DNA of 64,000 bases. Origin: Chryseobacterium gleum (lineage in GTDB: Bacteria; Bacteroidota; Bacteroidia; Flavobacteriales_D; Crocinitomicaceae). Every line of letters starts with the position of its first letter. Positions within the stretch are counted from its first letter, which is position 1. Location of the stretch: positions 62,001 through 126,000 of the forward strand of contig CAMDFX010000002.1 of the NCBI GenBank assembly GCA_945897805.1, written 5' to 3'. A model generated the notes under the pieces. The model was not told the DNA's origin and made no database searches. It saw only the letters and a list, made by a program, of their open reading frames with translations. The position numbers were made by a program, and so were the translations under genes. Below are positions 1 through 64,000 of this stretch, one piece after another.

Positions 1-2407
1 TTTGCTTTTGATAAATTGGACTTAATGGATTGAAAAGATCAGAAAACACGATTCTTTTGTTGGATCCGTCATTTTTGAAAATCCAGCTTGCCAATTCTAA
101 ACCTCCACTAGAAACGGCGCTGCTAATCTCGTAATCCAGCTGAACGGTGGGAGCTTGTGTAATACTCAAGGTCATTGTTTTCGACGAAAGAAATTCCGCT
201 TTGAAAGATTTTGACTCATAACTTGAACCACGCACACCATTGATTACAGTACTTTTATTTCCTTGAATTCGGCTCCAATATGTTGGATAGAAAAAATCAT
301 AAACCAAGTTTTTATGCGAATTCAAAAGCTGTTTCTGCTCGTAAGCGCATTGAATATTGAAATAATAATAGTTGGTCGACTCTGTCCAATTGTTCATCAA
401 TATTTCCTTCTTAGAAAGTGACACTTGGTTGCCATCTTTGTCGAAACACAAAGATTGTCCATTTTTTTCTAAACTGTAGTAAACTTTTTCTCCAGTCGCG
501 TCAAAGAATAAGGGAATAAAACTGGTATACGAAGTATCAATTAATACTGTCTTACTGATATTGATTACTGCCACTCGATTTGTCGTTGTAATGCCAACAT
601 ACGATGTTTTTGTGAATTGAAATAAATCACTAAAAATCGGAGGAATTTTCCAAAGATAGCTTTCATCAAGCAATCCTTTTTTGGCATTTTGTTGCACAAT
701 CATCGCTTCCCAATCGTATGACATTGCATCAAATTCAGCATCGATTCGTTGCACGCCAAGTGTATCATAAATGCGCCATTTTCCTGCTTTCGTGTGCACC
801 CAAATGCGATTTTTTGAAACCATTTGTTGATTGATTGTAGTATGAAATTCCTTGAAAAGAAACCCTTTTCTGCGGTGAATAATATTGACACCCTCTTTGG
901 TATAAACAATTGGTAAACCACCATTTTGCAAATCAATGAATTTTACTTTTTCATAAGTATTGGTGGTTTTGTCATAGATAAATCCACCCATATTTCCGCT
1001 GATGAGCAACAGATTACCATAACTTTTTGGAAGATTGTAACCGTACATTTCTTGTCGCCATATTTTCTCTGTATTATCATAAATAAGCGGGTAGTAGTTG
1101 TTTTCATATTGAAAGAGAAAAATGCTATCTAGTTGATTTTTATAAGTTACAGGTGACGCATTGAAATTTTCTTGTGCTGTTAAAAGTATGCGATTAACTG
1201 TTGGGATATTTGTATTTAAATCCTCAACGAGTAATGCTTCAAAATTACTGGTCACGAGAATGTTTGCATTGATTGCAGGAATTAAAACTTCACCTTTTCC
1301 GTTTAAAATTCCCCAACGAAAATCGTTATTTTGGCGCATTCCAAAGAAATAATACACACGGTAAGCGTCTGATGCGTAATAATTGTTTTGGGGAATACGA
1401 ATCAGTTTCGTCAAAAAAGTATCTGCTTCAATCAGTTTTTTCCCATTTAAATCAATCAAATCGTAACTATTATTTTCAGAACGGTGTCCAAAATAACGTG
1501 CTGGAGAAGCAGATTGAACTTGAGAATTTATAGGGATAATTCGCTCATAAATGGGCTCTGTAATCACTTTCCAACTGCCGTTTACAATTCCTTTTTTACC
1601 ATTTTCAGTAAAAATGAGCTGATGGTGAGAATGCAAGCAGGGCAAAGAAGTATTTGATTCATAGATGTTCCTCTCAAATTGAAACCTTGGCCAAACAATC
1701 GGTTTTCCTTCTGGATCAAAAAGTCCGAATTTGTTGTTTTTTACTACCGTAAAATTGTCACCACAAGGCATTCCGATGTCGAATGTACTATCTGAAAGCA
1801 CTTTTCCTGCATAATTAATGAAGCGTACATTTCCAGCAAGTGTAGAATTATTCACTTGTTTATCACCGACTAAAAAGATTTCTTGCTCATTGTATTTATA
1901 AAGGATAATTCCATCTATGTAAGGAATCAATAATTTGCCTTGCGTATCAAGAATGGCAGATTGATTTTTGGGTTGGGCGTTTTTAGAATAGGTGGTTTTC
2001 ACAACCAAAAAACGCTCTCGAATAATTTGTTGTATGGAGCTAAATTCCTGCGGTAGAATCCAGGTTTTGTTGGTGTCCATGATTCCCATTAAAGTTTGGC
2101 TTACATTGTCATCCACCTTTTTGGTGACGAGCACAAAACGATCCGCACGTAATTGATAAATTTGATCGTATTTTGTGTCAACGAATGTTTTACCGTATCT
2201 ATTTAAAATCCCCCATTTTTCGCCTGTTTTGCAGGAAAAAAACCCATTTGCATTCAATTGTATATCTTGATATTGAGCAGGCACAACCCATTTTTTGTCT
2301 GCGTTTTTCAAGCCATAAGCACAAGCAATAGGGTCACGAACAACTTGAAGTTGCGCAAAACACAATGAATTCAGCAAGAGGAAAAAAATAAAGCACGTTT
2401 TTTTCAT
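1..2407 (-). CDS. WG-repeat secreted protein, 3' end cut by window edge
   Basis: This is an uninterrupted reading frame of about 802 codons from an ATG at 2407 that runs off the left edge, so the C-terminus is missing. It starts with a signal peptide (MKKTCFIFFLLLNSLCFAQ). Degenerate WG-type repeats follow, recognisable by units such as KKWVVPAQY, EKWGILNRYG, NKFGLFDPEGKPIVWPRF and FRWGILNGKGEVLIP. The last ~130 visible residues no longer look like WG repeats. They resemble the DUF3298/PdaC style (a strand-rich segment ending in IVFSDLFNP), but that is only a resemblance. WG-repeat proteins are beta-rich, common in Bacteroidota and without a general function. It is probably exported to the periplasm or outer membrane. 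It is divergent from the ATPase locus to its right. Confidence 0.8.
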   Translation of the reverse strand, partial: MKKTCFIFFLLLNSLCFAQLQVVRDPIACAYGLKNADKKWVVPAQYQDIQLNANGFFSCKTGEKWGILNRYGKTFVDTKYDQIYQLRADRFVLVTKKVDDNVSQTLMGIMDTNKTWILPQEFSSIQQIIRERFLVVKTTYSKNAQPKNQSAILDTQGKLLIPYIDGIILYKYNEQEIFLVGDKQVNNSTLAGNVRFINYAGKVLSDSTFDIGMPCGDNFTVVKNNKFGLFDPEGKPIVWPRFQFERNIYESNTSLPCLHSHHQLIFTENGKKGIVNGSWKVITEPIYERIIPINSQVQSASPARYFGHRSENNSYDLIDLNGKKLIEADTFLTKLIRIPQNNYYASDAYRVYYFFGMRQNNDFRWGILNGKGEVLIPAINANILVTSNFEALLVEDLNTNIPTVNRILLTAQENFNASPVTYKNQLDSIFLFQYENNYYPLIYDNTEKIWRQEMYGYNLPKSYGNLLLISGNMGGFIYDKTTNTYEKVKFIDLQNGGLPIVYTKEGVNIIHRRKGFLFKEFHTTINQQMVSKNRIWVHTKAGKWRIYDTLGVQRIDAEFDAMSYDWEAMIVQQNAKKGLLDESYLWKIPPIFSDLFQFTKTSYVGITTTNRVAVINISKTVLIDTSYTSFIPLFFDATGEKVYYSLEKNGQSLCFDKDGNQVSLSKKEILMNNWTESTNYYYFNIQCAYEQKQLLNSHKNLVYDFFYPTYWSRIQGNKSTVINGVRGSSYESKSFKAEFLSSKTMTLSITQAPTVQLDYEISSAVSSGGLELASWIFKNDGSNKRIVFSDLFNPLSPIYQKQ

Positions 2408-2646
2408 ATTCAAAAGTAAGTATCCTTTTTTGATGACAATGTTAACTTTTTCCTATTTAGAAAGATTATTGTCCAACTAAGATCTTTTGCTCCTTGTTCT
2501 TAATTAAAACGAACCTAATTATATCGCTATAATTGGAAATATCTATTAAAAAATCATCCATAAATCCAATTAAAAACTAAATTTTTCCGCCAAATATTAG
2601 TAAATGGAAAGCATACACCAAGCCATTCAAATGTCGTTATAAATAA

Positions 2647-2689
2647 AAACCGTGCAAATTGAAAGTCCGTCTTTCAATTTGCACGGTTT
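2647..2689. promoter_or_regulatory. Perfect 19-bp inverted repeat (copy 1)
   Basis: The arms AAACCGTGCAAATTGAAAG and its exact complement are separated by a 5-nt loop (2666-2670). The palindrome lies upstream of the decayed ATPase start. There is no T-tract, and the neighbouring leftward gene starts at 2407 rather than ending here, so a terminator is unlikely. An operator or an RNA/DNA hairpin is more plausible. The second copy at 2953-2993 overlaps the -33 position of the live promoter. Confidence 0.7.
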
Positions 2690-2734
2690 GTAAAATTATT
2701 GTATCTTAATTCTTGTAAATCAACAATTAAGAAC

Positions 2735-2945
2735 ATGTATTTTCATCGACATTTAGAAGATTCTATTCGAAAACACCAACAAATCTTCCCAATTATCGCT
2801 ATTTTGGATCATTGTCAGTACGGAAAAAACGCTGATAAAACAACTGTTTTCTCACGAGACGAATTCTATTTACCTTGATTTACAGAATTTGGAAGACTTG
2901 AATAAATTGAAAGATCCTCGGTTATATTTCAATTCGAATGCGAAA
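2735..2945 (+). pseudogene. Decayed N-terminal fragment of the DUF4143-type ATPase
   Basis: From the ATG at 2735 the frame reads MYFHRHLEDSIRKHQQIFP, nearly the same as the intact gene at 3040. The Walker A region is then ruined: GPRQCGKST has become DHCQYGKNA. A deletion shifts the frame, and it stops after about 47 codons. The similarity continues out of frame to about 2945. The -7 box is also decayed (TATCTTAA at 2702-2709 against TATCTTTG in the live copy). It is a non-functional relic of the tandem duplication. Confidence 0.85.
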
Positions 2946-2952
2946 AAAAATA

Positions 2953-2993
2953 AATCGTGCAAATTGAAAGTCAGGGTTTCAATTTGCACGATT
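2953..2993. promoter_or_regulatory. 17-bp inverted repeat (copy 2) overlapping the -33 element
   Basis: The arms AATCGTGCAAATTGAAA (2953-2969) and its complement (2977-2993) flank a 7-nt loop. The right arm contains the TTTG at 2983-2986 that serves as the -33 element of the ATPase promoter. The position suggests an operator bound by a repressor, possibly autoregulatory. That role is inference; the palindrome and its position are read directly. Confidence 0.7.
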
Positions 2994-3014
2994 CGTTAAA
3001 TTATTGTATCTTTG
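2983..3014 (+). promoter_or_regulatory. Bacteroidota-type promoter of the ATPase gene
   Basis: TTTG (2983-2986), a 20-nt spacer and TATCTTTG (3007-3014) match the -33/-7 consensus known for Bacteroidota sigma-ABfr (TTG-N17-23-TAnnTTTG). Transcription should start near 3020, which places the ATG at 3040 about 20 nt downstream. This argues against an in-frame TTG at 3004 as the start, because that codon lies inside the promoter. Confidence 0.75.
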
Positions 3015-3039
3015 CTCTTGTAAATCAATAATTAAGAGC

Positions 3040-4194
3040 ATGTATTTTTATCGACATTTAGAAGATTCTATTCGCAAATATCAACAAATCTTCCCAATTA
3101 TCGCTATTTTAGGTCCTCGTCAGTGCGGAAAATCAACGCTGATTAAACAATTATTTTCCCCTGAAAAAAATTCAATTTACCTTGATTTACAGAATTTGGA
3201 AGACTTGAATAAATTGAACGATCCTCGGTTATTTTTCAATTCCAATGCACAAAAAATCATTTGTTTAGATGAAATTCAATTAATTCCTGAACTGTTTTCT
3301 GTTTTGAGAAGCGTTGTAGATGAAAATCGACAAAATGGAAGATTCATTCTACTGGGTTCAGCTTCGAGGGAATTGGTGCAACAAAGTTCAGAATCATTGG
3401 CGGGAAGAATTGGCTATCTATCGCTTACCCCTTTTCAAATCAATGAACTTCCAACAATTGACCAACAAACGTGCTGGAATCGAGGTGGCTTTCCTGATAG
3501 CGTGTTGGCTGAAAACGATGAATTTAGCGCAATTTGGCGTGAAAATTTCATCAAAACATACGTTGAAAGAGATTTACCACAATTGGGTTTTCAAATTCCA
3601 GCTTTACAACTAAGGAGATTTTTGATCATGTGTGCACACAATCAAGGACAGATTCTCAACCTAAGTAAACTGGGAAGTTCCATGAATTTAACGCATCCAA
3701 CCATCCGAAAATACATTGATATTTTTGAGCAAACATTCATCGTTCGCGCTTTGCCCCCATTCGAAATCAATGTAAAAAAACGACTCGTAAAATCCCCAAA
3801 AATATATGTCCGCGACAGTGGATTACTTCATCAATTATTGGGAATCAAAAACATGGATGCACTATTTAGTCACCCTGTTTTCGGCTCCTCTTGGGAAGGA
3901 TTTGTGATTGAACAAATTTTATCAGCGATTGACGTGCCAGCCTATTTTTATAGAACTGTCACAGGTGATGAAATGGATTTGGTATTGGATATTCATGGAA
4001 AAATAATCGCCATCGAATGCAAAGCTTCCGTTGCCCCTCAGGTCACCAAAGGATTTTACAAAGCCATTGAAGTGCTGAAACCTGTCAAAACATTTATCGT
4101 CGCGCCAATTGAAACAACCATGTATGCGCTGCAAGAAAATATATTTGTCGGGAGCATAAAAGATGTGATTTTTGAAATCGATCAAATGCTTTGA
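3040..4194 (+). CDS. AAA_14/DUF4143-type ATP-binding protein
   Basis: This 384-aa protein has an N-terminal P-loop ATPase domain with Walker A GPRQCGKST near residue 30 and a Walker B-like IICLDEIQ near residue 75. A sensor-like ILLGSASREL follows, then a wHTH-like middle (SKLGSSMNLTHPTIRKYIDIF). The C-terminal part is of the DUF4143, PD-(D/E)XK-like type (YVRDSGLLHQLLG, then DEMDLVLD and AIECKAS). The family is widespread, often duplicated and functionally undefined. Its C-terminal fold suggests a nuclease-like or DNA-binding activity. The start at 3040 is set by the promoter at 2983-3014. A more distant relative lies at 42434-43561 on the other strand. Confidence 0.85.
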   Translation: MYFYRHLEDSIRKYQQIFPIIAILGPRQCGKSTLIKQLFSPEKNSIYLDLQNLEDLNKLNDPRLFFNSNAQKIICLDEIQLIPELFSVLRSVVDENRQNGRFILLGSASRELVQQSSESLAGRIGYLSLTPFQINELPTIDQQTCWNRGGFPDSVLAENDEFSAIWRENFIKTYVERDLPQLGFQIPALQLRRFLIMCAHNQGQILNLSKLGSSMNLTHPTIRKYIDIFEQTFIVRALPPFEINVKKRLVKSPKIYVRDSGLLHQLLGIKNMDALFSHPVFGSSWEGFVIEQILSAIDVPAYFYRTVTGDEMDLVLDIHGKIIAIECKASVAPQVTKGFYKAIEVLKPVKTFIVAPIETTMYALQENIFVGSIKDVIFEIDQML

Positions 4195-4336
4195 CGTTTT
4201 TTGACATTTTGGGAAAACCTCACCCAATTCAAGCACAGTATTATTTTAATGTTAATGTGAACAAATCGATGTAAATAACCTTTTTTGATTGCTATTTTGG
4301 AGATTTCATTTTCGAATACCTTTAATAAAAAAACCC

Positions 4337-5662
4337 ATGGCAAAAAAAGAAAAATTATTCGTGCTCGATACTTCTGTATTATTACATGACCATCAATCGA
4401 TAACCAATTTCAAAACCAACAATGTTGCCATTCCGATTACTGTTTTAGAGGAGTTGGATAAATTCAAAGTTGGAAATGACACCAAAAATTTTAGTGCCAG
4501 GGAAGTCATTCGTTTCATCGATAAATTGTCGGGAAAAGGATCGTTGCAAGAATGGATTTCACTAGGAAAAGGACTAGGAAAGTTTAAAATTACCATGGAA
4601 CAAATGCCGCTTTCTATCAATGCGGAAAAGGTTTTTTCAGCCGAAAAAAACGACCATAAAATTATCAATTCAGCGCTTTTCTTGAAAGAACAAGAAACGA
4701 ACCAAACGGTTGTTTTGGTCACAAAAGACATCAACCTACGAATCAAAGCCAAGGCTTTAGGATTGATTTCGGAAGATTATGAAACTGGCAAAGTAAGTAC
4801 TGAAAACTTAAAAGAAGCAAATTCTTCTAACATTGAAAATGTTGATTCAGAATTGATTCGGGAAGTTTTCATCAAAGGATCTATCGAAGAAAATGGTATT
4901 TTAGGCAACAAAAAAACAGTCAATGGATATTATATTTTAAAGAATGGAAAAACGTCTTCCTTGGCATTTTACAACCATCTTTCAAATAAAATTGAACGCA
5001 TTGAAAAGGAATTTGTCTACGGTATAAAACCCAAAAATGCAGAACAAGCATTTGCTTTTCACGCACTATTGAATAACGATGTAAAATTAGTCGCACTGCA
5101 AGGCGTTGCAGGAACTGGTAAAACCTTGCTTGCGCTTGCAGCTGCTTTAGAACAAAACAAGCAATTCAACCAAATAATTTTAGCCCGACCAATTGTGCCG
5201 CTATCAAACCGCGAAATAGGTTTTTTGCCCGGCGATGCAAATGAAAAAATCAGTCCTTACATGGAACCTTTGTGGGACAATTTGAAATTTATAAAATCCC
5301 AGTTTGGCGAAAATGAAAAAAAGCACAAAGCCATTCAAGAAATGCAAGATTCGGGCAAAATTGTGATTACACCTTTGGCTTTCATCCGCGGTCGCAGTCT
5401 TTCAAATATCATTTTCATTGTTGATGAAGCCCAAAACTTGACACCACATGAAGTAAAAACAATCATCACGCGCGCTGGAGAAAACACCAAGATTATTTTT
5501 ACCGGCGATGTGCACCAAATCGATTCGCCCTATTTGGATGAAAATAGCAATGGTTTGGCTTATTTGATTGACCGTTTGAAAAATCAACCACTGTTTACAA
5601 ACGTAAAATTGGAGAAAGGCGAGCGATCTGAATTGGCTAATTTAGCGAATGATCTTTTGTGA
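4337..5662 (+). CDS. PIN domain-PhoH family ATPase (YlaK-like)
   Basis: This 441-aa protein matches the usual length of the PIN-PhoH fusion found in many bacteria. The N-terminal PIN domain (about residues 1-140) begins KLFVLDTSVLLHD, with the acidic residues expected of a metal-dependent RNase fold. The C-terminal PhoH helicase-like ATPase has Walker A GVAGTGKTLL near residue 256 and Walker B IIFIVDEAQN near 358, followed by IIFTGDVHQID. Family members are thought to be RNA-unwinding or RNA-degrading proteins, and mycobacterial PhoH2 shows both activities. The ATG at 4337 is chosen over an upstream in-frame start at 4289 because homology begins at MAKKEK and the leader just before it is A-rich. 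Confidence 0.9.
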   Translation: MAKKEKLFVLDTSVLLHDHQSITNFKTNNVAIPITVLEELDKFKVGNDTKNFSAREVIRFIDKLSGKGSLQEWISLGKGLGKFKITMEQMPLSINAEKVFSAEKNDHKIINSALFLKEQETNQTVVLVTKDINLRIKAKALGLISEDYETGKVSTENLKEANSSNIENVDSELIREVFIKGSIEENGILGNKKTVNGYYILKNGKTSSLAFYNHLSNKIERIEKEFVYGIKPKNAEQAFAFHALLNNDVKLVALQGVAGTGKTLLALAAALEQNKQFNQIILARPIVPLSNREIGFLPGDANEKISPYMEPLWDNLKFIKSQFGENEKKHKAIQEMQDSGKIVITPLAFIRGRSLSNIIFIVDEAQNLTPHEVKTIITRAGENTKIIFTGDVHQIDSPYLDENSNGLAYLIDRLKNQPLFTNVKLEKGERSELANLANDLL

Positions 5663-5731
5663 TGGAGTTTTTCTACTATTTGATATTCAACAGAGTCAAA
5701 TTACCGCTTCAATATTTTAAAAAAATTAAAA

Positions 5732-5790
5732 GTTCAAGTTAGTTTAAGTTGCTTCTTCTTGTTTAGTTTTTTAGAATAACATTATCTTTA
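5732..5790 (+). promoter_or_regulatory. Direct-repeat operator and promoter of the accessory run
   Basis: A 10-bp tandem direct repeat, GTTCAAGTTA then GTTTAAGTTG, spans 5732-5751. A TTG at 5759-5761 is followed after 21 nt by TATCTTTA (5783-5790), one mismatch from the TAnnTTTG -7 box. The start codon at 5806 is 15 nt further on. Similar 10-bp tandem repeats lie upstream of the two other regulators of this family, which supports an autoregulatory operator. The function is inference. Confidence 0.5.
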
Positions 5791-5805
5791 TTAAAAATAA
5801 GATGA

Positions 5806-6924
5806 ATGCCCAAGCCCAAATATTTGCTTTCTGAATATACTAAAAAAGAAATTTTCAAGAAAATATGTGTTCAAGTTGGGTTTCCTATTTTCACCAAATT
5901 AGATTGCAAGAAGGTCAGTGAATTAATCACAAAATCAGGCTTTTCTGGTATTTCAGAAAGTACGCTTTATCGTTTATTTCTTTGGAAGGGAAATAAAAAC
6001 ATGCCTTATTTGCACACGCTGAATACCTTGGCTGAATTTTGCGGATATGCAAGCTGGAATGATTTTGATATTCAATTACAAGAAATAGATTCCTTTGTGC
6101 TTGGGTTTGGTAAATTTCAACAATCGGATGCTTCGATAAAAAGTTTGATTACAGTCTGTATTCATGAAAATGAATTAAAGCCTTTGTGCCGTTATACAGA
6201 GCAATTTGAAACAATTGATGATTTTAAAATAAAAACAAAATTTGCAGAAGAAATTTTTAATTCAACACTTACAAATTCAAATAACGAACAGTTTTTTAAA
6301 ACTTTTCACCACTTTCCAGTCATCAGAGAATTTTACTTTGAATTATTAGCAGATCCTTCGTTTTCCATACCTAATTATGAATCTGGAATACAGTATTATT
6401 TAAAAAATATCAATCCTGAAAATTCATTGAAAGATTTGCAGGATTATATTTTTGGAAATTGTTTGCTGTTTAGGCATTATTTTTTGACAAAGAAGGTATC
6501 AAAAGCCAAAAAACTAGGGAAAATATTATTTGAAAATTTAGCGTTGACAGACCAACAACTGCAGGAAATACATGTTTTCCCCGTTGCCAGATTTTTTGCC
6601 TGTAAATTGATGTATTTAGACTCGAAAAACAACCTCCTTGAAACCTTTGACTTTATTAAAGAAATTCATGATTTTTTAGGGAAAATAATACCTGCAATTT
6701 CACTTCATGAGCAAAGAATTTTGTTTTATAATATCGGGGAAGCATACGTTTTTAATGGTATGATTTCAATGCAAGACCACGACCAATTGAAAGCGTTATT
6801 TTCCCATTTATTTGATCAACTTCCGCATCAATTGATCGATCAGAAATTAGAAAAAATCGTTCCATATTTTAATAAAAATGGTTCTTTTTACATCCATCAT
6901 TTACACAAGCTTGAACAAAATTAA
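5806..6924 (+). CDS. Putative DNA-binding regulator of a paralogous family (member A)
   Basis: This 372-aa protein has no signal peptide. The N-terminal ~90 residues carry a helix-turn-helix-like pattern: CKKVSELITKSG, then ISESTLYRLF, then the tail HTLNTLAEFCGYASWNDF. The same pattern occurs in the proteins at 15398-16639 and 19739-20998. The remaining ~280 residues are helical, TPR-like in character, and have no motif I recognise. I infer a cytoplasmic transcription regulator with a sensing C-terminal half. It is the first gene of a co-directional run and ends 61 nt before the ion-channel gene, so the two may be co-transcribed. It could instead be a structural adaptor, because DNA binding is not demonstrated. 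Confidence 0.55.
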   Translation: MPKPKYLLSEYTKKEIFKKICVQVGFPIFTKLDCKKVSELITKSGFSGISESTLYRLFLWKGNKNMPYLHTLNTLAEFCGYASWNDFDIQLQEIDSFVLGFGKFQQSDASIKSLITVCIHENELKPLCRYTEQFETIDDFKIKTKFAEEIFNSTLTNSNNEQFFKTFHHFPVIREFYFELLADPSFSIPNYESGIQYYLKNINPENSLKDLQDYIFGNCLLFRHYFLTKKVSKAKKLGKILFENLALTDQQLQEIHVFPVARFFACKLMYLDSKNNLLETFDFIKEIHDFLGKIIPAISLHEQRILFYNIGEAYVFNGMISMQDHDQLKALFSHLFDQLPHQLIDQKLEKIVPYFNKNGSFYIHHLHKLEQN

Positions 6925-6985
6925 TTGCCTTTAAATGAATCTGAACGAAAGAAATTAACCCAAATTAAATTCAAAAATATAAGTA

Positions 6986-8566
6986 ATGTCTAAACAGTGG
7001 AATAAAATTATTGTGATTTTTGTCATCCTAGCGCTAATTCAACTTATTCTAGAAACCACCCCACACATTTCTGCAAACTACAGGAATTATTTAATCGTTT
7101 TCGATGGATTTATAACACTTGTTTTTATGATTGATTTTTACCTCAAGATCAGAATAAAAATGAGTGATTATCACCAAGAAAAAAAGATTTCGGCGTTTTT
7201 TAATCTTGAATTGCTTATTGATTTTTTAAGTATCATTCCGTTTTTTATCTCCTTGTTTTTTAGCGGGTTAAAAATAATTGCAGTTTTGAGGTTATTGCGG
7301 ATGTTGCGGATTTTAAAATTAATGAACTTAGTGAAATCTCACTCATTGATTATCAATGCAATGAAAAACAAGAAGAATGAATTATACATTTCGATGCAGG
7401 TGGTTTTCATTATTACTGTGATTCTTTCTTCTATTTTATACTTTGTTGAAAATCCCAGTCAACCGGAGAATTTTTCCAGTATTACCGATGCTTTTCTATG
7501 GTCAATTTCTAAATTTATTGGAGAAATTGGAGGATATGGAGATTTTGCACCAATTACTTTTTTAGGTAAGATTTTGGCCACTTTCGTCGGGATTCTTGGA
7601 ATTGCCATTTTTGCCGTTCCTGCCGGAATAATTGCATCAGGATTTGTGGAGGAAATAGAACTTGTCAAAAAAAATGAAGAATTAGAAGCGCTTTATACAA
7701 CACTTTCAAAAGCTTTCTGTTTTGATATTTTGGCAGGTCAACGCGCGAAAGAAGAATTGGGTTTACCAAACGCTAGAAGAAGATTTATTTCGTTGGTTGA
7801 CGCTTCCATTCAACTCAAAACTAGTCAAACAAATCTTTTTGATGTTTGTGCGCTCCAAAGAAATATAAAGCTATCCAAAAGATTAAAACCTAGTGGTGAT
7901 GAAGAAATACTATTAGAATTCTTCGAAAACAATACTACTTACGGGACTTTTGTAAATAGGAATTCCAATATTACCATTATGAGTCCGCACTCGAATGATG
8001 GATTCAATCTTGGTCACTATTCATATTGCTTAGCAGAACTGTTGCAAGCAAATTATATGAGTGTTGAAAAATACGGTATTTATTCTTTTACAGAAGAAAA
8101 TAACATCAATTTTAATTTCAATGATGCTTATTTAATGTCAAAAGATTTAATTGAAAATGAAGTAATAAAATCATTTATCCATGACTTAAAAACACTCGTA
8201 AAGCCAAATTCTTTTGTTTTCAATATAGGCAGCAGCATGGGAAATTCACCAAGTTTTCATTGTTTGACCGGTGGTAAATTAGGAGAATTAGGTGTCTGTA
8301 AAGCGGGAACATTTATTGAAGAAGATAAAGCAGAAAAAATAATATCAAGGTTGAATGAAACTGGGACTGAAGATTTATTAACCACCACCACGCACACGCA
8401 CTATGGCACAAATGCTGAAAATCATTTTGACTGGTACGTTCGAAATGGTTTTAATGCCAATGCCATGTCGATCAAAGTCAATGTGGAAATCATGAAAGGA
8501 TCTCATGAAAAATACTACAAAACCATTGGATTATTAGGCGAGAGTATTAAACAGATTTCCAATTGA
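6986..8566 (+). CDS. Voltage-gated K+ channel-type protein with large unknown cytosolic domain
   Basis: This 526-aa protein begins with a six-helix ion-channel unit. S1 covers about residues 8-24, S2 35-53 and S3 74-93. S4 is arginine-rich (LRLLRMLRILKLMNLVK, about 101-117), S5 is about 135-153 and S6 about 194-219. The pore helix and filter read FIGEIGGYGD (177-186), so the classical TVGYGD is altered to IGGYGD. Residues ~240-526 form a soluble domain that I cannot assign. It has histidine-rich motifs, MSPHSNDGFNLGHYSY and TTTTHTHYG, suggestive of a metal site. Its stop codon overlaps the start of a pyroglutamyl-peptidase-like gene, so channel and peptidase are translationally coupled. It is probably an inner-membrane channel gated by voltage or by its C-terminal domain. 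Confidence 0.75.
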   Translation: MSKQWNKIIVIFVILALIQLILETTPHISANYRNYLIVFDGFITLVFMIDFYLKIRIKMSDYHQEKKISAFFNLELLIDFLSIIPFFISLFFSGLKIIAVLRLLRMLRILKLMNLVKSHSLIINAMKNKKNELYISMQVVFIITVILSSILYFVENPSQPENFSSITDAFLWSISKFIGEIGGYGDFAPITFLGKILATFVGILGIAIFAVPAGIIASGFVEEIELVKKNEELEALYTTLSKAFCFDILAGQRAKEELGLPNARRRFISLVDASIQLKTSQTNLFDVCALQRNIKLSKRLKPSGDEEILLEFFENNTTYGTFVNRNSNITIMSPHSNDGFNLGHYSYCLAELLQANYMSVEKYGIYSFTEENNINFNFNDAYLMSKDLIENEVIKSFIHDLKTLVKPNSFVFNIGSSMGNSPSFHCLTGGKLGELGVCKAGTFIEEDKAEKIISRLNETGTEDLLTTTTHTHYGTNAENHFDWYVRNGFNANAMSIKVNVEIMKGSHEKYYKTIGLLGESIKQISN

Positions 8567-9132
8567 AGAAAATATTAATCACTTATTTCGGCCCATTTAA
8601 AACGTTTAAAGAAAACCCGGCTGAACTTATTTCTGCTGAACTAAAGCTATTATTTAGGGAAAATCAACACATTGAATTCAAGCGTATCGAAGTCACCTAT
8701 GAATCGATAAATCATTTCTTAGATTCAGATCTATCTGGTTTTGACACAATCATTGAATTGGGTGTCGCAACAAAATCTGAAAAATTGCGGCTTGAGTTAT
8801 TTGGAACAAACTATATAAACGGAGTGGACAATAATAATCATTCCAAAATTGGAGAAATTGAAAATACAAATACATTTTCAATTGGTACGAAATTTCCATT
8901 AAGCACTATTGATCAAATAATTAATCTTTATCCTGATTCTGTATTAAAGTCTGAAAGCGCTGGAAAATACTTATGCAATTTCCTTTATTATAAATCAATC
9001 GTTAAATTCCCAGAAAAAGACATTCTATTTATTCACTTAGCTAACTTTTATGACCTTGCCGCTGCCCTTTCTGCAGAAATACAAGTGGAAATAGTTGCAG
9101 CGCTGATAAAATACAAATCAAAAAATACTTGA
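8563..9132 (+). CDS. Pyroglutamyl-peptidase I-like protein (peptidase C15)
   Basis: This 189-aa protein is slightly shorter than typical C15 enzymes (about 200-215 aa). It opens ILITYFGPFKTFKENPAEL, matching the family N-terminus (ILvTgFePF...NPS). All three catalytic residues can be placed: Glu78 in LRLELFGTNY, Cys138 in SAGKYLCNFLYY and His158 in LFIHLA. It is therefore probably active. C15 enzymes remove N-terminal pyroglutamate from peptides in the cytoplasm. The start is a TTG at 8563 inside the channel gene's stop (TTGA overlap), with no better ATG. The tight coupling to a K+ channel is unusual and suggests a joint role rather than general peptide recycling. Confidence 0.75.
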   Translation: MKKILITYFGPFKTFKENPAELISAELKLLFRENQHIEFKRIEVTYESINHFLDSDLSGFDTIIELGVATKSEKLRLELFGTNYINGVDNNNHSKIGEIENTNTFSIGTKFPLSTIDQIINLYPDSVLKSESAGKYLCNFLYYKSIVKFPEKDILFIHLANFYDLAAALSAEIQVEIVAALIKYKSKNT

Positions 9133-9135
9133 CCT

Positions 9136-9194
9136 AACTTAAACTAAATTATAATAGTTAAAAAATTTAAGTTTGATAAAAATTATAAACTTAA
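9136..9194 (+). promoter_or_regulatory. Repeated AACTTAAA motifs and -7 box ahead of the TerB/KAP cluster
   Basis: AACTTAAAC (9136-9144), TTTAAGTT (9166-9173) and AAACTTAA (9187-9194) are alternating inverted copies of one motif. The first is the exact reverse complement of GTTTAAGTT inside the direct repeat at 5742-5750, upstream of regulator A. TAAGTTTG at 9168-9175 fits the TAnnTTTG box and would start transcription near 9182, before the ATG at 9199. No clear -33 TTG is visible, so the promoter may need activation. Confidence 0.45.
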
Positions 9195-9198
9195 TATT

Positions 9199-9579
9199 AT
9201 GTCAGAAATTTCAATTAGCGGAAGAATGAAAGTAATTTCTTTTCAAAAAGACTTTTTAAAATCTTACCCATACCTTTATCCATCACTGCGATACCCGAAT
9301 GATAAAGTTGTAGATGAAGATTCAACAATTGCAAATGCAAAAAATGTTTCTTTAGGAGGAAAATACGTGCCAGCAGGTGATGCAGACATTTCTATGCGAG
9401 GAAACTTAACCGTTGGTGGTTTTGAAAAACGTTTTGAAGAAGCATTTTCTGTAACATGTCAAATTCACTTCAAGAAAAATGGTAAATGGGTAAAAACTGG
9501 TCCCAAATACGACGGAATGACATTGGCTTCAGCAAGCAAATTGTTGGAAGAAGAAGGATGTGAAATTATCAAATTATAA
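9199..9579 (+). CDS. Unknown 126-aa protein, first gene of the TerB/KAP cluster
   Basis: I do not recognise this protein. It is soluble, with no signal peptide or membrane segment, and appears beta-rich (ISISGRMKVISFQKDFLKSY, then a segment ending in GDADISMRGNLTVGGFEKRF). It ends in a short helix (SASKLLEEEG). Two nucleotides separate its stop from the ATG of the 49-aa basic peptide, so the two are co-translated. Position and spacing make it the promoter-proximal component of the TerB/KAP cluster. No catalytic motif is evident. Confidence 0.65.
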   Translation: MSEISISGRMKVISFQKDFLKSYPYLYPSLRYPNDKVVDEDSTIANAKNVSLGGKYVPAGDADISMRGNLTVGGFEKRFEEAFSVTCQIHFKKNGKWVKTGPKYDGMTLASASKLLEEEGCEIIKL

Positions 9580-9581
9580 TA

Positions 9582-9731
9582 ATGGCTGGGCGAAAAATTA
9601 AAGCTAAACGAAGAGCCGACGGTAGATTAGACCAGAGAACTCGCAAAGGTAAAGAAATTGCTCAACGTTTAGAGAAAGCACGTGCTGCGAGAAAAAAAAG
9701 CATTTGGAAGAGAATATTCTTCTTTTGGTAA
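9582..9731 (+). CDS. 49-aa highly basic peptide
   Basis: The ATG at 9582 lies 2 nt after the previous stop, and TAA ends the frame at 9731. The peptide is extremely rich in Arg and Lys (MAGRKIKAKRRADGR..., ARAARKKSIWKRIFFFW) and ends in an aromatic hydrophobic tail. It could bind nucleic acid or acidic membrane surfaces. It is too short for family recognition. The exact spacing between neighbours and the compatible codon use argue that it is real. The TerB-like gene starts 14 nt later. Confidence 0.6.
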   Translation: MAGRKIKAKRRADGRLDQRTRKGKEIAQRLEKARAARKKSIWKRIFFFW

Positions 9732-9745
9732 AATTTATATAGATT

Positions 9746-10525
9746 ATGAAAGAAAATATTAATGATTTAGCGAGCATCCTTGCAGTTTCGATTCTTGCAG
9801 ATGGTGAAATCGACAATCAGGAAACAAAATTAATTGAAGATTTAGAACATGATACTGAATTGCCAGGGCTTGCTGCTGCAATACAACAAGTGGTTTCAAT
9901 GGCACATCTTTTTTCAGATGATCAATTAACTGAATTACTTTTTAAGAGTGCTTCAAAATTTAAGGCAGAAGATAAACCAAAAGTTTTTGAAGCTGCAATA
10001 TCTACCATTTTAGCTGATGGGGTAATTACAGAAGATGAAATATCTAATGTCTTAACCATTGCGGAAGCTTTAGAAATCCCTGTTGAAAAAGCCATCGCTA
10101 GATTACTTTTTCAAGTGCAGGAAAAAGAGGGAGACTTGGTAGTTGATGTAGAAGATCTTTTGGTAGATTTTATAATTGTTGGTGGCAAAACTAGATATAC
10201 TAGTTGGAGTTCCTTCGAAAAAATGCTGGTTGATGCAAATTATCCATCCAATTTGATTGAAATTCTAGAAGCTGTTCAAAATTGGTCTGAAAGTACTTTT
10301 CAAGACAATGTTACATTTAACTACACCCCAAATTTCATGACTTTGGCTTGCACAAATCCCGTTTCAAGATCAAAAACATTTTGTTTTGTGAGAATGAAAC
10401 CTAATTGCATCCGTTTTGAATATATGGGAACTGTAGAAGATGTAAAATCTGTCGCTGATTTATCAGGAAACATTAAAAATGGGATCACAGAATATTTTAA
10501 TCAATTATCGATCAACAAAATTTGA
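9746..10525 (+). CDS. TerB-like protein with a C-terminal domain shared with the KAP NTPase
   Basis: This 259-aa protein is soluble. Residues ~5-125 look like the tellurite-resistance TerB fold, with two acidic motifs, SILADGEIDNQE (16-27) and TILADGVITEDE (87-98), that could bind metal. Residues ~150-259 form a separate domain with core NYTPNF (192-197), RSKTF (208-212) and an FVRMK...FEYMG strand pair. The same domain ends the KAP NTPase at 11736-13502. TerB domains occur in stress and conflict gene clusters and are thought to act at the inner membrane surface. The shared domain resembles the DUF5655 style only loosely. A microprotein gene follows 72 nt downstream. Confidence 0.7.
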   Translation: MKENINDLASILAVSILADGEIDNQETKLIEDLEHDTELPGLAAAIQQVVSMAHLFSDDQLTELLFKSASKFKAEDKPKVFEAAISTILADGVITEDEISNVLTIAEALEIPVEKAIARLLFQVQEKEGDLVVDVEDLLVDFIIVGGKTRYTSWSSFEKMLVDANYPSNLIEILEAVQNWSESTFQDNVTFNYTPNFMTLACTNPVSRSKTFCFVRMKPNCIRFEYMGTVEDVKSVADLSGNIKNGITEYFNQLSINKI

Positions 10526-10597
10526 TTTGTAATTTTTTTAAAGTTCTGAATTTCTGAAACTTGTAAATGTGTATTATTAATTTACAACGATTTTTTA

Positions 10598-10768
10598 ATG
10601 TTCGGTTTTAAAAACAAATTTGGCTTTTCCTTCTCTTGGAAACGGCTACTTGGAATATCCGGATTTAAAAGCAGCGTTGCTCAAAAAACGGGTATTCCAA
10701 CCACTCGTGGTGGGATGGAAAGAAAAATCGGCCGCACATTCATTAATTTTTTATTTGGTAAAAAATGA
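10598..10768 (+). CDS. 56-aa microprotein 1, paralogue of the one at 13502
   Basis: The ATG at 10598 opens a 56-codon frame whose stop overlaps the next gene (ATGA at 10765-10768). The product is basic: MFGFKNKFGFSF, then WKRLLGISGFKSSVAQKTGI, then PTTRGGMERKIG, and a hydrophobic tail. The protein at 13502-13675 matches it along its whole length, so selection on protein sequence is clear. Each microprotein directly follows a gene ending in the same C-terminal domain, so a partner or regulator of that domain is a reasonable inference. I do not recognise the family. Confidence 0.75.
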   Translation: MFGFKNKFGFSFSWKRLLGISGFKSSVAQKTGIPTTRGGMERKIGRTFINFLFGKK

Positions 10769-11079
10769 CGAATAGCTCCAATAATGGTACTTCAAAAACA
10801 TCACTGACTATGTTGATCGTTTATTTGATTTCCTCTATTTTAGGTGGATTGATTTTTAGTGGTCTTGCATTGCGCGCAAAAAATAATGGTGGCTCAGGAA
10901 TTGGATGGGCTATCCTATCACTAATTTTCATAGCCATTTTTGGTTATTTAGGATACGCGTACTATTACACTTCTAGTCCAACAAAAGATCCATTTTGGTA
11001 TTACCTCGGAATCACGACTTTAATTGCGAATAGTTTAGCTTTATTTATTGTCTTACTAGTAATTTTTAAACGTAAATAA
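10765..11079 (+). CDS. Small membrane protein, 104 aa
   Basis: The start overlaps the microprotein stop by four bases. There are three predicted transmembrane helices: about residues 14-37 (TMLIVYLISSILGGLIFSGL), 47-67 (IGWAILSLIFIAIFGYLGYA) and 78-101. No catalytic motif is visible and the N-terminal tail is polar (TNSSNNGTSK). The next gene starts inside its stop (TAATG). It is probably an inner-membrane subunit of the TerB/KAP cluster. Confidence 0.7.
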   Translation: MTNSSNNGTSKTSLTMLIVYLISSILGGLIFSGLALRAKNNGGSGIGWAILSLIFIAIFGYLGYAYYYTSSPTKDPFWYYLGITTLIANSLALFIVLLVIFKRK

Positions 11080-11468
11080 TGGGACTCGTACAAACATTGA
11101 TTGATGAAATAATACCGCTCCCAAAACACGCTGATTATGAAAGTGTTGGAAACAAACAAATGGTTTGTGTTTATCGCTTGGGCTATTCATTTTTAAATCT
11201 GATTTTCCAAACAATTGATTGTATTGTTATTCCATTTTTTGTATTTAGTTGCTTTAAAGGACAACTAGATTTTGGATGGCTAAACTGGATTATCATCATA
11301 GTAGGCGGACTATTTTCCATATTCAGCTTATCTCAATGTTTCTATTATTTCTTGATTCCCGCTGAAAAATACTTGAATCCATTGCATGGAAGAATTTTTG
11401 GAGAAACCGCTATTGGTGCTTTTATAGCAGCATTGTTTAAGGTCAAAATAATAACTTATGTAGAATGA
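11079..11468 (+). CDS. Small membrane protein, 129 aa
   Basis: The start shares one base with the upstream stop, and its own stop overlaps the following ATG (ATGA, 11465-11468). After a soluble N-terminus (residues 1-30) there are hydrophobic segments at about 35-57 and 67-92, and a third weaker one near 110-125. I recognise no family. Overlaps on both sides make co-translation with its neighbours very likely. Confidence 0.7.
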   Translation: MGLVQTLIDEIIPLPKHADYESVGNKQMVCVYRLGYSFLNLIFQTIDCIVIPFFVFSCFKGQLDFGWLNWIIIIVGGLFSIFSLSQCFYYFLIPAEKYLNPLHGRIFGETAIGAFIAALFKVKIITYVE

Positions 11469-11689
11469 CTGAACCAAAGAAAAAAGTCGAAAGAAAACCA
11501 ATATTTTCTTTATTCAGAAGGAAAATTGAGGACAAAAATTACGAACACGATGCAACATTAAACCGTGATTTAGATTCGTTTGGGTTTAAACTAATCAAAG
11601 CAGTGGGAGCTGTTGCAACGGTAGTTGGATTACTTATTGTAATTGCGTTTTGGATATGGGTCATTCGTTGGTTATATCAAGTTTGGTAA
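11465..11689 (+). CDS. Small single-pass membrane protein, 74 aa
   Basis: The basic cytosolic N-terminus (MTEPKKKVERKPIFSLFRRK) is followed by one strong transmembrane helix near residues 45-70 (AVATVVGLLIVIAFWIWVIR). The topology is probably N-in. It overlaps the previous gene by four bases and ends 46 nt before the KAP NTPase, which could use this protein as a membrane anchor. The family is unknown. Confidence 0.7.
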   Translation: MTEPKKKVERKPIFSLFRRKIEDKNYEHDATLNRDLDSFGFKLIKAVGAVATVVGLLIVIAFWIWVIRWLYQVW

Positions 11690-11735
11690 TAAAATCTATC
11701 TCAATTAAATTGACACGCTTTTCTAATTAAAAAAC

Positions 11736-13502
11736 ATGCAAAAAAATTCAAATATCATAGACAAACCTCGCAAAGAGGGCGCTGAAGATTTATTGGGCGT
11801 TGACAAATATACTGACGCATTAATTCAATTTATTGAAACGTGTCAAATGCCAACAACCCTGGCTATTCAGGGAGAATGGGGAAGTGGAAAAACCTCTTTA
11901 CTGAATCAAATTCGCCACCGATTGTGTGAATCAGATTTAAATACGCAAGAAGTAAATACAGAACGCCCATTTTATGGCATTTGGGTAAATACTTGGCAGT
12001 ATTCCTTGATGAAAAGCAAAGACGAAGCACTCATTGCGATTATTGGAGGATTAACCAATGAAATTCTTTCCATTCTTAAATCAAAACACGAATCGAAAGC
12101 AAAAGCAACCATCAATAAAGTAAAAGGCTTATTTTCTAAATTAGGAAAAGCGGGCGCAAAAGCTGCCGTCAGTACGATTGGTTTGGAAACAGATCTTGTA
12201 GATTCTCTTTTAGAACGGGAAGAAGGTGAAGTAAATTTACTTCAATTTAAAAGCGCTTTGCAAGATGCCATCAATGAATGCCTAGAAGAAGACCGTAAAC
12301 ATGGAAATAATAACAAAGGTTTTATTTTCTTCATAGATGATTTAGATCGAATTGATCCGCCGGTAGCTGTAGAAATTTTAGAACTCATTAAAAACATCTT
12401 CGAAGTTGACAATTGTTTATTTGTTTTAGCAATTGATTATGAGGTTGTCGTAAAAGGATTAATCCCAAAATTTGGACCTTTAACGGAAAAAAATGAACGC
12501 GAATTTCGTTCTTTCTTTGATAAAATTATTCAACTTCCTTTCTCAATGCCGGTTGCCAATTACGATGTGACCAAATTTTTAATTCATTCTTTGGAAGACA
12601 TTGGTTACATCGATAATCGCATTTTAGAAAATGACTTACTGAAAGAAAAATTGGCAGATTTAACTTTACTGTCCGTTGGCACAAATCCGCGTTCTCTCAA
12701 AAGGTTAATTAATACACTTTCCCTTTTAAATATTATTGGGAAAATGGATGAAAATGAAGAAAAGGAAATCCACGAATTACTCATTAATTTCGCATTAGTT
12801 TGTATTCAAATTGCGTATCCTAAAATATATGAATTACTGACTCAAGAGCCTTCATTTAGAGATTGGACGGAGCAAACCGCTAAAAAACTAAGACTTCCTG
12901 AATTGAATGAATCTCAATTAATTGTACTAAATAGCACAAATGAATTTGACGAAGAATGGGAAAAAGTGATGTTCAGAAAATGTCAGCAGGATCCATACAT
13001 GGCAAGCAGGGCTTTTCAAATTTCACAATTGTTGAATTACATCATTGAATTGGTGCCAGAAAAGATTAATTTTTCAGAGGAAATTTCACGAATTATTGGA
13101 TTTAGCGCCGTTACAAGTATCAATTTGGATCGAATTCCTAAAGTGGTTTCAAAAGGAGAAAAAGTTCGCTTTGAAGGTTTTGCTGCACTAGGTGAAATTC
13201 TAAAAGTGAACAAATTTAGTGATGCTTACATTGGTACTTTAAAAATCATTCATGATAAAATTGAAACTAGATTTAAAGATTTAATTCAAATCAATTATAC
13301 GCCAAATTTTATCACTTTTACTTGTAAACATCCAAAAGGTAGAAGCAAAACATTTTTATTTATCCGATTTAAGAAAAATTTGGTTCAATTTGAATTTTCA
13401 GGTCAAACGGCACAAATCATGGAGCCAACAAATTTCACAGACGATTTGATGAATAAATTAGTGGATGCATTCAATAACTTATCTGAAAATCAATTGAACT
13501 AA
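11736..13502 (+). CDS. KAP-type P-loop NTPase with the shared C-terminal domain
   Basis: This 588-aa protein carries Walker A GEWGSGKTS (46-54), the KAP-typical WVNTWQY (83-89), Walker B FIFFIDDLDRIDP (197-208) and LAIDYEVVVKG further on, with an SVGTNPRSLKRLIN region later. KAP NTPases (STAND-related, named for Kidins220/ARMS and PifA) usually carry membrane helices between Walker A and B. Here that stretch (~105-150) is only amphipathic, and separate small membrane proteins are encoded upstream. Residues ~490-588 repeat the TerB-like protein's C-terminal domain (NYTPNF at 520). PifA blocks phage T7, so an antiphage or conflict role is a fair inference. Its stop overlaps microprotein 2. Confidence 0.85.
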   Translation: MQKNSNIIDKPRKEGAEDLLGVDKYTDALIQFIETCQMPTTLAIQGEWGSGKTSLLNQIRHRLCESDLNTQEVNTERPFYGIWVNTWQYSLMKSKDEALIAIIGGLTNEILSILKSKHESKAKATINKVKGLFSKLGKAGAKAAVSTIGLETDLVDSLLEREEGEVNLLQFKSALQDAINECLEEDRKHGNNNKGFIFFIDDLDRIDPPVAVEILELIKNIFEVDNCLFVLAIDYEVVVKGLIPKFGPLTEKNEREFRSFFDKIIQLPFSMPVANYDVTKFLIHSLEDIGYIDNRILENDLLKEKLADLTLLSVGTNPRSLKRLINTLSLLNIIGKMDENEEKEIHELLINFALVCIQIAYPKIYELLTQEPSFRDWTEQTAKKLRLPELNESQLIVLNSTNEFDEEWEKVMFRKCQQDPYMASRAFQISQLLNYIIELVPEKINFSEEISRIIGFSAVTSINLDRIPKVVSKGEKVRFEGFAALGEILKVNKFSDAYIGTLKIIHDKIETRFKDLIQINYTPNFITFTCKHPKGRSKTFLFIRFKKNLVQFEFSGQTAQIMEPTNFTDDLMNKLVDAFNNLSENQLN

Positions 13503-13675
13503 TGTTTGGTTTTAACAAAAAATTGGGCGTTTCTTTTTCGATGAAAAGATTACTCGGAATTACTGGAATGAAAAGCAGTTTTGCCCAAAAAACAGGCGTT
13601 CCAACAACGAGAGGTGGATTGGAACGAAAAATTGGAGGACAAATATTAAAAGCCATTTTTGGCAAGAAAAAATAA
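13502..13675 (+). CDS. 57-aa microprotein 2, paralogue of the one at 10598
   Basis: The ATG shares a base with the KAP stop (TAATG). The product starts MFGFNKKLGVSFSMKRLLGI and contains AQKTGVPTTRGGLERKIGG, aligning with microprotein 1 without gaps. The conserved core is KRLLGI-G-KSS-AQKTG-PTTRGG-ERKIG; the tails differ but stay basic and hydrophobic. Direct coupling to the KAP gene supports a dedicated partner. It could be an inhibitor, an activator or a small effector, and the sequence does not decide. Confidence 0.75.
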   Translation: MFGFNKKLGVSFSMKRLLGITGMKSSFAQKTGVPTTRGGLERKIGGQILKAIFGKKK

Positions 13676-13714
13676 TTAATTTTAGTGTTTTGAAATTGAA
13701 AGATTCTATCTGAA

Positions 13715-14605
13715 ATGTACGCAATTCATCCGAAACAAAAACAAATCATTCAAGTACTTGAGGATGAATTTATTTGTCCTGAAAATGGATTGAAGCCAAT
13801 TTATAATCAAATTGAGCGGTATGCTGAAAATCAAAAATTCAATTCAATTCAAAATGGTATCGCTGAAAACTTAAAATCTCCGTTCTCACAAATTTACCAA
13901 GATTTTAGTGCTTCAATTACCACGATGGCCATTGATTTGCCAGTTTTTTTGTCTAACAATTCAAAAAACAAGAAAACCATCATGGTTTGTGCCATGGATT
14001 CGCTTCCTCCCCTGCCCACAAATCCATTTTGGGACAACCAACAAATTGATTTTAAAAAAGACATTGGTTTTTGGGCGCCATTTAGCGTGATTGATGATTG
14101 GAAAAGTCCAACTGGTTCGATGCGCACAAATATTCCGTTTTTTGAGACATTATTGGCTGAATACAATATTTACATAACAGATATTTACAAGCTGTTTTTC
14201 CGCGTTGAAAAAGAAAATGGCTTGGTCAATAGCAATAGTATCGGTTCATACACAAATTTGTGTGACCAAAAAGGAGTGCATATTCATGGCAAAATTTTAG
14301 CGCAGGAAATTGAAATTATTCAGCCAGAAGCGATTATTACACTTGGAAATGCATCAAGAAATACCTTGCTTCAAATCAATGCCAACATGGGTTTTGATGC
14401 GCAAAATCCTTTGGGTTGGAAAGACGATTTACAGGCCTATTTGTGGGCAGATAAAATCAAAATTATTGCTTCAACACACATTTCTGGAGCAGCCAATGGC
14501 GCTAAATCTGCCATTCTCAAAAACTCCCAATACGCTCATATTCAAGGAAAATACCAGAATGAGCGACTCGCAAAAATTATCCTTCAAAAATTAAATGATG
14601 AATAA
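13715..14605 (+). CDS. Uracil-DNA-glycosylase-superfamily-like protein
   Basis: This 296-aa soluble protein has an N-terminal ~75 residues that are helical and unassigned. The remainder follows the order of UDG-superfamily motifs: a strand TIMVCAMDSLPPLP (88-101) in place of the water-activating loop, then IYITDIYKLFF (152-162). After that come IIQPEAIITLGNASRNTLL (201-219) and IIASTHISGAANG near 245-258, the last resembling the DNA-intercalation HPS loop. Key catalytic residues cannot be fixed without alignment, so the assignment is moderate. It lies 39 nt after microprotein 2 and overlaps the next gene, so it probably belongs to the same transcript. UDG relatives also occur in phage-defence loci, which would suit this setting. 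Confidence 0.5.
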   Translation: MYAIHPKQKQIIQVLEDEFICPENGLKPIYNQIERYAENQKFNSIQNGIAENLKSPFSQIYQDFSASITTMAIDLPVFLSNNSKNKKTIMVCAMDSLPPLPTNPFWDNQQIDFKKDIGFWAPFSVIDDWKSPTGSMRTNIPFFETLLAEYNIYITDIYKLFFRVEKENGLVNSNSIGSYTNLCDQKGVHIHGKILAQEIEIIQPEAIITLGNASRNTLLQINANMGFDAQNPLGWKDDLQAYLWADKIKIIASTHISGAANGAKSAILKNSQYAHIQGKYQNERLAKIILQKLNDE

Positions 14606-15395
14606 ATTTATCTGTGGAATTTGGATTGTAATATTTCATTCTTTTTTGACTCAAAGTCAGGTGTTAAACATTGATCGAGTGACAGAAAATGATTCTATAT
14701 CCAAGAAATTTAGGGCGTACACCACCTTGAGTTTTTCAAACGAAAAGCAAAAGAAAGCATTGATAGATTTTACCAACAAAACAGAGTTCAACTATTTCTT
14801 ACCCAATAAGTATTTGGTGATTTTTTTGAGCCAGGTTGACATGGCTTTCAACGGCAAAACAATCAACGAAAACAATGGGTTTTTTCAGGCGAGATTTAGA
14901 GACAATGACTCGCGAAAAGTCAGTCCAGATGTTTTTACGCAATACCAATGGAACGGGATTCAAGGAATGGAATACCGTTTTTTAAATGGAATTAATGCGC
15001 GTTTTAAATTTTTGGAGAAGAAAAAATCTGATTTATATACAGGAATTGGTGTTTTTTACGAAGCGGAAAAATGGAATCCTAACTTGACTTCTTACGCTTT
15101 CAAAGGCACTGATCTAAATACAGTTTATCGAAACATGTTTCGACTCAATTGTTCTGCAAAATTTGCCATTAAATTGAGTAAAGCGATAGATTTTTCGGGT
15201 TCAACTTTCGTTCAATTTCCCCTCAATGCACATTTCGGTTCGCCCCGCTGGTTTTTCGACTCCAATCTAAACTTCAATGTCAGCAAATACTGGTCTTTCA
15301 TTCTTCATTACGACCATAATTTTGACGCGTTTCGCCCCTTACCGATTGATCAATATTATTATGCCATGACATTGGGAATTCAGTTGAAAGTTTGA
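14595..15395 (+). CDS. DUF481-like outer-membrane beta-barrel protein
   Basis: This 266-aa protein has a signal peptide (MNKFICGIWIVIFHSFLTQS) and then alternating amphipathic strands with aromatic girdles (FRAYTTLSFSNEKQKKA, FNYFLPNKYLVIFLSQVD). It ends in a strand with hydrophobic residues (YYYAMTLGIQLKV) as expected for a beta-barrel. The overall look fits DUF481-type salt-stress-induced outer-membrane proteins. The start lies inside the UDG-like gene, either at 14595 or at the ATG 3 nt on. It converges with regulator B, whose stop is 2 nt away. Confidence 0.65.
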   Translation: MMNKFICGIWIVIFHSFLTQSQVLNIDRVTENDSISKKFRAYTTLSFSNEKQKKALIDFTNKTEFNYFLPNKYLVIFLSQVDMAFNGKTINENNGFFQARFRDNDSRKVSPDVFTQYQWNGIQGMEYRFLNGINARFKFLEKKKSDLYTGIGVFYEAEKWNPNLTSYAFKGTDLNTVYRNMFRLNCSAKFAIKLSKAIDFSGSTFVQFPLNAHFGSPRWFFDSNLNFNVSKYWSFILHYDHNFDAFRPLPIDQYYYAMTLGIQLKV

Positions 15396-15397
15396 TT

Positions 15398-16639
15398 TTA
15401 CTCAAGTAATTCAAACACCCAAGTTTGTCCTGTTAATTTGGCAAAGGAATAAACATTGTCTTGCATCAAATTTTTTATTTTCGAGTCTGCATACAAGATT
15501 GAAGTGGAGGATTCTAAAATCACTCTTGCATTGTTTTCATTTTCAAACTCTTTGCTTTGGAGTTTCAACGGTGGATGATATTCTAATTGGTCAAAATAAT
15601 ATTTATGCACCACAAACTGCAATATTAATTCAGCGATGGTTGCAACTTCAGAATTTTTGTAGCACTTTAAGATAGCGCGTGAAAAATCAGTTGAATCTAA
15701 TGTTTTTCTTAAAATACCATTGTAAGCAAATGCTTTAATTGGTCGAGCAATGACCCACGCAAAGGAATGATTGTCTAATTTTTGCTCATAATTCAATAAA
15801 AAATTCACGTAATTTGAATAACTTTTTTTCAGCCTATTAGACTTTCCATCAATTAGAATACATGTTTCGATGTAACGAGAAATTTCGTGAAAGTGTAATT
15901 GGTCAAACTGCAAATTTGCTTTGAGTTGCTCGAAATCTAAAAGCAATTGCGCGTCTACTTTCTTTTTCGAATAAACTTGCTTGGATATCAAATAACAAAT
16001 CCCAAAAAGTTTATTATTTATGGTGGAAACATTTTGAAAATAATACGTTTTTAGAGCGCTTGAAAAATATTCTTCGTGGTCATCTTCATCCACAAAACTC
16101 TCGTAAAATAATCGCCTCCCATTTTCAATAGAAATCAATGTTTCAAGCAATTCTTTCTTGCAATTTGATTTCCGAACCATCCTGCCCAAGAAACTAGTTA
16201 GTTTTCCTATGGATGGGTGATTCATGTCAAAAGAACCAATGATTTCTTTTATGGTATTAAAATCTTTGGATTCAATTGCCATTTCGAGCGCAACAAAAGA
16301 ATATTGACCCAATTCAAAAAGATTATTGGGCGCACTTAATCCTCGTTCGATGAATAATTTTTCTTGCTGAATAAACGCTTTTAAATTCTCAAAACCGATA
16401 TAAGTAGCGAAAATATCCAATGTTGCAGGATACGTTTTTCTAAAGGGCAAAACACCAAAAAATCTGGCGATGGTATGCGTGGATATGGCGCACCCTTTTT
16501 GAGACATTAAAACGGCTAAGCTTTCGCACTCCTTGAAATTAGAAACATTGAGCCCTGACATTGCCCTAATTTTTTTACACAATAATTGGTAAAAAATACT
16601 TTGATAAAATTCTCCGTCATGTTTCGTAAGCATTTTCAA
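15398..16639 (-). CDS. Putative DNA-binding regulator, family member B
   Basis: This 413-aa protein has no signal peptide. The N-terminal segment CESLAVLMSQKG, then ISTHTIARFFG, then TLDIFATYIGFENLKAF matches members A and C in order and spacing and looks like a helix-turn-helix. The C-terminal ~300 residues align with member C, including the near-identical tail LYADSKIKNLM...YSFAKLTGQTWVFELLE. The gene is divergent from YwqK-like paralogue 1. The shared intergenic region holds a palindrome, a 10-bp direct repeat and a good rightward promoter, which suits a regulator acting on itself and its neighbour. The start could be 6 nt further in (MLTKHD). Confidence 0.65.
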   Translation of the reverse strand: MKMLTKHDGEFYQSIFYQLLCKKIRAMSGLNVSNFKECESLAVLMSQKGCAISTHTIARFFGVLPFRKTYPATLDIFATYIGFENLKAFIQQEKLFIERGLSAPNNLFELGQYSFVALEMAIESKDFNTIKEIIGSFDMNHPSIGKLTSFLGRMVRKSNCKKELLETLISIENGRRLFYESFVDEDDHEEYFSSALKTYYFQNVSTINNKLFGICYLISKQVYSKKKVDAQLLLDFEQLKANLQFDQLHFHEISRYIETCILIDGKSNRLKKSYSNYVNFLLNYEQKLDNHSFAWVIARPIKAFAYNGILRKTLDSTDFSRAILKCYKNSEVATIAELILQFVVHKYYFDQLEYHPPLKLQSKEFENENNARVILESSTSILYADSKIKNLMQDNVYSFAKLTGQTWVFELLE

Positions 16640-16667
16640 ATAAACGAATTTTTAATTTAATAGAAAC

Positions 16668-16727
16668 ACTACTTAAGTAGTTGCAGTAAGTTGCAGTTGA
16701 TAGGGGTGGTTGAAATGAATATATTTG
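16668..16727 (+). promoter_or_regulatory. Palindrome, direct-repeat operator and promoter for YwqK-like gene 1
   Basis: ACTACTTAAGTAGT (16668-16681) is a perfect 14-bp palindrome. It abuts the 10-bp direct repeat GTTGCAGTAA/GTTGCAGTTG (16680-16699). The last TTG of the repeat (16697-16699) is followed after exactly 20 nt by TATATTTG (16720-16727), a full TAnnTTTG match. The operator therefore covers the -33 element. The same geometry appears at 21030-21077. The predicted leader before the ATG at 16895 is about 160 nt. Confidence 0.6.
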
Positions 16728-16894
16728 CTTATAGTTTAAGCTCGAATGATAATTTATACTTTTAAAAAGTCAAAATTACAGCACATTTGGACAAGGGTGA
16801 CAATACTTGGATAAACAGCAGATTAATGAAAGAATCATATAGGAACTTGACACAATTTAATTAGTTACAAATAATTTAAATAAAATTCAAAAAA

Positions 16895-18346
16895 ATGAAA
16901 ATAATCGCAATTTTACTCGTAAGTGCAGTTTTATCCATTAATGCCTTTTCACAAAAACTTATGAGAACGTATTATGATTACGGAAAAACGAAAATTCAAA
17001 CAGAGTATTACGCTAATGCCTATGGAGTAAAGAACGGCATCTTTAAAGGATATTCCAAGTACGGCGGCATACTTTTACAAGGTTCCTTAAAAGATGGGGC
17101 AGCGATTGGAAAATGGATAGAAAATTATGAAGATGGTAAACTACATTACATAACAACATATAATACTCCGGGTTTGGGTTTGGGTTTCGGCATGAATGAT
17201 GGAAAGATTATTGAATATTATGAAAATGGGAAAACTATTAAGTCTGAGAAAAATTACAAAAATCAGGAATATGATGGCGATTATAAAATATATGACGAAA
17301 GTGGTACTTTAACGCTAGAGGGAAAATATGTAAATGGTTTTTTGAAATTATCTGAAGAATTTCAAAAAATACGTGATGAAGAAGAAGAGAAGCAAAAACA
17401 ACTGCAAAAAGAAAAAGAAGCAGCAACTTTAAAAAAGAATACTGAAGAGTACGAAAAAAATATATTAATAGCAGATAAGGCTCTCGAGGTAAAAGATTAC
17501 CTCAAAGCGGTAAGATGGTACAAGTCTGCATCAAAATTTCTAGAGAAAGAGAAGTATCCTAAAGAAAAAATTTCTGAAATGAAAGAAACACTCCTAGCAA
17601 ATAGTAGGTTTTTTGACGAATATTTTAAGAATGACACCCTAGTTAACGACTTCAATATGTTAAAAGCTAACTTCAAAATAAAAAGCGTTAAAGAATACAA
17701 TAATTCCACTTACGCCTATGACATTAAAAGCCCATATCCTAATTCGTTTGGTTGTAATTGTCTAGAGCCATGGAATGAGTCAAGAGAGTCTAGCGCATTA
17801 GGCTGTTTTCCAATGAACAAAGAATTTTATGAGCCTTATCAAATAGCAATTACTGAGGCGTTTTTTAAATATAAAGAAGCTTTAACTCAGGAAATAAGAA
17901 ATTATAATGACTCTGATGTTAGTTACGACTTAACAGAAGGTGAAGATGGATTCAATGGTTTTGATTATAAAAAGGCAAATTTGCACACATACGACAAAAC
18001 TACTTTTTTGAATAATCTTAAAGAAGCAAAAGCAAATTTCGAACTCAGTAAATCTTTAAAAACAAATTATTTAAAAGCATTGGAAAATCAAGTTAATATC
18101 ACAAAATTAAACGAACAAAACAAGAAGAAAACCTTGTTCAATAAATACTTAATGGTGTATGTAGACTTAATTTCTAAAATCAACGCATATCCTGGTTTAT
18201 CTGAAACAATTTCACTATTGCAATCATTAAACTCAATTTCTGACAAAGTAGTAGTCTTGTATAGTCAAGAAACAAAGGATTTAGAGAAAAAATTGAAAGA
18301 TGCTGAAACATCAGAACAAATACAAGCGATAATACTAGGACAATAA
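16895..18346 (+). CDS. Secreted YwqK-like (MORN-type repeat) protein, paralogue 1
   Basis: This 483-aa protein has a signal peptide (MKIIAILLVSAVLSINAFSQ). Residues ~20-155 contain YwqK/MORN-type repeats, with units such as GIFKGYSKYGGILLQGSLKD, GKWIENYEDGK and GKIIEYYENGK. A charged coiled-coil stretch (~155-185) and a helical region with a TPR-like unit (DKALEVKDYLKAVRWYKSAS) follow. The C-terminal ~150 residues are almost identical to paralogue 2 at 22298. YwqK proteins are often annotated as antitoxin-like, but that name has little experimental backing. With a signal peptide, a periplasmic or surface role is more likely here. It lies divergent from regulator B. Confidence 0.75.
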   Translation: MKIIAILLVSAVLSINAFSQKLMRTYYDYGKTKIQTEYYANAYGVKNGIFKGYSKYGGILLQGSLKDGAAIGKWIENYEDGKLHYITTYNTPGLGLGFGMNDGKIIEYYENGKTIKSEKNYKNQEYDGDYKIYDESGTLTLEGKYVNGFLKLSEEFQKIRDEEEEKQKQLQKEKEAATLKKNTEEYEKNILIADKALEVKDYLKAVRWYKSASKFLEKEKYPKEKISEMKETLLANSRFFDEYFKNDTLVNDFNMLKANFKIKSVKEYNNSTYAYDIKSPYPNSFGCNCLEPWNESRESSALGCFPMNKEFYEPYQIAITEAFFKYKEALTQEIRNYNDSDVSYDLTEGEDGFNGFDYKKANLHTYDKTTFLNNLKEAKANFELSKSLKTNYLKALENQVNITKLNEQNKKKTLFNKYLMVYVDLISKINAYPGLSETISLLQSLNSISDKVVVLYSQETKDLEKKLKDAETSEQIQAIILGQ

Positions 18347-18442
18347 GATTCATGGTAAGCTTGCCTAAAAAATCATAATTAAAAAAGTAAAGTTCACAAA
18401 ATAAAACTTTCAAAAAAATTAATCCTACTACCAACTCAAATG

Positions 18443-18479
18443 AAAAATCCCCGCTTTAATCTTAAAAGCGGGGATTTTT
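18443..18479. terminator. Bidirectional terminator after YwqK-like gene 1
   Basis: AAAAATCCCCGCTTT (18443-18457) pairs with its complement at 18465-18479 over a short loop, with A and T tracts on both outer sides. It can stop transcription from both directions. The same hairpin with one G-T wobble recurs after paralogue 2 (23791-23826), and the preceding ~30 bp is shared as well, so it belongs to the duplicated unit. Confidence 0.85.
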
Positions 18480-18488
18480 GTTTTTGAT

Positions 18489-18716
18489 CTATTTCAACAA
18501 TTCAAACACCCAAGAATGGCCTGTTTTTTTGGCAAAGGAATACACATTTTTGTCAAGCATCGATTTGTTTTCGCCATCTGTATAAAGCAAAGATGTGGAA
18601 GCTTCGATAACCAATCTTAAATTGGTTTCATTGTCGTGGGCTGCTGAAATTCTAACTGGAGGAAAAATTATGGCGTTTTTCACGATTTTATTCTGAAAAA
18701 TATGAAACGTAAATGG
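18489..18716 (-). pseudogene. C-terminal remnant of a third regulator of the same family
   Basis: The frame on this strand ends SFAKKTGHSWVFELLK and is almost identical to the last ~65 residues of member C (19739-20998), including IIFPP and ASTSLLY. DNA similarity continues to about 18716 and then stops abruptly, where the region leading into the Bro-N gene begins. The N-terminal ~340 codons are missing, so this is a decayed copy truncated by insertion or deletion. Confidence 0.85.
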
Positions 18717-18763
18717 TTTTCTGATTAAAAAATAACTATATTTATGATGGAAAATTAATCAAA

Positions 18764-19615
18764 ATGAGTTTAGACAATAAAACAAAAGACGAAAGCACAA
18801 TAACGAATCTTCATTTAATTGAAGAACAACAGCTGCGCACTGTTTGGGATTCTGAACAAGAAAAATGGTTTATTTCTATCGTGGATGTAATCGAGGTACT
18901 TACAGGTACTGACCGACCAAGGAAGTATTGGAATGATTTGAAAACCAAACTTAAAAAGGAAGGCAGCCAGTTGTCCGAAAAAATCGGACAACTGAAAATG
19001 CAATCTTCTGATGGGAAGTATTACCAAACTGATGTAGCTGATACAGAACAACTTTTTCGTTTAATTCAATCTATTCCTTCACCTAAAGCAGAGCCTTTTA
19101 AACTTTGGTTGGCACAAGTGGCAGCAGAAAGATTAGATGAATTACAAGACCCTGAGTTGAGTATTGATAGGGCTTTAGAACAATATCTGAAATTAGGTTA
19201 TTCAGAAAACTGGATAAACCAAAGGTTGAAAAGCATTGAAATTCGGAAAGAATTGACAGATGAATGGAAAAAGCGTGGTTTAAAAGAGGGACTTCAGTTT
19301 GCCACGCTTACCGATATCATTACCAAAGCTTGGAGCGATAAAACAACCAAGGAGTATAAAGTACTAAAAGGATTGAAGAAAGAAAATCTAAGGGACAACA
19401 TGACCAATACAGAATTGATTTTAAATATGTTAGCAGAGGCTTCTACCAAAGACATATCCGTTGCCACCAATCCCAAAGATTTTGAAGAAAGTAAAATTGT
19501 AGCCAAACAAGGCGGTAATGTTGCCAATGTCGCACGGATAGAATTAGAAGCGAAAACAGGCAAAAAAGTGGTCTCTGAATTGAATGCAAAAGATGTTTTT
19601 AAAAGCATAGAGTAA
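18764..19615 (+). CDS. Bro-N / DinD-like phage antirepressor-family protein
   Basis: This 283-aa protein has an N-terminal Bro-N-type domain (about residues 20-115: VWDSEQEKWFISIVDVIEVL, then PRKYWNDLKTKL, then DTEQLFRLIQSIPSPKAE). The DinD-type C-terminal half contains LKEGLQFATLTDIITKAW, ENLRDNMTNTELILNMLAEA and KQGGNVANVARIELEAKTGK. Such genes are spread by phages and mobile elements, and DinD is SOS-induced in E. coli and inhibits RecA filaments. It sits between a truncated regulator and an intact one, so it probably arrived by horizontal transfer and broke the regulator copy on its left. Confidence 0.85.
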   Translation: MSLDNKTKDESTITNLHLIEEQQLRTVWDSEQEKWFISIVDVIEVLTGTDRPRKYWNDLKTKLKKEGSQLSEKIGQLKMQSSDGKYYQTDVADTEQLFRLIQSIPSPKAEPFKLWLAQVAAERLDELQDPELSIDRALEQYLKLGYSENWINQRLKSIEIRKELTDEWKKRGLKEGLQFATLTDIITKAWSDKTTKEYKVLKGLKKENLRDNMTNTELILNMLAEASTKDISVATNPKDFEESKIVAKQGGNVANVARIELEAKTGKKVVSELNAKDVFKSIE

Positions 19616-19738
19616 GAAAAAGCCTCAAAGACAAAAAAGTAAAAAAGGTTCCATTTTATTTGAATAGATTGTTGTTTTTATTAGCTATTTCGGATACAAT
19701 ATCTGTTTAGTTTAACAATCTGTTTCATGCAAGTCATT

Positions 19739-20998
19739 TTATTTCAACAATTCAAAAACCCAAGAATGGCCTGTTTTTTTGGCAAAGGAATACACATTTT
19801 TTTCAAGCATGGATTTGATTTCGCCATCGGCATAGAGCAAAGATGTGGAAGCTTCAATAACCAATCTTGAATTGGTTTCGTTGTCGTGGCCTGATGGAAT
19901 TTTTAGGGGCGGAAAAATAATGTTCCTTTCCACAATCTTTTTTTGAAAGCTGTGAATTGTAAATTGAATGATTAATTCAGCGATGCTTAAAATTTTGTTA
20001 TCCATTTCACGGTAAAGGTTTAAGACCATTTCTGAGAATAATCCGTATTGAAAAGCACGTTTCAACTGCCCAGAGAAAGCCAATGCTTTGATGGATCTAG
20101 CCACAATCCAACAACTATCGTAATGATTGAATCTTTGGCGATGTTCAATGATTCTTTCCAAGTGAAAAGTTAATTTATCTTTTAATTTTTTAGTTCTAAA
20201 ATCTAACAATATTTGAATTTCAAAATACCGCGATAATTCATGAAAATGAAGATGCATTAATGGAATATTTTCATTCAAAATGATGGAGGATAACATAGTT
20301 TCATCGACCGCTTTTTTATCATAAATGGCTTTTGAAATCAAAAAACAATGCAAGAAAATTTCATTGTTTATGTCCGTTATTTTAGATTGATAAAAAGTTT
20401 TTAGAGCATTTGAATAATAACTATTTGGATCATCTTCATCTACATAATTCTCATAAAATAGCCAACGCCCATTTTCAATTTCAATCAGTGCATTTAACAA
20501 TTCTTTTTGTTTTGGATGTTTGCGCACAATATTCCCCAACATCATCACTAATTCATTTTTTAGCGGACTAGTTTTTTCAAAACTGGTCAATAAATGTTGC
20601 ACGCTTTTCCAATCTTCGTTGGCAAGTGCAATCTCCAAAGTGACCAATGAAAAAGGCCCTGTTTGAAATGAATCTATTGGAGAATAAAGCGCTGTATCGA
20701 GTTCGTTTTGAATTGAAGTGCAAAAATCCGCATAGGTTTCAAATTCTAAATAGTGGCAAAATAGATTTAAAGTAGAAGTATAAGGTCTGTGATTTGCTTT
20801 CAAAATGCCTAAAAATCGCGCAATTGTATGGGCCGAAACATGAAACCCTTTCAAGTTCATTCTGTCAGAAATCAGCTTACAATCAGCAAATTCTTTGACT
20901 TCAATCCCCGTTTTTTGTTGCAAGCGCTTTGCTAGTTCACGCACAAATAAAGTGTCGTAACGTTCGTTGGTAATTTTTTGCATGCACAAAGAAAACAT
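19739..20998 (-). CDS. Putative DNA-binding regulator, family member C
   Basis: This 419-aa protein is co-linear with member B over its whole length. The N-terminal helix-turn-helix-like pattern is CKLISDRMNLKG, then VSAHTIARFLG, then TLNLFCHYLEF. The central motif ALTPFYQ-type in B corresponds here to NALKTFYQSKI after GRWLFYENYVDEDD. The start may be the ATG at 20983 (MQKITNER), because the first codon at 20998 is very close to a possible -7 element (TAACTTTA, 21010-21003). It is divergent from a lipoprotein gene, with the family's direct repeat between them. Its 3' end is duplicated as the remnant at 18489. Confidence 0.65.
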   Translation of the reverse strand: MFSLCMQKITNERYDTLFVRELAKRLQQKTGIEVKEFADCKLISDRMNLKGFHVSAHTIARFLGILKANHRPYTSTLNLFCHYLEFETYADFCTSIQNELDTALYSPIDSFQTGPFSLVTLEIALANEDWKSVQHLLTSFEKTSPLKNELVMMLGNIVRKHPKQKELLNALIEIENGRWLFYENYVDEDDPNSYYSNALKTFYQSKITDINNEIFLHCFLISKAIYDKKAVDETMLSSIILNENIPLMHLHFHELSRYFEIQILLDFRTKKLKDKLTFHLERIIEHRQRFNHYDSCWIVARSIKALAFSGQLKRAFQYGLFSEMVLNLYREMDNKILSIAELIIQFTIHSFQKKIVERNIIFPPLKIPSGHDNETNSRLVIEASTSLLYADGEIKSMLEKNVYSFAKKTGHSWVFELLK

Positions 20999-21077
20999 AC
21001 TATAAAGTTAGTTAAATGCATTTTGAAAAGATGCAATAAGATGCAATTTAGCCGTGAATATTTAAGTAATAAATTTG
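20993..21077 (+). promoter_or_regulatory. Direct-repeat operator and promoter of the lipoprotein gene
   Basis: GATGCAATAA/GATGCAATTT (21030-21049) is a 10-bp tandem direct repeat. It is followed after 20 nt by TAAATTTG (21070-21077), a TAnnTTTG box, in exactly the geometry seen at 16680-16727. The -33 triplet is TTT rather than TTG, so the promoter is weak without help. The block 20993-21081 is duplicated at 22207-22285. Confidence 0.55.
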
Positions 21078-21100
21078 AACTAAATTTTAATGTAAAAAAG

Positions 21101-21982
21101 ATGAAAAAGATGAAAAAATTCACGCCGATTTTTGGAGTAATTTTAATTACTCAATTGTTAACTAGTTGCGGAGAAGATACCTCTGTTGATGCAGTTTCAA
21201 AAACAAAAGAAGTAGCTGGCGACTTTGTTAAAAATATTGAAGTTTCCTCCGAAAAAATAACTTTGAGTATGAAGGAGGATTTGGGCAGTAATCTATTGGT
21301 TGCAAACATAGAATTTAAGGGTATTGCACCTTGCCCTGGATGTACATATGATTATGTTAATCTTACATTGTTAGACGAAACAAACATGTCTTTAGGAGTA
21401 ATACAATTCGATCGAGCTGAAGGGGATCAAATTGACAGATTTAATAACTTACTTCAAAATGGTTCTGGTAAAACGACTTTTACATTTACTGGGGGACAAA
21501 TTGGAGATGGAATTGGTGAGGAAGATATGAAAAAAATAATTGAAAGCTGTAAGTCTTTTTCAGTTGAGGCCAAAGCTTTAGAAATGCCCACAGCTGGTGA
21601 ACTTCTTATTGGAAAAGAAAAATTAGGTGGAATGATTGTTTCGGCAGATGAAAAAGGTGAACACGGTCTTCTAATTTCATTACAAGATCTCAGCACGGAA
21701 TCTGATTGGTCATCTGCAAAGAAAATTTGTGATTCTTATTCTGCAGGTAACAATAGTGAATGGAGACTTCCAACAAAAAGTGAAATGGAATTGATTTACA
21801 AAAATATTTCAGGAGATAAAATGGAGCATAAGTTAGAGTCTACTTATTATTGGACTGGAACTGTATATAACCAAAATTTTGGCACTACATGGCCATATTC
21901 CTTCGATTGCAGCAGAGGTGTTTCTGATCACAATAAAGGCATGGTAAATAAATTTCACGTTAGAGCTGTTCGCGAATTTTAA
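21101..21982 (+). CDS. Lipoprotein with C-terminal DUF1566-type domain
   Basis: From the ATG at 21101 the 293-aa protein opens MKKMKKFTPIFGVILITQLL and then TSCGED, a lipobox with Cys at residue 25. The middle part (~40-170) is beta-rich with a CPGC pair and no family I know. The C-terminus follows the DUF1566 (Lcl) pattern: DWSSAKKICDSYSAG, SEWRLPTKSEMELIYKN, YYWTGTVY and finally HVRAVREF. DUF1566 domains are found on surface and secreted proteins. The -7 box at 21070-21077 rules out a much earlier start. It sits between regulator C and YwqK-like gene 2. Confidence 0.7.
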   Translation: MKKMKKFTPIFGVILITQLLTSCGEDTSVDAVSKTKEVAGDFVKNIEVSSEKITLSMKEDLGSNLLVANIEFKGIAPCPGCTYDYVNLTLLDETNMSLGVIQFDRAEGDQIDRFNNLLQNGSGKTTFTFTGGQIGDGIGEEDMKKIIESCKSFSVEAKALEMPTAGELLIGKEKLGGMIVSADEKGEHGLLISLQDLSTESDWSSAKKICDSYSAGNNSEWRLPTKSEMELIYKNISGDKMEHKLESTYYWTGTVYNQNFGTTWPYSFDCSRGVSDHNKGMVNKFHVRAVREF

Positions 21983-22015
21983 CAATTCTGATAAAAAACA
22001 GAGTCCTTAACAGCA

Positions 22016-22087
22016 CATTGGCGACTATGGCGGGTTTAGTGGTAAATTGAAAGTTCATTGCTTCTAAGTCCGCCACATCGCCATAAT
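22016..22087. repeat. Imperfect hairpin element in the lipoprotein-YwqK gap
   Basis: In the 315-bp gap, ATTGGCGACTATGGCGGG (22016-22033) pairs imperfectly with TCCGCCACATCGCCATAAT (22069-22087), separated by about 35 nt. The arms are markedly GC-richer than the surroundings. There is no T-tract, so this is not a standard terminator. It resembles cassette-type recombination sites in shape, though the usual end motifs are not clear. The remainder of the gap (22088-22206) shows nothing I can name. Confidence 0.4.
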
Positions 22088-22206
22088 GCAAACCAAAATA
22101 AACTCAATGGGTATTTATGAACTAAGCAATATTGCTGTGTAAAATTTGTCCTTACCAATTATCGGAGTAAAAAGTTTCAATTGTTTAAACAGTTTGCCCG
22201 CGTAAA

Positions 22207-22285
22207 AAACATACTATAAAGTCCGTTAAATTTATTTTGGGAAGATGCAATTTAGCCGTACATATTTAATTAAAAGATTTAAACT
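22207..22285 (+). promoter_or_regulatory. Second copy of the regulator-type intergenic control region
   Basis: This block matches 20993-21081, starting with AAACATACTATAAAGT, but has lost one 10-bp repeat unit, leaving a single GATGCAATTT (22244-22253). The -7 region is also altered (AAGATTTA instead of TAAATTTG). It implies that YwqK-like gene 2 once sat next to a regulator with the full operator and now has a relaxed or weakened version of that control. Confidence 0.55.
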
Positions 22286-22297
22286 AATATTGGAGAT

Positions 22298-23698
22298 ATG
22301 AAAATAATAATAATTTTAATCACAAGTTTAGCATTATCCGTTAGTGCTTTTTCACAAAAACTCCAAAGAACATACTACGATCTTTACAATACGAAAATCC
22401 AATCGGAGTATTACACTAACGCTTATGGTGAAAAGGTTGGTACTTTTAAAGGATATTCCAAATTCGGTGGCATACTTCTGCAAGGTTCATACAAAGATGG
22501 GGCACCGATTGGAAAATGGACGGAAAATTATGAAAATGGCAAACTGCATTTTATAAGAATTTTTGACACCCCGGGTAATGGTTTATCAGTGATTAATGGT
22601 AAAATTATTTGGTATTATGAAGATGGCAAAACTATTAAGCAGGAGAAAAATCTTAAGAATGGAGATTATGATGGAGTATATAAAGAATTCGATGAAAAAG
22701 GTACTTTAACGCTCGAAGGGATATATGTAAAGGGTGTTTTTGAACCTACAGGAGAAAGTAAAAGAATATATGAAGAAAAGCAGGCCTTGAAAGAAAAAGA
22801 AACATTAAGGAGAAATAAGGAGGAATACAATAAAATCATACAAGAAGCAGATAAGGCATACGTCGCAAAGAATTTCCAAAAAGCGTTGGAATTGTATAAA
22901 GAAGCATCTGCTCTAGTAAATGAGGAATATCCAAAAGATAAAATTTCTGCAACGATTGAAAAATTTGCGATAAATAGTAAGTTTATATATGATTATGGTA
23001 AGAGTGAAGAATACAATACATTGATTGAGGACTTTAACACTCTAAAAGCAAATTTCAAAATAAAAAGCGTAAAAGTATACAGCAACACCACATATACTTA
23101 TTACGAACAAACAATAAGAGGATTGTCCGATATTTGTAATTGCGAAGAACCTTGGAATGAAGAATATGCTGGGCAAGCCTTTGGTTGTTTTGAAAAGAAC
23201 AAAGAATTTTACGAACCATATCAAAGAGCAATTACCGAGTCATTTTTTAAATATAAAGCTGCTTTTAAAAAGGAAATCGAAAATGCCAATAATTTATATG
23301 TTAGATTCAACTATGAAAATAAAAAGTATGAGTTTTCTACATATGACAAGACAACTTTTTTAAATAATCTTAAAGAGACAAAAGAAAATTTCGAGTTAAG
23401 TAAATCTTTAAAGACAAATTATTTAAAAGCGTTAGAAAGTAAGGTTAATATCACAAAATTAAACGAACAAAACAAAAAGAAAACCTTGTTCAATAAATAC
23501 ATAATTGTGTATGAAGGTTTAATTTCAAAAATCAACGCATATCCTGGTTTATCTGAAACAATTTCTCTATTGACATCATTAAGCTCAATTTCTGACAAAG
23601 TAGCAGTTTTATACAGTCAAGAAACAAAGGATTTGGAGAAAAAATTAAAAGATGCTGAAACTCCAGAACAAATACAAGCTATTATACTCGGACAATAA
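22298..23698 (+). CDS. Secreted YwqK-like (MORN-type repeat) protein, paralogue 2
   Basis: This 466-aa protein has a signal peptide (MKIIIILITSLALSVSAFSQ) and the same architecture as paralogue 1. YwqK/MORN-type units (GTFKGYSKFGGILLQGSYKD, GKWTENYENGK, GKIIWYYEDGK) come first, then a charged linker, a TPR-like unit (DKAYVAKNFQKALELYKEAS) and a shared C-terminal helical region. The greatest divergence is in the middle (~155-330), and the last ~110 residues are nearly identical. It carries its own copy of the downstream terminator. The role is unknown and probably periplasmic or surface-exposed. Confidence 0.75.
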   Translation: MKIIIILITSLALSVSAFSQKLQRTYYDLYNTKIQSEYYTNAYGEKVGTFKGYSKFGGILLQGSYKDGAPIGKWTENYENGKLHFIRIFDTPGNGLSVINGKIIWYYEDGKTIKQEKNLKNGDYDGVYKEFDEKGTLTLEGIYVKGVFEPTGESKRIYEEKQALKEKETLRRNKEEYNKIIQEADKAYVAKNFQKALELYKEASALVNEEYPKDKISATIEKFAINSKFIYDYGKSEEYNTLIEDFNTLKANFKIKSVKVYSNTTYTYYEQTIRGLSDICNCEEPWNEEYAGQAFGCFEKNKEFYEPYQRAITESFFKYKAAFKKEIENANNLYVRFNYENKKYEFSTYDKTTFLNNLKETKENFELSKSLKTNYLKALESKVNITKLNEQNKKKTLFNKYIIVYEGLISKINAYPGLSETISLLTSLSSISDKVAVLYSQETKDLEKKLKDAETPEQIQAIILGQ

Positions 23699-23790
23699 AA
23701 TTCATGGTAAGCTTACCAGAAAAACGAAATTAAAAATAGAGCTTTTCAAATAAAACTTTCAAAAAATTAATCCTACTACCAACTCAAACG

Positions 23791-23826
23791 AAAAATCCCC
23801 GCTTCAATCTAAAAGTGGGGATTTTT
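23791..23826. terminator. Terminator after YwqK-like gene 2
   Basis: AAAAATCCCCGCTT (23791-23804) pairs with AAGTGGGGATTTTT (23813-23826) over an 8-nt loop, with T-rich flanks. It is the duplicated counterpart of the hairpin at 18443-18479 and carries one G-T wobble. Confidence 0.8.
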
Positions 23827-23944
23827 GTTTTTTATCCTTTTCTATCTCCGATATATTTCAAAAAATGTTATTTTTAACATCTCGTAAATAACACAAACTT
23901 CGATTTAGAAACTCTGAAAATCAAAATCAACAACACGCGTCAAT

Positions 23945-25501
23945 TTGTATTTTTTTCTACTCTATTTTGCATTAATTATTGGGATTACCTTTCTCCAAAA
24001 AAAGGAAATATTCAAAGGCGTATTCAAGGTTTCTGGGCAAAAATCTTGGATTGTTTCTGGCTTGTCGTTGTTTATGTTTTATGTTTCTGTTGATCAAGGT
24101 CAATTGATTACGGGCGTCATTCACCAAAAAGGACTTTCTGGACTTTGGATTTTTTGGCCAAGTATTCTTGGTGCTGCTTTTGTGCCGATTGTGCTGGCGC
24201 CACTTTGGTCTAAATTGGACTTCATCACCGACAATCAGTTTATTTTATTCCGATTTTCAGGCAGATCTGCCCGAATTTTACATCAATTTCGATCCGTTTA
24301 TGTGGGTGGCATGGTCGTTGCGTTTTTAATCAGTTTCCATACACTTGCGTTTAGCCGAATTATTCAACTTTATTTCAAGATTAATTTAGATACTTCCATT
24401 TTAATTACAGGAATCATTCTCCTTGCTTTCACCCTGAAAAATAGCTTGAATTTGAAATTTACACTCGATGTTTTTCACTCCGTAATCTATGTTATTAGTT
24501 TGACGATTTCGTTTTATTTCCTTTATAAATTAGCCCACGGCTGGGAACATTCAGTTCAGATTTTAGCCAAAAAAAATCCTGAAACGCTTTCAGTTTTCCC
24601 CAAATCAAGCGATCATTCCAGCTGGAATTCAATTTACCTGTATTTCGGTGTTTTGTGGTGGAGCACGCAACTTTTTGATGGTGGCGGTCCAGAAATGGCG
24701 AGATTTACAGCTGTCAAAGGCAAATGGAATGCCATTAAAACAGGATTATTGCCCGTCATTTTAAATTTATTGCTCTCGCTGCTGCTCATTGTCATGGCGA
24801 TTTTATCTATTTCAATTCATCCCAATCAAAAGGGTGAAATTTCGTTTGTCCAAAACATTTTTGAATCTGTTCCTGATTGGCTAAATCCAATTTGCTTGAT
24901 CGGTTTTTTTGCCATGTACATCACAACGGTAGAATCCATGCTCAACTGGGGCGGTTCGTTTCTGACCATTGATTTTTACAAGACTTATTTGCGACCAAAT
25001 CAATCCAAAAAGCACTACACGATTCTATCCTTTTTGGCGATGACATTCATTTGCATAATTGCGATTTTAATCACGAGAAACATGAGTAGTTTAGAAAATG
25101 TTATCAAAGTGGTTTTTGCAATTTCGGCGGGCGTTGCACCAGTTTATATTTTGCGTTGGTTTTGGCTTCGCATCAACGCTTGGAGCCAACTTTCAGCCAT
25201 GATTGCCTCTGGAGTTTACACTTTGGCTTTTAACTGGTATGTTTCGATTTATCCAATTCAAACGCCAAATTTCAACGAATATAATTGGCAAATTGTAACT
25301 GTAACTGTTTTAACAACCATTACTTGGATTATCGTAACATTTTTAACACCCAAAGATGATGCAATTACGTTAGCGAGATTCAAGGCAATTTTGCCCTCGC
25401 GAAAGAAGATTTTGCAAAAGACAGGCATTGCGCTATTATTGGGTGTTTTGTTGCTGGGTTTTGCGATAGGAATGATTAAAATAATTTTAATCCACGCCTA
25501 G
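23945..25501 (+). CDS. Sodium:solute symporter family (SSS) permease
   Basis: This 518-aa protein has about 13-14 hydrophobic segments over its whole length. The SSS pattern is visible in VSGLSLFMFYVSVDQGQLIT at the start, then the GLWIFWPSILGAAF region and a conserved stretch around WWSTQLFDGGGPEMARF. The substrate cannot be told from sequence. The start is a TTG at 23945, and no in-frame ATG or GTG precedes the first membrane helix. It is convergent with queA, whose 3' end overlaps by 4 nt. Confidence 0.8.
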   Translation: MYFFLLYFALIIGITFLQKKEIFKGVFKVSGQKSWIVSGLSLFMFYVSVDQGQLITGVIHQKGLSGLWIFWPSILGAAFVPIVLAPLWSKLDFITDNQFILFRFSGRSARILHQFRSVYVGGMVVAFLISFHTLAFSRIIQLYFKINLDTSILITGIILLAFTLKNSLNLKFTLDVFHSVIYVISLTISFYFLYKLAHGWEHSVQILAKKNPETLSVFPKSSDHSSWNSIYLYFGVLWWSTQLFDGGGPEMARFTAVKGKWNAIKTGLLPVILNLLLSLLLIVMAILSISIHPNQKGEISFVQNIFESVPDWLNPICLIGFFAMYITTVESMLNWGGSFLTIDFYKTYLRPNQSKKHYTILSFLAMTFICIIAILITRNMSSLENVIKVVFAISAGVAPVYILRWFWLRINAWSQLSAMIASGVYTLAFNWYVSIYPIQTPNFNEYNWQIVTVTVLTTITWIIVTFLTPKDDAITLARFKAILPSRKKILQKTGIALLLGVLLLGFAIGMIKIILIHA

Positions 25502-26733
25502 AAATTCCGCCACAGCAAACTCCCATCGCCATAACTCAAAAAGCGATACTCATTTTCCATCGCAAATTGATAAATCGTTTTCCATTCTTCACCCACGAAT
25601 GCGTGAATCAGTAACAATAAAGTGGATTGCGGCTGGTGAAAATTTGTCAAAATAGCATCCACCATTCTCAAGGTGTAACCGGGTGCTATCAATAATTGGG
25701 TTTTGGTTATCAGGCGATTTATGTTTTTGTCTTCCATGTATTTAACCAAAGATTCCAGCGCAACATTTACCGCAATTTCTTGTGGCAAATCATACGCATC
25801 CCATTGTTGAATGCCAATTTCTGAAAGGTCCAATTGCGCATGCATATGTACTTTGACGCCCATCCAATACAAACTTTCCAAGGTTCGCAACGAAGTAGTT
25901 CCCACAGCAATGAGGTTTTTGGGCAAATGTTGTGCAAGCGAAATAATGGTTTCAAGCGAAACATCTATAAATTCCGAATGCATTTCATGTTCACCCAAAG
26001 TGGCCGTTTTTACAGGTTTGAAAGTACCTGCCCCCACATGCAATGTCACAAAAGAAGTTTCAATTCCTTGTGCTGAAAGACTTTTCATTACGTTTTCTGT
26101 GAAATGCAATCCGGCAGTTGGCGCTGCTACCGAACCGTCATATTTGGCATAAATCGTTTGGTACAATGCCTTGTCTTTTTCTTCAGTATCTCTATTGAGA
26201 TAAGGGGGAAGCGGAACAATTCCTGCATCACTCAAAACTTCGGCAAAACTGATGTCATTTCCGTCCCAAGAAAATTCGATTAAGAAAGAATCCGATAAAC
26301 GTTCTTTTTTGGTGGCCGAAAGCGTATACTTTTTTTGTGCGGTTTCTATTTGTAAAACAAGCGTTTCATCTTTCCACTTTTTAGCACCGCCAACCATGCA
26401 TTTCCATAAAACACGGTCTTTTTGAAACATGGCGGTCGTGATATCTGAATAATGATCGGCTGGTTCGAGACAAAATAATTCAATTTTACCCCCTGATTGC
26501 TTGTTGAATATCAATCTTGCCTCTACCACTTTGGTGTCATTCATGATCAACATCGTATCAGAAGGCAAAAAAGAAGCCAAATCAGAATAAACGGCTTGAT
26601 CTATTTTTCCATCTTTGTAAATCAACAACTTGCTTGAATCTCTGGGTTCAACAGGATATTTCGCGATTTTTTCCTCAGGCAAATCATAGTTGAAATGCGC
26701 CATCGAAGTGTTTTGTACAATGTTTTTTGACAT
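25498..26733 (-). CDS. queA: S-adenosylmethionine:tRNA ribosyltransferase-isomerase
   Basis: This 411-aa protein has the QueA signature motifs: FNYDLPEEKIAKYPVEPRD near the start, YDGSVAAPTAGLHFT in the centre and LHVGAGTFKPV. The enzyme moves the ribosyl group of SAM to preQ1 in tRNA to form epoxyqueuosine in the cytoplasm. It is longer than the E. coli enzyme, mainly because of an N-terminal extension and small insertions. The MAHFNYD methionine ten residues in could also be the start. A near-perfect promoter lies just upstream. Confidence 0.95.
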   Translation of the reverse strand: MSKNIVQNTSMAHFNYDLPEEKIAKYPVEPRDSSKLLIYKDGKIDQAVYSDLASFLPSDTMLIMNDTKVVEARLIFNKQSGGKIELFCLEPADHYSDITTAMFQKDRVLWKCMVGGAKKWKDETLVLQIETAQKKYTLSATKKERLSDSFLIEFSWDGNDISFAEVLSDAGIVPLPPYLNRDTEEKDKALYQTIYAKYDGSVAAPTAGLHFTENVMKSLSAQGIETSFVTLHVGAGTFKPVKTATLGEHEMHSEFIDVSLETIISLAQHLPKNLIAVGTTSLRTLESLYWMGVKVHMHAQLDLSEIGIQQWDAYDLPQEIAVNVALESLVKYMEDKNINRLITKTQLLIAPGYTLRMVDAILTNFHQPQSTLLLLIHAFVGEEWKTIYQFAMENEYRFLSYGDGSLLWRNF

Positions 26734-26753
26734 AATCTATAAATTCCGGTGCA

Positions 26754-26784
26754 CAAAAGTACGATTGAAAAGAGATTACTCCAA
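26754..26784 (-). promoter_or_regulatory. Promoter of queA
   Basis: On the minus strand, TTG (26784-26782), a 20-nt spacer and TACTTTTG (26761-26754) fit the Bacteroidota consensus exactly. The box ends 20 nt before the ATG at 26733. Confidence 0.7.
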
Positions 26785-26894
26785 CTTGTTGCATGATAAT
26801 GAAATCACTTCAAGCAATTAAAAACTTCTTTTATCCATTGAGAAAATAACAAAACAATTTCCATAAATTTACGCTCAACTTAGAAATTAGAACC

Positions 26895-28046
26895 ATGAAA
26901 AAAGATATGAAATTCGGTACAAAAGCCATCCACGCTGGTGCGCATCCAGATCCAACTACAGGGGCAATCATGACGCCTATTTTCCAAACTTCTACTTATG
27001 TGCAAGAATCGCCGGGTGTGAACAAAGGTTTTGGTTATGCGCGCGGGAAAAATCCTACGCGTGAAGCTTTGCAAGAAAACATTGCAGCATTGGAAAACGG
27101 TAAACATTGCGTTTGTTTTTCTAGTGGAATGGGCGCTACGGATGCCGTGATTAGAACTTTACGCCCTGGCGACGAAGTGATTACTGGTGACGATTTGTAT
27201 GGTGGTTCTTACCGTTTGTTTACCAAAATTTATGAACCTTACGGTATCAAATTTCATTTCGTGAATTTAACGGATGCTTCGAATATTTCGCAATATATCA
27301 ACGAGAATACCAAAATGATTTGGGCTGAAACGCCAACCAATCCAACAATGCAAATTATTGACATCGAAGCTTGTTCAAAAATTGCCAAAGCACATAAATT
27401 GACTTTGGTAGTTGACAATACTTTTGCTTCTCCTTATTTACAAAATCCTTTGAATTTAGGCGCAGACATCGTGATGCATTCTGTTACCAAATACCTTGGC
27501 GGACACAGTGATGTGGTGATGGGCGCATTGATTACCAACAGCGACGAATGGCATGAAAAATTGTATTTCATCTTGAATTCTTGTGGTGCAAATCCTGGTC
27601 CGATGGACAGCTTTTTGGTGATGCGAGGAATTAAAACCTTGCATTTGCGTATGGAAAGACATTGTTTCAACGGAAGAAAAGTGGCTGAATATTTGAAAAA
27701 TCATCCGAAAATTGAAAAAGTATATTGGCCAGGTTTTCCCGAGCATCCAAATCATGAAATTGCGAAAAAACAAATGCGTGATTTTGGCGGAATGATTTCT
27801 ATCGTTTTGAAAGATAAAACCATCGAAAATACCTTCAAGGTGGCTTCTTCGTTCCATGTTTTCTCGTTGGCAGAATCATTGGGCGGCGTTGAATCTTTGA
27901 TCAATCATCCAGCGACGATGACACATGCTTCAATACCAAAAGCGGAAAGAGAAAAAGCGGGGGTTGTTGATAATTTATTGCGCTTGAGTGTAGGTGTTGA
28001 AGACATCGAAGACATCTTGGCTGACATCGAACAAGCATTGGCATAA
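26895..28046 (+). CDS. Cystathionine gamma-synthase/lyase family PLP enzyme
   Basis: This 383-aa protein of the Cys/Met metabolism PLP-dependent family opens FGTKAIHAGAHPDPTTGAI. It contains the cofactor-contacting SSGMGA (77-82), DNTFASPYLQ (174-183) and the Schiff-base lysine K199 in HSVTKYLGGHSDV. The C-terminus has SLGGVESLINHPATMTH. The family includes cystathionine gamma-synthase (MetB), cystathionine lyases (MetC, gamma-lyase) and O-acetylhomoserine sulfhydrylase. The length and absence of large insertions favour MetB or gamma-lyase, but sequence reading alone does not separate them. The SDR gene follows with no gap. Confidence 0.85.
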   Translation: MKKDMKFGTKAIHAGAHPDPTTGAIMTPIFQTSTYVQESPGVNKGFGYARGKNPTREALQENIAALENGKHCVCFSSGMGATDAVIRTLRPGDEVITGDDLYGGSYRLFTKIYEPYGIKFHFVNLTDASNISQYINENTKMIWAETPTNPTMQIIDIEACSKIAKAHKLTLVVDNTFASPYLQNPLNLGADIVMHSVTKYLGGHSDVVMGALITNSDEWHEKLYFILNSCGANPGPMDSFLVMRGIKTLHLRMERHCFNGRKVAEYLKNHPKIEKVYWPGFPEHPNHEIAKKQMRDFGGMISIVLKDKTIENTFKVASSFHVFSLAESLGGVESLINHPATMTHASIPKAEREKAGVVDNLLRLSVGVEDIEDILADIEQALA

Positions 28047-28760
28047 ATGTCAAAAACATACATCATCACGGGCGTTTCGAGAGGAATTGGAAAAGCGTTG
28101 GCGGAACATTTTCTCTCGAAAAACCATGCAGTAATTGGCATTGGTCGCGCGCATTCAATTCAAAATCCAAACTTTCACTTCCTTGAATTGGATTTATTAG
28201 ATGCAGAAGCGATTCAAAATTTGAAACTTCCAACCATTGAAAGCGAAGAAATCATTTTGATTAACAACGCGGGAATTATTGGAAATATCGAACGCATTTC
28301 TTCCATGACAGAAGATTGCATCAGTGAAATTATGCAGGTAAATGTTATTGCTCCTATTCAATTAACTCGAAAAATCAGCAAATTTTGCGGTCATGAAAAA
28401 CTATTTACCCTTGTGAATATTAGTTCTGGCGCAGGCAAAAGACCAATTCCTTCATGGGCAGGATATTGTGCTTCCAAAGCAGCGATAGATCTATTTTCTC
28501 AAACTTTTTTGTTGGAAGAACGAGAATTGGGAAAAGCGACGAAAGTGTATTCAGTTTCTCCCGGTGTGATAGATACAGATATGCAACTTCAGATTCGCAC
28601 AACCGATGAAAAAGCATTTTCAAGCTTGGAAAATTTTCAAAATTTGAAATCAGAAAACAAATTAGAAACTCCTGAAAGAATTGCGCTGAAATTGAATAAA
28701 TTGTTAAGTTTTGATTATGGAGATGAAGTAATTTTTTTCCTAAATGAACTAATAATTTAG
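28047..28760 (+). CDS. Short-chain dehydrogenase/reductase
   Basis: This 237-aa classical SDR has the NAD(P)-binding motif ITGVSRGIGKAL (7-18), NNAG near residue 73, the catalytic Ser in NISSGAGKR and the YCASK tyrosine-lysine pair. The family is closest to the sepiapterin/benzil-reductase style, and the substrate is unknown. The ATG directly follows the stop of the PLP enzyme gene, so they form an operon. Confidence 0.85.
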   Translation: MSKTYIITGVSRGIGKALAEHFLSKNHAVIGIGRAHSIQNPNFHFLELDLLDAEAIQNLKLPTIESEEIILINNAGIIGNIERISSMTEDCISEIMQVNVIAPIQLTRKISKFCGHEKLFTLVNISSGAGKRPIPSWAGYCASKAAIDLFSQTFLLEERELGKATKVYSVSPGVIDTDMQLQIRTTDEKAFSSLENFQNLKSENKLETPERIALKLNKLLSFDYGDEVIFFLNELII

Positions 28761-28813
28761 ATTAAAATTACCATTCAATCAATAAAAGGGCCATTTAACC
28801 AATAAATATTCTT

Positions 28814-28821
28814 TATTTTTG
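28814..28821 (+). promoter_or_regulatory. -7 promoter box of the M43 protease gene
   Basis: TATTTTTG matches TAnnTTTG and lies 48 nt before the ATG at 28870. No convincing TTG is present at the -33 position. Confidence 0.45.
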
Positions 28822-28869
28822 AACCTTTTTGTAACTTGTGGCGTTTTAAATAAACTCAAAAAATAAACT

Positions 28870-31041
28870 ATGAAAATTCTTATGGACAAATTTCGATTAA
28901 CAATTATCGCAATTAGCCTTCTCTCCTCATTCTCCTCGTTTGCACAAAAACAAACAATTGACTTGTCAAATACAAGAGACGGCGAAACGGTTGAATATTG
29001 TACAACTCACAAAAAAATGCATGCCTTGATGTCAAATCCTGAGTTCTCCGCTCAGTATGCAATCGACCAAGCACAAATGCAACAAATTGAACAAGATTTA
29101 GCTGCAAATCCTCCGCAAGAGCGCGTAGTTTATAAAGTTCCTGTAGTTTTTCACGTGCTTCACTATGGCGGAGTAGAAAATATTTCTCAAGAACAAATAT
29201 TAGATGCGTTGGCAATTTTAAACCGTGATTTTAGGTTGCAAAATACTGATGCATTGAATGTGCATGCAGATTTCAAAGCAAGCAATGCAGCTGCTACATG
29301 TATTCCATCTGATGTTGAAATTGAGTTTGTTTTGGCTACAAAAGCACCTAATGGAACTTGTTTCAGTGGAATTACCAGAACTCAAAATGCGTTGAGTTTA
29401 GACGGGGCAGATGGAGGTGCTCAAGTAGATGCTATTGTGAGCGGAAACGATGTTTACAACGGACAATGGCCAGGTAACAAATACCTGAACATATTTATTG
29501 CTGCTGAAATTGGCGGTGCTGCTGGTTACACCACAAATCCTAGTGGTTGGAGCGCATCTGCTATGCAAAATGGAATTTGGATTTTACACAATTACGTCGG
29601 TTCAATCGAAACTGGTTCCATAACTGGATCAAGAGCCTTAACACATGAAGTTGGTCACTGGTTAAATCTATCTCATACTTGGGGAGGAAATAATAATCCC
29701 GGTATCGCTTGTGGTTCTGACCAAGTAAATGATACACCAGAAACAAGAGGCGTTACTGCTTGTGCATTGAATGAAAATTTCTGCGGTCCAAGAGCAAATG
29801 TTGAAAACTACATGGACTATTCCTATTGTTCAAAAATGTTTTCAGCAGGTCAAGTAGCTAGAATGCGTGCAGCAATGACCGCTACAAATACGGGAAGAGC
29901 CAATCTAAAATCTGCAGCAAATTTAACTGCTGTTGGTGCTGATGGAAATGTTTATTTGTGCAAAGCAAATTTCACCGTGCCAAAACAAGTGATTTGTGTG
30001 GGCGATACATTGCAATATTCAGATGAATCATACAATGCTGCTTCTGGTTGGACTTGGTCATTCCCAGGTGGAACTCCCGCAACTTCAACAGCACAAAATC
30101 CTACAGTTACTTATACAACTCCTGGCGTTTATAACGTTGTTTTAACCGCAACAGATGGAACAACTTCTGATGTTGAAACTAGAACTTCTTACATCACTGT
30201 ATTGCCAGCTGGAGCTTCCGTTCCTTTCTTCGAAAGTTTTGAAACATACAATCAAACAGCTGATATCACTGGTTTTGCGATTGATAATTCAGTAGGAACT
30301 ACTTCAACTTGGAGTTTAACAAACACTGCTGGTGCAACTGGTTCTAAAAGTATGAAATTGGGTAATTTTACACAATCAGGAACTAATTACGATGAATTGA
30401 TTTCTTCTCCAGTAGATTTATCATCAATCACCTCTCCAACAAACGTAACATTATCATTTAAATATGCTTACCGTAAAAAAGCATCTACAAACAGCGAAAT
30501 CTTAAAGGTGTTTTTAACTGCTGATTGCGGTGATTCTTGGCAACAAAGAAAAACAATTTCTGGAACAAGTTTGTCATCATTGGTTGAGACCGCTGCTTGG
30601 ACGCCAACTTCTGCAGATTGGATAACGGTGCACATGACGAACGTTACTACCCAATATTGGAATCAAAATTTCAGATACAAATTCAGATTTGAGTCCACTG
30701 GAGGAAATAATGTATATTTAGATGACATCAATATTTACGCTGGTGCACCATCAAGTGTAAACGTGCTTGGAATTGAAGAGCAAATTGCAGTAGAAAGTTT
30801 ATCTGTCTTCCCAAACCCAACAGAAGGTGAATTGAACGTAACTTTCAATGTGGTTACTCCAAAAGCAATGTCATTTGTGGTGACAGACGTATTAGGAAAA
30901 ACTATTCAAACACAAAATATTCAAGCTGCAGCAGGCGCAAATGCTGTAGTTCTTTCAACAGAAGGAATTGCTTCAGGCATGTACTTATTGCAAATTGGTG
31001 ATGGCAGCAACAAACAAGTTGTTCAATTCATGGTGAAATAA
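28870..31041 (+). CDS. Secreted M43 (pappalysin-like) metalloprotease with PKD domain and T9SS tail
   Basis: This 723-aa protein starts with a signal peptide ending at SFSSFAQ. A pro-region is followed by the M43 catalytic domain, with zinc motif HEVGHWLNLSH (H259, E260, H263, H269) and the Met-turn VENYMDYS. A PKD domain (ASGWTWSFPGGTPATSTAQN) covers about 370-435, then a jelly-roll-like module runs to ~635. The last ~80 residues are a Por secretion-system sorting domain (VFPNPTEGELNV... GMYLLQI). It should be exported by T9SS and act outside the cell. The start could be the second Met (MDKFRL) five codons on. Confidence 0.9.
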   Translation: MKILMDKFRLTIIAISLLSSFSSFAQKQTIDLSNTRDGETVEYCTTHKKMHALMSNPEFSAQYAIDQAQMQQIEQDLAANPPQERVVYKVPVVFHVLHYGGVENISQEQILDALAILNRDFRLQNTDALNVHADFKASNAAATCIPSDVEIEFVLATKAPNGTCFSGITRTQNALSLDGADGGAQVDAIVSGNDVYNGQWPGNKYLNIFIAAEIGGAAGYTTNPSGWSASAMQNGIWILHNYVGSIETGSITGSRALTHEVGHWLNLSHTWGGNNNPGIACGSDQVNDTPETRGVTACALNENFCGPRANVENYMDYSYCSKMFSAGQVARMRAAMTATNTGRANLKSAANLTAVGADGNVYLCKANFTVPKQVICVGDTLQYSDESYNAASGWTWSFPGGTPATSTAQNPTVTYTTPGVYNVVLTATDGTTSDVETRTSYITVLPAGASVPFFESFETYNQTADITGFAIDNSVGTTSTWSLTNTAGATGSKSMKLGNFTQSGTNYDELISSPVDLSSITSPTNVTLSFKYAYRKKASTNSEILKVFLTADCGDSWQQRKTISGTSLSSLVETAAWTPTSADWITVHMTNVTTQYWNQNFRYKFRFESTGGNNVYLDDINIYAGAPSSVNVLGIEEQIAVESLSVFPNPTEGELNVTFNVVTPKAMSFVVTDVLGKTIQTQNIQAAAGANAVVLSTEGIASGMYLLQIGDGSNKQVVQFMVK

Positions 31042-31061
31042 TAAGCAAGCTTTTTTTTTAA

Positions 31062-31098
31062 AATCCCTGTATGAAAAAGTCATACAGGGATTTTTTTT
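31062..31098 (+). terminator. Terminator of the M43 protease gene
   Basis: AATCCCTGTATGA (31062-31074) pairs perfectly with TCATACAGGGATT (31080-31092) over a 5-nt loop and is followed by a run of T. An AT-rich run also precedes it. Confidence 0.9.
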
Positions 31099-31294
31099 GG
31101 ATTGTTGGATTGTTGGATTGAATGCGTCGGTGCTTTGCGCTCACTGCGCTGCTACCTGCGGTGGTGTCAGATTATTGGACGAAACGATTCAATCGATGGT
31201 TGATCGGAAACTATCTTTTCCTCTTTGTTCAAAATAGTTTTAGATCTGCTAAAAGTTTAAGCTGAATCAATTATTTTTATCCAAAACTCTAAAC

Positions 31295-31302
31295 TACCTT
31301 TG
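31295..31302 (+). promoter_or_regulatory. -7 promoter box of mnmE
   Basis: TACCTTTG fits TAnnTTTG and lies 22 nt before the mnmE ATG. A clear TTG at -33 is absent. Confidence 0.5.
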
Positions 31303-31324
31303 TTGCTCAAATTTCACGCTTTTT

Positions 31325-32752
31325 ATGAATTATTACGGTCAAAACAACGATACAATCTGTGCTTTATCAACTGCAAATGGAATAGGCGCCATTGCCGTAA
31401 TTCGAATTTCTGGCCCGAATGCATTCCCAATTTGTAGTCAGATTTTTTCTAAAAACATAGAAGAATCGACTTCTCACACTGCCCTTTTCGGCAGAATAAA
31501 AACGGGTGAAGGAAACGTAATTGACGAAGTACTTTTGACTGTTTTGCATGAAGGAAGAAGTTTTACGGGTGAAGCTACGGTCGAAATTGCTTGTCATGGT
31601 TCAATCTACATTCAACAACAAATTTTACAATTATTGATTCAAAACGGCTGTCGCATGGCGGAACCGGGAGAATTTACGATGCGTGCTTTTTTGAACGGAA
31701 AAATGGATTTGTCGCAAGCGGAAGCTGTGGCGGATTTGATTGCTTCTCAATCACAAAAAGCGCATGAAGTAGCCATGAACCAAATGCGTGGCGGTTTTTC
31801 GTCAGAACTGAAAGAATTGCGTGAAAAATTGATTCACTTTGCCAGCTTGGTAGAATTGGAACTCGATTTTGCAGAAGAAGATGTAGAATTTGCCGATCGT
31901 TCCCAATTGAAAACCTTGGTCGCCGAAGTGTTAAACTACATTCACCGTTTATTGAAATCGTTTGAACTTGGAAATGCCCTCAAAAATGGCGTTCCGGTAG
32001 CGATTGTAGGCGCACCAAACACAGGAAAAAGCACCTTATTGAACCAATTGGTAGGCGAAAATAGAGCGATTGTAAGCAATATCGCCGGAACCACGCGCGA
32101 TGTAATTGAAGAAACTTTAAACATCGCTGGGATTTTATTCCGTTTGATTGACACCGCAGGGATCCGTGAAGGCTTGAACGAATCCGACAGCGACCGAATT
32201 GAAGCAATTGGAATAGAAAAATCACACGAAAAAATCGCCCAAGCACAATTGGTACTCTTGATGAGTGATTATTCTGCAAACGGTTCAGCTTCTGAAGGTC
32301 ACAACACGATGTCTACAGACGAAACCATTCGTTGGGCACATGAATTGCAAGCAGAATTTCCAAGCAAAAAATTCTTGGTCTTGGCCAATAAATTAGATAT
32401 ACGAAGCGAAAACTCAAACATCGAAACCAATTCAGAAATCGAAATTCAAGCCATTTCGGCGAAAACCGGTCTGGGGATGGAAGAATTAAAAAATTGGTTA
32501 GTTACACAAATCCAATCTGGTTTTGATAGCAGTCAAGAAACGATTGTAACCAATGTGAGACATGTCGAAGCTTTGGAAAAAGCCGCGTTCTCGCTCAATC
32601 AAGCACAAACAGGCTTAGAAACCAACGTCACTGGAGATTTCATCGCTATGGATATTCGACAAGCGATGTTTCACTTGGGAAGCATTACTGGGGATATTTC
32701 AACGGATGATTTGTTGGGTAATATATTTTCTAAGTTTTGTATCGGGAAGTAA
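31325..32752 (+). CDS. mnmE: tRNA uridine-5-carboxymethylaminomethyl(34) synthesis GTPase MnmE
   Basis: This 475-aa protein has the usual length and order: an N-terminal tetrahydrofolate-binding domain (ICALSTANGIGAIAVIRISG), a helical domain, and an inserted G domain with G1 GAPNTGKST near residue 229, G3 DTAG and G4 NKLD. The C-terminal FCIGK carries the catalytic Cys. With MnmG it modifies the wobble uridine of certain tRNAs. It is preceded by a good -7 box at 31295-31302. Confidence 0.97.
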   Translation: MNYYGQNNDTICALSTANGIGAIAVIRISGPNAFPICSQIFSKNIEESTSHTALFGRIKTGEGNVIDEVLLTVLHEGRSFTGEATVEIACHGSIYIQQQILQLLIQNGCRMAEPGEFTMRAFLNGKMDLSQAEAVADLIASQSQKAHEVAMNQMRGGFSSELKELREKLIHFASLVELELDFAEEDVEFADRSQLKTLVAEVLNYIHRLLKSFELGNALKNGVPVAIVGAPNTGKSTLLNQLVGENRAIVSNIAGTTRDVIEETLNIAGILFRLIDTAGIREGLNESDSDRIEAIGIEKSHEKIAQAQLVLLMSDYSANGSASEGHNTMSTDETIRWAHELQAEFPSKKFLVLANKLDIRSENSNIETNSEIEIQAISAKTGLGMEELKNWLVTQIQSGFDSSQETIVTNVRHVEALEKAAFSLNQAQTGLETNVTGDFIAMDIRQAMFHLGSITGDISTDDLLGNIFSKFCIGK

Positions 32753-32831
32753 AAAATCTTACCTTTGATAGTATCAAGATACTATCAAGTGAAACCACCA
32801 TATCAAATAACAAGCAGAATAACGAGTTTAA

Positions 32832-33518
32832 TTACTTCTTCTTCGTAAAAATCGCATCACTCAACCCTGTATTCACTTTGTAATCCGTCAAAGTTATCGT
32901 AATTAGCCCTTTTTTACCAGTTTTGGTTTTCTTTTCCGCCGTTGTTTTATTGATATCGGCAGCAACACTTTTCGGAAGTTTGAAGGCTTTCACGTCAATC
33001 TCGAAAACAAGTTGACTCGGTAAACCAAACGCCGCTTTGTCGCCATAGGTATAGGTCGTGGTAACGGAACCGTTGGTTTTGGTGGTGATTTGCGATTTAA
33101 TAATGAGCGAGCGTTTTGTGTCGATCCATAATTTTGCAAGTACAATTTCACTGTTTTCGCCAGTTGGAACGACGTTGATCAATTTTGTCATGACGCTACC
33201 AATTTTGGTCGAGTCGCCGGCAACAGCCAAGTAGGATTTCTTGTTCGCCAGAAAACCGTTTATTTCCGTGAATCCTTGTTTGGGCAAGATGACAATCCCT
33301 TTCGAAACGACTTTGAACTTATCTTTTTGCTTGAAATAGATAGTCGCTTTCGAAGGCAAGATTTTTATCATGGGAATGTTTGCTTTCACATTGGCAATCA
33401 CCGTGTAATCGTTCACTGTGTTCAGCTTCGTTACAACTTTGCTTAGAATATCATTCGCTTCTTGCGCTATAACGCCAAATTGAATTGCGATGATTAAAAG
33501 GGTAAGGAACTTTTTCAT
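32832..33518 (-). CDS. LolA-like outer-membrane lipoprotein-sorting family protein
   Basis: This 228-aa protein has a signal peptide (MKKFLTLLIIAIQFGVIAQ). Beta-strand-rich sequence typical of LolA/LolB-fold proteins follows, with DILSKVVTKLNTVNDYTVIA at the start and a late conserved DYKVNTGLSDAIFTKKK. Its start overlaps the stop of the ABC permease by one base, so it is the third gene of that operon. It may receive or deliver the exporter's lipid substrate in the periplasm. The substrate is unknown. Confidence 0.7.
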   Translation of the reverse strand: MKKFLTLLIIAIQFGVIAQEANDILSKVVTKLNTVNDYTVIANVKANIPMIKILPSKATIYFKQKDKFKVVSKGIVILPKQGFTEINGFLANKKSYLAVAGDSTKIGSVMTKLINVVPTGENSEIVLAKLWIDTKRSLIIKSQITTKTNGSVTTTYTYGDKAAFGLPSQLVFEIDVKAFKLPKSVAADINKTTAEKKTKTGKKGLITITLTDYKVNTGLSDAIFTKKK

Positions 33519-34360
33519 CAGGATGTAATGTCTTTTTTATTGAATTTGTAAACAGCGATTGCTACTAGTAAAATGTTGTGAACTAAGAGAATGACAATCG
33601 ATTTCATAATCGCAGAAAAAGGAACTGGATCTTCAAAGAAACTGCGCCAAGATGCCATGTGCGTGGTGAAAAGGTAGGGTTTTATATTGTCGAATACGGT
33701 AACATCCAAACTACCAATAATGGTAAACAAAATAATGATGGCCATCGTGGAAACAATTGGTCCGATTGAGTTTTCTGCAAATGCAGACAATGCGATGGAG
33801 AGTGTTGAAACGGTTAAAAGTGACAAAAACGCAACGCAAAACCCAAGTCCAAAACGCCACAAAATATCTGCGTCTTGCAAGATGACTAAACCATCGCTGT
33901 TGAGTACAATTAAATCGCCGGTTCCAAAAATTTGCCTTGAAACGAACAACGCAAAAAAGCCGAGCCACAATGTCAAAAACAAGGTGTACATCGCACCAGC
34001 AATAAATTTCGATAAAACGATTTGCGTGCGTGAAATTGGTTTTGTCGCCAACATGCGAATTGTTCCCATTGCTGCTTCACCGGAGATGAGATCGCCTGTC
34101 ACCAGCGCCACCAATAAGGGAATGTGTACAATCAACATTTGCAAAATGATGAAGGCGATTAGGTTGCCATTCAAAACATCCCCATTGAAAGTCAAAGTCT
34201 GTTCGAAAGAGGAAGTAACAAATGAAATGATTGACCGGCCATCTGCTTTCATTGCAAAAATGATGATTCCGACAAGCAAGGTCAAAGCGCCAATTCCTAA
34301 ATAACTTCGGGGTTTCGAAAGTATTTTAATAAACTCGTTGTATGTATTTTTTAGTAACAT
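33518..34360 (-). CDS. ABC-2-type transporter permease
   Basis: This 280-aa protein has about six hydrophobic helices, the first near residues 19-36 and the last near 254-272. A GEAAMGTIRMLATKPISRTQ segment is typical of ABC-2 permeases of the NosY/ABC2_membrane type. Its ATP-binding partner ends 2 nt upstream and the LolA-like gene overlaps downstream. The cargo is unknown. Confidence 0.85.
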   Translation of the reverse strand: MLLKNTYNEFIKILSKPRSYLGIGALTLLVGIIIFAMKADGRSIISFVTSSFEQTLTFNGDVLNGNLIAFIILQMLIVHIPLLVALVTGDLISGEAAMGTIRMLATKPISRTQIVLSKFIAGAMYTLFLTLWLGFFALFVSRQIFGTGDLIVLNSDGLVILQDADILWRFGLGFCVAFLSLLTVSTLSIALSAFAENSIGPIVSTMAIIILFTIIGSLDVTVFDNIKPYLFTTHMASWRSFFEDPVPFSAIMKSIVILLVHNILLVAIAVYKFNKKDITS

Positions 34361-34361
34361 C

Positions 34362-35276
34362 TTATGCTTGTATGATTTTCATGAAATAATCCTCTAGTTT
34401 GCGTGTTGGCTCGATGGCGTGCACATCGATGTTGTTGCTGAACAACAGACGACCGAGTTCAGGAACCAACTCTTTAACGAACGTAACTTCTAATTCGCGC
34501 TCGGAATTGATTTTAAAAATCGATTCTGGATATGCCTTTTGCAAGAGTTCGGCAGTCGCAGCTGCATTGTCCACTTCGATGCGCACAAGCAATTCTTGCG
34601 TATTCAACAAATCGCTCACACTGCCTTCCACAATTGAGCGTCCTTGGTTGATAATCACCATTCTATTGGCAATCAGTTCTATCTCAGATAATTGATGCGA
34701 AGATAAAAGGATTGTTTTGTTTTGTTCATTTTTGAGTCTTAAAATCAAATTACGAATTTCAATGATTCCTTGCGGATCCAAACCAGTAGTTGGTTCGTCT
34801 AAAATGATCAAATCTGGTTTGTGTAAAAGTGTCTGTGCAATGCCTAAACGTTGCTTCATCCCATGAGAGAAACCACCCAATTTATGCTTGCCACGATCGC
34901 CCAAACCAACAAATTCTAGCATTTCTTGAATTTCCTTTTTGGAAACAACCGCTCCAGAAACACGTGCAAAAATTTCAAGGTTTTTTTGTGCCGACAAGTA
35001 TTTATAAAAATCAGGTTTTTCAATGATGCTGCCAATATTCGATAAAATGGCTGACCGATCCGTCTTGAATGACTTCCCAAACAGTTCAATCGATCCAGCA
35101 TCTGGCGTGATTAAGGATAAAAGACAACGAATTGTCGTACTTTTTCCAGCACCATTCGGACCAAGAAATCCAAACACATCGCCCCTATTCACGCTGAAAG
35201 AAACGTCTTTCACCGCTTCAAACGTACCAAAGCGTTTAGCCAAATGTTCAACTTTGATTATCGTTTCGCCTTCCAT
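34362..35276 (-). CDS. ABC transporter ATP-binding protein
   Basis: This ~304-aa protein has Walker A GPNGAGKST, signature GGFSHGMKQRLG, Walker B LIILDEPTTGLDPQG and the H-loop LLSSHQL. It matches the CcmA/NosF-type ATPase of ABC-2 exporters. A C-terminal ~80-residue extension follows, as is common in this group. The start at 35276 (MEGETIIKVE) is preferred to an upstream in-frame Met at 35291 because a promoter -7 box (TAATTTTG, 35296-35289) covers the latter. Confidence 0.9.
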   Translation of the reverse strand: MEGETIIKVEHLAKRFGTFEAVKDVSFSVNRGDVFGFLGPNGAGKSTTIRCLLSLITPDAGSIELFGKSFKTDRSAILSNIGSIIEKPDFYKYLSAQKNLEIFARVSGAVVSKKEIQEMLEFVGLGDRGKHKLGGFSHGMKQRLGIAQTLLHKPDLIILDEPTTGLDPQGIIEIRNLILRLKNEQNKTILLSSHQLSEIELIANRMVIINQGRSIVEGSVSDLLNTQELLVRIEVDNAAATAELLQKAYPESIFKINSERELEVTFVKELVPELGRLLFSNNIDVHAIEPTRKLEDYFMKIIQA

Positions 35277-35296
35277 ATTTAAATAAATCAAAATTA

Positions 35297-35670
35297 CGGT
35301 TATTTTGAAGAACCACTTTGAAAAAAATTGATGATTTTATCTCTGACAACTAGCCAAAGTCCAAGGATAAAGAGTCTATATTTTATACAATTCACCAATT
35401 CATTTTAGTCCAATCAAAAACCAGTATAATGCCGATATAGTTTGACCACGAAGTCGCACCGTAGGTAATATAGTCCAGTTCATTGGACTATATTGAAAAC
35501 ATAATCGGTGTTAGATGAATCTGGTCTTCATTAACTATAACCATCAACTGCGCCATTTGTTCAGTTCAACCACCCTAAAAATTGCCTCTTTACGCTTTCA
35601 ATCAATCTTAATTTTTCACTTTAGTTTTATTTCTAAAGTCTCTTAATGAACTCCGTTTGATAAATCAAGT
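35297..35670. other. Intergenic region with an 11-bp inverted repeat
   Basis: No gene is visible in this stretch, which separates the ABC operon's promoter from a short relic frame. AATATAGTCCA (35467-35477) and its exact complement (35484-35494) form an 11-bp inverted repeat with a 6-nt loop. There is no T-tract on either side long enough for a terminator. Short runs of more mixed base composition around 35440-35570 hint at decayed sequence of unknown origin. Confidence 0.5.
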
Positions 35671-35850
35671 ATGGATATGAAATACAAAAAAATTCGAGAA
35701 GAAGAACTCAAAAATAAAATTGGGGTAGTTTGGTTCAAAGTATCTAAAAAAGCGGAAATTTGGGGAAAGATAGATTTTGCTATTTCTAAGAGTTTAAGTA
35801 AAATTCTTTCAAAGATTAAAATTAACAATCCTCACAAATTCACCTTGTAA
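35671..35850 (+). pseudogene. Short relic resembling the N-terminus of a restriction-modification methylase
   Basis: A 59-codon frame from the ATG at 35671 begins MDMKYKKIREEELKNKIG and has IDFAIS near residue 38. I recall the pattern REEELKNKVG...W/YF...IGNIDF from N-termini of large DNA methylase/restriction (Eco57I-like) proteins in Bacteroidota. The rest of such a ~1000-aa gene is absent, so this would be a remnant. The end overlaps the convergent gene by 19 nt. It may instead be a real small gene; the family assignment rests on memory of a motif. Confidence 0.35.
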
Positions 35851-36203
35851 ACATCCGTCTTATTCCTTCTGATATCGTTCACCGAAAATCCGCCTGGTTC
35901 TGGTATTTTTTCCATCATTGAAAACACCTTGCAATTGGCTGGCAAACTTTTGAAAATGAGCGTGAATCGGAAAAAACCGTCGTGCATGACCATCGTCCAT
36001 TGTGGAGCGAGTGAAATTCCGTCCCAAAACATCAACTGAATTTCAGTGCCGTCTTCAGTCACTAAATAAGTAGTTTTCCAAATGCGCATGCCCATTCCGC
36101 GTTCACAAGGAATTGCACAATGAACAATCACTTGCTTTTCCTCGAAAACCATTGGTTTTACGCTGACTTTTACTTTCTTTTTGGGCGCTACAAGTGTGGA
36201 CAT
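35832..36203 (-). CDS. Conserved hypothetical protein, 123 aa
   Basis: This is a soluble, beta-rich protein without signal peptide or membrane helix. The lysine-rich start (LVAPKKKVKVSVKPMV) leads into a core with VIVHCAIPCERGMGMRIWKT and FWDGISLAPQW, then DGFFRFTLIFKSLP. I cannot assign a function. Its length and regular codon use support a real gene. It converges on the relic frame at 35671 and lies downstream of the phosphatase genes only by orientation, not obviously as part of an operon. Confidence 0.7.
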   Translation of the reverse strand: MSTLVAPKKKVKVSVKPMVFEEKQVIVHCAIPCERGMGMRIWKTTYLVTEDGTEIQLMFWDGISLAPQWTMVMHDGFFRFTLIFKSLPANCKVFSMMEKIPEPGGFSVNDIRRNKTDVYKVNL

Positions 36204-36302
36204 TTTACTTCTTAAAGCTTCTGGCGAAGATAGTAATTATGTCAACAACAATTCCAGCAGCTGCGATTGGAATCAATTTTAATTTGCAAACAATAACAGT
36301 TC

Positions 36303-38162
36303 TTATTCTTTGATAAAGTTTTTGAAAACTGTTTGATCAGGAGAATTGATTTTTAAAGTATAAACCCCCGATTGTAAATCACCAATTACGATTGAATAAT
36401 TCCAAGATCCAGATTGACAATCGAATAAATCGGTCTTTACTATTTGTCCCAAAGCGTTCACTATTTCTATTTTTAATTGACTTGCAATCAAGTTAGAAAA
36501 ATGGACATTTAAAAGTTCTTTTGCAGGATTTGGATACAAGCCGAATACGATAACATTTTCATTTTCGGAACTTTCAATATTTGCGAAATCAGCTTGCCTT
36601 GGACAAAGTTGCGGAACATCGTTGTAGATTTCATTTCTTGCTTGAGAAACAGTTGAAGTGTTCAATAAATTACTTGTTCCTTGAAGAGAATAAAATGAAT
36701 TTGCCCAATAATTAGCAGTGTTTAGACCATCAATTGTGTTTATAAAAAACCAATCAGATTGAACCCTATTTTCATTGATATCAACAATCATGTATCCACG
36801 CTTAGTCAAATCAACCCACTTGATATGAGGATTTGCTGCTTTTATTGCCACTTCACCGATAAAACTTACTGATGATAAAGCTTCTAGCGCTGGCGAAGTA
36901 ACACTTGGTGTCACAAATTCAACACCTGCATTGCCATTAGCAGTAGGTAAATTAGATGCCCATGAAGTGTGAATATCTCCTGTTAATACAACTACATTTT
37001 CAATATTTTGAGAGACAATGTGATCTAAAATTTGACTTCTCTCCGCAGGATAGCCATCCCATTGATCCATATTTACTGCAACACCAAAAACTTCAAGTGG
37101 GGCAACCATTATCTGTTGTGCAATCACTTTGTAAATCGCCGCACTAGAATCCAGTTGATTGATGAGCCAATCGTGCTGTTGGGTTCCCAAAATTGTTCGG
37201 GTTGTGCTATTTACTAGAGGATTTGCGGCGGTCAATTGCTCATTTCTTCCTTTTACTCTGGTATCAAGTAGTATTAAATCAACAAGTTGTCCATAAGAAA
37301 CATTTCTGTAAATCTCAAAAAGACCTTGTGAATTATTATCTCTTATTGGGATCCATTCGAAATATGCTTGCTTTGCGAAGTCTTTTCTTGTCATCCAATT
37401 CCCTTCTGTGGTTGTAGTGTGATTTTGAGCTCCACCAGTCCAGGCATCGTTGGCGAATTCATGGTCATCCCAAACAAAAAACCACGGAAAATTTTGATGT
37501 AATCTTCGCAAATCACCGTCCAATCGATAAATCGAGTGGCGCATTCTGTAGTCTTCCAAAGTGATTATTTCATTTGATGGTTCAAAAAACCGATCGCTTT
37601 GAGGATTTGGTGCGTAACCACCTGTTTCATATTCATATAAGTAATCGCCCAAACAAATCACTGCATCAAAGTCTTTCCGTTGATTCAAAGCTCCATAAAC
37701 GTTAAAAAATCCTGCCTCAAGGTTTGCACAAGAAACTACAGCAAAACGCAAACTGTCTTTCATTGCTGTCGGATTTGGAGTAGTTCTTGTTCTTCCCTGA
37801 ATACTGGCTTTGCCTTCAGCATAAAATTCATAGTAGTACCAAGTATCAGGTTGCAGATCTTGAACATCAATTTTGACTGTGTAGTCTCTTTCAATAGTTG
37901 TTAATAAACTTCCTGTTTGAACAACTTGAGTCATATTCGTGTCTAAAGCCACTTTCCACGTAACCAAAGCTGGCTGTTGATCCGCAGCCGTTGGTGTCAC
38001 TCTTGTCCAAATAATCACCCGATCATGCAATGCATCACCTGAAGCAACGCCGTGGTAAAATGGTTTCATACATGGCTCAGGAACGATGCTTTTAGGAATT
38101 TGTGACCATGAATTGAATGTCAAGAATGTAGCAACAAAAAATAGCAGATTTTTACTTCGCAT
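36303..38162 (-). CDS. PhoD-type alkaline phosphatase with T9SS tail
   Basis: This 619-aa protein has a signal peptide ending NSWSQ and an N-terminal fibronectin-like PhoD domain (PFYHGVASGDALHDRVIIWT). The metallophosphatase core has CLGDYLYEYETGG, WDDHEFANDAW and VLTGDIHTSW. The last ~80 residues are a Por sorting domain (VFGLYPNPAKELLNVHF ... GVYTLKI). It should hydrolyse phosphodiesters or monoesters outside the cell and supply phosphate. It lies 45 nt after the purple-acid-phosphatase-like gene on the same strand, so the two probably form one operon. Confidence 0.9.
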   Translation of the reverse strand: MRSKNLLFFVATFLTFNSWSQIPKSIVPEPCMKPFYHGVASGDALHDRVIIWTRVTPTAADQQPALVTWKVALDTNMTQVVQTGSLLTTIERDYTVKIDVQDLQPDTWYYYEFYAEGKASIQGRTRTTPNPTAMKDSLRFAVVSCANLEAGFFNVYGALNQRKDFDAVICLGDYLYEYETGGYAPNPQSDRFFEPSNEIITLEDYRMRHSIYRLDGDLRRLHQNFPWFFVWDDHEFANDAWTGGAQNHTTTTEGNWMTRKDFAKQAYFEWIPIRDNNSQGLFEIYRNVSYGQLVDLILLDTRVKGRNEQLTAANPLVNSTTRTILGTQQHDWLINQLDSSAAIYKVIAQQIMVAPLEVFGVAVNMDQWDGYPAERSQILDHIVSQNIENVVVLTGDIHTSWASNLPTANGNAGVEFVTPSVTSPALEALSSVSFIGEVAIKAANPHIKWVDLTKRGYMIVDINENRVQSDWFFINTIDGLNTANYWANSFYSLQGTSNLLNTSTVSQARNEIYNDVPQLCPRQADFANIESSENENVIVFGLYPNPAKELLNVHFSNLIASQLKIEIVNALGQIVKTDLFDCQSGSWNYSIVIGDLQSGVYTLKINSPDQTVFKNFIKE

Positions 38163-38207
38163 AATTTTAAAATTTATCTTCGAAAAGAAGTTAAAACTTA
38201 TGTTTAA

Positions 38208-40274
38208 TTATTTTTTAGAAAATCGAGTTTGATGGGAGTGCATATCGCTATCAACTTTCAAAATATAGAAACCAGAATCAAATCCAGAAATATCAATTTT
38301 AGAAACATTTGATTTCATATCTCCACTAAAAATTAATTTTCCATTTAAATCCATAATTTGAAAACTAGAACCTTTGAAATCTTTGTCTAAAATCACTGTG
38401 ATTTCGTTTTCAGCTGGATTCGGATAGACTTTAAAAGCTTGATCTTGTGTCAAATCTAAAACAGAAACAATTCCGTAATTAAGCTCTTCCGAAGTTGCAA
38501 AACAATTGTTCAAGTCTATAATAGTTACAGAATAATTCCCATTTACCAAAGGTTGATAAACTTGACTATTTGCTCCAACGATAGGATTTCCATCAAGATT
38601 CCACTGATAAGTAAATGACGAACCAAGAGGAGTAATTGCTTCCAAAGTTCCCGCAGGAGTTTGGGAGATTGTCGGAATTTCAAGATCTACCACGGTAATA
38701 GTAAAAACAGAAGTTTTTTCCTCTTGGGTAAACAAGTCAAGGACAGACAAAGTGTATTGTTCATTGCTGGTAGGCAACAAGGATAGTGTATTTCCAATTT
38801 GAGTTGTATTTCCTATCCATTGAATTAACAAGCTATCCGAACCACCTGTAAAAATTGCCTGTAAATTGAGAGAATCGCCAGCACAAACTGATATATTAGG
38901 TTGAAGTTGTAATTCAATGTCTTTTTTGAAAATGGTAAATTCGTCTCCAATTGTTCCGTTGGTTTTTAAATATTTAGCATCCAATCTATTTCTGTTTACA
39001 TCAATCACCAATGAACCGTAAACATTTGCCCCACCATCAGTGTAAATCATTGCAGGATGGTTTAGTGCAGGTGAATTTTCTGAGCTTCCAGAATTACCAC
39101 AAACGATATAAACTGTTCCTTCAGGCGTAGCGCTTGAATTGTCTTTCATGTATGCATTTCCCTCAGCGAATTTTCCATTGGATGGATCTACAACCATGGT
39201 ACTGGGATCAAAAGTAGAAGAAACTCCGAAGTGGTTATTCATCAAGTAACTTCTTTCAAAAACATGGCTGTGTCCGTTAATGACCAAATCAACATCATAA
39301 GCTTCCAGCAGGGGAACAATTTTCTCTCTCATCGCCTTTATCACAAGTTCAAAAGCGGCATCAGAATCATGCGATCCTTTAGAATAAGGACATTGGTGAA
39401 AATAAGCTACGGTAAATTTTCTAGTGTTTTGTTGCAAATCGCTTTCAATCCATGCTTTCATCTGATTTATTCCATTGTATGTTAAGGCATAATCGAAAAC
39501 TTCTGAATTTAAAGATAAGAAATGAACATCACCATAATCATATGAATAAAAAACTTCATGTTGAGATGGAAATCCTCCTGCTTCTGCATATTTAGGAACT
39601 TCAACGATATCAAAGTACGGCCCTTCATGATTCGCAAGCGGAATATTTGAATAAGGAATCCCTAGAAATGTACTCTCTGACCAAACTGTGTTATAATCGT
39701 GATTGCCTGGCGAGGGATAAAATGGAACGTAATTAAATATATCACTGAAACCATTTACATTAAACACACTTGATTGATATTCTGCATCGGTTCCGTCTTG
39801 ATAAGCATTGTCTCCCAGCCACAACCAAACATCAGTGCCTCTTTCGCCCGTGTAGTTAACGTAAGAATTTTTTACATCAATTTGTCCCTGATTCCCTCTT
39901 CCAAAATCGCCAATTGCCCAAATTCGTGTTGGCTTTGCATCGCCAGGAATTGGGTGAGTTGTGAATGAAAATTGCTGCGTTCCGCCAACAAGCATTCCAC
40001 TAGATGTACCTACTCCGTAATAATATTTAGTATAGGGTTGTAAATTTTCAATTTTGATTGAATGGTCTAAAACACTGTTCTGAATAAATTGTGATTGTGC
40101 TAAATTTAAAGAATCTGTTCCAAACCAAACTTTGGTGTTAGTTTGAACATTTGTTCGCCACATAATAATAATGCTTTGATGCGTATTGCTCTGAAGATAA
40201 GGGCCACGAACAATGTTTTGTGCATCGATTGTAATAGTTAGCGCTATTGACAAAATTACTAGTAATAGTTTCAT
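38208..40274 (-). CDS. Purple-acid-phosphatase-like metallophosphoesterase with T9SS tail
   Basis: This ~688-aa protein starts at the ATG at 40274 (signal peptide MKLLLVILSIALTITIDAQ), not at an in-frame Met 24 codons earlier. The N-terminal fibronectin-like domain begins IVRGPYLQSNTHQSIIIMWR. The calcineurin-type active site follows in order: AIGDFGRGN, WLGDNAYQDG, PGNHDYN and VINGHSHVFERS. An Ig-like region and a Por sorting domain (VYPNPAENEITVIL ... GFYILKV) complete it. It is an extracellular phosphatase, divergent from the di-haem peroxidase gene. Confidence 0.9.
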   Translation of the reverse strand: MKLLLVILSIALTITIDAQNIVRGPYLQSNTHQSIIIMWRTNVQTNTKVWFGTDSLNLAQSQFIQNSVLDHSIKIENLQPYTKYYYGVGTSSGMLVGGTQQFSFTTHPIPGDAKPTRIWAIGDFGRGNQGQIDVKNSYVNYTGERGTDVWLWLGDNAYQDGTDAEYQSSVFNVNGFSDIFNYVPFYPSPGNHDYNTVWSESTFLGIPYSNIPLANHEGPYFDIVEVPKYAEAGGFPSQHEVFYSYDYGDVHFLSLNSEVFDYALTYNGINQMKAWIESDLQQNTRKFTVAYFHQCPYSKGSHDSDAAFELVIKAMREKIVPLLEAYDVDLVINGHSHVFERSYLMNNHFGVSSTFDPSTMVVDPSNGKFAEGNAYMKDNSSATPEGTVYIVCGNSGSSENSPALNHPAMIYTDGGANVYGSLVIDVNRNRLDAKYLKTNGTIGDEFTIFKKDIELQLQPNISVCAGDSLNLQAIFTGGSDSLLIQWIGNTTQIGNTLSLLPTSNEQYTLSVLDLFTQEEKTSVFTITVVDLEIPTISQTPAGTLEAITPLGSSFTYQWNLDGNPIVGANSQVYQPLVNGNYSVTIIDLNNCFATSEELNYGIVSVLDLTQDQAFKVYPNPAENEITVILDKDFKGSSFQIMDLNGKLIFSGDMKSNVSKIDISGFDSGFYILKVDSDMHSHQTRFSKK

Positions 40275-40590
40275 AAAAATATTTTTACTTAAAATTTTCA
40301 ATGATATGTTTTTCGTAAAGTCTAAAACCTTGAAAATCTCTACCAATTATCTTTACTTACAAAATTAAACGCACGAACGCTGAATCTTATAAAATCTAAA
40401 TTACCAGTTTATTAAAAAATAGATAGGCAATTCAAATTTAGATTTTTTGAACTTAATCTACTATATATCATATTTTTAGTTATTATTTTGCTGTTATTAT
40501 TAATTTATCCGAGTTTTGTTTTTTCACATTTAAATAATCTGTTTTTAATCTTAATTACGCAATAATATTTTTCTTTTGTGCTTAAAAAAC

Positions 40591-42408
40591 ATGAAAGTAG
40601 TTCCCTTTATTCTTTTGTTTCCTTTGCTTTTCGTCATATTGGGACTTTTTGAAAATGATAGAAATCACCAGAATTGTGCTGATAAGGTTAAAAATTACTA
40701 CATCAAGGAGTTAACAGTTTTCTTGAATTCTTTGGATCAGCTCAAGCAAAAAGAACAAGCCTTTACAAAAGAAGAAGAATTAAAGAAGTACTTTTTAATT
40801 TCCCGAGAAAGGTTTAAAAGGGTTGAGTTTCTACTTACCTATATTGACAATAAAGAAAGTAAACAGATTAACGGAGCAAATATTGTTGTCAATAATTATA
40901 CCTATTTGACTCCAAATGATGAAATTCAACCGCATGGATTACAGGTAATAGAATCACTAATTTATCATCCAACAAACACTTCAAGAGAAGAATTAAAAAA
41001 GGAAATTCTTTTACTGGAAGAATTAATAAAAAATATTTTAAGGCGGACGACTCGTCAAAATATTGTCAATCCAAAAGAATACAATATCATTATTTGGGAT
41101 GCAATCCGATACGAACTTTTCAGGATAGAATCTTTGGGGATAACTGGTTTTGATGTGCCGGATTCTCAAAATGCTTTACCAGAAACCTTTGAAGCAATTG
41201 TTTCCTTGCATAAGGTGATTAAAATTTATGAAACACAATTTAGTGCCATCGATAAGAAAAAGCACTTTAAGAAAGGTCAATTAATTTTTAAAAAAGGGGA
41301 AAATTACTTGTCTAAGAATAAAACCGACTTTGATAGTTTTGATAGAATTACATTTATGAAAACTTTTCTTCATCCGATTGAAAATTGGGTATTGGAATCA
41401 ATTAAAATATTAGAAATCAAATATCCACAGGAAGTTCGTCCTGTTTCGATAGAGGCAGATTTCATGTTTTCAGAAAAATTTTATAACAAATCTTTTTTTA
41501 ATTCAAACTCAAATTTCGAGGTGGAAAATTTAGGAGCAAAATTATTTTACGACAAACAACTTTCTTCGAATGGAACAAGAAATTGTGCTTCTTGTCACAA
41601 CCCTAATATGGCTTATTCTGACGGCTTGACGAAAAATGTTTCTTTAGACGGCAAAAATTTATTGCCAAGAAATACACCAACCCTACTAAATTCTGTTTTT
41701 CAAACCAAACAATTTTATGATTCACGCGCTTCAAATTTAGAGAGACAATCTTGGGATGCAATTCATAATCATATCGAAATGGGAGGAAATCTTTCCAAGT
41801 TAATTGAAGGCTTAAAACAAGATGAAACTTATAAAGCAGCATTCAAAAAAGCTTTTCAAAATGGAGAAATAAATCAAAATAACCTGCTCCACGCAATTGC
41901 TTCGTATGTTTCGTCGCTGACAAGTTTAAATTCTCCTTTCGATAAGTACTTTAGAGATGAAAAAGCTGTTTTATCAGAAGATGTAAAAAAGGGATTTAAT
42001 TTATTTGCAGGAAAAGCGAAATGCGCCACGTGCCATTTTTTGCCTCTTTTTAATGGTTTGGTTCCGCCGTATTACACCGATACAGAGTCAGAAATAATAG
42101 GAGTTCCGAAAAGCGCAGATGATCCAAAAATTATCGATCCTGACTTGGGAAAATACTTATTTACCAAATTAGATTTACACAGATATGCTTTCAAAACAAG
42201 CACTTCTCGAAATACAGAATTTACGGCACCTTACATGCACAATGGTGTTTTTTTGACGCTCGATGAACTGTTAGAATTTTACAATAAAGGCGGAGGAAAA
42301 GGCCAAGGAATGGATTTGGAAACCCAAACGTTATCCTCAGATTCACTTAAATTGAACAAGACAGAAGTTTCACAAATCAAACAATTCTTACTTTCACTTA
42401 CTGATTGA
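40591..42408 (+). CDS. Di-haem cytochrome c peroxidase (MauG/CcpA family) with long N-terminal extension
   Basis: This ~605-aa protein has an export signal or anchor (VVPFILLFPLLFVILGLF). Residues ~30-300 are helical with no haem motif, an extension of unknown role common to some Bacteroidota members. The catalytic part has two haem sites, CASCH (in NGTRNCASCHNPNMAYSDG) and CATCH (in GKAKCATCHFLPLFNG), and a late YMHNGVFLTLDELLEFYNKG. It reduces H2O2 or modifies a partner protein in the periplasm. The start at 40591 (MKVVPF) is taken rather than a TTG at 40576. Confidence 0.9.
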   Translation: MKVVPFILLFPLLFVILGLFENDRNHQNCADKVKNYYIKELTVFLNSLDQLKQKEQAFTKEEELKKYFLISRERFKRVEFLLTYIDNKESKQINGANIVVNNYTYLTPNDEIQPHGLQVIESLIYHPTNTSREELKKEILLLEELIKNILRRTTRQNIVNPKEYNIIIWDAIRYELFRIESLGITGFDVPDSQNALPETFEAIVSLHKVIKIYETQFSAIDKKKHFKKGQLIFKKGENYLSKNKTDFDSFDRITFMKTFLHPIENWVLESIKILEIKYPQEVRPVSIEADFMFSEKFYNKSFFNSNSNFEVENLGAKLFYDKQLSSNGTRNCASCHNPNMAYSDGLTKNVSLDGKNLLPRNTPTLLNSVFQTKQFYDSRASNLERQSWDAIHNHIEMGGNLSKLIEGLKQDETYKAAFKKAFQNGEINQNNLLHAIASYVSSLTSLNSPFDKYFRDEKAVLSEDVKKGFNLFAGKAKCATCHFLPLFNGLVPPYYTDTESEIIGVPKSADDPKIIDPDLGKYLFTKLDLHRYAFKTSTSRNTEFTAPYMHNGVFLTLDELLEFYNKGGGKGQGMDLETQTLSSDSLKLNKTEVSQIKQFLLSLTD

Positions 42409-42433
42409 AACGATTCAAAACTGCAGATTAAAC

Positions 42434-43561
42434 TCACTTCTTTGACAAAAATCCCCAGTAGGTCGAGCGATTGAGTGCGTGAATGGAAGCTTCGGGATAG
42501 AAATTTTTGAAACTTGCAGGAAATTTGGGTTTCTTGCGTTTGTCCCAAATCGATTTATAAGCGGAAACTTTTTGATCTTTCACTTCGATAAAATCCATTT
42601 GTTGCTTGGTGTGCGTGCGCCAAAATGAATATTGACATGGATTTTCTTGCTGCTGATTCCATTTGATTCGTTCCGAAATAAGCCAATTTTTCCAAAGCAT
42701 ATCGACGTCATTTCTCAGGTCGATTTCGTTGAAATTTTTGATAATCGCATTGCGAATTCCATTGTCGACGAAATAAACACAGTGCGTCTTTTTCAATTCG
42801 TATTTATGTCCATTGTAAAACGATGGAATCTTTATCAAAATAAACGCTTTTTCAAGCAAATCGATGTAGCGTTCAACGGTTTCGTTGTCCAAGCCAGCTT
42901 TGAAGCCAATTTCGTTGTAAGAAATCGGTTCGCCAATTTGAAAGGCCAAAGCTTGCAACATTTTCAGCAATTTTGCAGCCTTGTTGATTCTTTCGTTTGG
43001 ACTCAAATTAGTGAAAATCGCATCTTCCAATAAGTTGAGCAGGAAATTTTCAGCTTCAGCGGGATTTTCAATTACTTGGGGGTAATTTCCGTAAATCAAT
43101 CGTTGCGCGATGTTTTTATCAAACTTTACAATCCCTTGCTGATTCGCCAATTCTTGAAAAAGCAACGGATAAAGACGCAATTCTAAACCTTGCATTTGCA
43201 GAACTTCGCGTAAAACTTCGTCTAAAATCAGTTCGAAAGAACAATTCAAAATCAAATTGATTGGATAATCTTTGAATAAAACTTCTTCAATAATCGTTTG
43301 TAAATGAATCAAATATTGTGCATCTTGAATGACGATGTATTTGTAGTTTTCAAAGATGGTTTTCAAACTAGCTTCCGACGGATTTTCTAGCGACTTTTTG
43401 GTTCTTTTCTGATTGGCATCCAAGTGCAAAATTGCATCAGGACTTGAAATCACGTTTTCAATCAATTGCGTTTTTCCGACACTTTTAGGTCCGAGAAGCA
43501 ATAAAATTTTGTTGTTTTCAATGTGCTGTTTTACCTTTTCTTGCAGTTGCCTTTGTATCAT
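42434..43561 (-). CDS. AAA_14/DUF4143-type ATP-binding protein, second copy
   Basis: This 375-aa protein has Walker A LLGPKSVGKTQL near residue 22, a Walker B-like YIVIQDAQYL near 75 and an ILNCSFELILDE sensor-like strand. A wHTH-like part (SYNEIGFKAGLDNETVERYI) follows, then a C-terminal nuclease-like fold (VYFVDNGIRNAIIKNF, then MDFIEVKDQKVSAYKSIW). It belongs to the same broad family as the protein at 3040 but is only distantly similar. Its Walker B carries Gln-Asp-Ala-Gln where the other has Leu-Asp-Glu-Ile, so the glutamate is missing and hydrolysis may be altered. Its stop is 25 nt from the peroxidase stop (convergent). Confidence 0.8.
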   Translation of the reverse strand: MIQRQLQEKVKQHIENNKILLLLGPKSVGKTQLIENVISSPDAILHLDANQKRTKKSLENPSEASLKTIFENYKYIVIQDAQYLIHLQTIIEEVLFKDYPINLILNCSFELILDEVLREVLQMQGLELRLYPLLFQELANQQGIVKFDKNIAQRLIYGNYPQVIENPAEAENFLLNLLEDAIFTNLSPNERINKAAKLLKMLQALAFQIGEPISYNEIGFKAGLDNETVERYIDLLEKAFILIKIPSFYNGHKYELKKTHCVYFVDNGIRNAIIKNFNEIDLRNDVDMLWKNWLISERIKWNQQQENPCQYSFWRTHTKQQMDFIEVKDQKVSAYKSIWDKRKKPKFPASFKNFYPEASIHALNRSTYWGFLSKK

Positions 43562-43650
43562 TTTTTTGAAAAATTATAATTTTGATTGAGCATGTTAAAT
43601 ATGCCGATAACTAGCATTTTAAATCAAAATTTCAATTATTAATCCATCCT

Positions 43651-43680
43651 CCCCCTTGATCCCCCTCCAAAGGGGGAAAA
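43651..43680. repeat. C-rich/G-rich hairpin repeat in an intergenic gap
   Basis: CCCCCTTGAT is followed by CCCCCT-CCAA-AGGGGG (43661-43676), a short strong hairpin in a very AT-rich gap. Similar C-rich blocks are common between genes in Bacteroidota genomes. The flanking ~240 bp shows no gene. It could act as a terminator for the TraB-like gene that ends at 43833 on the minus strand, but the T-tract on that side is weak. Confidence 0.5.
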
Positions 43681-43832
43681 TTGAAAATCAATGTAAAAAA
43701 GTAAAATTTAAGTTTAAAATTCACAATTCAAATCAAAATTATCAAGTTCAAAAATACAGAATTTCGCAGCTTTACCTCGTTTTTTGATTGATTTTTGCGG
43801 AAATTGTTGATAAGTTTAGTTTTGGTGTGTAA

Positions 43833-45071
43833 TCAAAACGTCACCACTCGGTCAAAGAATTTCTTGTATCTGTCTGAATTCATGAACTTATTTCCGCCAT
43901 AACAGGTCAATTTAAACAATTGATCTTTGTAGATAAAAACCCTGCGCCAACAATCGCCCAAACCGTAAATATTGGCAATGCCTTCGAATGCTTGAATGTC
44001 GTTTGAAATGATTATTTCTTGAATGTTTAAGGCTTGAGAAGTGTAAAACAAATCATCGACTTTGTCACTTAAAACAGTGAAATTGTCGAAAGGCAAAACT
44101 TCGATGATGTACGTATTTCCCTGCCCCATTTCTTGGTACACAATTTTGAAATTTTTGGCAGTTGTATCTGCTTTTGGCATTCCGCCAAAAACGGCTGTGA
44201 AATGATGCGTTGCGTCTTTATAAAGGTAAGAATTGAACTTTCGCAAGGCAATTTCTGCGTTTGTCGGCTTGTCAGAAAAAGTAGCGCCTACTTGTCGCAC
44301 GGTATAACCTTTATTTTTCAAAAGTTGAATAATTCCTTCTTTTCCAGCCAAATGTGCAGCGCCAACTGCTACAAACAAACTGTGTTTTTTGCAAAGGGAA
44401 TCGATTCCTTTCGCCATCAAAATATTTCTATTCGTGATCAACAAATTATAAGCATTCGCTGAAACGGCCAATTGCGCTTTCAAAGATTGACGCATCTCTT
44501 CAATGTCACCACTTAAATATGTTTGCAAAATATTTTCTTCACTCAATGAAAACGTACTGATGCTGAATTGTTTGTAATTTTGATAACTGATATTTTCGTA
44601 CGCATCTATTTGTGATTGTACACTTTCCAAAGGAAAAAATTTCTTTCCGCTGTTGTATGCAATTTGCTGAAAATAAGCATCTAAAAATTGCGGACGACCA
44701 TTTTCATTTCCGTATTTGGTTGACGAGGCTTTTTTATTGGAGGTATAAGGTTTTCCGTTGGCGTCTATTTCAAGTTGAATTTTCTCGTCGCGTGTATCGT
44801 ACAAGGTAAATAAACTGTAGATATCTGCTTCTAAAACAATCGCTTCTGAATTCAAAATAGCGGCAAATGTACTGTCTGAAAATTCAAATAATCGTGCATC
44901 GTTGGAATGATAACTGCCAAAAAGGTAACTTGGTTTTTTGAGTCCTTTCCCAGAAATCTGCCAAAGCAATTGATTGTCAGGGTCATATTGCTGTGAAATT
45001 CCACATACGCAAAACAGCCCAACGAAAACCGCCGAAAGCAAATTTTGAATATGGAAGATTGATTTTACCAT
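43833..45071 (-). CDS. TraB/GumN family protein
   Basis: This 412-aa protein has a signal peptide ending near CVCGISQQ. TraB/GumN motifs follow: LLWQISGKGLKKPSYLFGSY with H and N residues after it, EAIVLEADIY, and FVAVGAAHLAGKEGIIQLLK with KGYTVRQV. Family members are thought to be metal-dependent proteases or hydrolases of the Tiki/EreA superfamily. The C-terminal ~130 residues are an extra unassigned domain. It stands alone. Confidence 0.85.
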   Translation of the reverse strand: MVKSIFHIQNLLSAVFVGLFCVCGISQQYDPDNQLLWQISGKGLKKPSYLFGSYHSNDARLFEFSDSTFAAILNSEAIVLEADIYSLFTLYDTRDEKIQLEIDANGKPYTSNKKASSTKYGNENGRPQFLDAYFQQIAYNSGKKFFPLESVQSQIDAYENISYQNYKQFSISTFSLSEENILQTYLSGDIEEMRQSLKAQLAVSANAYNLLITNRNILMAKGIDSLCKKHSLFVAVGAAHLAGKEGIIQLLKNKGYTVRQVGATFSDKPTNAEIALRKFNSYLYKDATHHFTAVFGGMPKADTTAKNFKIVYQEMGQGNTYIIEVLPFDNFTVLSDKVDDLFYTSQALNIQEIIISNDIQAFEGIANIYGLGDCWRRVFIYKDQLFKLTCYGGNKFMNSDRYKKFFDRVVTF

Positions 45072-45492
45072 TGAACTGATTCAATTGAGAGGAAAAACAG
45101 CAAATTAAGCGTCAATTAATACGAATGTAGTGAATTTTATGGTTTTGAAATGTTTCTTCACAAAAATTAAAAATCTAAAAATTGAAATGATAATTATTTA
45201 TCAAGGTTCATATAATGCTGAAATTGTTGATTGGCATTTAGCAAAAATTTTAGTTTTACTATTTGGCCTTGGAAGAAAGTGTTTTTAAAGGTGCACTGAA
45301 AATGTAGACTTTTGGAGGAAGCTATGGAACGCTAGTGGAGTAGATCACCGACAAAATCACTTTTTCAGAAGCTTTTAAAATAAAGCGCTCGAAGCGATAA
45401 ATTTATTTCGTGCGAAAAATTGCGCTTTAAACTTTCTGAGAAAGCCTTGATTTTTGGGTTCGTTTTGATCAAGCAAAAGGAACAAAGTAAAT
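45072..45492. other. 421-bp intergenic region without a convincing gene
   Basis: The longest start-to-stop frame is about 33 codons (from 45187) with no recognisable features. No strong hairpin, promoter consensus or repeat stands out. The stretch around 45320-45480 has more mixed base composition and may be decayed sequence. Confidence 0.5.
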
Positions 45493-46728
45493 TTATAAAC
45501 CTATAATTCGTTCAATATGATTATCACCAAACGCATAAGCCATATAAGCAAGCGAAGGAATTTGTTTGGTTAAAATCACATTTCCGCTTTTCCCTAAACT
45601 GATGGTTCCGTGCGTTTCTGACAATCCCATGGCATATGCAGCGTTGATTGTCAAAGCATTGATTGCTTCTTCTGGTGTCAATTTCATTTTGATGCAAGCC
45701 AAACTCATGACTACACCTAAATTTCCAGTTGGCGTTGTTCCTGGGTTGAAATCGCTCGCAAGCGCTACCGGCAAATTGGCTTCAATCAACCTGCGGGCAT
45801 CTCCGAATGGAATGGAAATAAAGTGCGAACAACTGGGTAAAAGCGTAGGCATGCAATTCGAATTTTGCAATGCAACAATGTCATTTTCATCGATTTCTTC
45901 CAAATGATCGACCGACAAAGCACCCAATTCAATCGCTTTTTGAATTCCGCCCATCACAGAAAATTGATTCACGTGTACTTTGGGAACCAAGCCGTATTTT
46001 TTTCCAGCTAATAAGATTTCTTCCATTTCTTCAACAGAAAAATAATTTCTTTCGCAAAAAACATCAATATAGTCAGCCAATTTTTCTTCACCGATTATTG
46101 GCAACATTTCGTTGATAATCAAATCAATGTAGCCACGGTGGTTTTCTTTATATTCCTTTGGAAATGCATGTGCACCCAAAAATGTCGCTTTAATAGAAAT
46201 TCCAGAGCTTTGTTTCAACCGCTGAATAACGCGCAATATTTTGATTTCAGCTTCGACCGATAAACCGTAACCAGACTTGATTTCGATGGCGCCTGTACCA
46301 TACGATTTGAGTAATTCAACCCGATTCATGGCATCTTGGTACAATTCATCTTCTGTTTTTTCGCCCAATCTTCGCGCTGAATTGAGAATTCCTCCGCCTT
46401 TCAATGCGATTTCTTCGTAGGTAAGTCCTTTGATTCTATCTACAAATTCTTCTTCGCGACTTTTTGCGAAAACCAAGTGCGTATGAGAATCACAAAATGC
46501 AGGTAAAACATATTTTCCGTCCGCATCAATGATTTCCAAATCTCGCCAATCAGCAATTCCGCCCCATTCTTCCATGGTTCCGTAATCAACGATGACATTG
46601 TTTTCAATCGCCAAATACGCATTTTCAATCACAGGAAATTCAGCCATGGCTGTCCCTTTTACCATGTGAGCAAAATTTTCGCCCGCTTGGACAAGTCCTT
46701 TGATATTTTTGATTAGAATCTTTGACAT
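45493..46728 (-). CDS. hutI: Imidazolonepropionase
   Basis: This 411-aa amidohydrolase has the metal-binding DSHTHLVF motif, the family segment KGGGILNSARR, then IEIKSGYGLS, HVNQFSVMGG and SDFNPGTTPTGNL. The enzyme hydrolyses imidazolonepropionate to formiminoglutamate in histidine breakdown, in the cytoplasm. No other hut gene is present in the window, so the pathway genes must lie elsewhere. Confidence 0.95.
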   Translation of the reverse strand: MSKILIKNIKGLVQAGENFAHMVKGTAMAEFPVIENAYLAIENNVIVDYGTMEEWGGIADWRDLEIIDADGKYVLPAFCDSHTHLVFAKSREEEFVDRIKGLTYEEIALKGGGILNSARRLGEKTEDELYQDAMNRVELLKSYGTGAIEIKSGYGLSVEAEIKILRVIQRLKQSSGISIKATFLGAHAFPKEYKENHRGYIDLIINEMLPIIGEEKLADYIDVFCERNYFSVEEMEEILLAGKKYGLVPKVHVNQFSVMGGIQKAIELGALSVDHLEEIDENDIVALQNSNCMPTLLPSCSHFISIPFGDARRLIEANLPVALASDFNPGTTPTGNLGVVMSLACIKMKLTPEEAINALTINAAYAMGLSETHGTISLGKSGNVILTKQIPSLAYMAYAFGDNHIERIIGL

Positions 46729-46843
46729 ACTGTTATTTTTTTGAAAATTAAAAGCAAAAAGTGAAGAGTTAAAAGTGATGGATGAAAAGTGGCGGCATTG
46801 CCTTCTGCCTTTTGCCCAATACCTTTTGCCTAATTCCTATTCA

Positions 46844-49291
46844 CTAATTCCTCTTGCCCTTTACTCTGAAATCAACTTTATAATAGAAAATCGGCAAGAA
46901 ACCTAGTTGTTGTTTTTCGGCAAGCGGCTCTTTTGTCGGATCTGCTAAATCTGGCGCGTAAGCTAATCCTAATAGATTTTTGGTGTTTAAAATATTGACT
47001 AAATCCAATCCAATTTCATGAGTCATTGCTTTGGCGTTGAATTTCCAATTAACTTTCAAATCCAATCTGAAATAGTCTTTGAATTGGCGATCATTGAAAG
47101 CAGAATCTGAAAAAATAACTTCTTTGCGTAATTCTGAAGATGCAATATCAACATAGCCATAACGTCGTCCACCAGCATAAGTTACTTTTAAACCTGCTGA
47201 AATCGATTGTTTTTCGTTTAATTTAAACTCTTTTCCAGCTAAAAAATTAGTTGCATAATTTCCATTGTAAGAGGTATTTCGCTCGATTCCGTCACTTCCT
47301 TTGTATTTTGAATTATACAAAGAGGCTGAAAACAAGAAGAAAAACGATTTATTGAAGAATTTTTGAATTGTCAGCTCCAAACCATAATTGCGCCCAGTTC
47401 CAGTGTTTTGCAATGAATCTGGGAAAAAACGTGCAAATCCACTTCCTTGGTTGATTAACGAAAAAGACGAACTTTTTACATCGACCGGAACCTCATATAA
47501 ATGCTGGTAATATACCTCTGTTTTCACTTGCAAATTACCTTTGAAGAATTTTTCGTAAGCCAAAGCGCTATGAATACTTTTCGTAAATCCCATGTTTTTG
47601 TTGTGCAAATACGGATTTCCGTTGGCATCAATTTTTTGGTACGTGTATGTATAAGTTGGCTGCGTCTGACTATGTAAACCTGCACCTGCAGAAATTGATT
47701 GGGCTTTTTTCAATCTCAATTTCCAACCAACACGTGGTTCAACAGGACTCAAACTATTGCTGAAAGAATAATATTGACTGTGCAAACCAGCAGTTACATC
47801 CATATTTTCTTTCACACGCCATTTCCATTGAACAAATGGTTGAACTAACATTGCAGTTCCTTGATAATTCCACCGCGTTTCAAATTTTGATTGATCGACT
47901 GTAAGCGCAGAATCTCTCATGTTCATGAATTGCTCCTCAACATTGAATCCAGCTTTGATCAAATGGTATTTATTGATTTTGTGCACAAGACTTAAATATC
48001 CTGACAATCTTGTGGTGCTAAAAGCATAACCCATCAAAGGATAAATGGAATCCACATTGATATTGTAAATCGGATTTCCGTTTTGGTAAGTCGTATCCAA
48101 GGTTCTAATCAAATAATTGTGGTGCGAATTTTGTTTTTCGTAGGACACAGAAAGCGTTGAAGTCAAGAATGTTTTTTCACTCAAGGCCTTTTTGTAAACC
48201 AAACCAGAAACACCCATAGTTGTTCCAAAGTACTGATCTCTATCGCCTTCACCGTAAAATTCAGCGGAATATTCTTTTTGGTCAGAAATTTTAATCGCGA
48301 TGTCACTTTTTCCACCAATTGCGAACCAAGAAAGTGAACCACCTCTTTTTAACTGCCAATTTAGTTTGAAAGCCATATCACCATAAGTTGGCACCGCGTC
48401 AGTTCCAATTTGCACACCAATCGCTTTAAACATGCTTAAAGTTGAATATCTCGCCATGGCCAAATAACTCGATTTACCGTTTTTACTCATCGGCCCTTCG
48501 GCCATCAATTCAGTACCCAAAACACCAAATTGACCCGTAATTTCATGCATTTTTTCGTTTCCGTTGCGCAGTTTCAGGTCGAAAATACCTGAAGTACTGT
48601 TTCCATATTCAGCAGGAAAAGCACTCATAAAAAAATCAGAATTGGCTAAAATCTTGTTGTTTAGAATAGAAACTGGTCCGCCAGAACTTCCAGAAATGGC
48701 AAAATGTGAAGGATTTGGGATATCAACACCTTCTATTTTCCACACAATTCCGAGTGGAGAATTTCCGCGCACAACAATATCATTTCGAGAATCATCAGCA
48801 CCTTGCACACCTGCAAAATTGGATGCCATTCTCGCTGGATCCGCTCTAGAACCAGGATAACGATCTGTTTCCTCCACGCTAAATTGTTGCGAAGAAATAA
48901 ATGAAAGTTCGTTCATCGTTTGACCTTTGCGTTGCCCTTTCACGACAACTTCTTCCTCTTGTTTCACAAAAGCTTCATTCAAAGATAATTGAACAATCGT
49001 TTCCTTTCCAGTATTGACAGTAATTGTCACTGTTTTTATTTCATAGGATATATAATCAGCAACCAAATCATGTTTTCCAACTGGTACATTTTTGATTTCA
49101 AATTCACCTAATTCATTCGTTGTTGCTTTGAAAATTTTAGTTGAATCAGCCGTATAAATCTGAACTTTTACGCCTAATAATGGAAAATTACTTTCGTTGT
49201 CAACAACTTTACCTCTCACATTTTGAGAGAGTTGTGAAAAGCTATAAAAAGCTGACAAACAAATGGCTAAAACTAAAACTATATTTTTCAT
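46844..49291 (-). CDS. TonB-dependent receptor with carboxypeptidase-like regulatory domain
   Basis: This ~815-aa protein begins at the ATG at 49291 (signal MKNIVLVLAICLSAFYSFSQ). An N-terminal CarboxypepD_reg-like domain (VRGKVVDNESNFPLLGVKV ... GEFEIKNVPVGKHDLVADY) is followed by the plug with DIVVRGNSPLGIVWKIEGVD. A ~550-residue beta-barrel ends in a strand motif FYYKVDFRVKGKRN. It imports an unknown ligand across the outer membrane with TonB energy. Its ATG overlaps the stop of the solute-binding lipoprotein gene (ATGA), so the two are translationally coupled and likely share a substrate. Confidence 0.9.
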   Translation of the reverse strand: MKNIVLVLAICLSAFYSFSQLSQNVRGKVVDNESNFPLLGVKVQIYTADSTKIFKATTNELGEFEIKNVPVGKHDLVADYISYEIKTVTITVNTGKETIVQLSLNEAFVKQEEEVVVKGQRKGQTMNELSFISSQQFSVEETDRYPGSRADPARMASNFAGVQGADDSRNDIVVRGNSPLGIVWKIEGVDIPNPSHFAISGSSGGPVSILNNKILANSDFFMSAFPAEYGNSTSGIFDLKLRNGNEKMHEITGQFGVLGTELMAEGPMSKNGKSSYLAMARYSTLSMFKAIGVQIGTDAVPTYGDMAFKLNWQLKRGGSLSWFAIGGKSDIAIKISDQKEYSAEFYGEGDRDQYFGTTMGVSGLVYKKALSEKTFLTSTLSVSYEKQNSHHNYLIRTLDTTYQNGNPIYNINVDSIYPLMGYAFSTTRLSGYLSLVHKINKYHLIKAGFNVEEQFMNMRDSALTVDQSKFETRWNYQGTAMLVQPFVQWKWRVKENMDVTAGLHSQYYSFSNSLSPVEPRVGWKLRLKKAQSISAGAGLHSQTQPTYTYTYQKIDANGNPYLHNKNMGFTKSIHSALAYEKFFKGNLQVKTEVYYQHLYEVPVDVKSSSFSLINQGSGFARFFPDSLQNTGTGRNYGLELTIQKFFNKSFFFLFSASLYNSKYKGSDGIERNTSYNGNYATNFLAGKEFKLNEKQSISAGLKVTYAGGRRYGYVDIASSELRKEVIFSDSAFNDRQFKDYFRLDLKVNWKFNAKAMTHEIGLDLVNILNTKNLLGLAYAPDLADPTKEPLAEKQQLGFLPIFYYKVDFRVKGKRN

Positions 49292-51021
49292 TTCATGTAT
49301 TGGTTTTGGTATTCTTCTTTGGTCCAATTCTTAAAATATACTTCCCTAAAATTGAAGTAATTCATTGGATTTTCCTTTAAGTTTCTAACTTTTGAAAAAA
49401 TTATTTGATTGTCAGCCGAATACCACAAGGCAATAAGCGGCGGATTTTTCATCAATTCAACTTCTGCCAAATTGAAAAACCGTTGCTGCTCTGAAATTTT
49501 TCGTTCGCGCAAGGCCATATCATAATACGAATCAAAACTTGGGCTTAGATAGCGCGATTGATTTATTTCAGATGGTTCTTCAATCGTTTTCGGAACCAGT
49601 TTTCCATAGAAATTTTGCAAAAATGTTTCAGGACTATTGTAATCTGCGCTCCAAGCTGATCTAAAAATATCCCCTTTCAAATTGGTTGCATCTTTATTTA
49701 ATGCATCAAAAGTAGAACCTTCTAAATTGATCATAATTCCTAAATTTTTAAGTATTTGATCTGCAAAATCAGCCGCAACTGCACTTTCCACTTCACCAAA
49801 ATTAAATCTCAGATTGACTACGCCAAATCCTTTTCCTTCCGGATAGCCAGCTTCGGCAAGCAACATTTTGGCCAATTCAAGATTGAAATCGTAGCCAACA
49901 GCACCAACAGCTTCAAAATCATAGTTTTTCAACACACTTTTTACTGGCGGAACAATGCCATAAATTCCAATTTCATGTGATTGTCCAAGCAAAACATTTT
50001 TAGTAATTGCGGTTCTATCGATGGCATAATTAAAAGCTTGTCGCACACGAGAATCCTGAAAACGTGGATCTTTCATGTTGAAAAAATAGTAATTTGTAAC
50101 CAGCAAAGGATTGTTTCTAAGCACCAAAACGGGTGGAACGCCATTGAAATCTTTGATTCTTCCCTCCAACATTTTGGTAATTCCTTTCGCTGGCAATGAG
50201 GTAATAATCGACGTTTTCCCAGTTTCAAAAAGCGCTAATTGCTTTTGCTTATTAGGTTCAACGATAAATTCTAATCTATCTAAATAGGGCAATTTACAAC
50301 CTTTGATGTCTTTCAAATAGTAATCTATATTTTTCTCTAAAATAATTGTTTTTTGTGCATCATTTAACGTTTCTGAATACCAAAATGGACCAGTTCCAAT
50401 TAAATCACTTTTGTTGGATATGAAAACTTTTTTAGAAGTAATGGCAGCATTGATATTGGCTAATTTATTTAAGAAATTAATATCTTGGGCTATCAACTTG
50501 ATTTCCAATTTACCCTCTTTGATTTGAATTCCAGCAATTTTTTTTGCTTTTCCATCGAAAAATGCTTTTGCTCCGACCACATTTTTTTCAAAAATCGTTG
50601 CATAAGCTGCTGTTGGCAACCCTTTTTTGTCTTTGGTGCAAGCAAGTTCAAAACTGTGGACGATATCATCCATAGTTAAAATCCGATCGTCATCAGCTTC
50701 AAAAGCTTGATGTGGATGAAACAAAATATTCTTGCGGATTTTAAAAGTGTAAATGATTCCATCAGAAGAAGTTGTGAAAGATTCAGCAATTTGCGGTCTT
50801 ACTTTTAAATTCTCTGGATCTAGAGAAACTAAACCCTCGTATATCTGGTTGAAAACAGTATTGGTGTAATAATCGGTCACTAAATTCGGATGATTAGCGC
50901 CCAAATCCATGTCAATCACCATTCGGAAAGTACCGCCAGCGTGCTCAAATTCTTTGGAATCTAGTCCGTCACAGCTAGAAAAAATCCAAAATAATAATAA
51001 AGAAAAGGAACTTATTCTCAT
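49288..51021 (-). CDS. Peptide/oligopeptide-type solute-binding lipoprotein (SBP_bac_5)
   Basis: This 577-aa protein has a lipoprotein signal with lipobox at FSSCDG. The family 5 pattern is VFNQIYEGLVSLDPENLKVR, IAESFTTSSDGIIYTFKIRK, then QAFNYAIDRTAI and LAEAGYPEGKGF. DppA/OppA relatives bind peptides, nickel or other solutes for ABC importers, but no ABC permease gene is nearby. Instead the next gene is a TonB receptor that overlaps by four bases. A lipid-anchored binding protein feeding, or fed by, the receptor is a reasonable inference. Confidence 0.85.
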   Translation of the reverse strand: MRISSFSLLLFWIFSSCDGLDSKEFEHAGGTFRMVIDMDLGANHPNLVTDYYTNTVFNQIYEGLVSLDPENLKVRPQIAESFTTSSDGIIYTFKIRKNILFHPHQAFEADDDRILTMDDIVHSFELACTKDKKGLPTAAYATIFEKNVVGAKAFFDGKAKKIAGIQIKEGKLEIKLIAQDINFLNKLANINAAITSKKVFISNKSDLIGTGPFWYSETLNDAQKTIILEKNIDYYLKDIKGCKLPYLDRLEFIVEPNKQKQLALFETGKTSIITSLPAKGITKMLEGRIKDFNGVPPVLVLRNNPLLVTNYYFFNMKDPRFQDSRVRQAFNYAIDRTAITKNVLLGQSHEIGIYGIVPPVKSVLKNYDFEAVGAVGYDFNLELAKMLLAEAGYPEGKGFGVVNLRFNFGEVESAVAADFADQILKNLGIMINLEGSTFDALNKDATNLKGDIFRSAWSADYNSPETFLQNFYGKLVPKTIEEPSEINQSRYLSPSFDSYYDMALRERKISEQQRFFNLAEVELMKNPPLIALWYSADNQIIFSKVRNLKENPMNYFNFREVYFKNWTKEEYQNQYMK

Positions 51022-51106
51022 GAATAGCTTTTATAACGCTATACAAGAATAGTGAAATTTTAACAAACTGACACAATAATTGATATTTAAGAAACAAGAA
51101 ATTTGA

Positions 51107-51769
51107 TTAAATCGACTGAAAAATTTCAATCAATTCCTCTTCTGAAGCGGTATTCAATGTGTAATTTACTTTTAGACCTTTTGAAATTAAGTGATTTTCT
51201 GTGGTTTTTCCCCAAGCAATAATTTTACAATAATCAGAAATTGCATTCTCCAATAAAAAACCATCAACATTGGAAGGACTTGTAAAAGCAATAAATTCAA
51301 ACTTTATTTCTATTTTTTTAGTTTGCATTTTGGTGTTATAAACAACTACTTCAGAAACTTGCTTTTTTGGAAAAATTTTGGCTATTGAACGACTGCTGGC
51401 ATTAGAAACAGGAAGAAATAAAAAATTAGTTTTAATGTGGCTTTTTAGTTCGTTTGCTACTGCTTCGGGATTGCCTGATTCTTGACCAAAAAAATCAACT
51501 TCAATGCCCATTTTCTCTAAATGCGATTTCGTTTTTTTTCCAATGCAAGCGACTTGGCAATTTTTGGGTATTTCAGCTTGTTGTAAGAAATAAAAAGCTG
51601 CTCTTTTACTTCCGAAGAAAATCCAGTCGTAATTTTTGGGAATATCTGCTTTTACAATTTCAAAATCAATGAAAGAATTACAGACCAATTGCATGTTGTT
51701 CTCATCACAAAACTTTTTAAATTCAGAAACTTCGTCTGCCGTTTTGGTGATTAAAACATTGATTTTCAT
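51107..51769 (-). CDS. hemD: Uroporphyrinogen-III synthase
   Basis: This 220-aa protein is divergent in sequence, as usual for this family. It shows the two-lobed alternating pattern with DWIFFGSKRAAFYFLQ in the first lobe and FIAFTSPSNVDGFLLENA plus IIAWGKTTENHLISKG in the second. It converts hydroxymethylbilane to uroporphyrinogen III. Its place 5 nt after hemC fixes the assignment. Confidence 0.9.
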   Translation of the reverse strand: MKINVLITKTADEVSEFKKFCDENNMQLVCNSFIDFEIVKADIPKNYDWIFFGSKRAAFYFLQQAEIPKNCQVACIGKKTKSHLEKMGIEVDFFGQESGNPEAVANELKSHIKTNFLFLPVSNASSRSIAKIFPKKQVSEVVVYNTKMQTKKIEIKFEFIAFTSPSNVDGFLLENAISDYCKIIAWGKTTENHLISKGLKVNYTLNTASEEELIEIFQSI

Positions 51770-51774
51770 AACTT

Positions 51775-52665
51775 TTAATCTTCGTCTGAATTAATTTCCT
51801 CGACGATTAGTTCTGCCATATTTTCCAATTCATCGAATTCATATAACATCCAATCGGCGCCGTCCTCCCAATTTTTGGCGTGGGAAACATACACTTTGCT
51901 TTCTGTTTCGCAATATACGCCCAAAGGCAATTGACATCCTCCTTCAAGTAAATTCAACACTTTTCGCTCAACAGCAATACGTTGCGCTACTTCAGGATGA
52001 TTGATTTGCTGTAAAATATCAAACAATTTAGTGTCAATTTCTCTGATTTGCAAAGCCAAAACACCTTGCGCTGGCGCTGGAATCACCACTGTTGGGTCCA
52101 AAACTTCGACATGAAAATCACTTAAATCCAGTTGTAAACGGTCAACTCCAGCTTTGGCCAATAAAATGGCATCGTAGTTTTCATCTCTCAATTTTTGAAT
52201 TCTTGTTGGAACATTTCCACGCAAATCTTTGATTTCCAAATCTGGTCTGAAACGAATTACCTGAGATTTTCTTCTAGCGGAAGAAGTGCCAATAATTCCC
52301 TTTTCAACCAAGTTCCATTCTTGGGTCAAATCAACTTTCGATTTACTAATCAATAACAATTCAGAAGGGTCTTCGCGCTCTGAAACAGCCGCAATCATTA
52401 AACCTTTTGGTGGGTTTGTTTCTAAATCTTTGTGAGAATGAACGGCCAAATCAATCGTTCCTTCTAATAAAGCAGTTTCGATTTCTTTGGTAAAAAACCC
52501 TTTACCTTCTAATTTATCAAAACTCAAATGCTGAATTGCGTCGCCTTGTGTAACAATTACTTTGATTTCAATTTCATGTCCCAAATCTTCCAATTGTTTT
52601 CTAACATGATTGGCTTGCCACAAGGCTAAATCGCTTCCACGAGATCCGATTACAATTTTTTTCAT
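51775..52665 (-). CDS. hemC: Hydroxymethylbilane synthase (porphobilinogen deaminase)
   Basis: This 296-aa protein starts IVIGSRGSDLALWQANHV and has VHSHKDLETNPP, then GTSSARRKSQVIRFRPDL and NVPTRIQKL. The dipyrromethane-cofactor cysteine is C244 in LEGGCQLPLGVY. It polymerises four porphobilinogen molecules in the cytoplasm. It lies between hemA and hemD in one operon. Confidence 0.97.
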   Translation of the reverse strand: MKKIVIGSRGSDLALWQANHVRKQLEDLGHEIEIKVIVTQGDAIQHLSFDKLEGKGFFTKEIETALLEGTIDLAVHSHKDLETNPPKGLMIAAVSEREDPSELLLISKSKVDLTQEWNLVEKGIIGTSSARRKSQVIRFRPDLEIKDLRGNVPTRIQKLRDENYDAILLAKAGVDRLQLDLSDFHVEVLDPTVVIPAPAQGVLALQIREIDTKLFDILQQINHPEVAQRIAVERKVLNLLEGGCQLPLGVYCETESKVYVSHAKNWEDGADWMLYEFDELENMAELIVEEINSDED

Positions 52666-52701
52666 GAATGAGTTGGGTTTTTGATTATCAATGAATTGAT
52701 A

Positions 52702-53979
52702 TTATTTTAACATGATTTCTTTCGCCAATTTCATCGGCATGCTCATGTATTTCTTTTCCATGTAACCGATGATTTTTTCTACGATTTCTCTTGATTCATC
52801 GTCTAAATTGTTCAAGTCGTTTTTGAAAACTTCATTTACGGCAGTTGAACGAATTTCTTTCACCATTTTAGGTACTTCGCGCATCGCAATTTCAACAGAT
52901 CTAACTTTTTGAATGTGTTGAAAATTCAAAATGGATTCTAACAAAATTTCTTCCACATGTGCGATTTCGTTTGACCTTTCTTTCAAGTTTTGGTCTGAAA
53001 TTTTTTGCAAAACATCCACAGAAACATGCGTAACATTATGTTTTTCAACAATTTTCGCATCTAAATCATGAGGGATGGAAATATCAATTACTACTTTTCT
53101 ACCCGTTTCATTTGTCAATAATTGTTCGTAAATTTCTGGGGTAATTATATGTTTCTCAGAACCTGTGCAAGAAATAATGATGTCGAAACCTTTGTCATAC
53201 GTTTTTAAATCTTCTAATGGATAACCGATTCCATGCAAATCAGCAGCTAATGTTTCTGCCTTTGAGAAAGTTCGGTTGAAAACAGCAAAATTCTTGAACT
53301 TGTGCTTTCTCAAAAATCTTCCCATATTGGTATTTGTCATTCCTGCACCGATAATTAAAATTCGCGCATCTAAAGAGATATTCATATCTCTCAAAGTATG
53401 ATAAGCCAAGGCAACGACTGAAACCGGTCTTCTAGCAATGTTAGTTTCAGTATATACTTTTTTAGCCGTTTCAACGGTATGACGCATCACCAAGCGGATA
53501 AAATCACCTGTCAAATTCATTTTTCTTGAATCTTCAAAAGCGTTTCTCACTTGCGTGATAATCTCTCTTTCGCCCACAATCATTGAATCTATAGAAGATG
53601 CAACTTGTAAAATATGATCAACCGCCGCAAGACCTGAATAGACATTTCCTAAACTAACAAAATTTTGAATTTGTTCAGTTTCATAATTTGGATACAATTT
53701 TTGAAAGAAATTCATCAAAAAAGCCTCCGAAACAGAGTCATTAGTACAAAAAAGGAATTCAACTCGGTTGCAGGTAGATAAAAACATCAATTCGCTTAAC
53801 TTCATCTCATTTTTAACCGCACCCAAACGCGCTTCTTGTGAGTCCAATTGGATGTGTAATTTCCCAACTTCGCTTACATCGAAATTTCTGTGCGTAAATG
53901 CTATGATATGAAAATGTTCTAACACGTATTTTCTTGATTCTACTGCAAAGTTGGGGATACAGACTTTTTGGTTTGTCAT
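52702..53979 (-). CDS. hemA: Glutamyl-tRNA reductase
   Basis: This 425-aa protein has the catalytic cysteine C70 in LSTCNRVEF, then SIDSMIVGEREIITQVRNAF, and the NADPH-binding ILIIGAGMTNTNMGRFL. A C-terminal dimerisation helix completes it. It makes glutamate-1-semialdehyde, the first step of C5-pathway haem synthesis. Typical family members begin near EHFHIIAFTH, so the first ~20 residues are an extension or the start lies further in. Confidence 0.96.
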   Translation of the reverse strand: MTNQKVCIPNFAVESRKYVLEHFHIIAFTHRNFDVSEVGKLHIQLDSQEARLGAVKNEMKLSELMFLSTCNRVEFLFCTNDSVSEAFLMNFFQKLYPNYETEQIQNFVSLGNVYSGLAAVDHILQVASSIDSMIVGEREIITQVRNAFEDSRKMNLTGDFIRLVMRHTVETAKKVYTETNIARRPVSVVALAYHTLRDMNISLDARILIIGAGMTNTNMGRFLRKHKFKNFAVFNRTFSKAETLAADLHGIGYPLEDLKTYDKGFDIIISCTGSEKHIITPEIYEQLLTNETGRKVVIDISIPHDLDAKIVEKHNVTHVSVDVLQKISDQNLKERSNEIAHVEEILLESILNFQHIQKVRSVEIAMREVPKMVKEIRSTAVNEVFKNDLNNLDDESREIVEKIIGYMEKKYMSMPMKLAKEIMLK

Positions 53980-54040
53980 AGATTTGTCAAGAAAGTTAAT
54001 TTAGAATTGATATAAATTACACAATTTTTTAATGTCGTTA

Positions 54041-55210
54041 TTACCCTTTCTTTTTCAACCATTTAGGCAGTAATAATGCACCGATAAATAAATAAGGAAA
54101 ATAAGAAATTAATCTCCACAAAAGCGCCAAACCTGCTAATAATAACGCAGAATGACTGAAATCTGACATCAATTCACCAAACGCATATTCGGCAACACCA
54201 CTTCCGCCCGGCGTGGGACTGATACGCATGAGCAACCATAAAACCAATTGTTTGGCCAGAATAAAAAAGTGATTACTGAAGCTTAAATTAATGAAAGCAG
54301 CTAAAATACAGTTAATTACCAAATATCTTGATGTCCAAGAAAGTATGGTTGCACCGAAACTGCTCAACCAAAATTTCCAAGATTCTTTTTTGAATTCCTT
54401 TGAAGTAAGAATGATCTCTTTTCCAGTTTCCTGCGCTTTATATCTCCACTTTTTAAGGAAAGGCAGTCTGAAAACAAAATTCAAAAATCGGCTCATCAAT
54501 TGAGGATACCAAAAAATGCTGACAAAAAGCAACAAACAAACCAATGTAAAAACAATGTAGGCCAACCAAAACGCCGCTTCAACACCCTGTTGAGCGCCAG
54601 TTTCTGATGGAAAAAGCAGACTTGGTTGAATAAAAATAAAAACGAAAGGAACGAGCAAAACATAAAATAAATTGTCCATCATCGCGGTGATCACCACAAT
54701 AGCGGTCGATCGACCCAAATCAACTTTTTCCTTATTCAAAATAAACATCGCAACGGTTGTGCCTCCCAAAACACCAGGCGAAAGCGCGGACGCAAATTCC
54801 CACAACATGATGACATTAAAACTAGATTTCCACGACAATCTTTTTTGAGTTAAAATTTTGATTCTTAGCATGTATGCAAAATCTCTACCGACCATAAATA
54901 CCAAGGCCATCAAAATCCAAAAGAGTGATTTTCCGGTCCAATTAATTTGCTGCAACAAATCGCCAATTTCTTCGATTTTATAGTTGCCATGTTGCGTTTT
55001 TCTGAATTCTGAAGACAATTGAAAATCGACTTTTTGGTTGTGGTTTACGTCAACCCAACTGTAATTTCCATTGCCTTGCTTGGTTTCTACGAAATGTTTT
55101 TGTTGCAAACTGCTGTACATCATCCATGCAGCAATTCCCAATCCCAAAAAAATTGCAATCGCCATTTTCCAGGTACTGAAAGCTGATTTTATGGTGGCGT
55201 TGCTGTCCAT
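54041..55210 (-). CDS. LPG-synthase-TM / UPF0104-type membrane protein
   Basis: This 389-aa protein has about eight membrane helices. After a first helix (MAIAIFLGLGIAAWMMYS) a ~65-residue periplasmic segment follows, then the family core with FASALSPGVLGGTTVAMFIL and a late ISPTPGGSGVAEYAFGELMS. The domain is the flippase-like part of lysylphosphatidylglycerol synthases (MprF) and of YbhN proteins, here without the synthase domain. The substrate lipid is unknown. Its start overlaps the stop of the Ig-like lipoprotein gene by one base. Confidence 0.85.
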   Translation of the reverse strand: MDSNATIKSAFSTWKMAIAIFLGLGIAAWMMYSSLQQKHFVETKQGNGNYSWVDVNHNQKVDFQLSSEFRKTQHGNYKIEEIGDLLQQINWTGKSLFWILMALVFMVGRDFAYMLRIKILTQKRLSWKSSFNVIMLWEFASALSPGVLGGTTVAMFILNKEKVDLGRSTAIVVITAMMDNLFYVLLVPFVFIFIQPSLLFPSETGAQQGVEAAFWLAYIVFTLVCLLLFVSIFWYPQLMSRFLNFVFRLPFLKKWRYKAQETGKEIILTSKEFKKESWKFWLSSFGATILSWTSRYLVINCILAAFINLSFSNHFFILAKQLVLWLLMRISPTPGGSGVAEYAFGELMSDFSHSALLLAGLALLWRLISYFPYLFIGALLLPKWLKKKG

Positions 55211-56775
55211 TATTTTTCAGGAATCAAAGCAACTTCAATTTCCCAATTGGCTCTAACTTTGACACCTTTCGTGAAAAATAAAATTTCTTCAGGTTGAATT
55301 TTTTGGTCTAAAGATCCATCGTCCCATTGTTGGTTTTTGTTTTCGTCCAACACAATTCTGAATGAATATTTGTCAGGCAACAATTTCGCAACAATTTGAT
55401 TGTTCTTAATGTCATTCGGATACCAAGTTTGCACTACCACATTTTTTTGTAATATTTCAACAAATGCGTTTTCAGGAATGCCAACGGTAGACAAAATAAT
55501 GGTCCCAAATTCTGCTTCAGAAAACTGTTTAATTTCTACTTTTGAACTAATAAATTCGTTGTTATTTCTGAACTTGAGTGCATTTTTTAAAAAGTTTAAG
55601 TTCAAAACATTATACTCATTTGATTGATATGATACTTCAATCTTATTTGAATCAATTTTTACAAACGAATAATTTAGTTTCAACGAATCTTTATTTTCCA
55701 AATAAATCAGATTTGTATCGTAAGAATCGATGTAATCTGTAAACTTTAAAACCAACTTTTCACCCCTTGGAATGACGCCATTTTTCAAGTTCGTTTCAAA
55801 TCCCGCTTTTTTGTTTCTTTCGGTTTCAAAAGTTTTGATCTTAAATGTATCAATAGCTTCTATTGTCTTCACAATTAGATCTAACGAATTCTTATTTTGG
55901 TGATCGACAAGCAGCGAAACTGAATCTTTTCTGAAAATATGATTCGCCTTGGTTGCCATTCCATTGACCCAAAAAGAGGCGTTTTCTAAACTTCGGTTTG
56001 AACCGACATTGACCAAAGCTGGACCTTGAAAAGCTGCGCGCGTTTTGATGCCGCCTTTTTGTTTGAAAACACGTAAGGGAATACTGTCTACCACAGTTGA
56101 ATCAATCTGAACCATTTGATTTCTAAAACCAACGCGTTCAGTTTTTTGCAGTGTCAAATCTTTGTTCTTATCTTCAAAAGCCAACAACTGATATTGTCCC
56201 GGTTTGATGTAAGACATTTCCACTTTACCATCCATGCCTGATTTACTAAAATAAGCTGGTTTTGCTTTGTAAATACTGTCTGAAACGCCATAAAGTCCTA
56301 CCAAAACATCTTTTAAAGGTTGATATGTAAAAGCATCTGTCACAAAAGTGGTGTATTTCAAAGTATCGATAAAATCTCCGGTAGAAAAAACATATTGAAT
56401 CAAAGAATCGTTTCCTTCGGTGATGTCTTGGATCGTTGCATTGAGGTAAATCGCATAAGTTGTGGCAGGCTTTAAATCGCCCTCAATTTTCAAAGTAACC
56501 GTTTTCTTTTTTGATGTTGCGATGATTTTGGCATCTGCAGGAACGAGTGAAATTGTTTCTGTAGGATTATTCAATTTAACGTATTCGTTGAATTTCAACA
56601 CAATCGTTTTAGATTGAAACTGCAAACTTCCATTTAGAGGTGAAACGCCATTATCTATCGTTTTTGGTGGCGTTTCATCTTTTGGACCGCCCGAAATTGA
56701 GCCAACTTGAGCGCAAGACCCCAAAAGTAAAATAAGGGTTGAAATTAAAAAGTATATGCGCTTATCCATTGACAA
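55210..56775 (-). CDS. Lipoprotein with N-terminal Ig-like (Big_5) domain
   Basis: This ~520-aa protein has a lipoprotein signal with lipobox LLLGSCAQ. The N-terminal domain follows the Big_5/SbsA Ig-like pattern: DETPPKTIDNGVSPLNGSLQ, VLKFNEYVKL, LKPATTYAIYLNATIQDI, then FSTGD. Further beta-sandwich modules (GQYQLLAFEDKNKDLTLQ) follow. Proteins of this build are common in Bacteroidota and of unknown role, and are presumably outer-membrane-anchored. The start may be the second Met (56769). It overlaps msrC by about 25-31 nt. Confidence 0.85.
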   Translation of the reverse strand: MSMDKRIYFLISTLILLLGSCAQVGSISGGPKDETPPKTIDNGVSPLNGSLQFQSKTIVLKFNEYVKLNNPTETISLVPADAKIIATSKKKTVTLKIEGDLKPATTYAIYLNATIQDITEGNDSLIQYVFSTGDFIDTLKYTTFVTDAFTYQPLKDVLVGLYGVSDSIYKAKPAYFSKSGMDGKVEMSYIKPGQYQLLAFEDKNKDLTLQKTERVGFRNQMVQIDSTVVDSIPLRVFKQKGGIKTRAAFQGPALVNVGSNRSLENASFWVNGMATKANHIFRKDSVSLLVDHQNKNSLDLIVKTIEAIDTFKIKTFETERNKKAGFETNLKNGVIPRGEKLVLKFTDYIDSYDTNLIYLENKDSLKLNYSFVKIDSNKIEVSYQSNEYNVLNLNFLKNALKFRNNNEFISSKVEIKQFSEAEFGTIILSTVGIPENAFVEILQKNVVVQTWYPNDIKNNQIVAKLLPDKYSFRIVLDENKNQQWDDGSLDQKIQPEEILFFTKGVKVRANWEIEVALIPEK

Positions 56776-57227
56776 ATAATTGATAAATATTTTACATCTG
56801 TTTCGTCAAAATCATTGAGTTGATCACTGTCGACATCCAACACACCAACAACATTTTCGCCTTGCATGATTGGCACCACAACTTCACTTTTAGAAAGCGA
56901 ACTGCAAGCAATATGACCTGGAAAAAGTTCCACATCAGGAACCAATTGCGTTGTTTTTTGTTCCCAAGCAGTGCCACAAACGCCTCTTCCTTTGGCAATT
57001 CTGGTGCAGGCAACCGAACCTTGAAATGGTCCAAGAACGAGTTCATCTTTTTTCACCCAATAAAATCCGACCCAAAAAAAACCGAAAGTTTCTTTCAATC
57101 CAGCAGCAAGGTTTCCCAAATTAGAAACACAATCGGCTTCCCCAGCAATTAATGCATGTAACTGTGGGAGCAACGTTTCGTATTTTTCCGCTTTAGAATT
57201 TCCTTGAATTATTAAATCTTCTGCCAT
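56745..57227 (-). CDS. msrC: Free methionine-(R)-sulfoxide reductase (GAF domain)
   Basis: From the ATG at 57227 (MAEDLIIQ) the 160-aa protein is a single GAF domain. Its three cysteines, C74 (SVACTRI), C84 (GRGVCGTA) and C108 (GHIACSS), keep the spacing of the fRMsr catalytic trio, together with VVVPI and VLDVDSD. The enzyme reduces free methionine-R-sulfoxide in the cytoplasm. An upstream in-frame Met at 57281 is rejected because a promoter box lies between. It overlaps the next gene. Confidence 0.93.
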   Translation of the reverse strand: MAEDLIIQGNSKAEKYETLLPQLHALIAGEADCVSNLGNLAAGLKETFGFFWVGFYWVKKDELVLGPFQGSVACTRIAKGRGVCGTAWEQKTTQLVPDVELFPGHIACSSLSKSEVVVPIMQGENVVGVLDVDSDQLNDFDETDVKYLSIICQWISAYTF

Positions 57228-57243
57228 TACTTTTGAATTAGAA

Positions 57244-57251
57244 CAAAGATA
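57244..57251 (-). promoter_or_regulatory. -7 promoter box of the msrC operon
   Basis: On the minus strand TATCTTTG (57251-57244) fits TAnnTTTG and lies 16 nt before the ATG at 57227. No clear -33 TTG is at the right distance. Confidence 0.5.
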
Positions 57252-57421
57252 GGATTTATATATTTTAATTTGATGAAACAAAAACAGCTTCTCTTTACTT
57301 TCATTTTGAAAGTAGCTTTATTCCGAATTGAAAATCAGAGAATAAAACAAAAAAACATTCTATTATAGTTTGACAATCAAAAAATTTAGCGTAATTTCAT
57401 TCCATTCAAAACCAATATTAC

Positions 57422-58141
57422 ATGTTAGAAAAAACACCATTGGAAAAAGTTTTGTTTCTGGATATCGAAACCGTTCCGCAACACCAAACCTTTGATCAAA
57501 TGAGTCCCGAAGGACAAAAATTGTACGACCAAAAAACGAAATTTTTACAAAAGGAAACAGATGCTGAAGGCGTTTATGACCGCGCTGGAATTTATGCAGA
57601 ATTTGGAAAAATTATTTGTATTTCTGTTGGTTTTGTGCACGAAACTCGCTCTGGAAGAGAAGTTCGTTTAAAATCATTTTACCACGATGACGAAGAAACA
57701 TTGTTGAAACAATTTGTCTCCTTATTAGACGATAAGTACAACACGCCGTATCACATTTTATGTGGACACAATGCCAAAGAATTTGATTTTCCATTTATTT
57801 GTAGAAGGCTATTAATCAACGGAATGAAACTTCCTCATATTTTAGACATTGCAGGTAAAAAACCGTGGGAAATTTCTCATTTGGACACCATGGAATTGTG
57901 GAAATTTGGAGATTACAAAGCATACACTTCATTGGCGTTATTGTGTCATATTTTCAATATTCCAACGCCAAAAGACGACATTTCAGGAGCAGATGTGGCA
58001 CGCGTTTATTATGAAGAGAAAAATCTAGAACGTATCAAAATTTATTGTGAAAAAGACGTAGTCGCTTTAATTCAATTATTCTTAAGAATGCGAGGCGATT
58101 CTTTGGTGGATGAATCTTCAATTATTTATAGTCACGGTTAA
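57422..58141 (+). CDS. DNA_pol_B_exo2-type 3'-5' exonuclease
   Basis: This 239-aa protein is a stand-alone DEDDy exonuclease of the PolB-like kind. It has motif I VLFLDIETVP, motif II LCGHNAKEFDFPFI and motif III IYCEKDVVALIQLF with the expected Tyr and Asp. It is probably a DNA repair or editing nuclease. A likely promoter is TTTG (57369-57372) then TAATTTCA (57392-57399), a weak match. It converges on sucB with a shared terminator. Confidence 0.88.
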   Translation: MLEKTPLEKVLFLDIETVPQHQTFDQMSPEGQKLYDQKTKFLQKETDAEGVYDRAGIYAEFGKIICISVGFVHETRSGREVRLKSFYHDDEETLLKQFVSLLDDKYNTPYHILCGHNAKEFDFPFICRRLLINGMKLPHILDIAGKKPWEISHLDTMELWKFGDYKAYTSLALLCHIFNIPTPKDDISGADVARVYYEEKNLERIKIYCEKDVVALIQLFLRMRGDSLVDESSIIYSHG

Positions 58142-58260
58142 GTAGTTATTGACTATTAGGTTAGTAATAAATAAAAAGTTGGATTCATTTTAGACAGCTA
58201 CCTTTTCAACATCCTGGAAATTCTGTCTTGAAATTAATTCTTGGAAAATTATACCAACAA

Positions 58261-58292
58261 AAAAGCGTGGAAATTAGATGTTCCACGCTTTT
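58261..58292. terminator. Bidirectional terminator between the exonuclease and sucB
   Basis: AAAAGCGTGGAA (58261-58272) pairs with its exact complement at 58281-58292 over an 8-nt loop. A-rich and T-rich flanks lie on both sides, so it can serve both convergent genes. Confidence 0.9.
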
Positions 58293-58308
58293 TATAATCT
58301 TATTTATT

Positions 58309-59577
58309 TTATAACCCTAGCAATACCTGCAAAGGATCTTTCCCTCCAAAAATCATTCTTTCTGGATTTTCTAACATTTCTTTCACTTTCACAAGGAAAC
58401 TTACTGATTCCTTGCCATCAATGATTCTATGATCATAAGAAAGCGCCAAATACATCATCGGACGAATTTCAACTTTCCCATTTATTGCCACAGGACGATC
58501 AACAATATTGTGCATTCCTAAAATCGCGGATTGCGGCGGATTGATAATTGGTGTTGACATCATCGAACCAAAAACACCTCCGTTGGTGATGGTAAACGTT
58601 CCTCCAGTCATATCATCAGGCGTGATTTTTCCATCTCTCGCTTTGATTGCCAATCTTTTGATTTCTTTTTCAATTTCTGCCAAAGTCATTTGCTCCGCAT
58701 TGCGAACAACTGGCACCATCAACCCTTTTGGAGATGAAACTGCGATTCCAATGTCTGCATAATTGTGGTAAATCACTTCATTTCCATCAATTTGTGCATT
58801 TACTGATGGATATAAATTCAACGCTTCCGTTACCGCTTTGGTGAAGAAAGACATGAATCCTAAATTTACATCGTGAGATTTTGCAAAACTGTCTTTGTAT
58901 TTTGCGCGCAAATCCATGATTGGTTTCATATCCAATTCGTTGAATGTAGTCAACATCGCAGTGTCCTTTTTCACAGAAACCAAACGCTCTGCGATTTTAC
59001 GACGCAACATCGACATTTTTTCGCGGTTTGTATCTCTTGTTCCGCCCCAACCTTGCACAGCATCGGTAGAAATTCCAGCAGACATTGCTGCCAAAACATC
59101 TTGTTTAGTGACGCGACCTTCTTTACCAGTTCCGCTGATTTTATTCGCAGGAATTCCGCTTTCAGCTAAAATTTTTGAAGCCGCTGGCGATGGCGTTCCT
59201 GAAGCATAAGATGCTTTTTCATTCACTGGATTTGGACTTGGTGCTGCCTTGGCTTCCACAACTGGCGCCGCTTTTTCAGCAACGACTTCCGCTTTCGGCG
59301 CTTCTACAGCAGGTGCAACACTTCCGGCAGGTCGAGCAGCTGAAGTGTCAATCAAACAAACTACTTGTCCAACTTTTACTACCTCGCCCTCTTCTGCTTT
59401 CAAAGTGATAATTCCACTTTGTTCTGCAGGTAATTCCAACGTCGCTTTGTCAGAGTCAACTTCTGCAATTGCTTGATCTTTCTCTACATAATCACCATCT
59501 GAAACCAACCAAGAAGCGATTTCTACCTCTGAAATTGATTCTCCTGGGCTTGGTACTTTCATTTCTAATACTGACAT
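58309..59577 (-). CDS. sucB: 2-oxoglutarate dehydrogenase E2 (dihydrolipoyl succinyltransferase)
   Basis: This 422-aa protein starts with a lipoyl domain (K44 in [12 protein letters not shown]). An Ala/Pro-rich linker and the E3-binding domain ([13 protein letters not shown], then [14 protein letters not shown]) follow, and then the acyltransferase core. The catalytic histidine is H383 in [12 protein letters not shown]. It transfers the succinyl group to CoA in the TCA cycle. It lies 30 nt after sucA. Confidence 0.96.
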
Positions 59578-59607
59578 GTTCTCTATTTTAATGCGTTAAT
59601 TTATCAA

Positions 59608-62334
59608 TTATTTCGCTGCAACATTTGCAAATTTGAATAAATCTTCAAATAATTGCTTCAATCGTTTTTTATGCAAAGAAGATGAACCTTCTGCTGCTGC
59701 TGCTGAAGCTTTTCTGTAAACTCCATGCAAGTTCATCGATCTCAATTGCATCGCCATGTATCTCCAGGCACCCATGTTTTCTGGCTCTTCTTGCGCCCAA
59801 ACTAAGTTTTTCGCATTTGGATAACTTGCTATTATTGCTTCAATTTGCGTTTTTGGCAAAGGATACAATTGTTCAATTCTTACGAATGCCATATTGTCAA
59901 CGCCCATTTCTGCTGCTTTTTCAGAAGCTTCATAATAGAATTTTCCTGAGCAGAAAACCACCGTATCAATTTGGACTTTCTTTGCTTTTGGATCGTCGAT
60001 TACTTCTTGGAATCTTCCTTTTGCCATTTCATCTAGCGTAGAAACCGCATTTGGATAACGCAACAACATTTTAGGAGAAAAAACAACCAACGGTTTGCGG
60101 AATTCGCGCTTCAATTGTCTTCGCAACAAGTGAAAATGATTTGCCGGCGTAGAAGTATTTACGACTTGAATATTGTCATCGGCACATTGCTGCAAGAATC
60201 TTTCAATTCTTCCGCTTGAGTGCTCAGCTCCCTGACCTTCATAGCCGTGAGGAAGCAACATAACCAATCCACTTTGTGTGGACCATTTGTCTTCTCCAGC
60301 GGTAATAAATTGATCGATCATGATTTGCGCACCGTTGAAGAAATCTCCAAATTGTGCTTCCCAAATTGTCAATCCATTTGGTGTGGCCAAAGAATATCCA
60401 TATTCATAACCCAAGACAGCATATTCTGAAAGCAGAGAATTGTAGATTACAAAAGGTGCTTGTGAAGCAGACAAATTGTTCAATGTAATCACCTCTTCTT
60501 CTGTGTCTTCTGTTTTCACAACAGCGTGACGGTGTGAGAAAGTTCCTCTTTCAACATCTTGTCCAGAAATTCGCACTGGATGTCCTTCTGCCAATAGTGT
60601 TGCGTAAGCTAACATTTCAGCAGAACCCCAATCTAATTTATCTCCTTCAATCGCATTTAAACGATCTTCAAAGATTTTGGATATTTTTCTAAAGTATTTC
60701 TTACCTTCAGGAAGTGTAGCCAATTTGCGACCTAAATCTAGTAAAGTTGCTTTATCAACGCCAGTTTCAATCGATTTTTCAAAATCTTCATGCTTGCTGT
60801 GGCGGTAACCTTCCCAAGTTTTTTTCAAGAAATCCCAAACAATTGCCTTTTCATTTTGACGTGAAATTTGATGTTCACTTTCTAAAAATGCATTGTATTC
60901 ATCCTCCAATTGTTTTGCTTTCTCACTTGTCAAAACGCCCTCAGCTTCCAATTGCTTCAAATAAATATCTTTCGGATTTGGATGTTTTGCAATGATGTTG
61001 TACAAACTTGGTTGCGTGAATTTAGGTTCATCACCTTCATTGTGACCGTATTTTCTGTAGCACAATAAGTCCACAAAAACATCGCGGTTAAACACTTGTC
61101 TGTATTCAATTGCCATTTCCATTGTTTTGGTAACAGCTTCAATATCATCTCCATTTACATGGAAAACAGGACAAAGAGTGGTTTTTGCAACGTCTGTACA
61201 ATAAGTTGAAGAACGCGCATCTAAATAATTGGTTGTAAATCCAACTTGATTATTGACAACAACATGAACTGTACCACCAGCGCGGTAACCATCTAATTGT
61301 GCCATTTGAATGATTTCATAAACGATTCCTTGGCCAGCAACCGCTGCATCGCCGTGAATCATTACTGAACACATTTTTTTCTCGTCTTTGAAAATCAAAT
61401 CGATTTTAGCCCTCGCAATTCCTTGCACAACAGGATCAACCGCTTCAAGATGAGAAGGATTTGGCGAAAGTGTCAAGCCAACTTTTTTGCCATTTTTTGT
61501 AGTAATTTCTGTTGTATATCCTTGGTGATATTTTACATCTCCATCAAAATCATCTTCGAAATCAAATTCTTTCCCTTCAAATTCTGAAAAAATATCTTGC
61601 GGACGTTTTTCAAAAATATTGGTCAAGGTGTTTAATCTTCCGCGGTGGGCCATTCCCATCACAAAATATTCAATGCCTAAATCCGCGCCCTTGTGAACCA
61701 AAATATCTAAAGCAGGAATCAATGCTTCTCCTCCTTCAATAGAAAAACGTTTTTGTCCAACGTATTTTTTTCCTAGAAAAGCTTCAAAGTTTGAGGCTTG
61801 ATTTAATTTTTTATAAATCTCAATTTTACGGTCAGCGTCATAAACTGGCCGATTTTTAAGCTCAATTTTGTTTTTAATCCAGTTTAATCTTTCAGGATCT
61901 CTGATGTAAGCAAACTCAATACCAATTGATTGACAATAAGTTTCTTCTAAATGCGCAATGATATCTTTCAATGTAGCCGCGCCAATTCCGATTTCTTCAC
62001 CACATTGAAAAACGGTATTCAAATCAGATTCTTCCAATCCAAAGTTTTGAATTTCAAGCGTTGGCGTATATTTTCTGCGATCTCTAACAGGATTCGTTTT
62101 GGTAAACAAATGTCCTCTGTTTCGGTAGCCCTGAATCAAGTTGATTACTTTGAATTCTTTCTGAAAATTTTCAGGAATTGCTCCGTCATCGTCAAAATTT
62201 GTGCGTGCAAAATCAAATCCTTCGAAGAATTTTTGCCAACCAATATCCACGCTTTGTGGATCATTGAGGTATTCTTTATACAAATAGTCGATTGCAGTTA
62301 CATCTGCATTTCCAACGTATGTTACTTTATCCAT
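59608..62334 (-). CDS. sucA: 2-oxoglutarate dehydrogenase E1
   Basis: This 908-aa thiamine-diphosphate enzyme has the typical N-terminal segment (YLYKEYLNDPQSVDIGWQKF), then FVMGMAHRGRLNTLTNIFEK, SPNPSHLEAVDPVVQG and IHGDAAVAGQGIVYE. The C-terminal half has YEYGYSLATPNGLTIWEAQF and ILLPHGYEGQGAEHSSGRIE-type residues, here with Met-Leu in place of Ile-Leu. It decarboxylates 2-oxoglutarate in the TCA cycle. Upstream, TAATTTCG (62367-62360) is a near match to the -7 consensus. Confidence 0.97.
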   Translation of the reverse strand: MDKVTYVGNADVTAIDYLYKEYLNDPQSVDIGWQKFFEGFDFARTNFDDDGAIPENFQKEFKVINLIQGYRNRGHLFTKTNPVRDRRKYTPTLEIQNFGLEESDLNTVFQCGEEIGIGAATLKDIIAHLEETYCQSIGIEFAYIRDPERLNWIKNKIELKNRPVYDADRKIEIYKKLNQASNFEAFLGKKYVGQKRFSIEGGEALIPALDILVHKGADLGIEYFVMGMAHRGRLNTLTNIFEKRPQDIFSEFEGKEFDFEDDFDGDVKYHQGYTTEITTKNGKKVGLTLSPNPSHLEAVDPVVQGIARAKIDLIFKDEKKMCSVMIHGDAAVAGQGIVYEIIQMAQLDGYRAGGTVHVVVNNQVGFTTNYLDARSSTYCTDVAKTTLCPVFHVNGDDIEAVTKTMEMAIEYRQVFNRDVFVDLLCYRKYGHNEGDEPKFTQPSLYNIIAKHPNPKDIYLKQLEAEGVLTSEKAKQLEDEYNAFLESEHQISRQNEKAIVWDFLKKTWEGYRHSKHEDFEKSIETGVDKATLLDLGRKLATLPEGKKYFRKISKIFEDRLNAIEGDKLDWGSAEMLAYATLLAEGHPVRISGQDVERGTFSHRHAVVKTEDTEEEVITLNNLSASQAPFVIYNSLLSEYAVLGYEYGYSLATPNGLTIWEAQFGDFFNGAQIMIDQFITAGEDKWSTQSGLVMLLPHGYEGQGAEHSSGRIERFLQQCADDNIQVVNTSTPANHFHLLRRQLKREFRKPLVVFSPKMLLRYPNAVSTLDEMAKGRFQEVIDDPKAKKVQIDTVVFCSGKFYYEASEKAAEMGVDNMAFVRIEQLYPLPKTQIEAIIASYPNAKNLVWAQEEPENMGAWRYMAMQLRSMNLHGVYRKASAAAAEGSSSLHKKRLKQLFEDLFKFANVAAK

Positions 62335-62444
62335 GTTTCGGTGCGCATTAACGGAGTTGCGAAATTAAGATTTTTATCATTTTTACCATGACAATTAACC
62401 CTTTTATTTCATAAAATTAGGGAAAATGTTAATTTTCAATTCAA

Positions 62445-62810
62445 TCAGCGCAGCTTTTCTCGGAAAAACACTTTTTGTGCTTCTCTTTTTATGACAATCA
62501 TGGCAAAATCTCCTAACCAATTTTTATCTGCATTGCTAAAAAAATGGACATAATTTTTCTCTGAAATATCCAAAGAATACATCAACGGAAGCCATTTAGA
62601 CGCTTGATTTTCTGCGATTTCTCCCAATTTTAATTGAACGATTTCTAACAAATTTGATAGCATTTTGGCATCAGTTTCAAAGTCAGATTCAAATTCAAAC
62701 CCATGTTGACGAAAATCTTTGGCAATCTGCCGCTGCGTTCGCAACACAAAATCTCTTGAATTCATTGCTTGTTCAACGGATTCATTGATTTTTGAAAGTT
62801 CGTTTTCCAT
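62445..62810 (-). CDS. Hypothetical protein, 121 aa
   Basis: This is a small soluble helical protein, opening MENELSKINESVEQAMNSRD and ending in a basic segment (IVIKREAQKVFFREKLR). It has no signal peptide and no motif I recognise. It stands alone between the lysS terminator and sucA. The sequence just upstream contains TACTTTTA, one mismatch from a -7 box. Confidence 0.65.
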   Translation of the reverse strand: MENELSKINESVEQAMNSRDFVLRTQRQIAKDFRQHGFEFESDFETDAKMLSNLLEIVQLKLGEIAENQASKWLPLMYSLDISEKNYVHFFSNADKNWLGDFAMIVIKREAQKVFFREKLR

Positions 62811-62824
62811 GGAATTAAAAGTAC

Positions 62825-62855
62825 AAAAAAAATGCGAGGCTTAGTTCCTCGCATT
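62825..62855 (-). terminator. Terminator of lysS
   Basis: On the minus strand AATGCGAGG (62855-62847), a 7-nt loop and CCTCGCATT (62839-62831) form a stem followed by a T-run (62830-62825). It is a textbook intrinsic terminator 6 nt after the lysS stop. Confidence 0.93.
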
Positions 62856-62860
62856 TTCAA

Positions 62861-64000
62861 TTATCCTATCTGAATATACAAAACATCTTCCTCTTTCGAT
62901 ACTTTCAATATTCCTGCTTTGGTCAAGTTCTTAACAGCGCCATCCCAAGCTTTGTTGCTCAAATTGACTTTTTCTTTCACTTCTAATAAAAGTCCTTTTT
63001 GAATTTTTTCAACTGCACTTAAAATCAATTTTTCGTTGTCAGAAAGTTCGATTTTGGTCATTTTGACTTCTGGGCGCATTTGTGGGAAAAATAGTACTTC
63101 TTGAATGGATGGATTGTTTGTCAAGTACATAATCAAACGGTCCATTCCGATTCCTAAACCAGAAGTTGGTGGCATTCCATATTCCAACGCGCGTAAGAAA
63201 TCTTGGTCAATTAAACCTGTTGCTTCGTCATCGCCTTTTTCAGACAAACGCACTTGATCTTCAAAACGTTCTCTTTGTTCGATTGGGTCGTTTAACTCTG
63301 AATAAGCGTTTGCAACTTCTTTCCCGCAAACCATTAATTCAAAACGCTCTGTTAATTCTGGATTGTCACGGTGAACTTTACACAACGGCGACATTTCTTT
63401 CGGATAGTCGGTGATGAAAGTTGGCTGAATGTAATTTCCTTCGCATTTTTCGCCAAAAATCTCATCAATCAATTTTCCTTTCCCCATGGTTTCATCCACA
63501 GAAATTCCCAAGCCTTTTGCAGCCATTCTCAATTCTTCTTCTGATTTTCCATCAATGTCAAACCCAGTAAAATCAATGATTGATTGGCGCATAGTCACAC
63601 GTTTGTATGGCGCTTTGAAACTAATTTGATTTTCACCAAAAGTACAATCTGAAGTTCCGTTTACGGCAATGGCGCAATGTTCCAACAAGCGTTCTGTAAA
63701 ATCCATCATCCAATTGTAATCTTTGTAAGAAACATAGATTTCCATGGCTGTAAATTCTGGATTGTGCGTGCGATCCATTCCTTCGTTGCGAAAGTTTTTC
63801 GAAAATTCATACACGCCATCAAATCCGCCAACAATCAATCGTTTCAAATACAACTCATTGGCAATTCTCATATACAATGGAATGTCCAATGCATTGTGGT
63901 GCGTGGTAAACGGACGCGCTGCTGCTCCGCCTGGAATAGCTTGCAAAATCGGCGTTTCAACTTCCATGTAACCCGCTTCGTTGAAGAAGTTTCTCATGGC
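62861..64000 (-). CDS. lysS: Lysyl-tRNA synthetase, 5' end cut by window edge
   Basis: The frame is open past the right edge, so the ~379 visible residues are the catalytic and C-terminal part. It shows class II motif 1 ([13 protein letters not shown]), motif 2 ([20 protein letters not shown]) and motif 3 ([14 protein letters not shown]). After the catalytic domain there is a ~70-residue winged-helix-like extension ([15 protein letters not shown] ... LYIQIG) typical of Bacteroidota LysS. The internal ATG at 63997 is not the start, because the N-terminal anticodon-binding domain must lie outside the window. Confidence 0.95.

What the first reader, a model, noticed from the sequence alone, without database searches (positions are those of the whole stretch)
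2645..3256. Tandem duplicate of an ATPase 5' end with conserved large palindromes
A 306-bp block is duplicated. The coding part of the left copy has decayed (lost Walker A, frameshift), yet its 19-bp palindrome is perfect and longer than in the live copy. A palindrome staying intact while coding decays suggests selection or gene-conversion on the palindrome itself. The live copy overlaps the -33 box.
Basis: partly seen in the sequence, partly recalled or inferred. Interest (0 to 1): 0.5.

Follow-up and report, generated by a model that had tools for sequence, protein, structure and literature searches.

The report
Palindrome-marked mobile ATPase-nuclease gene
The duplicated block is the decayed front end of a widespread bacterial gene for a probable DNA-cutting ATPase that travels with its own DNA palindrome and can leave the palindrome behind when the gene is lost, which gives a new handle on one of the commonest candidate anti-phage genes.

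Summary
In detail: 2641-2949 and 2946-3256 are 88% alike; the left copy has lost Walker A, its frame and the -7 box but keeps a perfect 19-bp palindrome. The live gene (3040-4194) is a AAA_14-DUF4143 protein (AAA ATPase, winged helix, PD-(D/E)XK nuclease), PADLOC's defence candidate PDC-S01. The exact palindrome core occurs nowhere else in this genome, but across species contigs it lies upstream of this gene in 30 of 58 loci and alone in 28, mostly just behind unrelated genes. At one site relatives show palindrome plus gene or palindrome alone; in another genus the gene has a palindrome on each side and a sister species only one palindrome. Some copies are far more alike between species than their neighbours. 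The palindrome's sequence follows the ATPase lineage. Other DUF4143 genes have private upstream repeats phased at 22-23 or 32-33 bp (three or more copies in 40 of 73; 0 of 42 control genes). Best reading: each ATPase-nuclease recognises its own promoter-borne DNA address, which also bounds a mobile single-gene cassette. Binding, cutting and self-driven movement are inferred; at the window's own locus only inheritance and loss are shown.

The parts
2641..2949 (+). Left copy: palindrome plus decayed 5' end of the ATPase gene (fossil of the cassette start)
2647..2689 (.). Left palindrome, 19-bp perfect arms, 5-nt centre
2702..2709 (+). Decayed -7 box TATCTTAA of the left copy
   Evidence: read from the sequence
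2946..3256 (+). Right (live) copy of the block
2953..2993 (.). Right palindrome, 17-bp perfect arms, 7-nt centre; core TGCAAATTGAAA-N7-TTTCAATTTGCA
2983..3014 (+). Putative promoter TTTG-N20-TATCTTTG; the -33 box lies inside the right arm
   Evidence: TAnnTTTG within 60 nt after the palindrome in 18 of 28 gene-bearing relatives, 109 of 1400 shuffles
3040..4194 (+). AAA_14-DUF4143 ATPase: AAA domain, winged helix, C-terminal PD-(D/E)XK nuclease domain (PDC-S01)
2466..2640 (.). About 175 bp between the conserved left flank and the left palindrome, without a match in the loci of G409 and G443

Best explanation
The block is the front end of a mobile single-gene cassette: a palindrome (P), a promoter that uses P's right arm as its -33 box, and a AAA_14-DUF4143 ATPase-nuclease gene, in some relatives closed by a second P after the stop codon. 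P is the private DNA address of that ATPase lineage. Most likely the ATPase binds P through its winged helix as an oligomer, represses its own promoter there, and its PD-(D/E)XK domain acts at P-like sites so that the cassette is lost from, spread to or exchanged at P. In the window a 306-bp tandem duplication left a second P with a dead 5' end upstream of the live cassette. Shown by comparison: family, intact catalytic residues, association and lineage specificity of P, occupied/solo sites, loss, and horizontal exchange in some relatives. Inferred: binding, autorepression, cutting, and that the protein drives its own movement.
For: Family: PF13173 + PF13635; PDC-S01 E 7.3e-88. In 29 aligned relatives Walker A/B residues and E290, D312, E325-x-K327 are invariant. 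Model pLDDT 89.5; residues 1-267 match archaeal AAA ATPases 2qen Z 17.6 (rmsd 2.6, 245 aligned) and 2fna Z 16.3. C-terminal domain alone matches Can2/Cdn1 at Z 8-9 and, more weakly, McrC 7.8, VRR_NUC 7.5, Hjc 6.8 or less. Association: palindrome score >=12 within 150 bp upstream in 28 of 90 phylum loci (window gene included; 90 of the 104 places) and 18 of 29 family loci, against 2 of 1190 shuffles and 1 of 105 other ORFs. Lineage: arm similarity tracks protein identity, r 0.49, 0 of 2000 permutations (44 loci; L193 and L202 dropped by hand). Twin P behind the stop: L109, L117, L118, L120, L127, L053. Occupied versus solo, both flanks compared: window and G409 versus G443; G462 and G515 versus G509; L051 versus L074, with an extra ORF left of P in L051. 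One flank only: L055 versus L076/L081; L087, which keeps P and the gene's last 55 codons, versus L033/L059. Exchange, fourfold-site differences gene against a neighbour: 4/124 v 113/388 (L138/L144), 20/111 v 75/177 (L140/L141), 23/110 v 64/138 (L140/L118), and the reverse at L037/L047, 23/156 v 0/87.
Against: The window gene itself shows no transfer: ATPase 54/124 differences to G409 against 103/238 and 31/73 for its neighbours, so here it was inherited. G443 then means loss, not insertion; deletion between two P copies by ordinary recombination explains P-gene-P to P without the protein, and in the window and G409 no second P follows the gene. L138/L139 is weak: the gene differs at 12/124 sites, one neighbour at 96/399, but four others at 13/90, 8/61, 18/134 and 17/114. 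Only a minority of loci have a downstream palindrome (score >=12 within 100 bp after the stop in 8 of 116, not all of the upstream type). Many upstream dyads are imperfect or not found (62 of 90 phylum loci below score 12). Target-site duplications were not sought systematically and none is known. Most comparison genomes are fragmentary (G509 76%, G443 92% complete), so assembly error is possible.
Confidence: 0.6

Rival explanations
1. P is only the autoregulatory operator of the ATPase; the gene spreads passively (plasmids, homologous recombination in flanks and in P) and solo P are leftovers.
For: P lies at the promoter; paralogues have phased repeat arrays at the same place, typical of operators; 154 plasmid records carry relatives, all under 60% identity; at the window's own locus loss is shown, gain is not.
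Against: Does not by itself explain the twin P behind the stop, borders of high identity at P with different flanks (L037/L082), or a gene that differs between L037 and L047 beside an unchanged neighbour.
Confidence: 0.25
2. P is a bidirectional intrinsic terminator or insulator of the cassette; solo P are terminators of the neighbouring genes.
For: Hairpin often with flanking A and T runs; solo P within 80 nt behind a gene's 3' end in 21 of 28, about 7.8 expected for random intergenic places in the same loci.
Against: At the window locus and in G443 P lies between divergent genes. Terminators need no shared lineage-specific core, yet dyads with CCNTGNAAAT half-sites lie at or near the ATG in many relatives.
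Confidence: 0.12
3. P and the phased arrays are decoy or sensor sites of a defence system: the nuclease is held at its own repeats and released on infection.
For: PDC-S01 is listed as a defence candidate (passages of PMC12988326); nuclease residues intact.
Against: Nothing here links P to phage; no exact P core in the viral contigs (one pattern); some neighbours are housekeeping genes such as aminoacyl-tRNA synthetases (5 of 34 genes scanned).
Confidence: 0.1
4. Ordinary tandem duplication beside a chance hairpin; no function of P.
For: The block is a plain 306-bp duplication; the survival of the left palindrome alone has p about 0.06 (from the counts).
Against: Same core across many genera beside the same gene; covarying outer arms; association far above shuffles.
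Confidence: 0.03

Closest known systems
PDC-S01 (PADLOC phage-defence candidate, AAA_14-DUF4143)
   Same: The live gene is a member by profile and by ATPase plus PD-(D/E)XK make-up, as described in PMC12988326 (passages read).
   Different: No report found of promoter palindromes, phased arrays or cassette mobility (searches; only the held open-access library; most hits seen as listings only).
Homing endonuclease genes (recalled)
   Same: Single gene with a nuclease domain, occupied and empty alleles at one site, gene more alike than its neighbours at some sites.
   Different: No homing family among the Pfam hits; the site survives beside the gene; cleavage of P not shown.
REP/RAYT and IS200/IS605 elements (recalled)
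   Same: Hairpins beside a single mobile gene, and solo hairpins elsewhere.
   Different: No HUH transposase among the Pfam hits; copies are rare (only the two here in the own genome).
Archaeal AAA ATPases PABY2304 (2qen) and SSO1545 (2fna)
   Same: Fold of residues 1-267.
   Different: The C-terminal nuclease domain lies outside the match.

Membership tests
PDC-S01 / AAA_14-DUF4143 | AAA_14 plus DUF4143 domains over their cut-offs | tested here: met
   104.4 bits (cut-off 27) and 150.9 bits (cut-off 28.1); PADLOC E 7.3e-88
PDC-S01 / AAA_14-DUF4143 | PD-(D/E)XK catalytic set and fold | tested here: met
   E290, D312, E325-x-K327 invariant in 29; C-terminal model matches PD-(D/E)XK nucleases at Z 6-9, Foldseek best E 1e-3
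PDC-S01 / AAA_14-DUF4143 | anti-phage activity | not testable with these tools
Homing endonuclease genes | occupied and empty alleles at one site | tested here: met
   the empty alleles keep P
Homing endonuclease genes | nuclease of a known homing family | tested here: inconclusive
   Pfam names only AAA_14, DUF4143 and two weak P-loop families; one homing family has a PD-(D/E)XK fold (I-Ssp6803I, recalled)
Homing endonuclease genes | cleavage of the empty allele | not testable with these tools
   needs protein
REP/RAYT | many dispersed REP copies in the genome | tested here: not met
   exact core only at the two palindromes here; 0-2 places per genome of an exact sister type in 16 genomes
REP/RAYT and IS200/IS605 | HUH (Y1) transposase | tested here: not met
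   not among the Pfam hits of the gene
Rfam RNA families | match to a curated RNA family | tested here: not met
   window 2400-3300: only two microRNA models, far below their gathering scores
Intrinsic terminator | hairpin followed by a T run behind a gene | tested here: inconclusive
   position fits for 21 of 28 solo P; not for the window locus

The most novel reading that the evidence does not exclude
PDC-S01-type genes, reported as the fourth most common defence annotation in prokaryotes, are a superfamily of self-propagating single-gene elements. Each lineage carries a private DNA address at its promoter (a large dyad, or an array phased at about two or three helical turns) that serves both as leash (autorepression by an oligomeric AAA nuclease) and as docking site for homing-like spread, with twin addresses as cassette ends and solo addresses as empty sites.
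Probability: 0.35. Interest if true: 0.87.

Novelty: new variant of a known kind. Interest (0 to 1): 0.66.

Why it matters
PDC-S01 is counted in tens of thousands of copies (9,986 archaeal and 29,494 bacterial systems in PMC12988326, passages read). Evidence that its genes behave as palindrome-marked mobile cassettes, each with its own cis repeats, gives a concrete DNA substrate to test and a reason to doubt that abundance alone means defence. It also offers many natural protein/DNA-address pairs for studying how binding specificity evolves.

Tried and rejected
REP-like dispersal within the genome was rejected: no further exact copy. Phage carriage: no exact core in viral contigs (one pattern, one scan). 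An Rfam RNA: none at its gathering score. PHROGs: none. NCBIfam: only sub-threshold hits. PDB by sequence: none with phmmer at 0.01; with the profile only P-loop stretches, best E 0.0014. PhoH as a flank marker failed because none of four congeners has a match at 1e-60; the gene at 5806 was used instead. Genus members of G395 gave no solo P beside the upstream gene of the L138 locus. The dyad model CCNTGNAAAT-N12..25-ATTTNCANGG (>=14 of 16 positions in 65 of 118; 0 of 1180 shuffles; 0 of 590 in-gene places) was drawn by eye from partly the same loci, so it is descriptive. A first, stricter version of the array test left 36 of 63 genes unevaluated and was replaced, which evaluated all 73 given to it: 10 own paralogues and 63 of the 99 places outside the own genome; of the rest, L277, L291, L293 and L295 (already seen as palindrome types) and L287 (fragment) were left out by hand and the others were not fetched. 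One search prints periods of 21-22 and 31-32 because its spacing has a tolerance of 1; the gaps are 22-23 and 32-33. In one search a shuffle also reached 4 copies for L095 and L100, and the 42 control ORFs include the window's two DUF4143 genes. L193 and L202 were dropped by hand. Sequences in all counts are related, so p values overstate independence.

Full report
WHAT IS THERE. The window holds a 306-bp tandem repeat, 2641-2949 and 2946-3256, in two ungapped pieces of 88% identity. Each copy starts with a large palindrome. The right copy runs into an intact gene, 3040-4194. The left copy has a 2-nt net loss at the Walker A codons, a lost -7 box and a perfect 19-bp palindrome. With the close homologue in G409 as third sequence, left and right agree at 271 of 309 sites, left and G409 at 260 of 309, right and G409 at 272 of 311. 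Outside the palindrome 19 changes are specific to the left copy and 5 to the right (256 sites): the left copy looks like a pseudogene fragment of about the age of the split from G409.

THE GENE. It is a AAA_14-DUF4143 protein, PADLOC's PDC-S01. Over 29 relatives the Walker A residues G, R, Q, G, K, T, Walker B DE and the PD-(D/E)XK set E290, D312, E325-x-K327 (numbering without the first Met) never vary. The AlphaFold model (pLDDT 89.5) puts residues 1-267 with archaeal AAA ATPases 2qen and 2fna, Z 17.6 and 16.3, with winged-helix-like elements at 187-237. Modelled alone (pLDDT 79.6, its first 19 residues under 50), the C-terminus matches the Can2/Cdn1 nuclease family at Z 8-9, then McrC, VRR_NUC and Holliday-junction resolvases at Z 6-8; the top row is a TBP-interacting protein, Z 10.6, and Foldseek's best E is 1e-3. 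The lower Z values are middling.

THE PALINDROME IS THE GENE'S. In the own genome the 14-mer occurs nowhere else exactly, and none of the other 394 sampled phylum genomes has the exact core. A scan of the species contigs found 58 loci with 59 palindromes, 53 loci from Bacteroidota by record title; 57 of 59 have a 7-nt centre although 2-14 was allowed. Five loci are from other phyla, and two of these (L057, L075) lie in simple CAAATTGC-like repeats. In 30 of 58 a homologue of the ATPase lies downstream, among them L071 (only 24% identity, 295 nt away) and L068 (a partial gene); 28 palindromes are solo. Outer arm positions 1-6 are paired in 20-27 of 29 gene-bearing and 13-25 of 27 solo copies, with several pair types; shuffled partners reach at most 16-23 and 16-21, and position 5 of both sets and position 6 of the solo set do not exceed them. 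Without selecting for a palindrome, 28 of 90 phylum-wide and 18 of 29 family loci have a strong one within 150 bp upstream, against 2 of 1190 shuffles and 1 of 105 other ORFs. Many of the rest look like degenerate dyads ending at or near the ATG (by eye). Arms resemble each other as the proteins do (r 0.49, 0 of 2000 permutations, 44 loci), and three ATPases of one genome (G395) have three different palindromes. Five of six plasmid relatives read (of 154 records) show a CCNTGNAAAT-type dyad at the ATG by eye: Thiothrix, Thioflavicoccus, Sphingobium, Granulicella and Emticicia; Nitrosomonas shows none.

MOBILE UNIT. (a) At the window's locus, between the same two genes, the window has remnant plus cassette, G409 has the cassette, and G443 has only P; G443's only homologue at 1e-60 is a 48% relative elsewhere. 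Fourfold sites say that the gene was inherited (window/G409: ATPase 54/124, neighbours 103/238 and 31/73) and that G443 is a near sister of G409 (46/288, 5/89, 13/49), so G443 most likely lost the gene and kept P. About 70 nt between P and the right flank in G443 have no counterpart in the gene. (b) G462 and G515 have P-gene-P, G509 a single P between the same neighbours; G515 and G509 are very close (6/158, 8/132). (c) L051 has the cassette where L074 has P, both flanks matching, with an extra ORF in L051. With one flank compared: L055 has the cassette, L076 and L081 have P, behind an asparaginyl-tRNA-synthetase-like gene; L033 and L059 have P, and L087 P plus the gene's last 55 codons, behind an aspartyl-tRNA-synthetase-like gene (five of these six genes match Pfam tRNA-synt_2; the sixth, L055's, was not scanned; the split into Asp and Asn is my reading). 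(d) L088 carries the cassette exactly between two genes that abut in L074 and L051. (e) L037 and L082 share the unit at 96.6% from P's edge to just after the stop, with different flanks; their P centres differ. (f) Gene against neighbour divergence differs strongly at L138/L144, L140/L141 and L140/L118, and in the opposite sense at L037/L047; at L138/L139 it is lower than one neighbour but close to four others. Distribution is patchy: homologues at 1e-60 in 22 of 150 family and 78 of 395 phylum genomes, own genome included.

PARALOGUES HAVE PHASED ARRAYS. The own genome has 11 DUF4143 genes over the cut-off and a remnant. Seven of the ten others have four or more copies of a private 13-mer in 300 bp upstream, up to 11, mostly at gaps of 22-23 or 32-33 bp; the most in 42 window ORFs is 3. 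Over 73 genes (10 own, 63 from family genomes) 40 have three or more phased copies, against 1 of 219 shuffles and 0 of 42 window ORFs; all 19 with four or more copies fall into the two period classes. With the palindrome criterion added, 48 of 73 qualify, against 1 of 42 controls, and that one is the window's own ATPase. Repeat words are shared by 19 of 154 cross-genome pairs at 45% identity or more, 5 of 126 at 35-45%, 21 of 1839 below that, and 4 of 211 dissimilar same-genome pairs (genes with any repeat word). Several close pairs share none, so the words turn over.

MECHANISM. Promoter position, dyad symmetry, helical phasing and lineage specificity point to binding by the ATPase itself. 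The P-gene-P and solo-P states mark P as the cassette's end. Whether the nuclease drives movement, or recombination between P copies and plasmid transfer suffice, is open. Solo P lie within 80 nt behind a gene's 3' end in 21 of 28 (7.8 expected) and have more symmetric centres than gene-bearing P (52/81 v 38/87, p 0.009), which would fit use as terminators or hairpin-templated correction once the gene is gone; the window's left copy, with its longer arms, shows the same trend.

LITERATURE. DUF4143: one paper in the library, on Thermus Argonaute by its title (listing only). DUF4143 with palindromes: none. PF13635: none. PDC-S01: three papers (listing); passages read in PMC12988326 and PMC13356809. 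No statement of cis repeats or mobility was seen in those passages; subscription papers and preprints are not in the library.

Noticed in passing
own-genome loci L091, L093, L094, L095, L096, L099, L100: DUF4143 paralogues each preceded by a private array of direct repeats, mostly at 22-23 or 32-33 bp spacing, up to 11 copies.
   Followed up: yes
window 4337-5662: PIN-PhoH-like gene (named by reading and recall) between the ATPase and the 5806 gene; no match at 1e-60 in four congeners.
   Followed up: partly
window 42434-43561, minus strand: A second, divergent DUF4143 ATPase in the window, without an array or palindrome by these tests.
   Followed up: partly
L033, L059, L087; L055, L076, L081: Solo or occupied palindromes repeatedly behind class II (Asp/Asn-like) tRNA-synthetase genes.
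   Followed up: partly
L308: Large palindromes in tandem (31-bp spacing) upstream of a DUF4143 gene of G403.
   Followed up: no
L138 3796-3887 and 5556-5651: A direct repeat of about 90 bp on either side of the stretch with ORF, palindrome and ATPase, in G395 and similarly in G447.
   Followed up: no
L102 (own genome, contig 16): DUF4143 3' remnant followed by a palindrome with 13-bp arms, perhaps another gene-less address.
   Followed up: no
window 2466-2640: About 175 bp without a match in the loci of G409 and G443, immediately left of the fossil palindrome.
   Followed up: no

Follow-up and report, generated by a model that had tools for sequence, protein, structure and literature searches.

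We analyzed a 64,000-nucleotide stretch of DNA (hereafter the window) and found that positions 6986-8566 of the forward strand encode a 526-residue channel with an ATG start. The stop codon of this gene overlaps the TTG start of a gene for a C15-type peptidase by 4 nt (TTGA). Both open reading frames and their overlap had been described in the first-pass annotation, and both descriptions held. The features of the locus are listed below.

6925..9132, forward strand: two-gene cassette of the channel and the C15 peptidase, absent at the syntenic site of congeners (comparison with G395 and G398)
6986..7654, forward strand: S1-S6 membrane part of voltage-gated type, channel residues 1-223 (PF00520, 1.2e-20; PF07885, 3.4e-7)
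7649..8563, forward strand: cytosolic C-terminal domain of the channel, residues 222-526, about 305 residues (AF2 model, structure matches, column counts)
8563..9132, forward strand: predicted C15-type (pyroglutamyl) peptidase, 189 residues, TTG start (PF01470, PDB sequence matches, alignment)

Residues 3-223 of the channel matched Pfam Ion_trans with an E-value of 1.2e-20. A predicted full-length model placed S1 at residues 2-24, S2 at 33-61, S3 at 74-91, S4 at 97-115, S5 at 130-155, the pore helix at 166-178 and S6 at 192-243, and in this model S6 was one unbroken helix that ran to residue 243 and entered the cytosolic domain. S4 carries a basic repeat made up of R102, R105, R108 and K111. 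Measured against voltage-gated K+ channels, the protein has the six-transmembrane Ion_trans region and the S4 basic repeat but lacks the canonical TVGYGD filter, the window's channel having IGGYGD at residues 181-186. From its sequence, the product of 6986-8566 is predicted to be a 6TM channel of the voltage-gated type. No RCK or CNBD match was found in the channel with Pfam. The first-pass annotation had considered that the cytosolic part might be a common regulatory domain of ordinary channels; it corresponded to no known regulatory domain of that kind.

The product of 8563-9132 matched Pfam Peptidase_C15 (PF01470) with an E-value of 7.8e-10 and a score of 39.5 bits, above the curated cutoff of 22.7, and it had PDB sequence matches to 6ltq and 2ebj. 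Alignment with solved and plasmid-borne C15 enzymes indicated that the triad of Glu78, Cys138 and His158 is in place, in agreement with the earlier claim for the catalytic residues. We assign the product to peptidase family C15 as a predicted peptidase. Like pyroglutamyl peptidase I, it keeps Glu-Cys-His and matches the family above the cutoff. Unlike that enzyme, it is coupled to a channel and belongs to a divergent clade, with an altered pocket and a shorter C-terminus; its identity to the ordinary C15s in the comparison was 18-29%. Both Phe residues of the T-G-F-x-P-F pocket motif are kept, the Gln of LGQAG is replaced by Val, and the region that follows the catalytic His is shorter than in the canonical enzyme. 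Since the pocket residues differ from those of the canonical enzyme, the substrate may be something other than a pyroglutamyl peptide.

The cytosolic domain, to which the first-pass annotation could assign no family, did prove to lie beyond the sequence libraries: it had no match in Pfam, NCBIfam or PADLOC and no PDB sequence match. Weak Pfam matches to SAM_LFY and RNA_pol_Rpb2_6 fell below the cutoff and were taken as noise. We modeled the domain with AlphaFold (AF2) from an alignment of 21 members and obtained a pLDDT of 91.4 and a pTM of 0.90. A structure search with the model returned the fold shared by N-formylglutamate amidohydrolase (FGase) and poly-gamma-glutamate hydrolase at Z 14-16, with matches to the FGase-like 2odf (VIA Z 15.8 over 188 residues), the FGase 2q7s (VIA Z 15.2) and the poly-gamma-glutamate hydrolase YndL 5onj (VIA Z 14.2); M14 carboxypeptidases ranked after these at Z 10-12. 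On this model, the domain is predicted to have the FGase/poly-gamma-glutamate hydrolase fold. Profile comparison with ten Bacteroidota FGases gave a weak, colinear match (hhalign E 4e-4, probability 15, 232 columns), and strands and helices follow one another in the same sequence in the domain and in FGase.

The domain is thus like FGase (PF05013; 2q7s, 2odf) and YndL (5onj) in fold and in secondary-structure order. Unlike these enzymes, it is fused to a channel and has no Pfam match (the PF05013 profile matched none of the 21 members), and it lacks the third Zn His and the catalytic Glu. These positions were mapped by secondary-structure order and the weak profile alignment, without superposed coordinates; on this mapping, the third Zn column held His in 0/21 sequences and the base-Glu column held N/S/T/G or V in all 21, never Glu. 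The best conserved polar residues were S359, E361 and D400 (21/21) and H344 (20/21), and G429 was also among the conserved residues. S359, E361 and D400 remained invariant across members that were 20-30% identical. The distant relatives G283/G341 had Tyr in place of H344. The first-pass annotation had drawn attention to two His-rich motifs, of which H470, the first His of HTHYG, stood up well (His in 18 of the 21 sequences), whereas H335 of SPHSNDG (9/21) and H472 (5/21) did not. Because none of the 21 relatives has the third Zn ligand or the catalytic Glu, we read the domain as probably a retired amidohydrolase, a pseudo-enzyme that binds a ligand and acts as a sensor and not as an enzyme. 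The suggestion of an enzymatic sensor domain was therefore supported as to the enzyme fold but not as to catalysis, since the zinc and base residues of an amidohydrolase are missing.

Genomes were searched by sequence and then by profile, and about 25 Bacteroidota channels bearing the domain were identified. Their distribution was rare and patchy, with the domain present in 16/399 genomes of the order and 3/340 genomes of the phylum sample. The window itself falls in Crocinitomicaceae (Flavobacteriales), as judged from kinship labels and one named relative. A single-sequence search of genome contigs gave no match, a profile search found no channel relatives in viral contigs, and the domain had no match in plasmids or phages. 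G070 and G156 gave weak matches only and proved to be unrelated proteins. The pore varied among the domain-bearing channels: the main branch has [IV]GGY[GAV]D and one branch is without GYG. In L090, L092 and L093 the domain follows a 2TM pore with the canonical TVGYGD, and no S1-S4 match was found upstream of that pore. Two of these three fall in Saprospiraceae in the tree. The 2TM domain-bearing pores of L090 and L093 lie at 7181-8413 and 10013-11248, respectively. Since the domain is kept across changes of voltage sensor and filter, it appears to behave as an independent gating module. In prokaryotic 2TM and 6TM K+ channels of the MthK and MloK1 type, the pore is followed by a cytosolic ligand-gating domain, either RCK or cyclic-nucleotide-binding. 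The window's channel resembles this type in having a pore followed by a cytosolic domain, as do the three 2TM members, but differs in its IGGYGD filter and in the FGase/M14 fold of that domain. Most other channel loci are solitary among housekeeping genes, which on our own reading include uvrA and photolyase. About 20 domain-bearing channels have no peptidase neighbour, and the peptidase would therefore be dispensable for the working of the domain.

The first-pass annotation had left it to be seen whether the two genes occur together elsewhere. We found that C15 adjoins a domain-bearing channel in three genera, represented by the window, G553 and G779, the last two being metagenome assemblies with a contig of only 3.5 kb in G779. 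The junction in G553 is ATGA, the same 4-nt overlap with C15 downstream, while in G779 the C15 gene lies upstream of the channel, so that the gene order has changed and the adjacency has been kept. The C15 proteins of the two relatives were 51% and 34% identical to that of the window, as compared to 64% and 62% for their channels. C15 was detected in 2/199 genomes of the order, touching a domain-bearing channel both times, and in 2/395 genomes of the phylum sample, one of which is the window's. A search of ten other genomes that carry the channel domain gave no C15 match, and 3/13 such genomes have it. In the trees, the three C15-paired channels formed one clade (100/100), and the three channel-paired C15s likewise grouped together, separate from ordinary C15s (100/99, long branches). 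Because both sets of paired proteins are single clades, one origin of the pair would be enough, and the association may be a single event.

Comparison with two congeners (G395 and G398) indicated how the pair is inherited. In both, a gap of about 70 bp that contains no gene separates the homologues of 5806-6924 and 9199-9579, and the flanks are 85-98% identical to those of the window. Since the syntenic site in the two congeners lacks exactly the two genes, the channel and C15 appear to move as one unit that is gained or lost together, and this indel is the strongest evidence for such a unit.

Other partners were seen beside channel relatives. In G592 (L088 9938-12614), a domain-bearing channel overlaps a MATCAP/QEGLA-type metallopeptidase (PF08014, 1.3e-41) by 11 nt; MATCAP is a second peptidase family coupled to domain-bearing channels. 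G045 has a fusion of MATCAP with a true FGase. A gene for Endonuclease_NS (DNA/RNA non-specific endonuclease) overlaps the channel gene in G615 (L095 7227-9814) and is divergent from it in G701 (L082 2494-5057). In G498 (L084 7087-11599), the channel is present in two tandem copies and a UDG-like gene overlaps the first of them; another tandem channel pair is present in G544 (L083). KAP, UDG-like, DUF481 and the protein of 9199-9579 were rejected as obligate channel partners since the congeners keep them without the channel. Directly after the channel and C15 of G553, there is a graspetide-type ATP-grasp maturase (L078 12204-13435; TIGR04187, 7.6e-54) with an 82-aa ORF just before it. We considered whether these two might supply the C15 substrate and did not retain them; a search for the ATP-grasp at E 0.001 in five genomes, the window's among them, gave no match but had no positive control. 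Further along, L078 13468-21557 encodes a UDG-like protein and, after it, MORN-type proteins in which the N-terminal domain of the UDG-like protein is repeated. Between them lie two short pieces of the C-terminus of the UDG-like protein (16340-16603 and 18759-19118).

Within the window, three genes matched PADLOC candidate families, namely AAA-DUF4143 at 3004-4194 (PDC-S01, 8e-89), a KAP NTPase at 11736-13502 (PDC-S20, 1.4e-31) and a Bro-N protein at 18764-19615 (PDC-S13, 9e-131). These genes are mostly kept in the congeners. The C-terminal domain of the KAP NTPase is also found in a TerB-like protein (9746-10525), with 32% over 114 aa. Comparison with the congeners showed a further indel at the TerB block (9746-11468), where they have a 210-aa gene instead, and a PIN-PhoH protein (4289-5662) between conserved neighbours is missing at the syntenic place in the congeners.

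In human TRPM2, the C-terminal NUDT9-H domain is catalytically dead and binds the gating ligand (PMC5671594, PMC6461439, PMC11479946). The window's protein is like TRPM2 in being, by prediction, a cation channel whose cytosolic C-terminal domain has a hydrolase fold. Unlike the window's channel, TRPM2 is eukaryotic, has a Nudix fold and an ADP-ribose ligand and is without a coupled peptidase. TRPM2 is the nearest working analogue, by likeness of working and not by membership.

The best overall explanation, which we hold at a little under an even chance, is that the two genes specify a cation channel, gated by a ligand and bearing a voltage sensor, together with a dedicated peptidase. We put forward more tentatively that the peptidase makes or removes the ligand of the channel. 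The pseudo-enzyme domain would bind, without cleaving, a glutamate-derived or N-blocked peptide; we propose a ligand of this type because the nearest enzymes by fold cleave glutamate-type amides and the partner is predicted to remove pyroglutamate. The ligand site would be the old active-site cleft around H344, S359, E361 and D400, and the domain would relay binding to the gate by way of the S6 helix, as in human TRPM2 with its dead NUDT9-H domain. C15 would set the level of the ligand: by taking off a pyroglutamyl (or similar) cap at the N-terminus, it would end or start the signal. In lineages without C15, the ligand would be made or removed by another enzyme, and one lineage may use the MATCAP-type peptidase.

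The first-pass annotation had instead taken the two genes for an effector pair rather than housekeeping. The channel would then depolarise the cell on infection or stress with C15 as trigger or restraint, in the style of abortive infection or of a toxin-antitoxin system. What stands of this claim is that the cassette is a rare, recurring, non-housekeeping unit, found in three genera and present or absent as a whole at the syntenic site. It also lies near the candidate-family genes AAA-DUF4143, KAP and Bro-N, and KAP NTPases occur within a few kb of the channel in G553, G028 and G615 as well as in the window. However, KAP, UDG-like and Bro-N are retained in congeners without the cassette and are thus not its obligate partners. 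A place for the pair in a defence island was not supported, since PADLOC profiles gave no match to the channel or the peptidase up to E 1, and most channel relatives are solitary, with housekeeping genes around them and no consistent defence neighbourhood. In addition, C15 is an exopeptidase, and a protein would have to carry pyroglutamate at its N-terminus to be acted on. We therefore consider a role as effectors rather unlikely.

It is also unlikely that the domain has a structural role only, as a ring for tetramerisation or scaffolding that binds no ligand, with C15 unrelated and kept by linkage. Such a role would fit the many members without a partner enzyme and the single origin that suffices for the C15 association, but against it stand the invariance of polar residues (S359, E361, D400) at low identity, the near absence of C15 elsewhere in the phylum sample and an adjacency that outlived the change of gene order in G779. 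We regard as quite improbable a chanzyme, in which the domain would be catalytically active through a rearranged metal site (e.g. H344, E361, H470) and would consume its own ligand by hydrolysis while C15 acts on the product or substrate. Conservation of H344, E361, D400 and H470 is consistent with it, and the choanoflagellate TRPM2 couples gating and hydrolysis (PMC11479946). On the other hand, the third His and the base Glu of FGase are lost from every member, H335 and H472 are poorly conserved, and Tyr stands for H344 in G283/G341. We thus retain the ligand-gated channel with a pseudo-enzyme sensor and a dedicated peptidase.

A partial paper collection yielded nothing relevant on a channel with C15 or with an FGase-like domain, so novelty is unproven. 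The physiological role of the C15 peptidase family in bacteria has been described as unclear (PMC11036351). The small size of both proteins and the standard assay available for C15 make the question of the ligand directly testable. We think it a long way from likely, though worth stating, that Bacteroidota have an undescribed intracellular signal in which a peptide of pyroglutamyl or N-acyl-glutamyl type gates ion channels through a retired amidohydrolase domain, with C15 or MATCAP peptidases switching it off or on. The cassette suggests an undescribed bacterial way to open or shut a channel by a small peptide-like molecule. If true, this would give the C15 peptidase family a role and would provide a bacterial counterpart to TRPM2-type channels, in which an enzyme fold has been turned into a ligand sensor.
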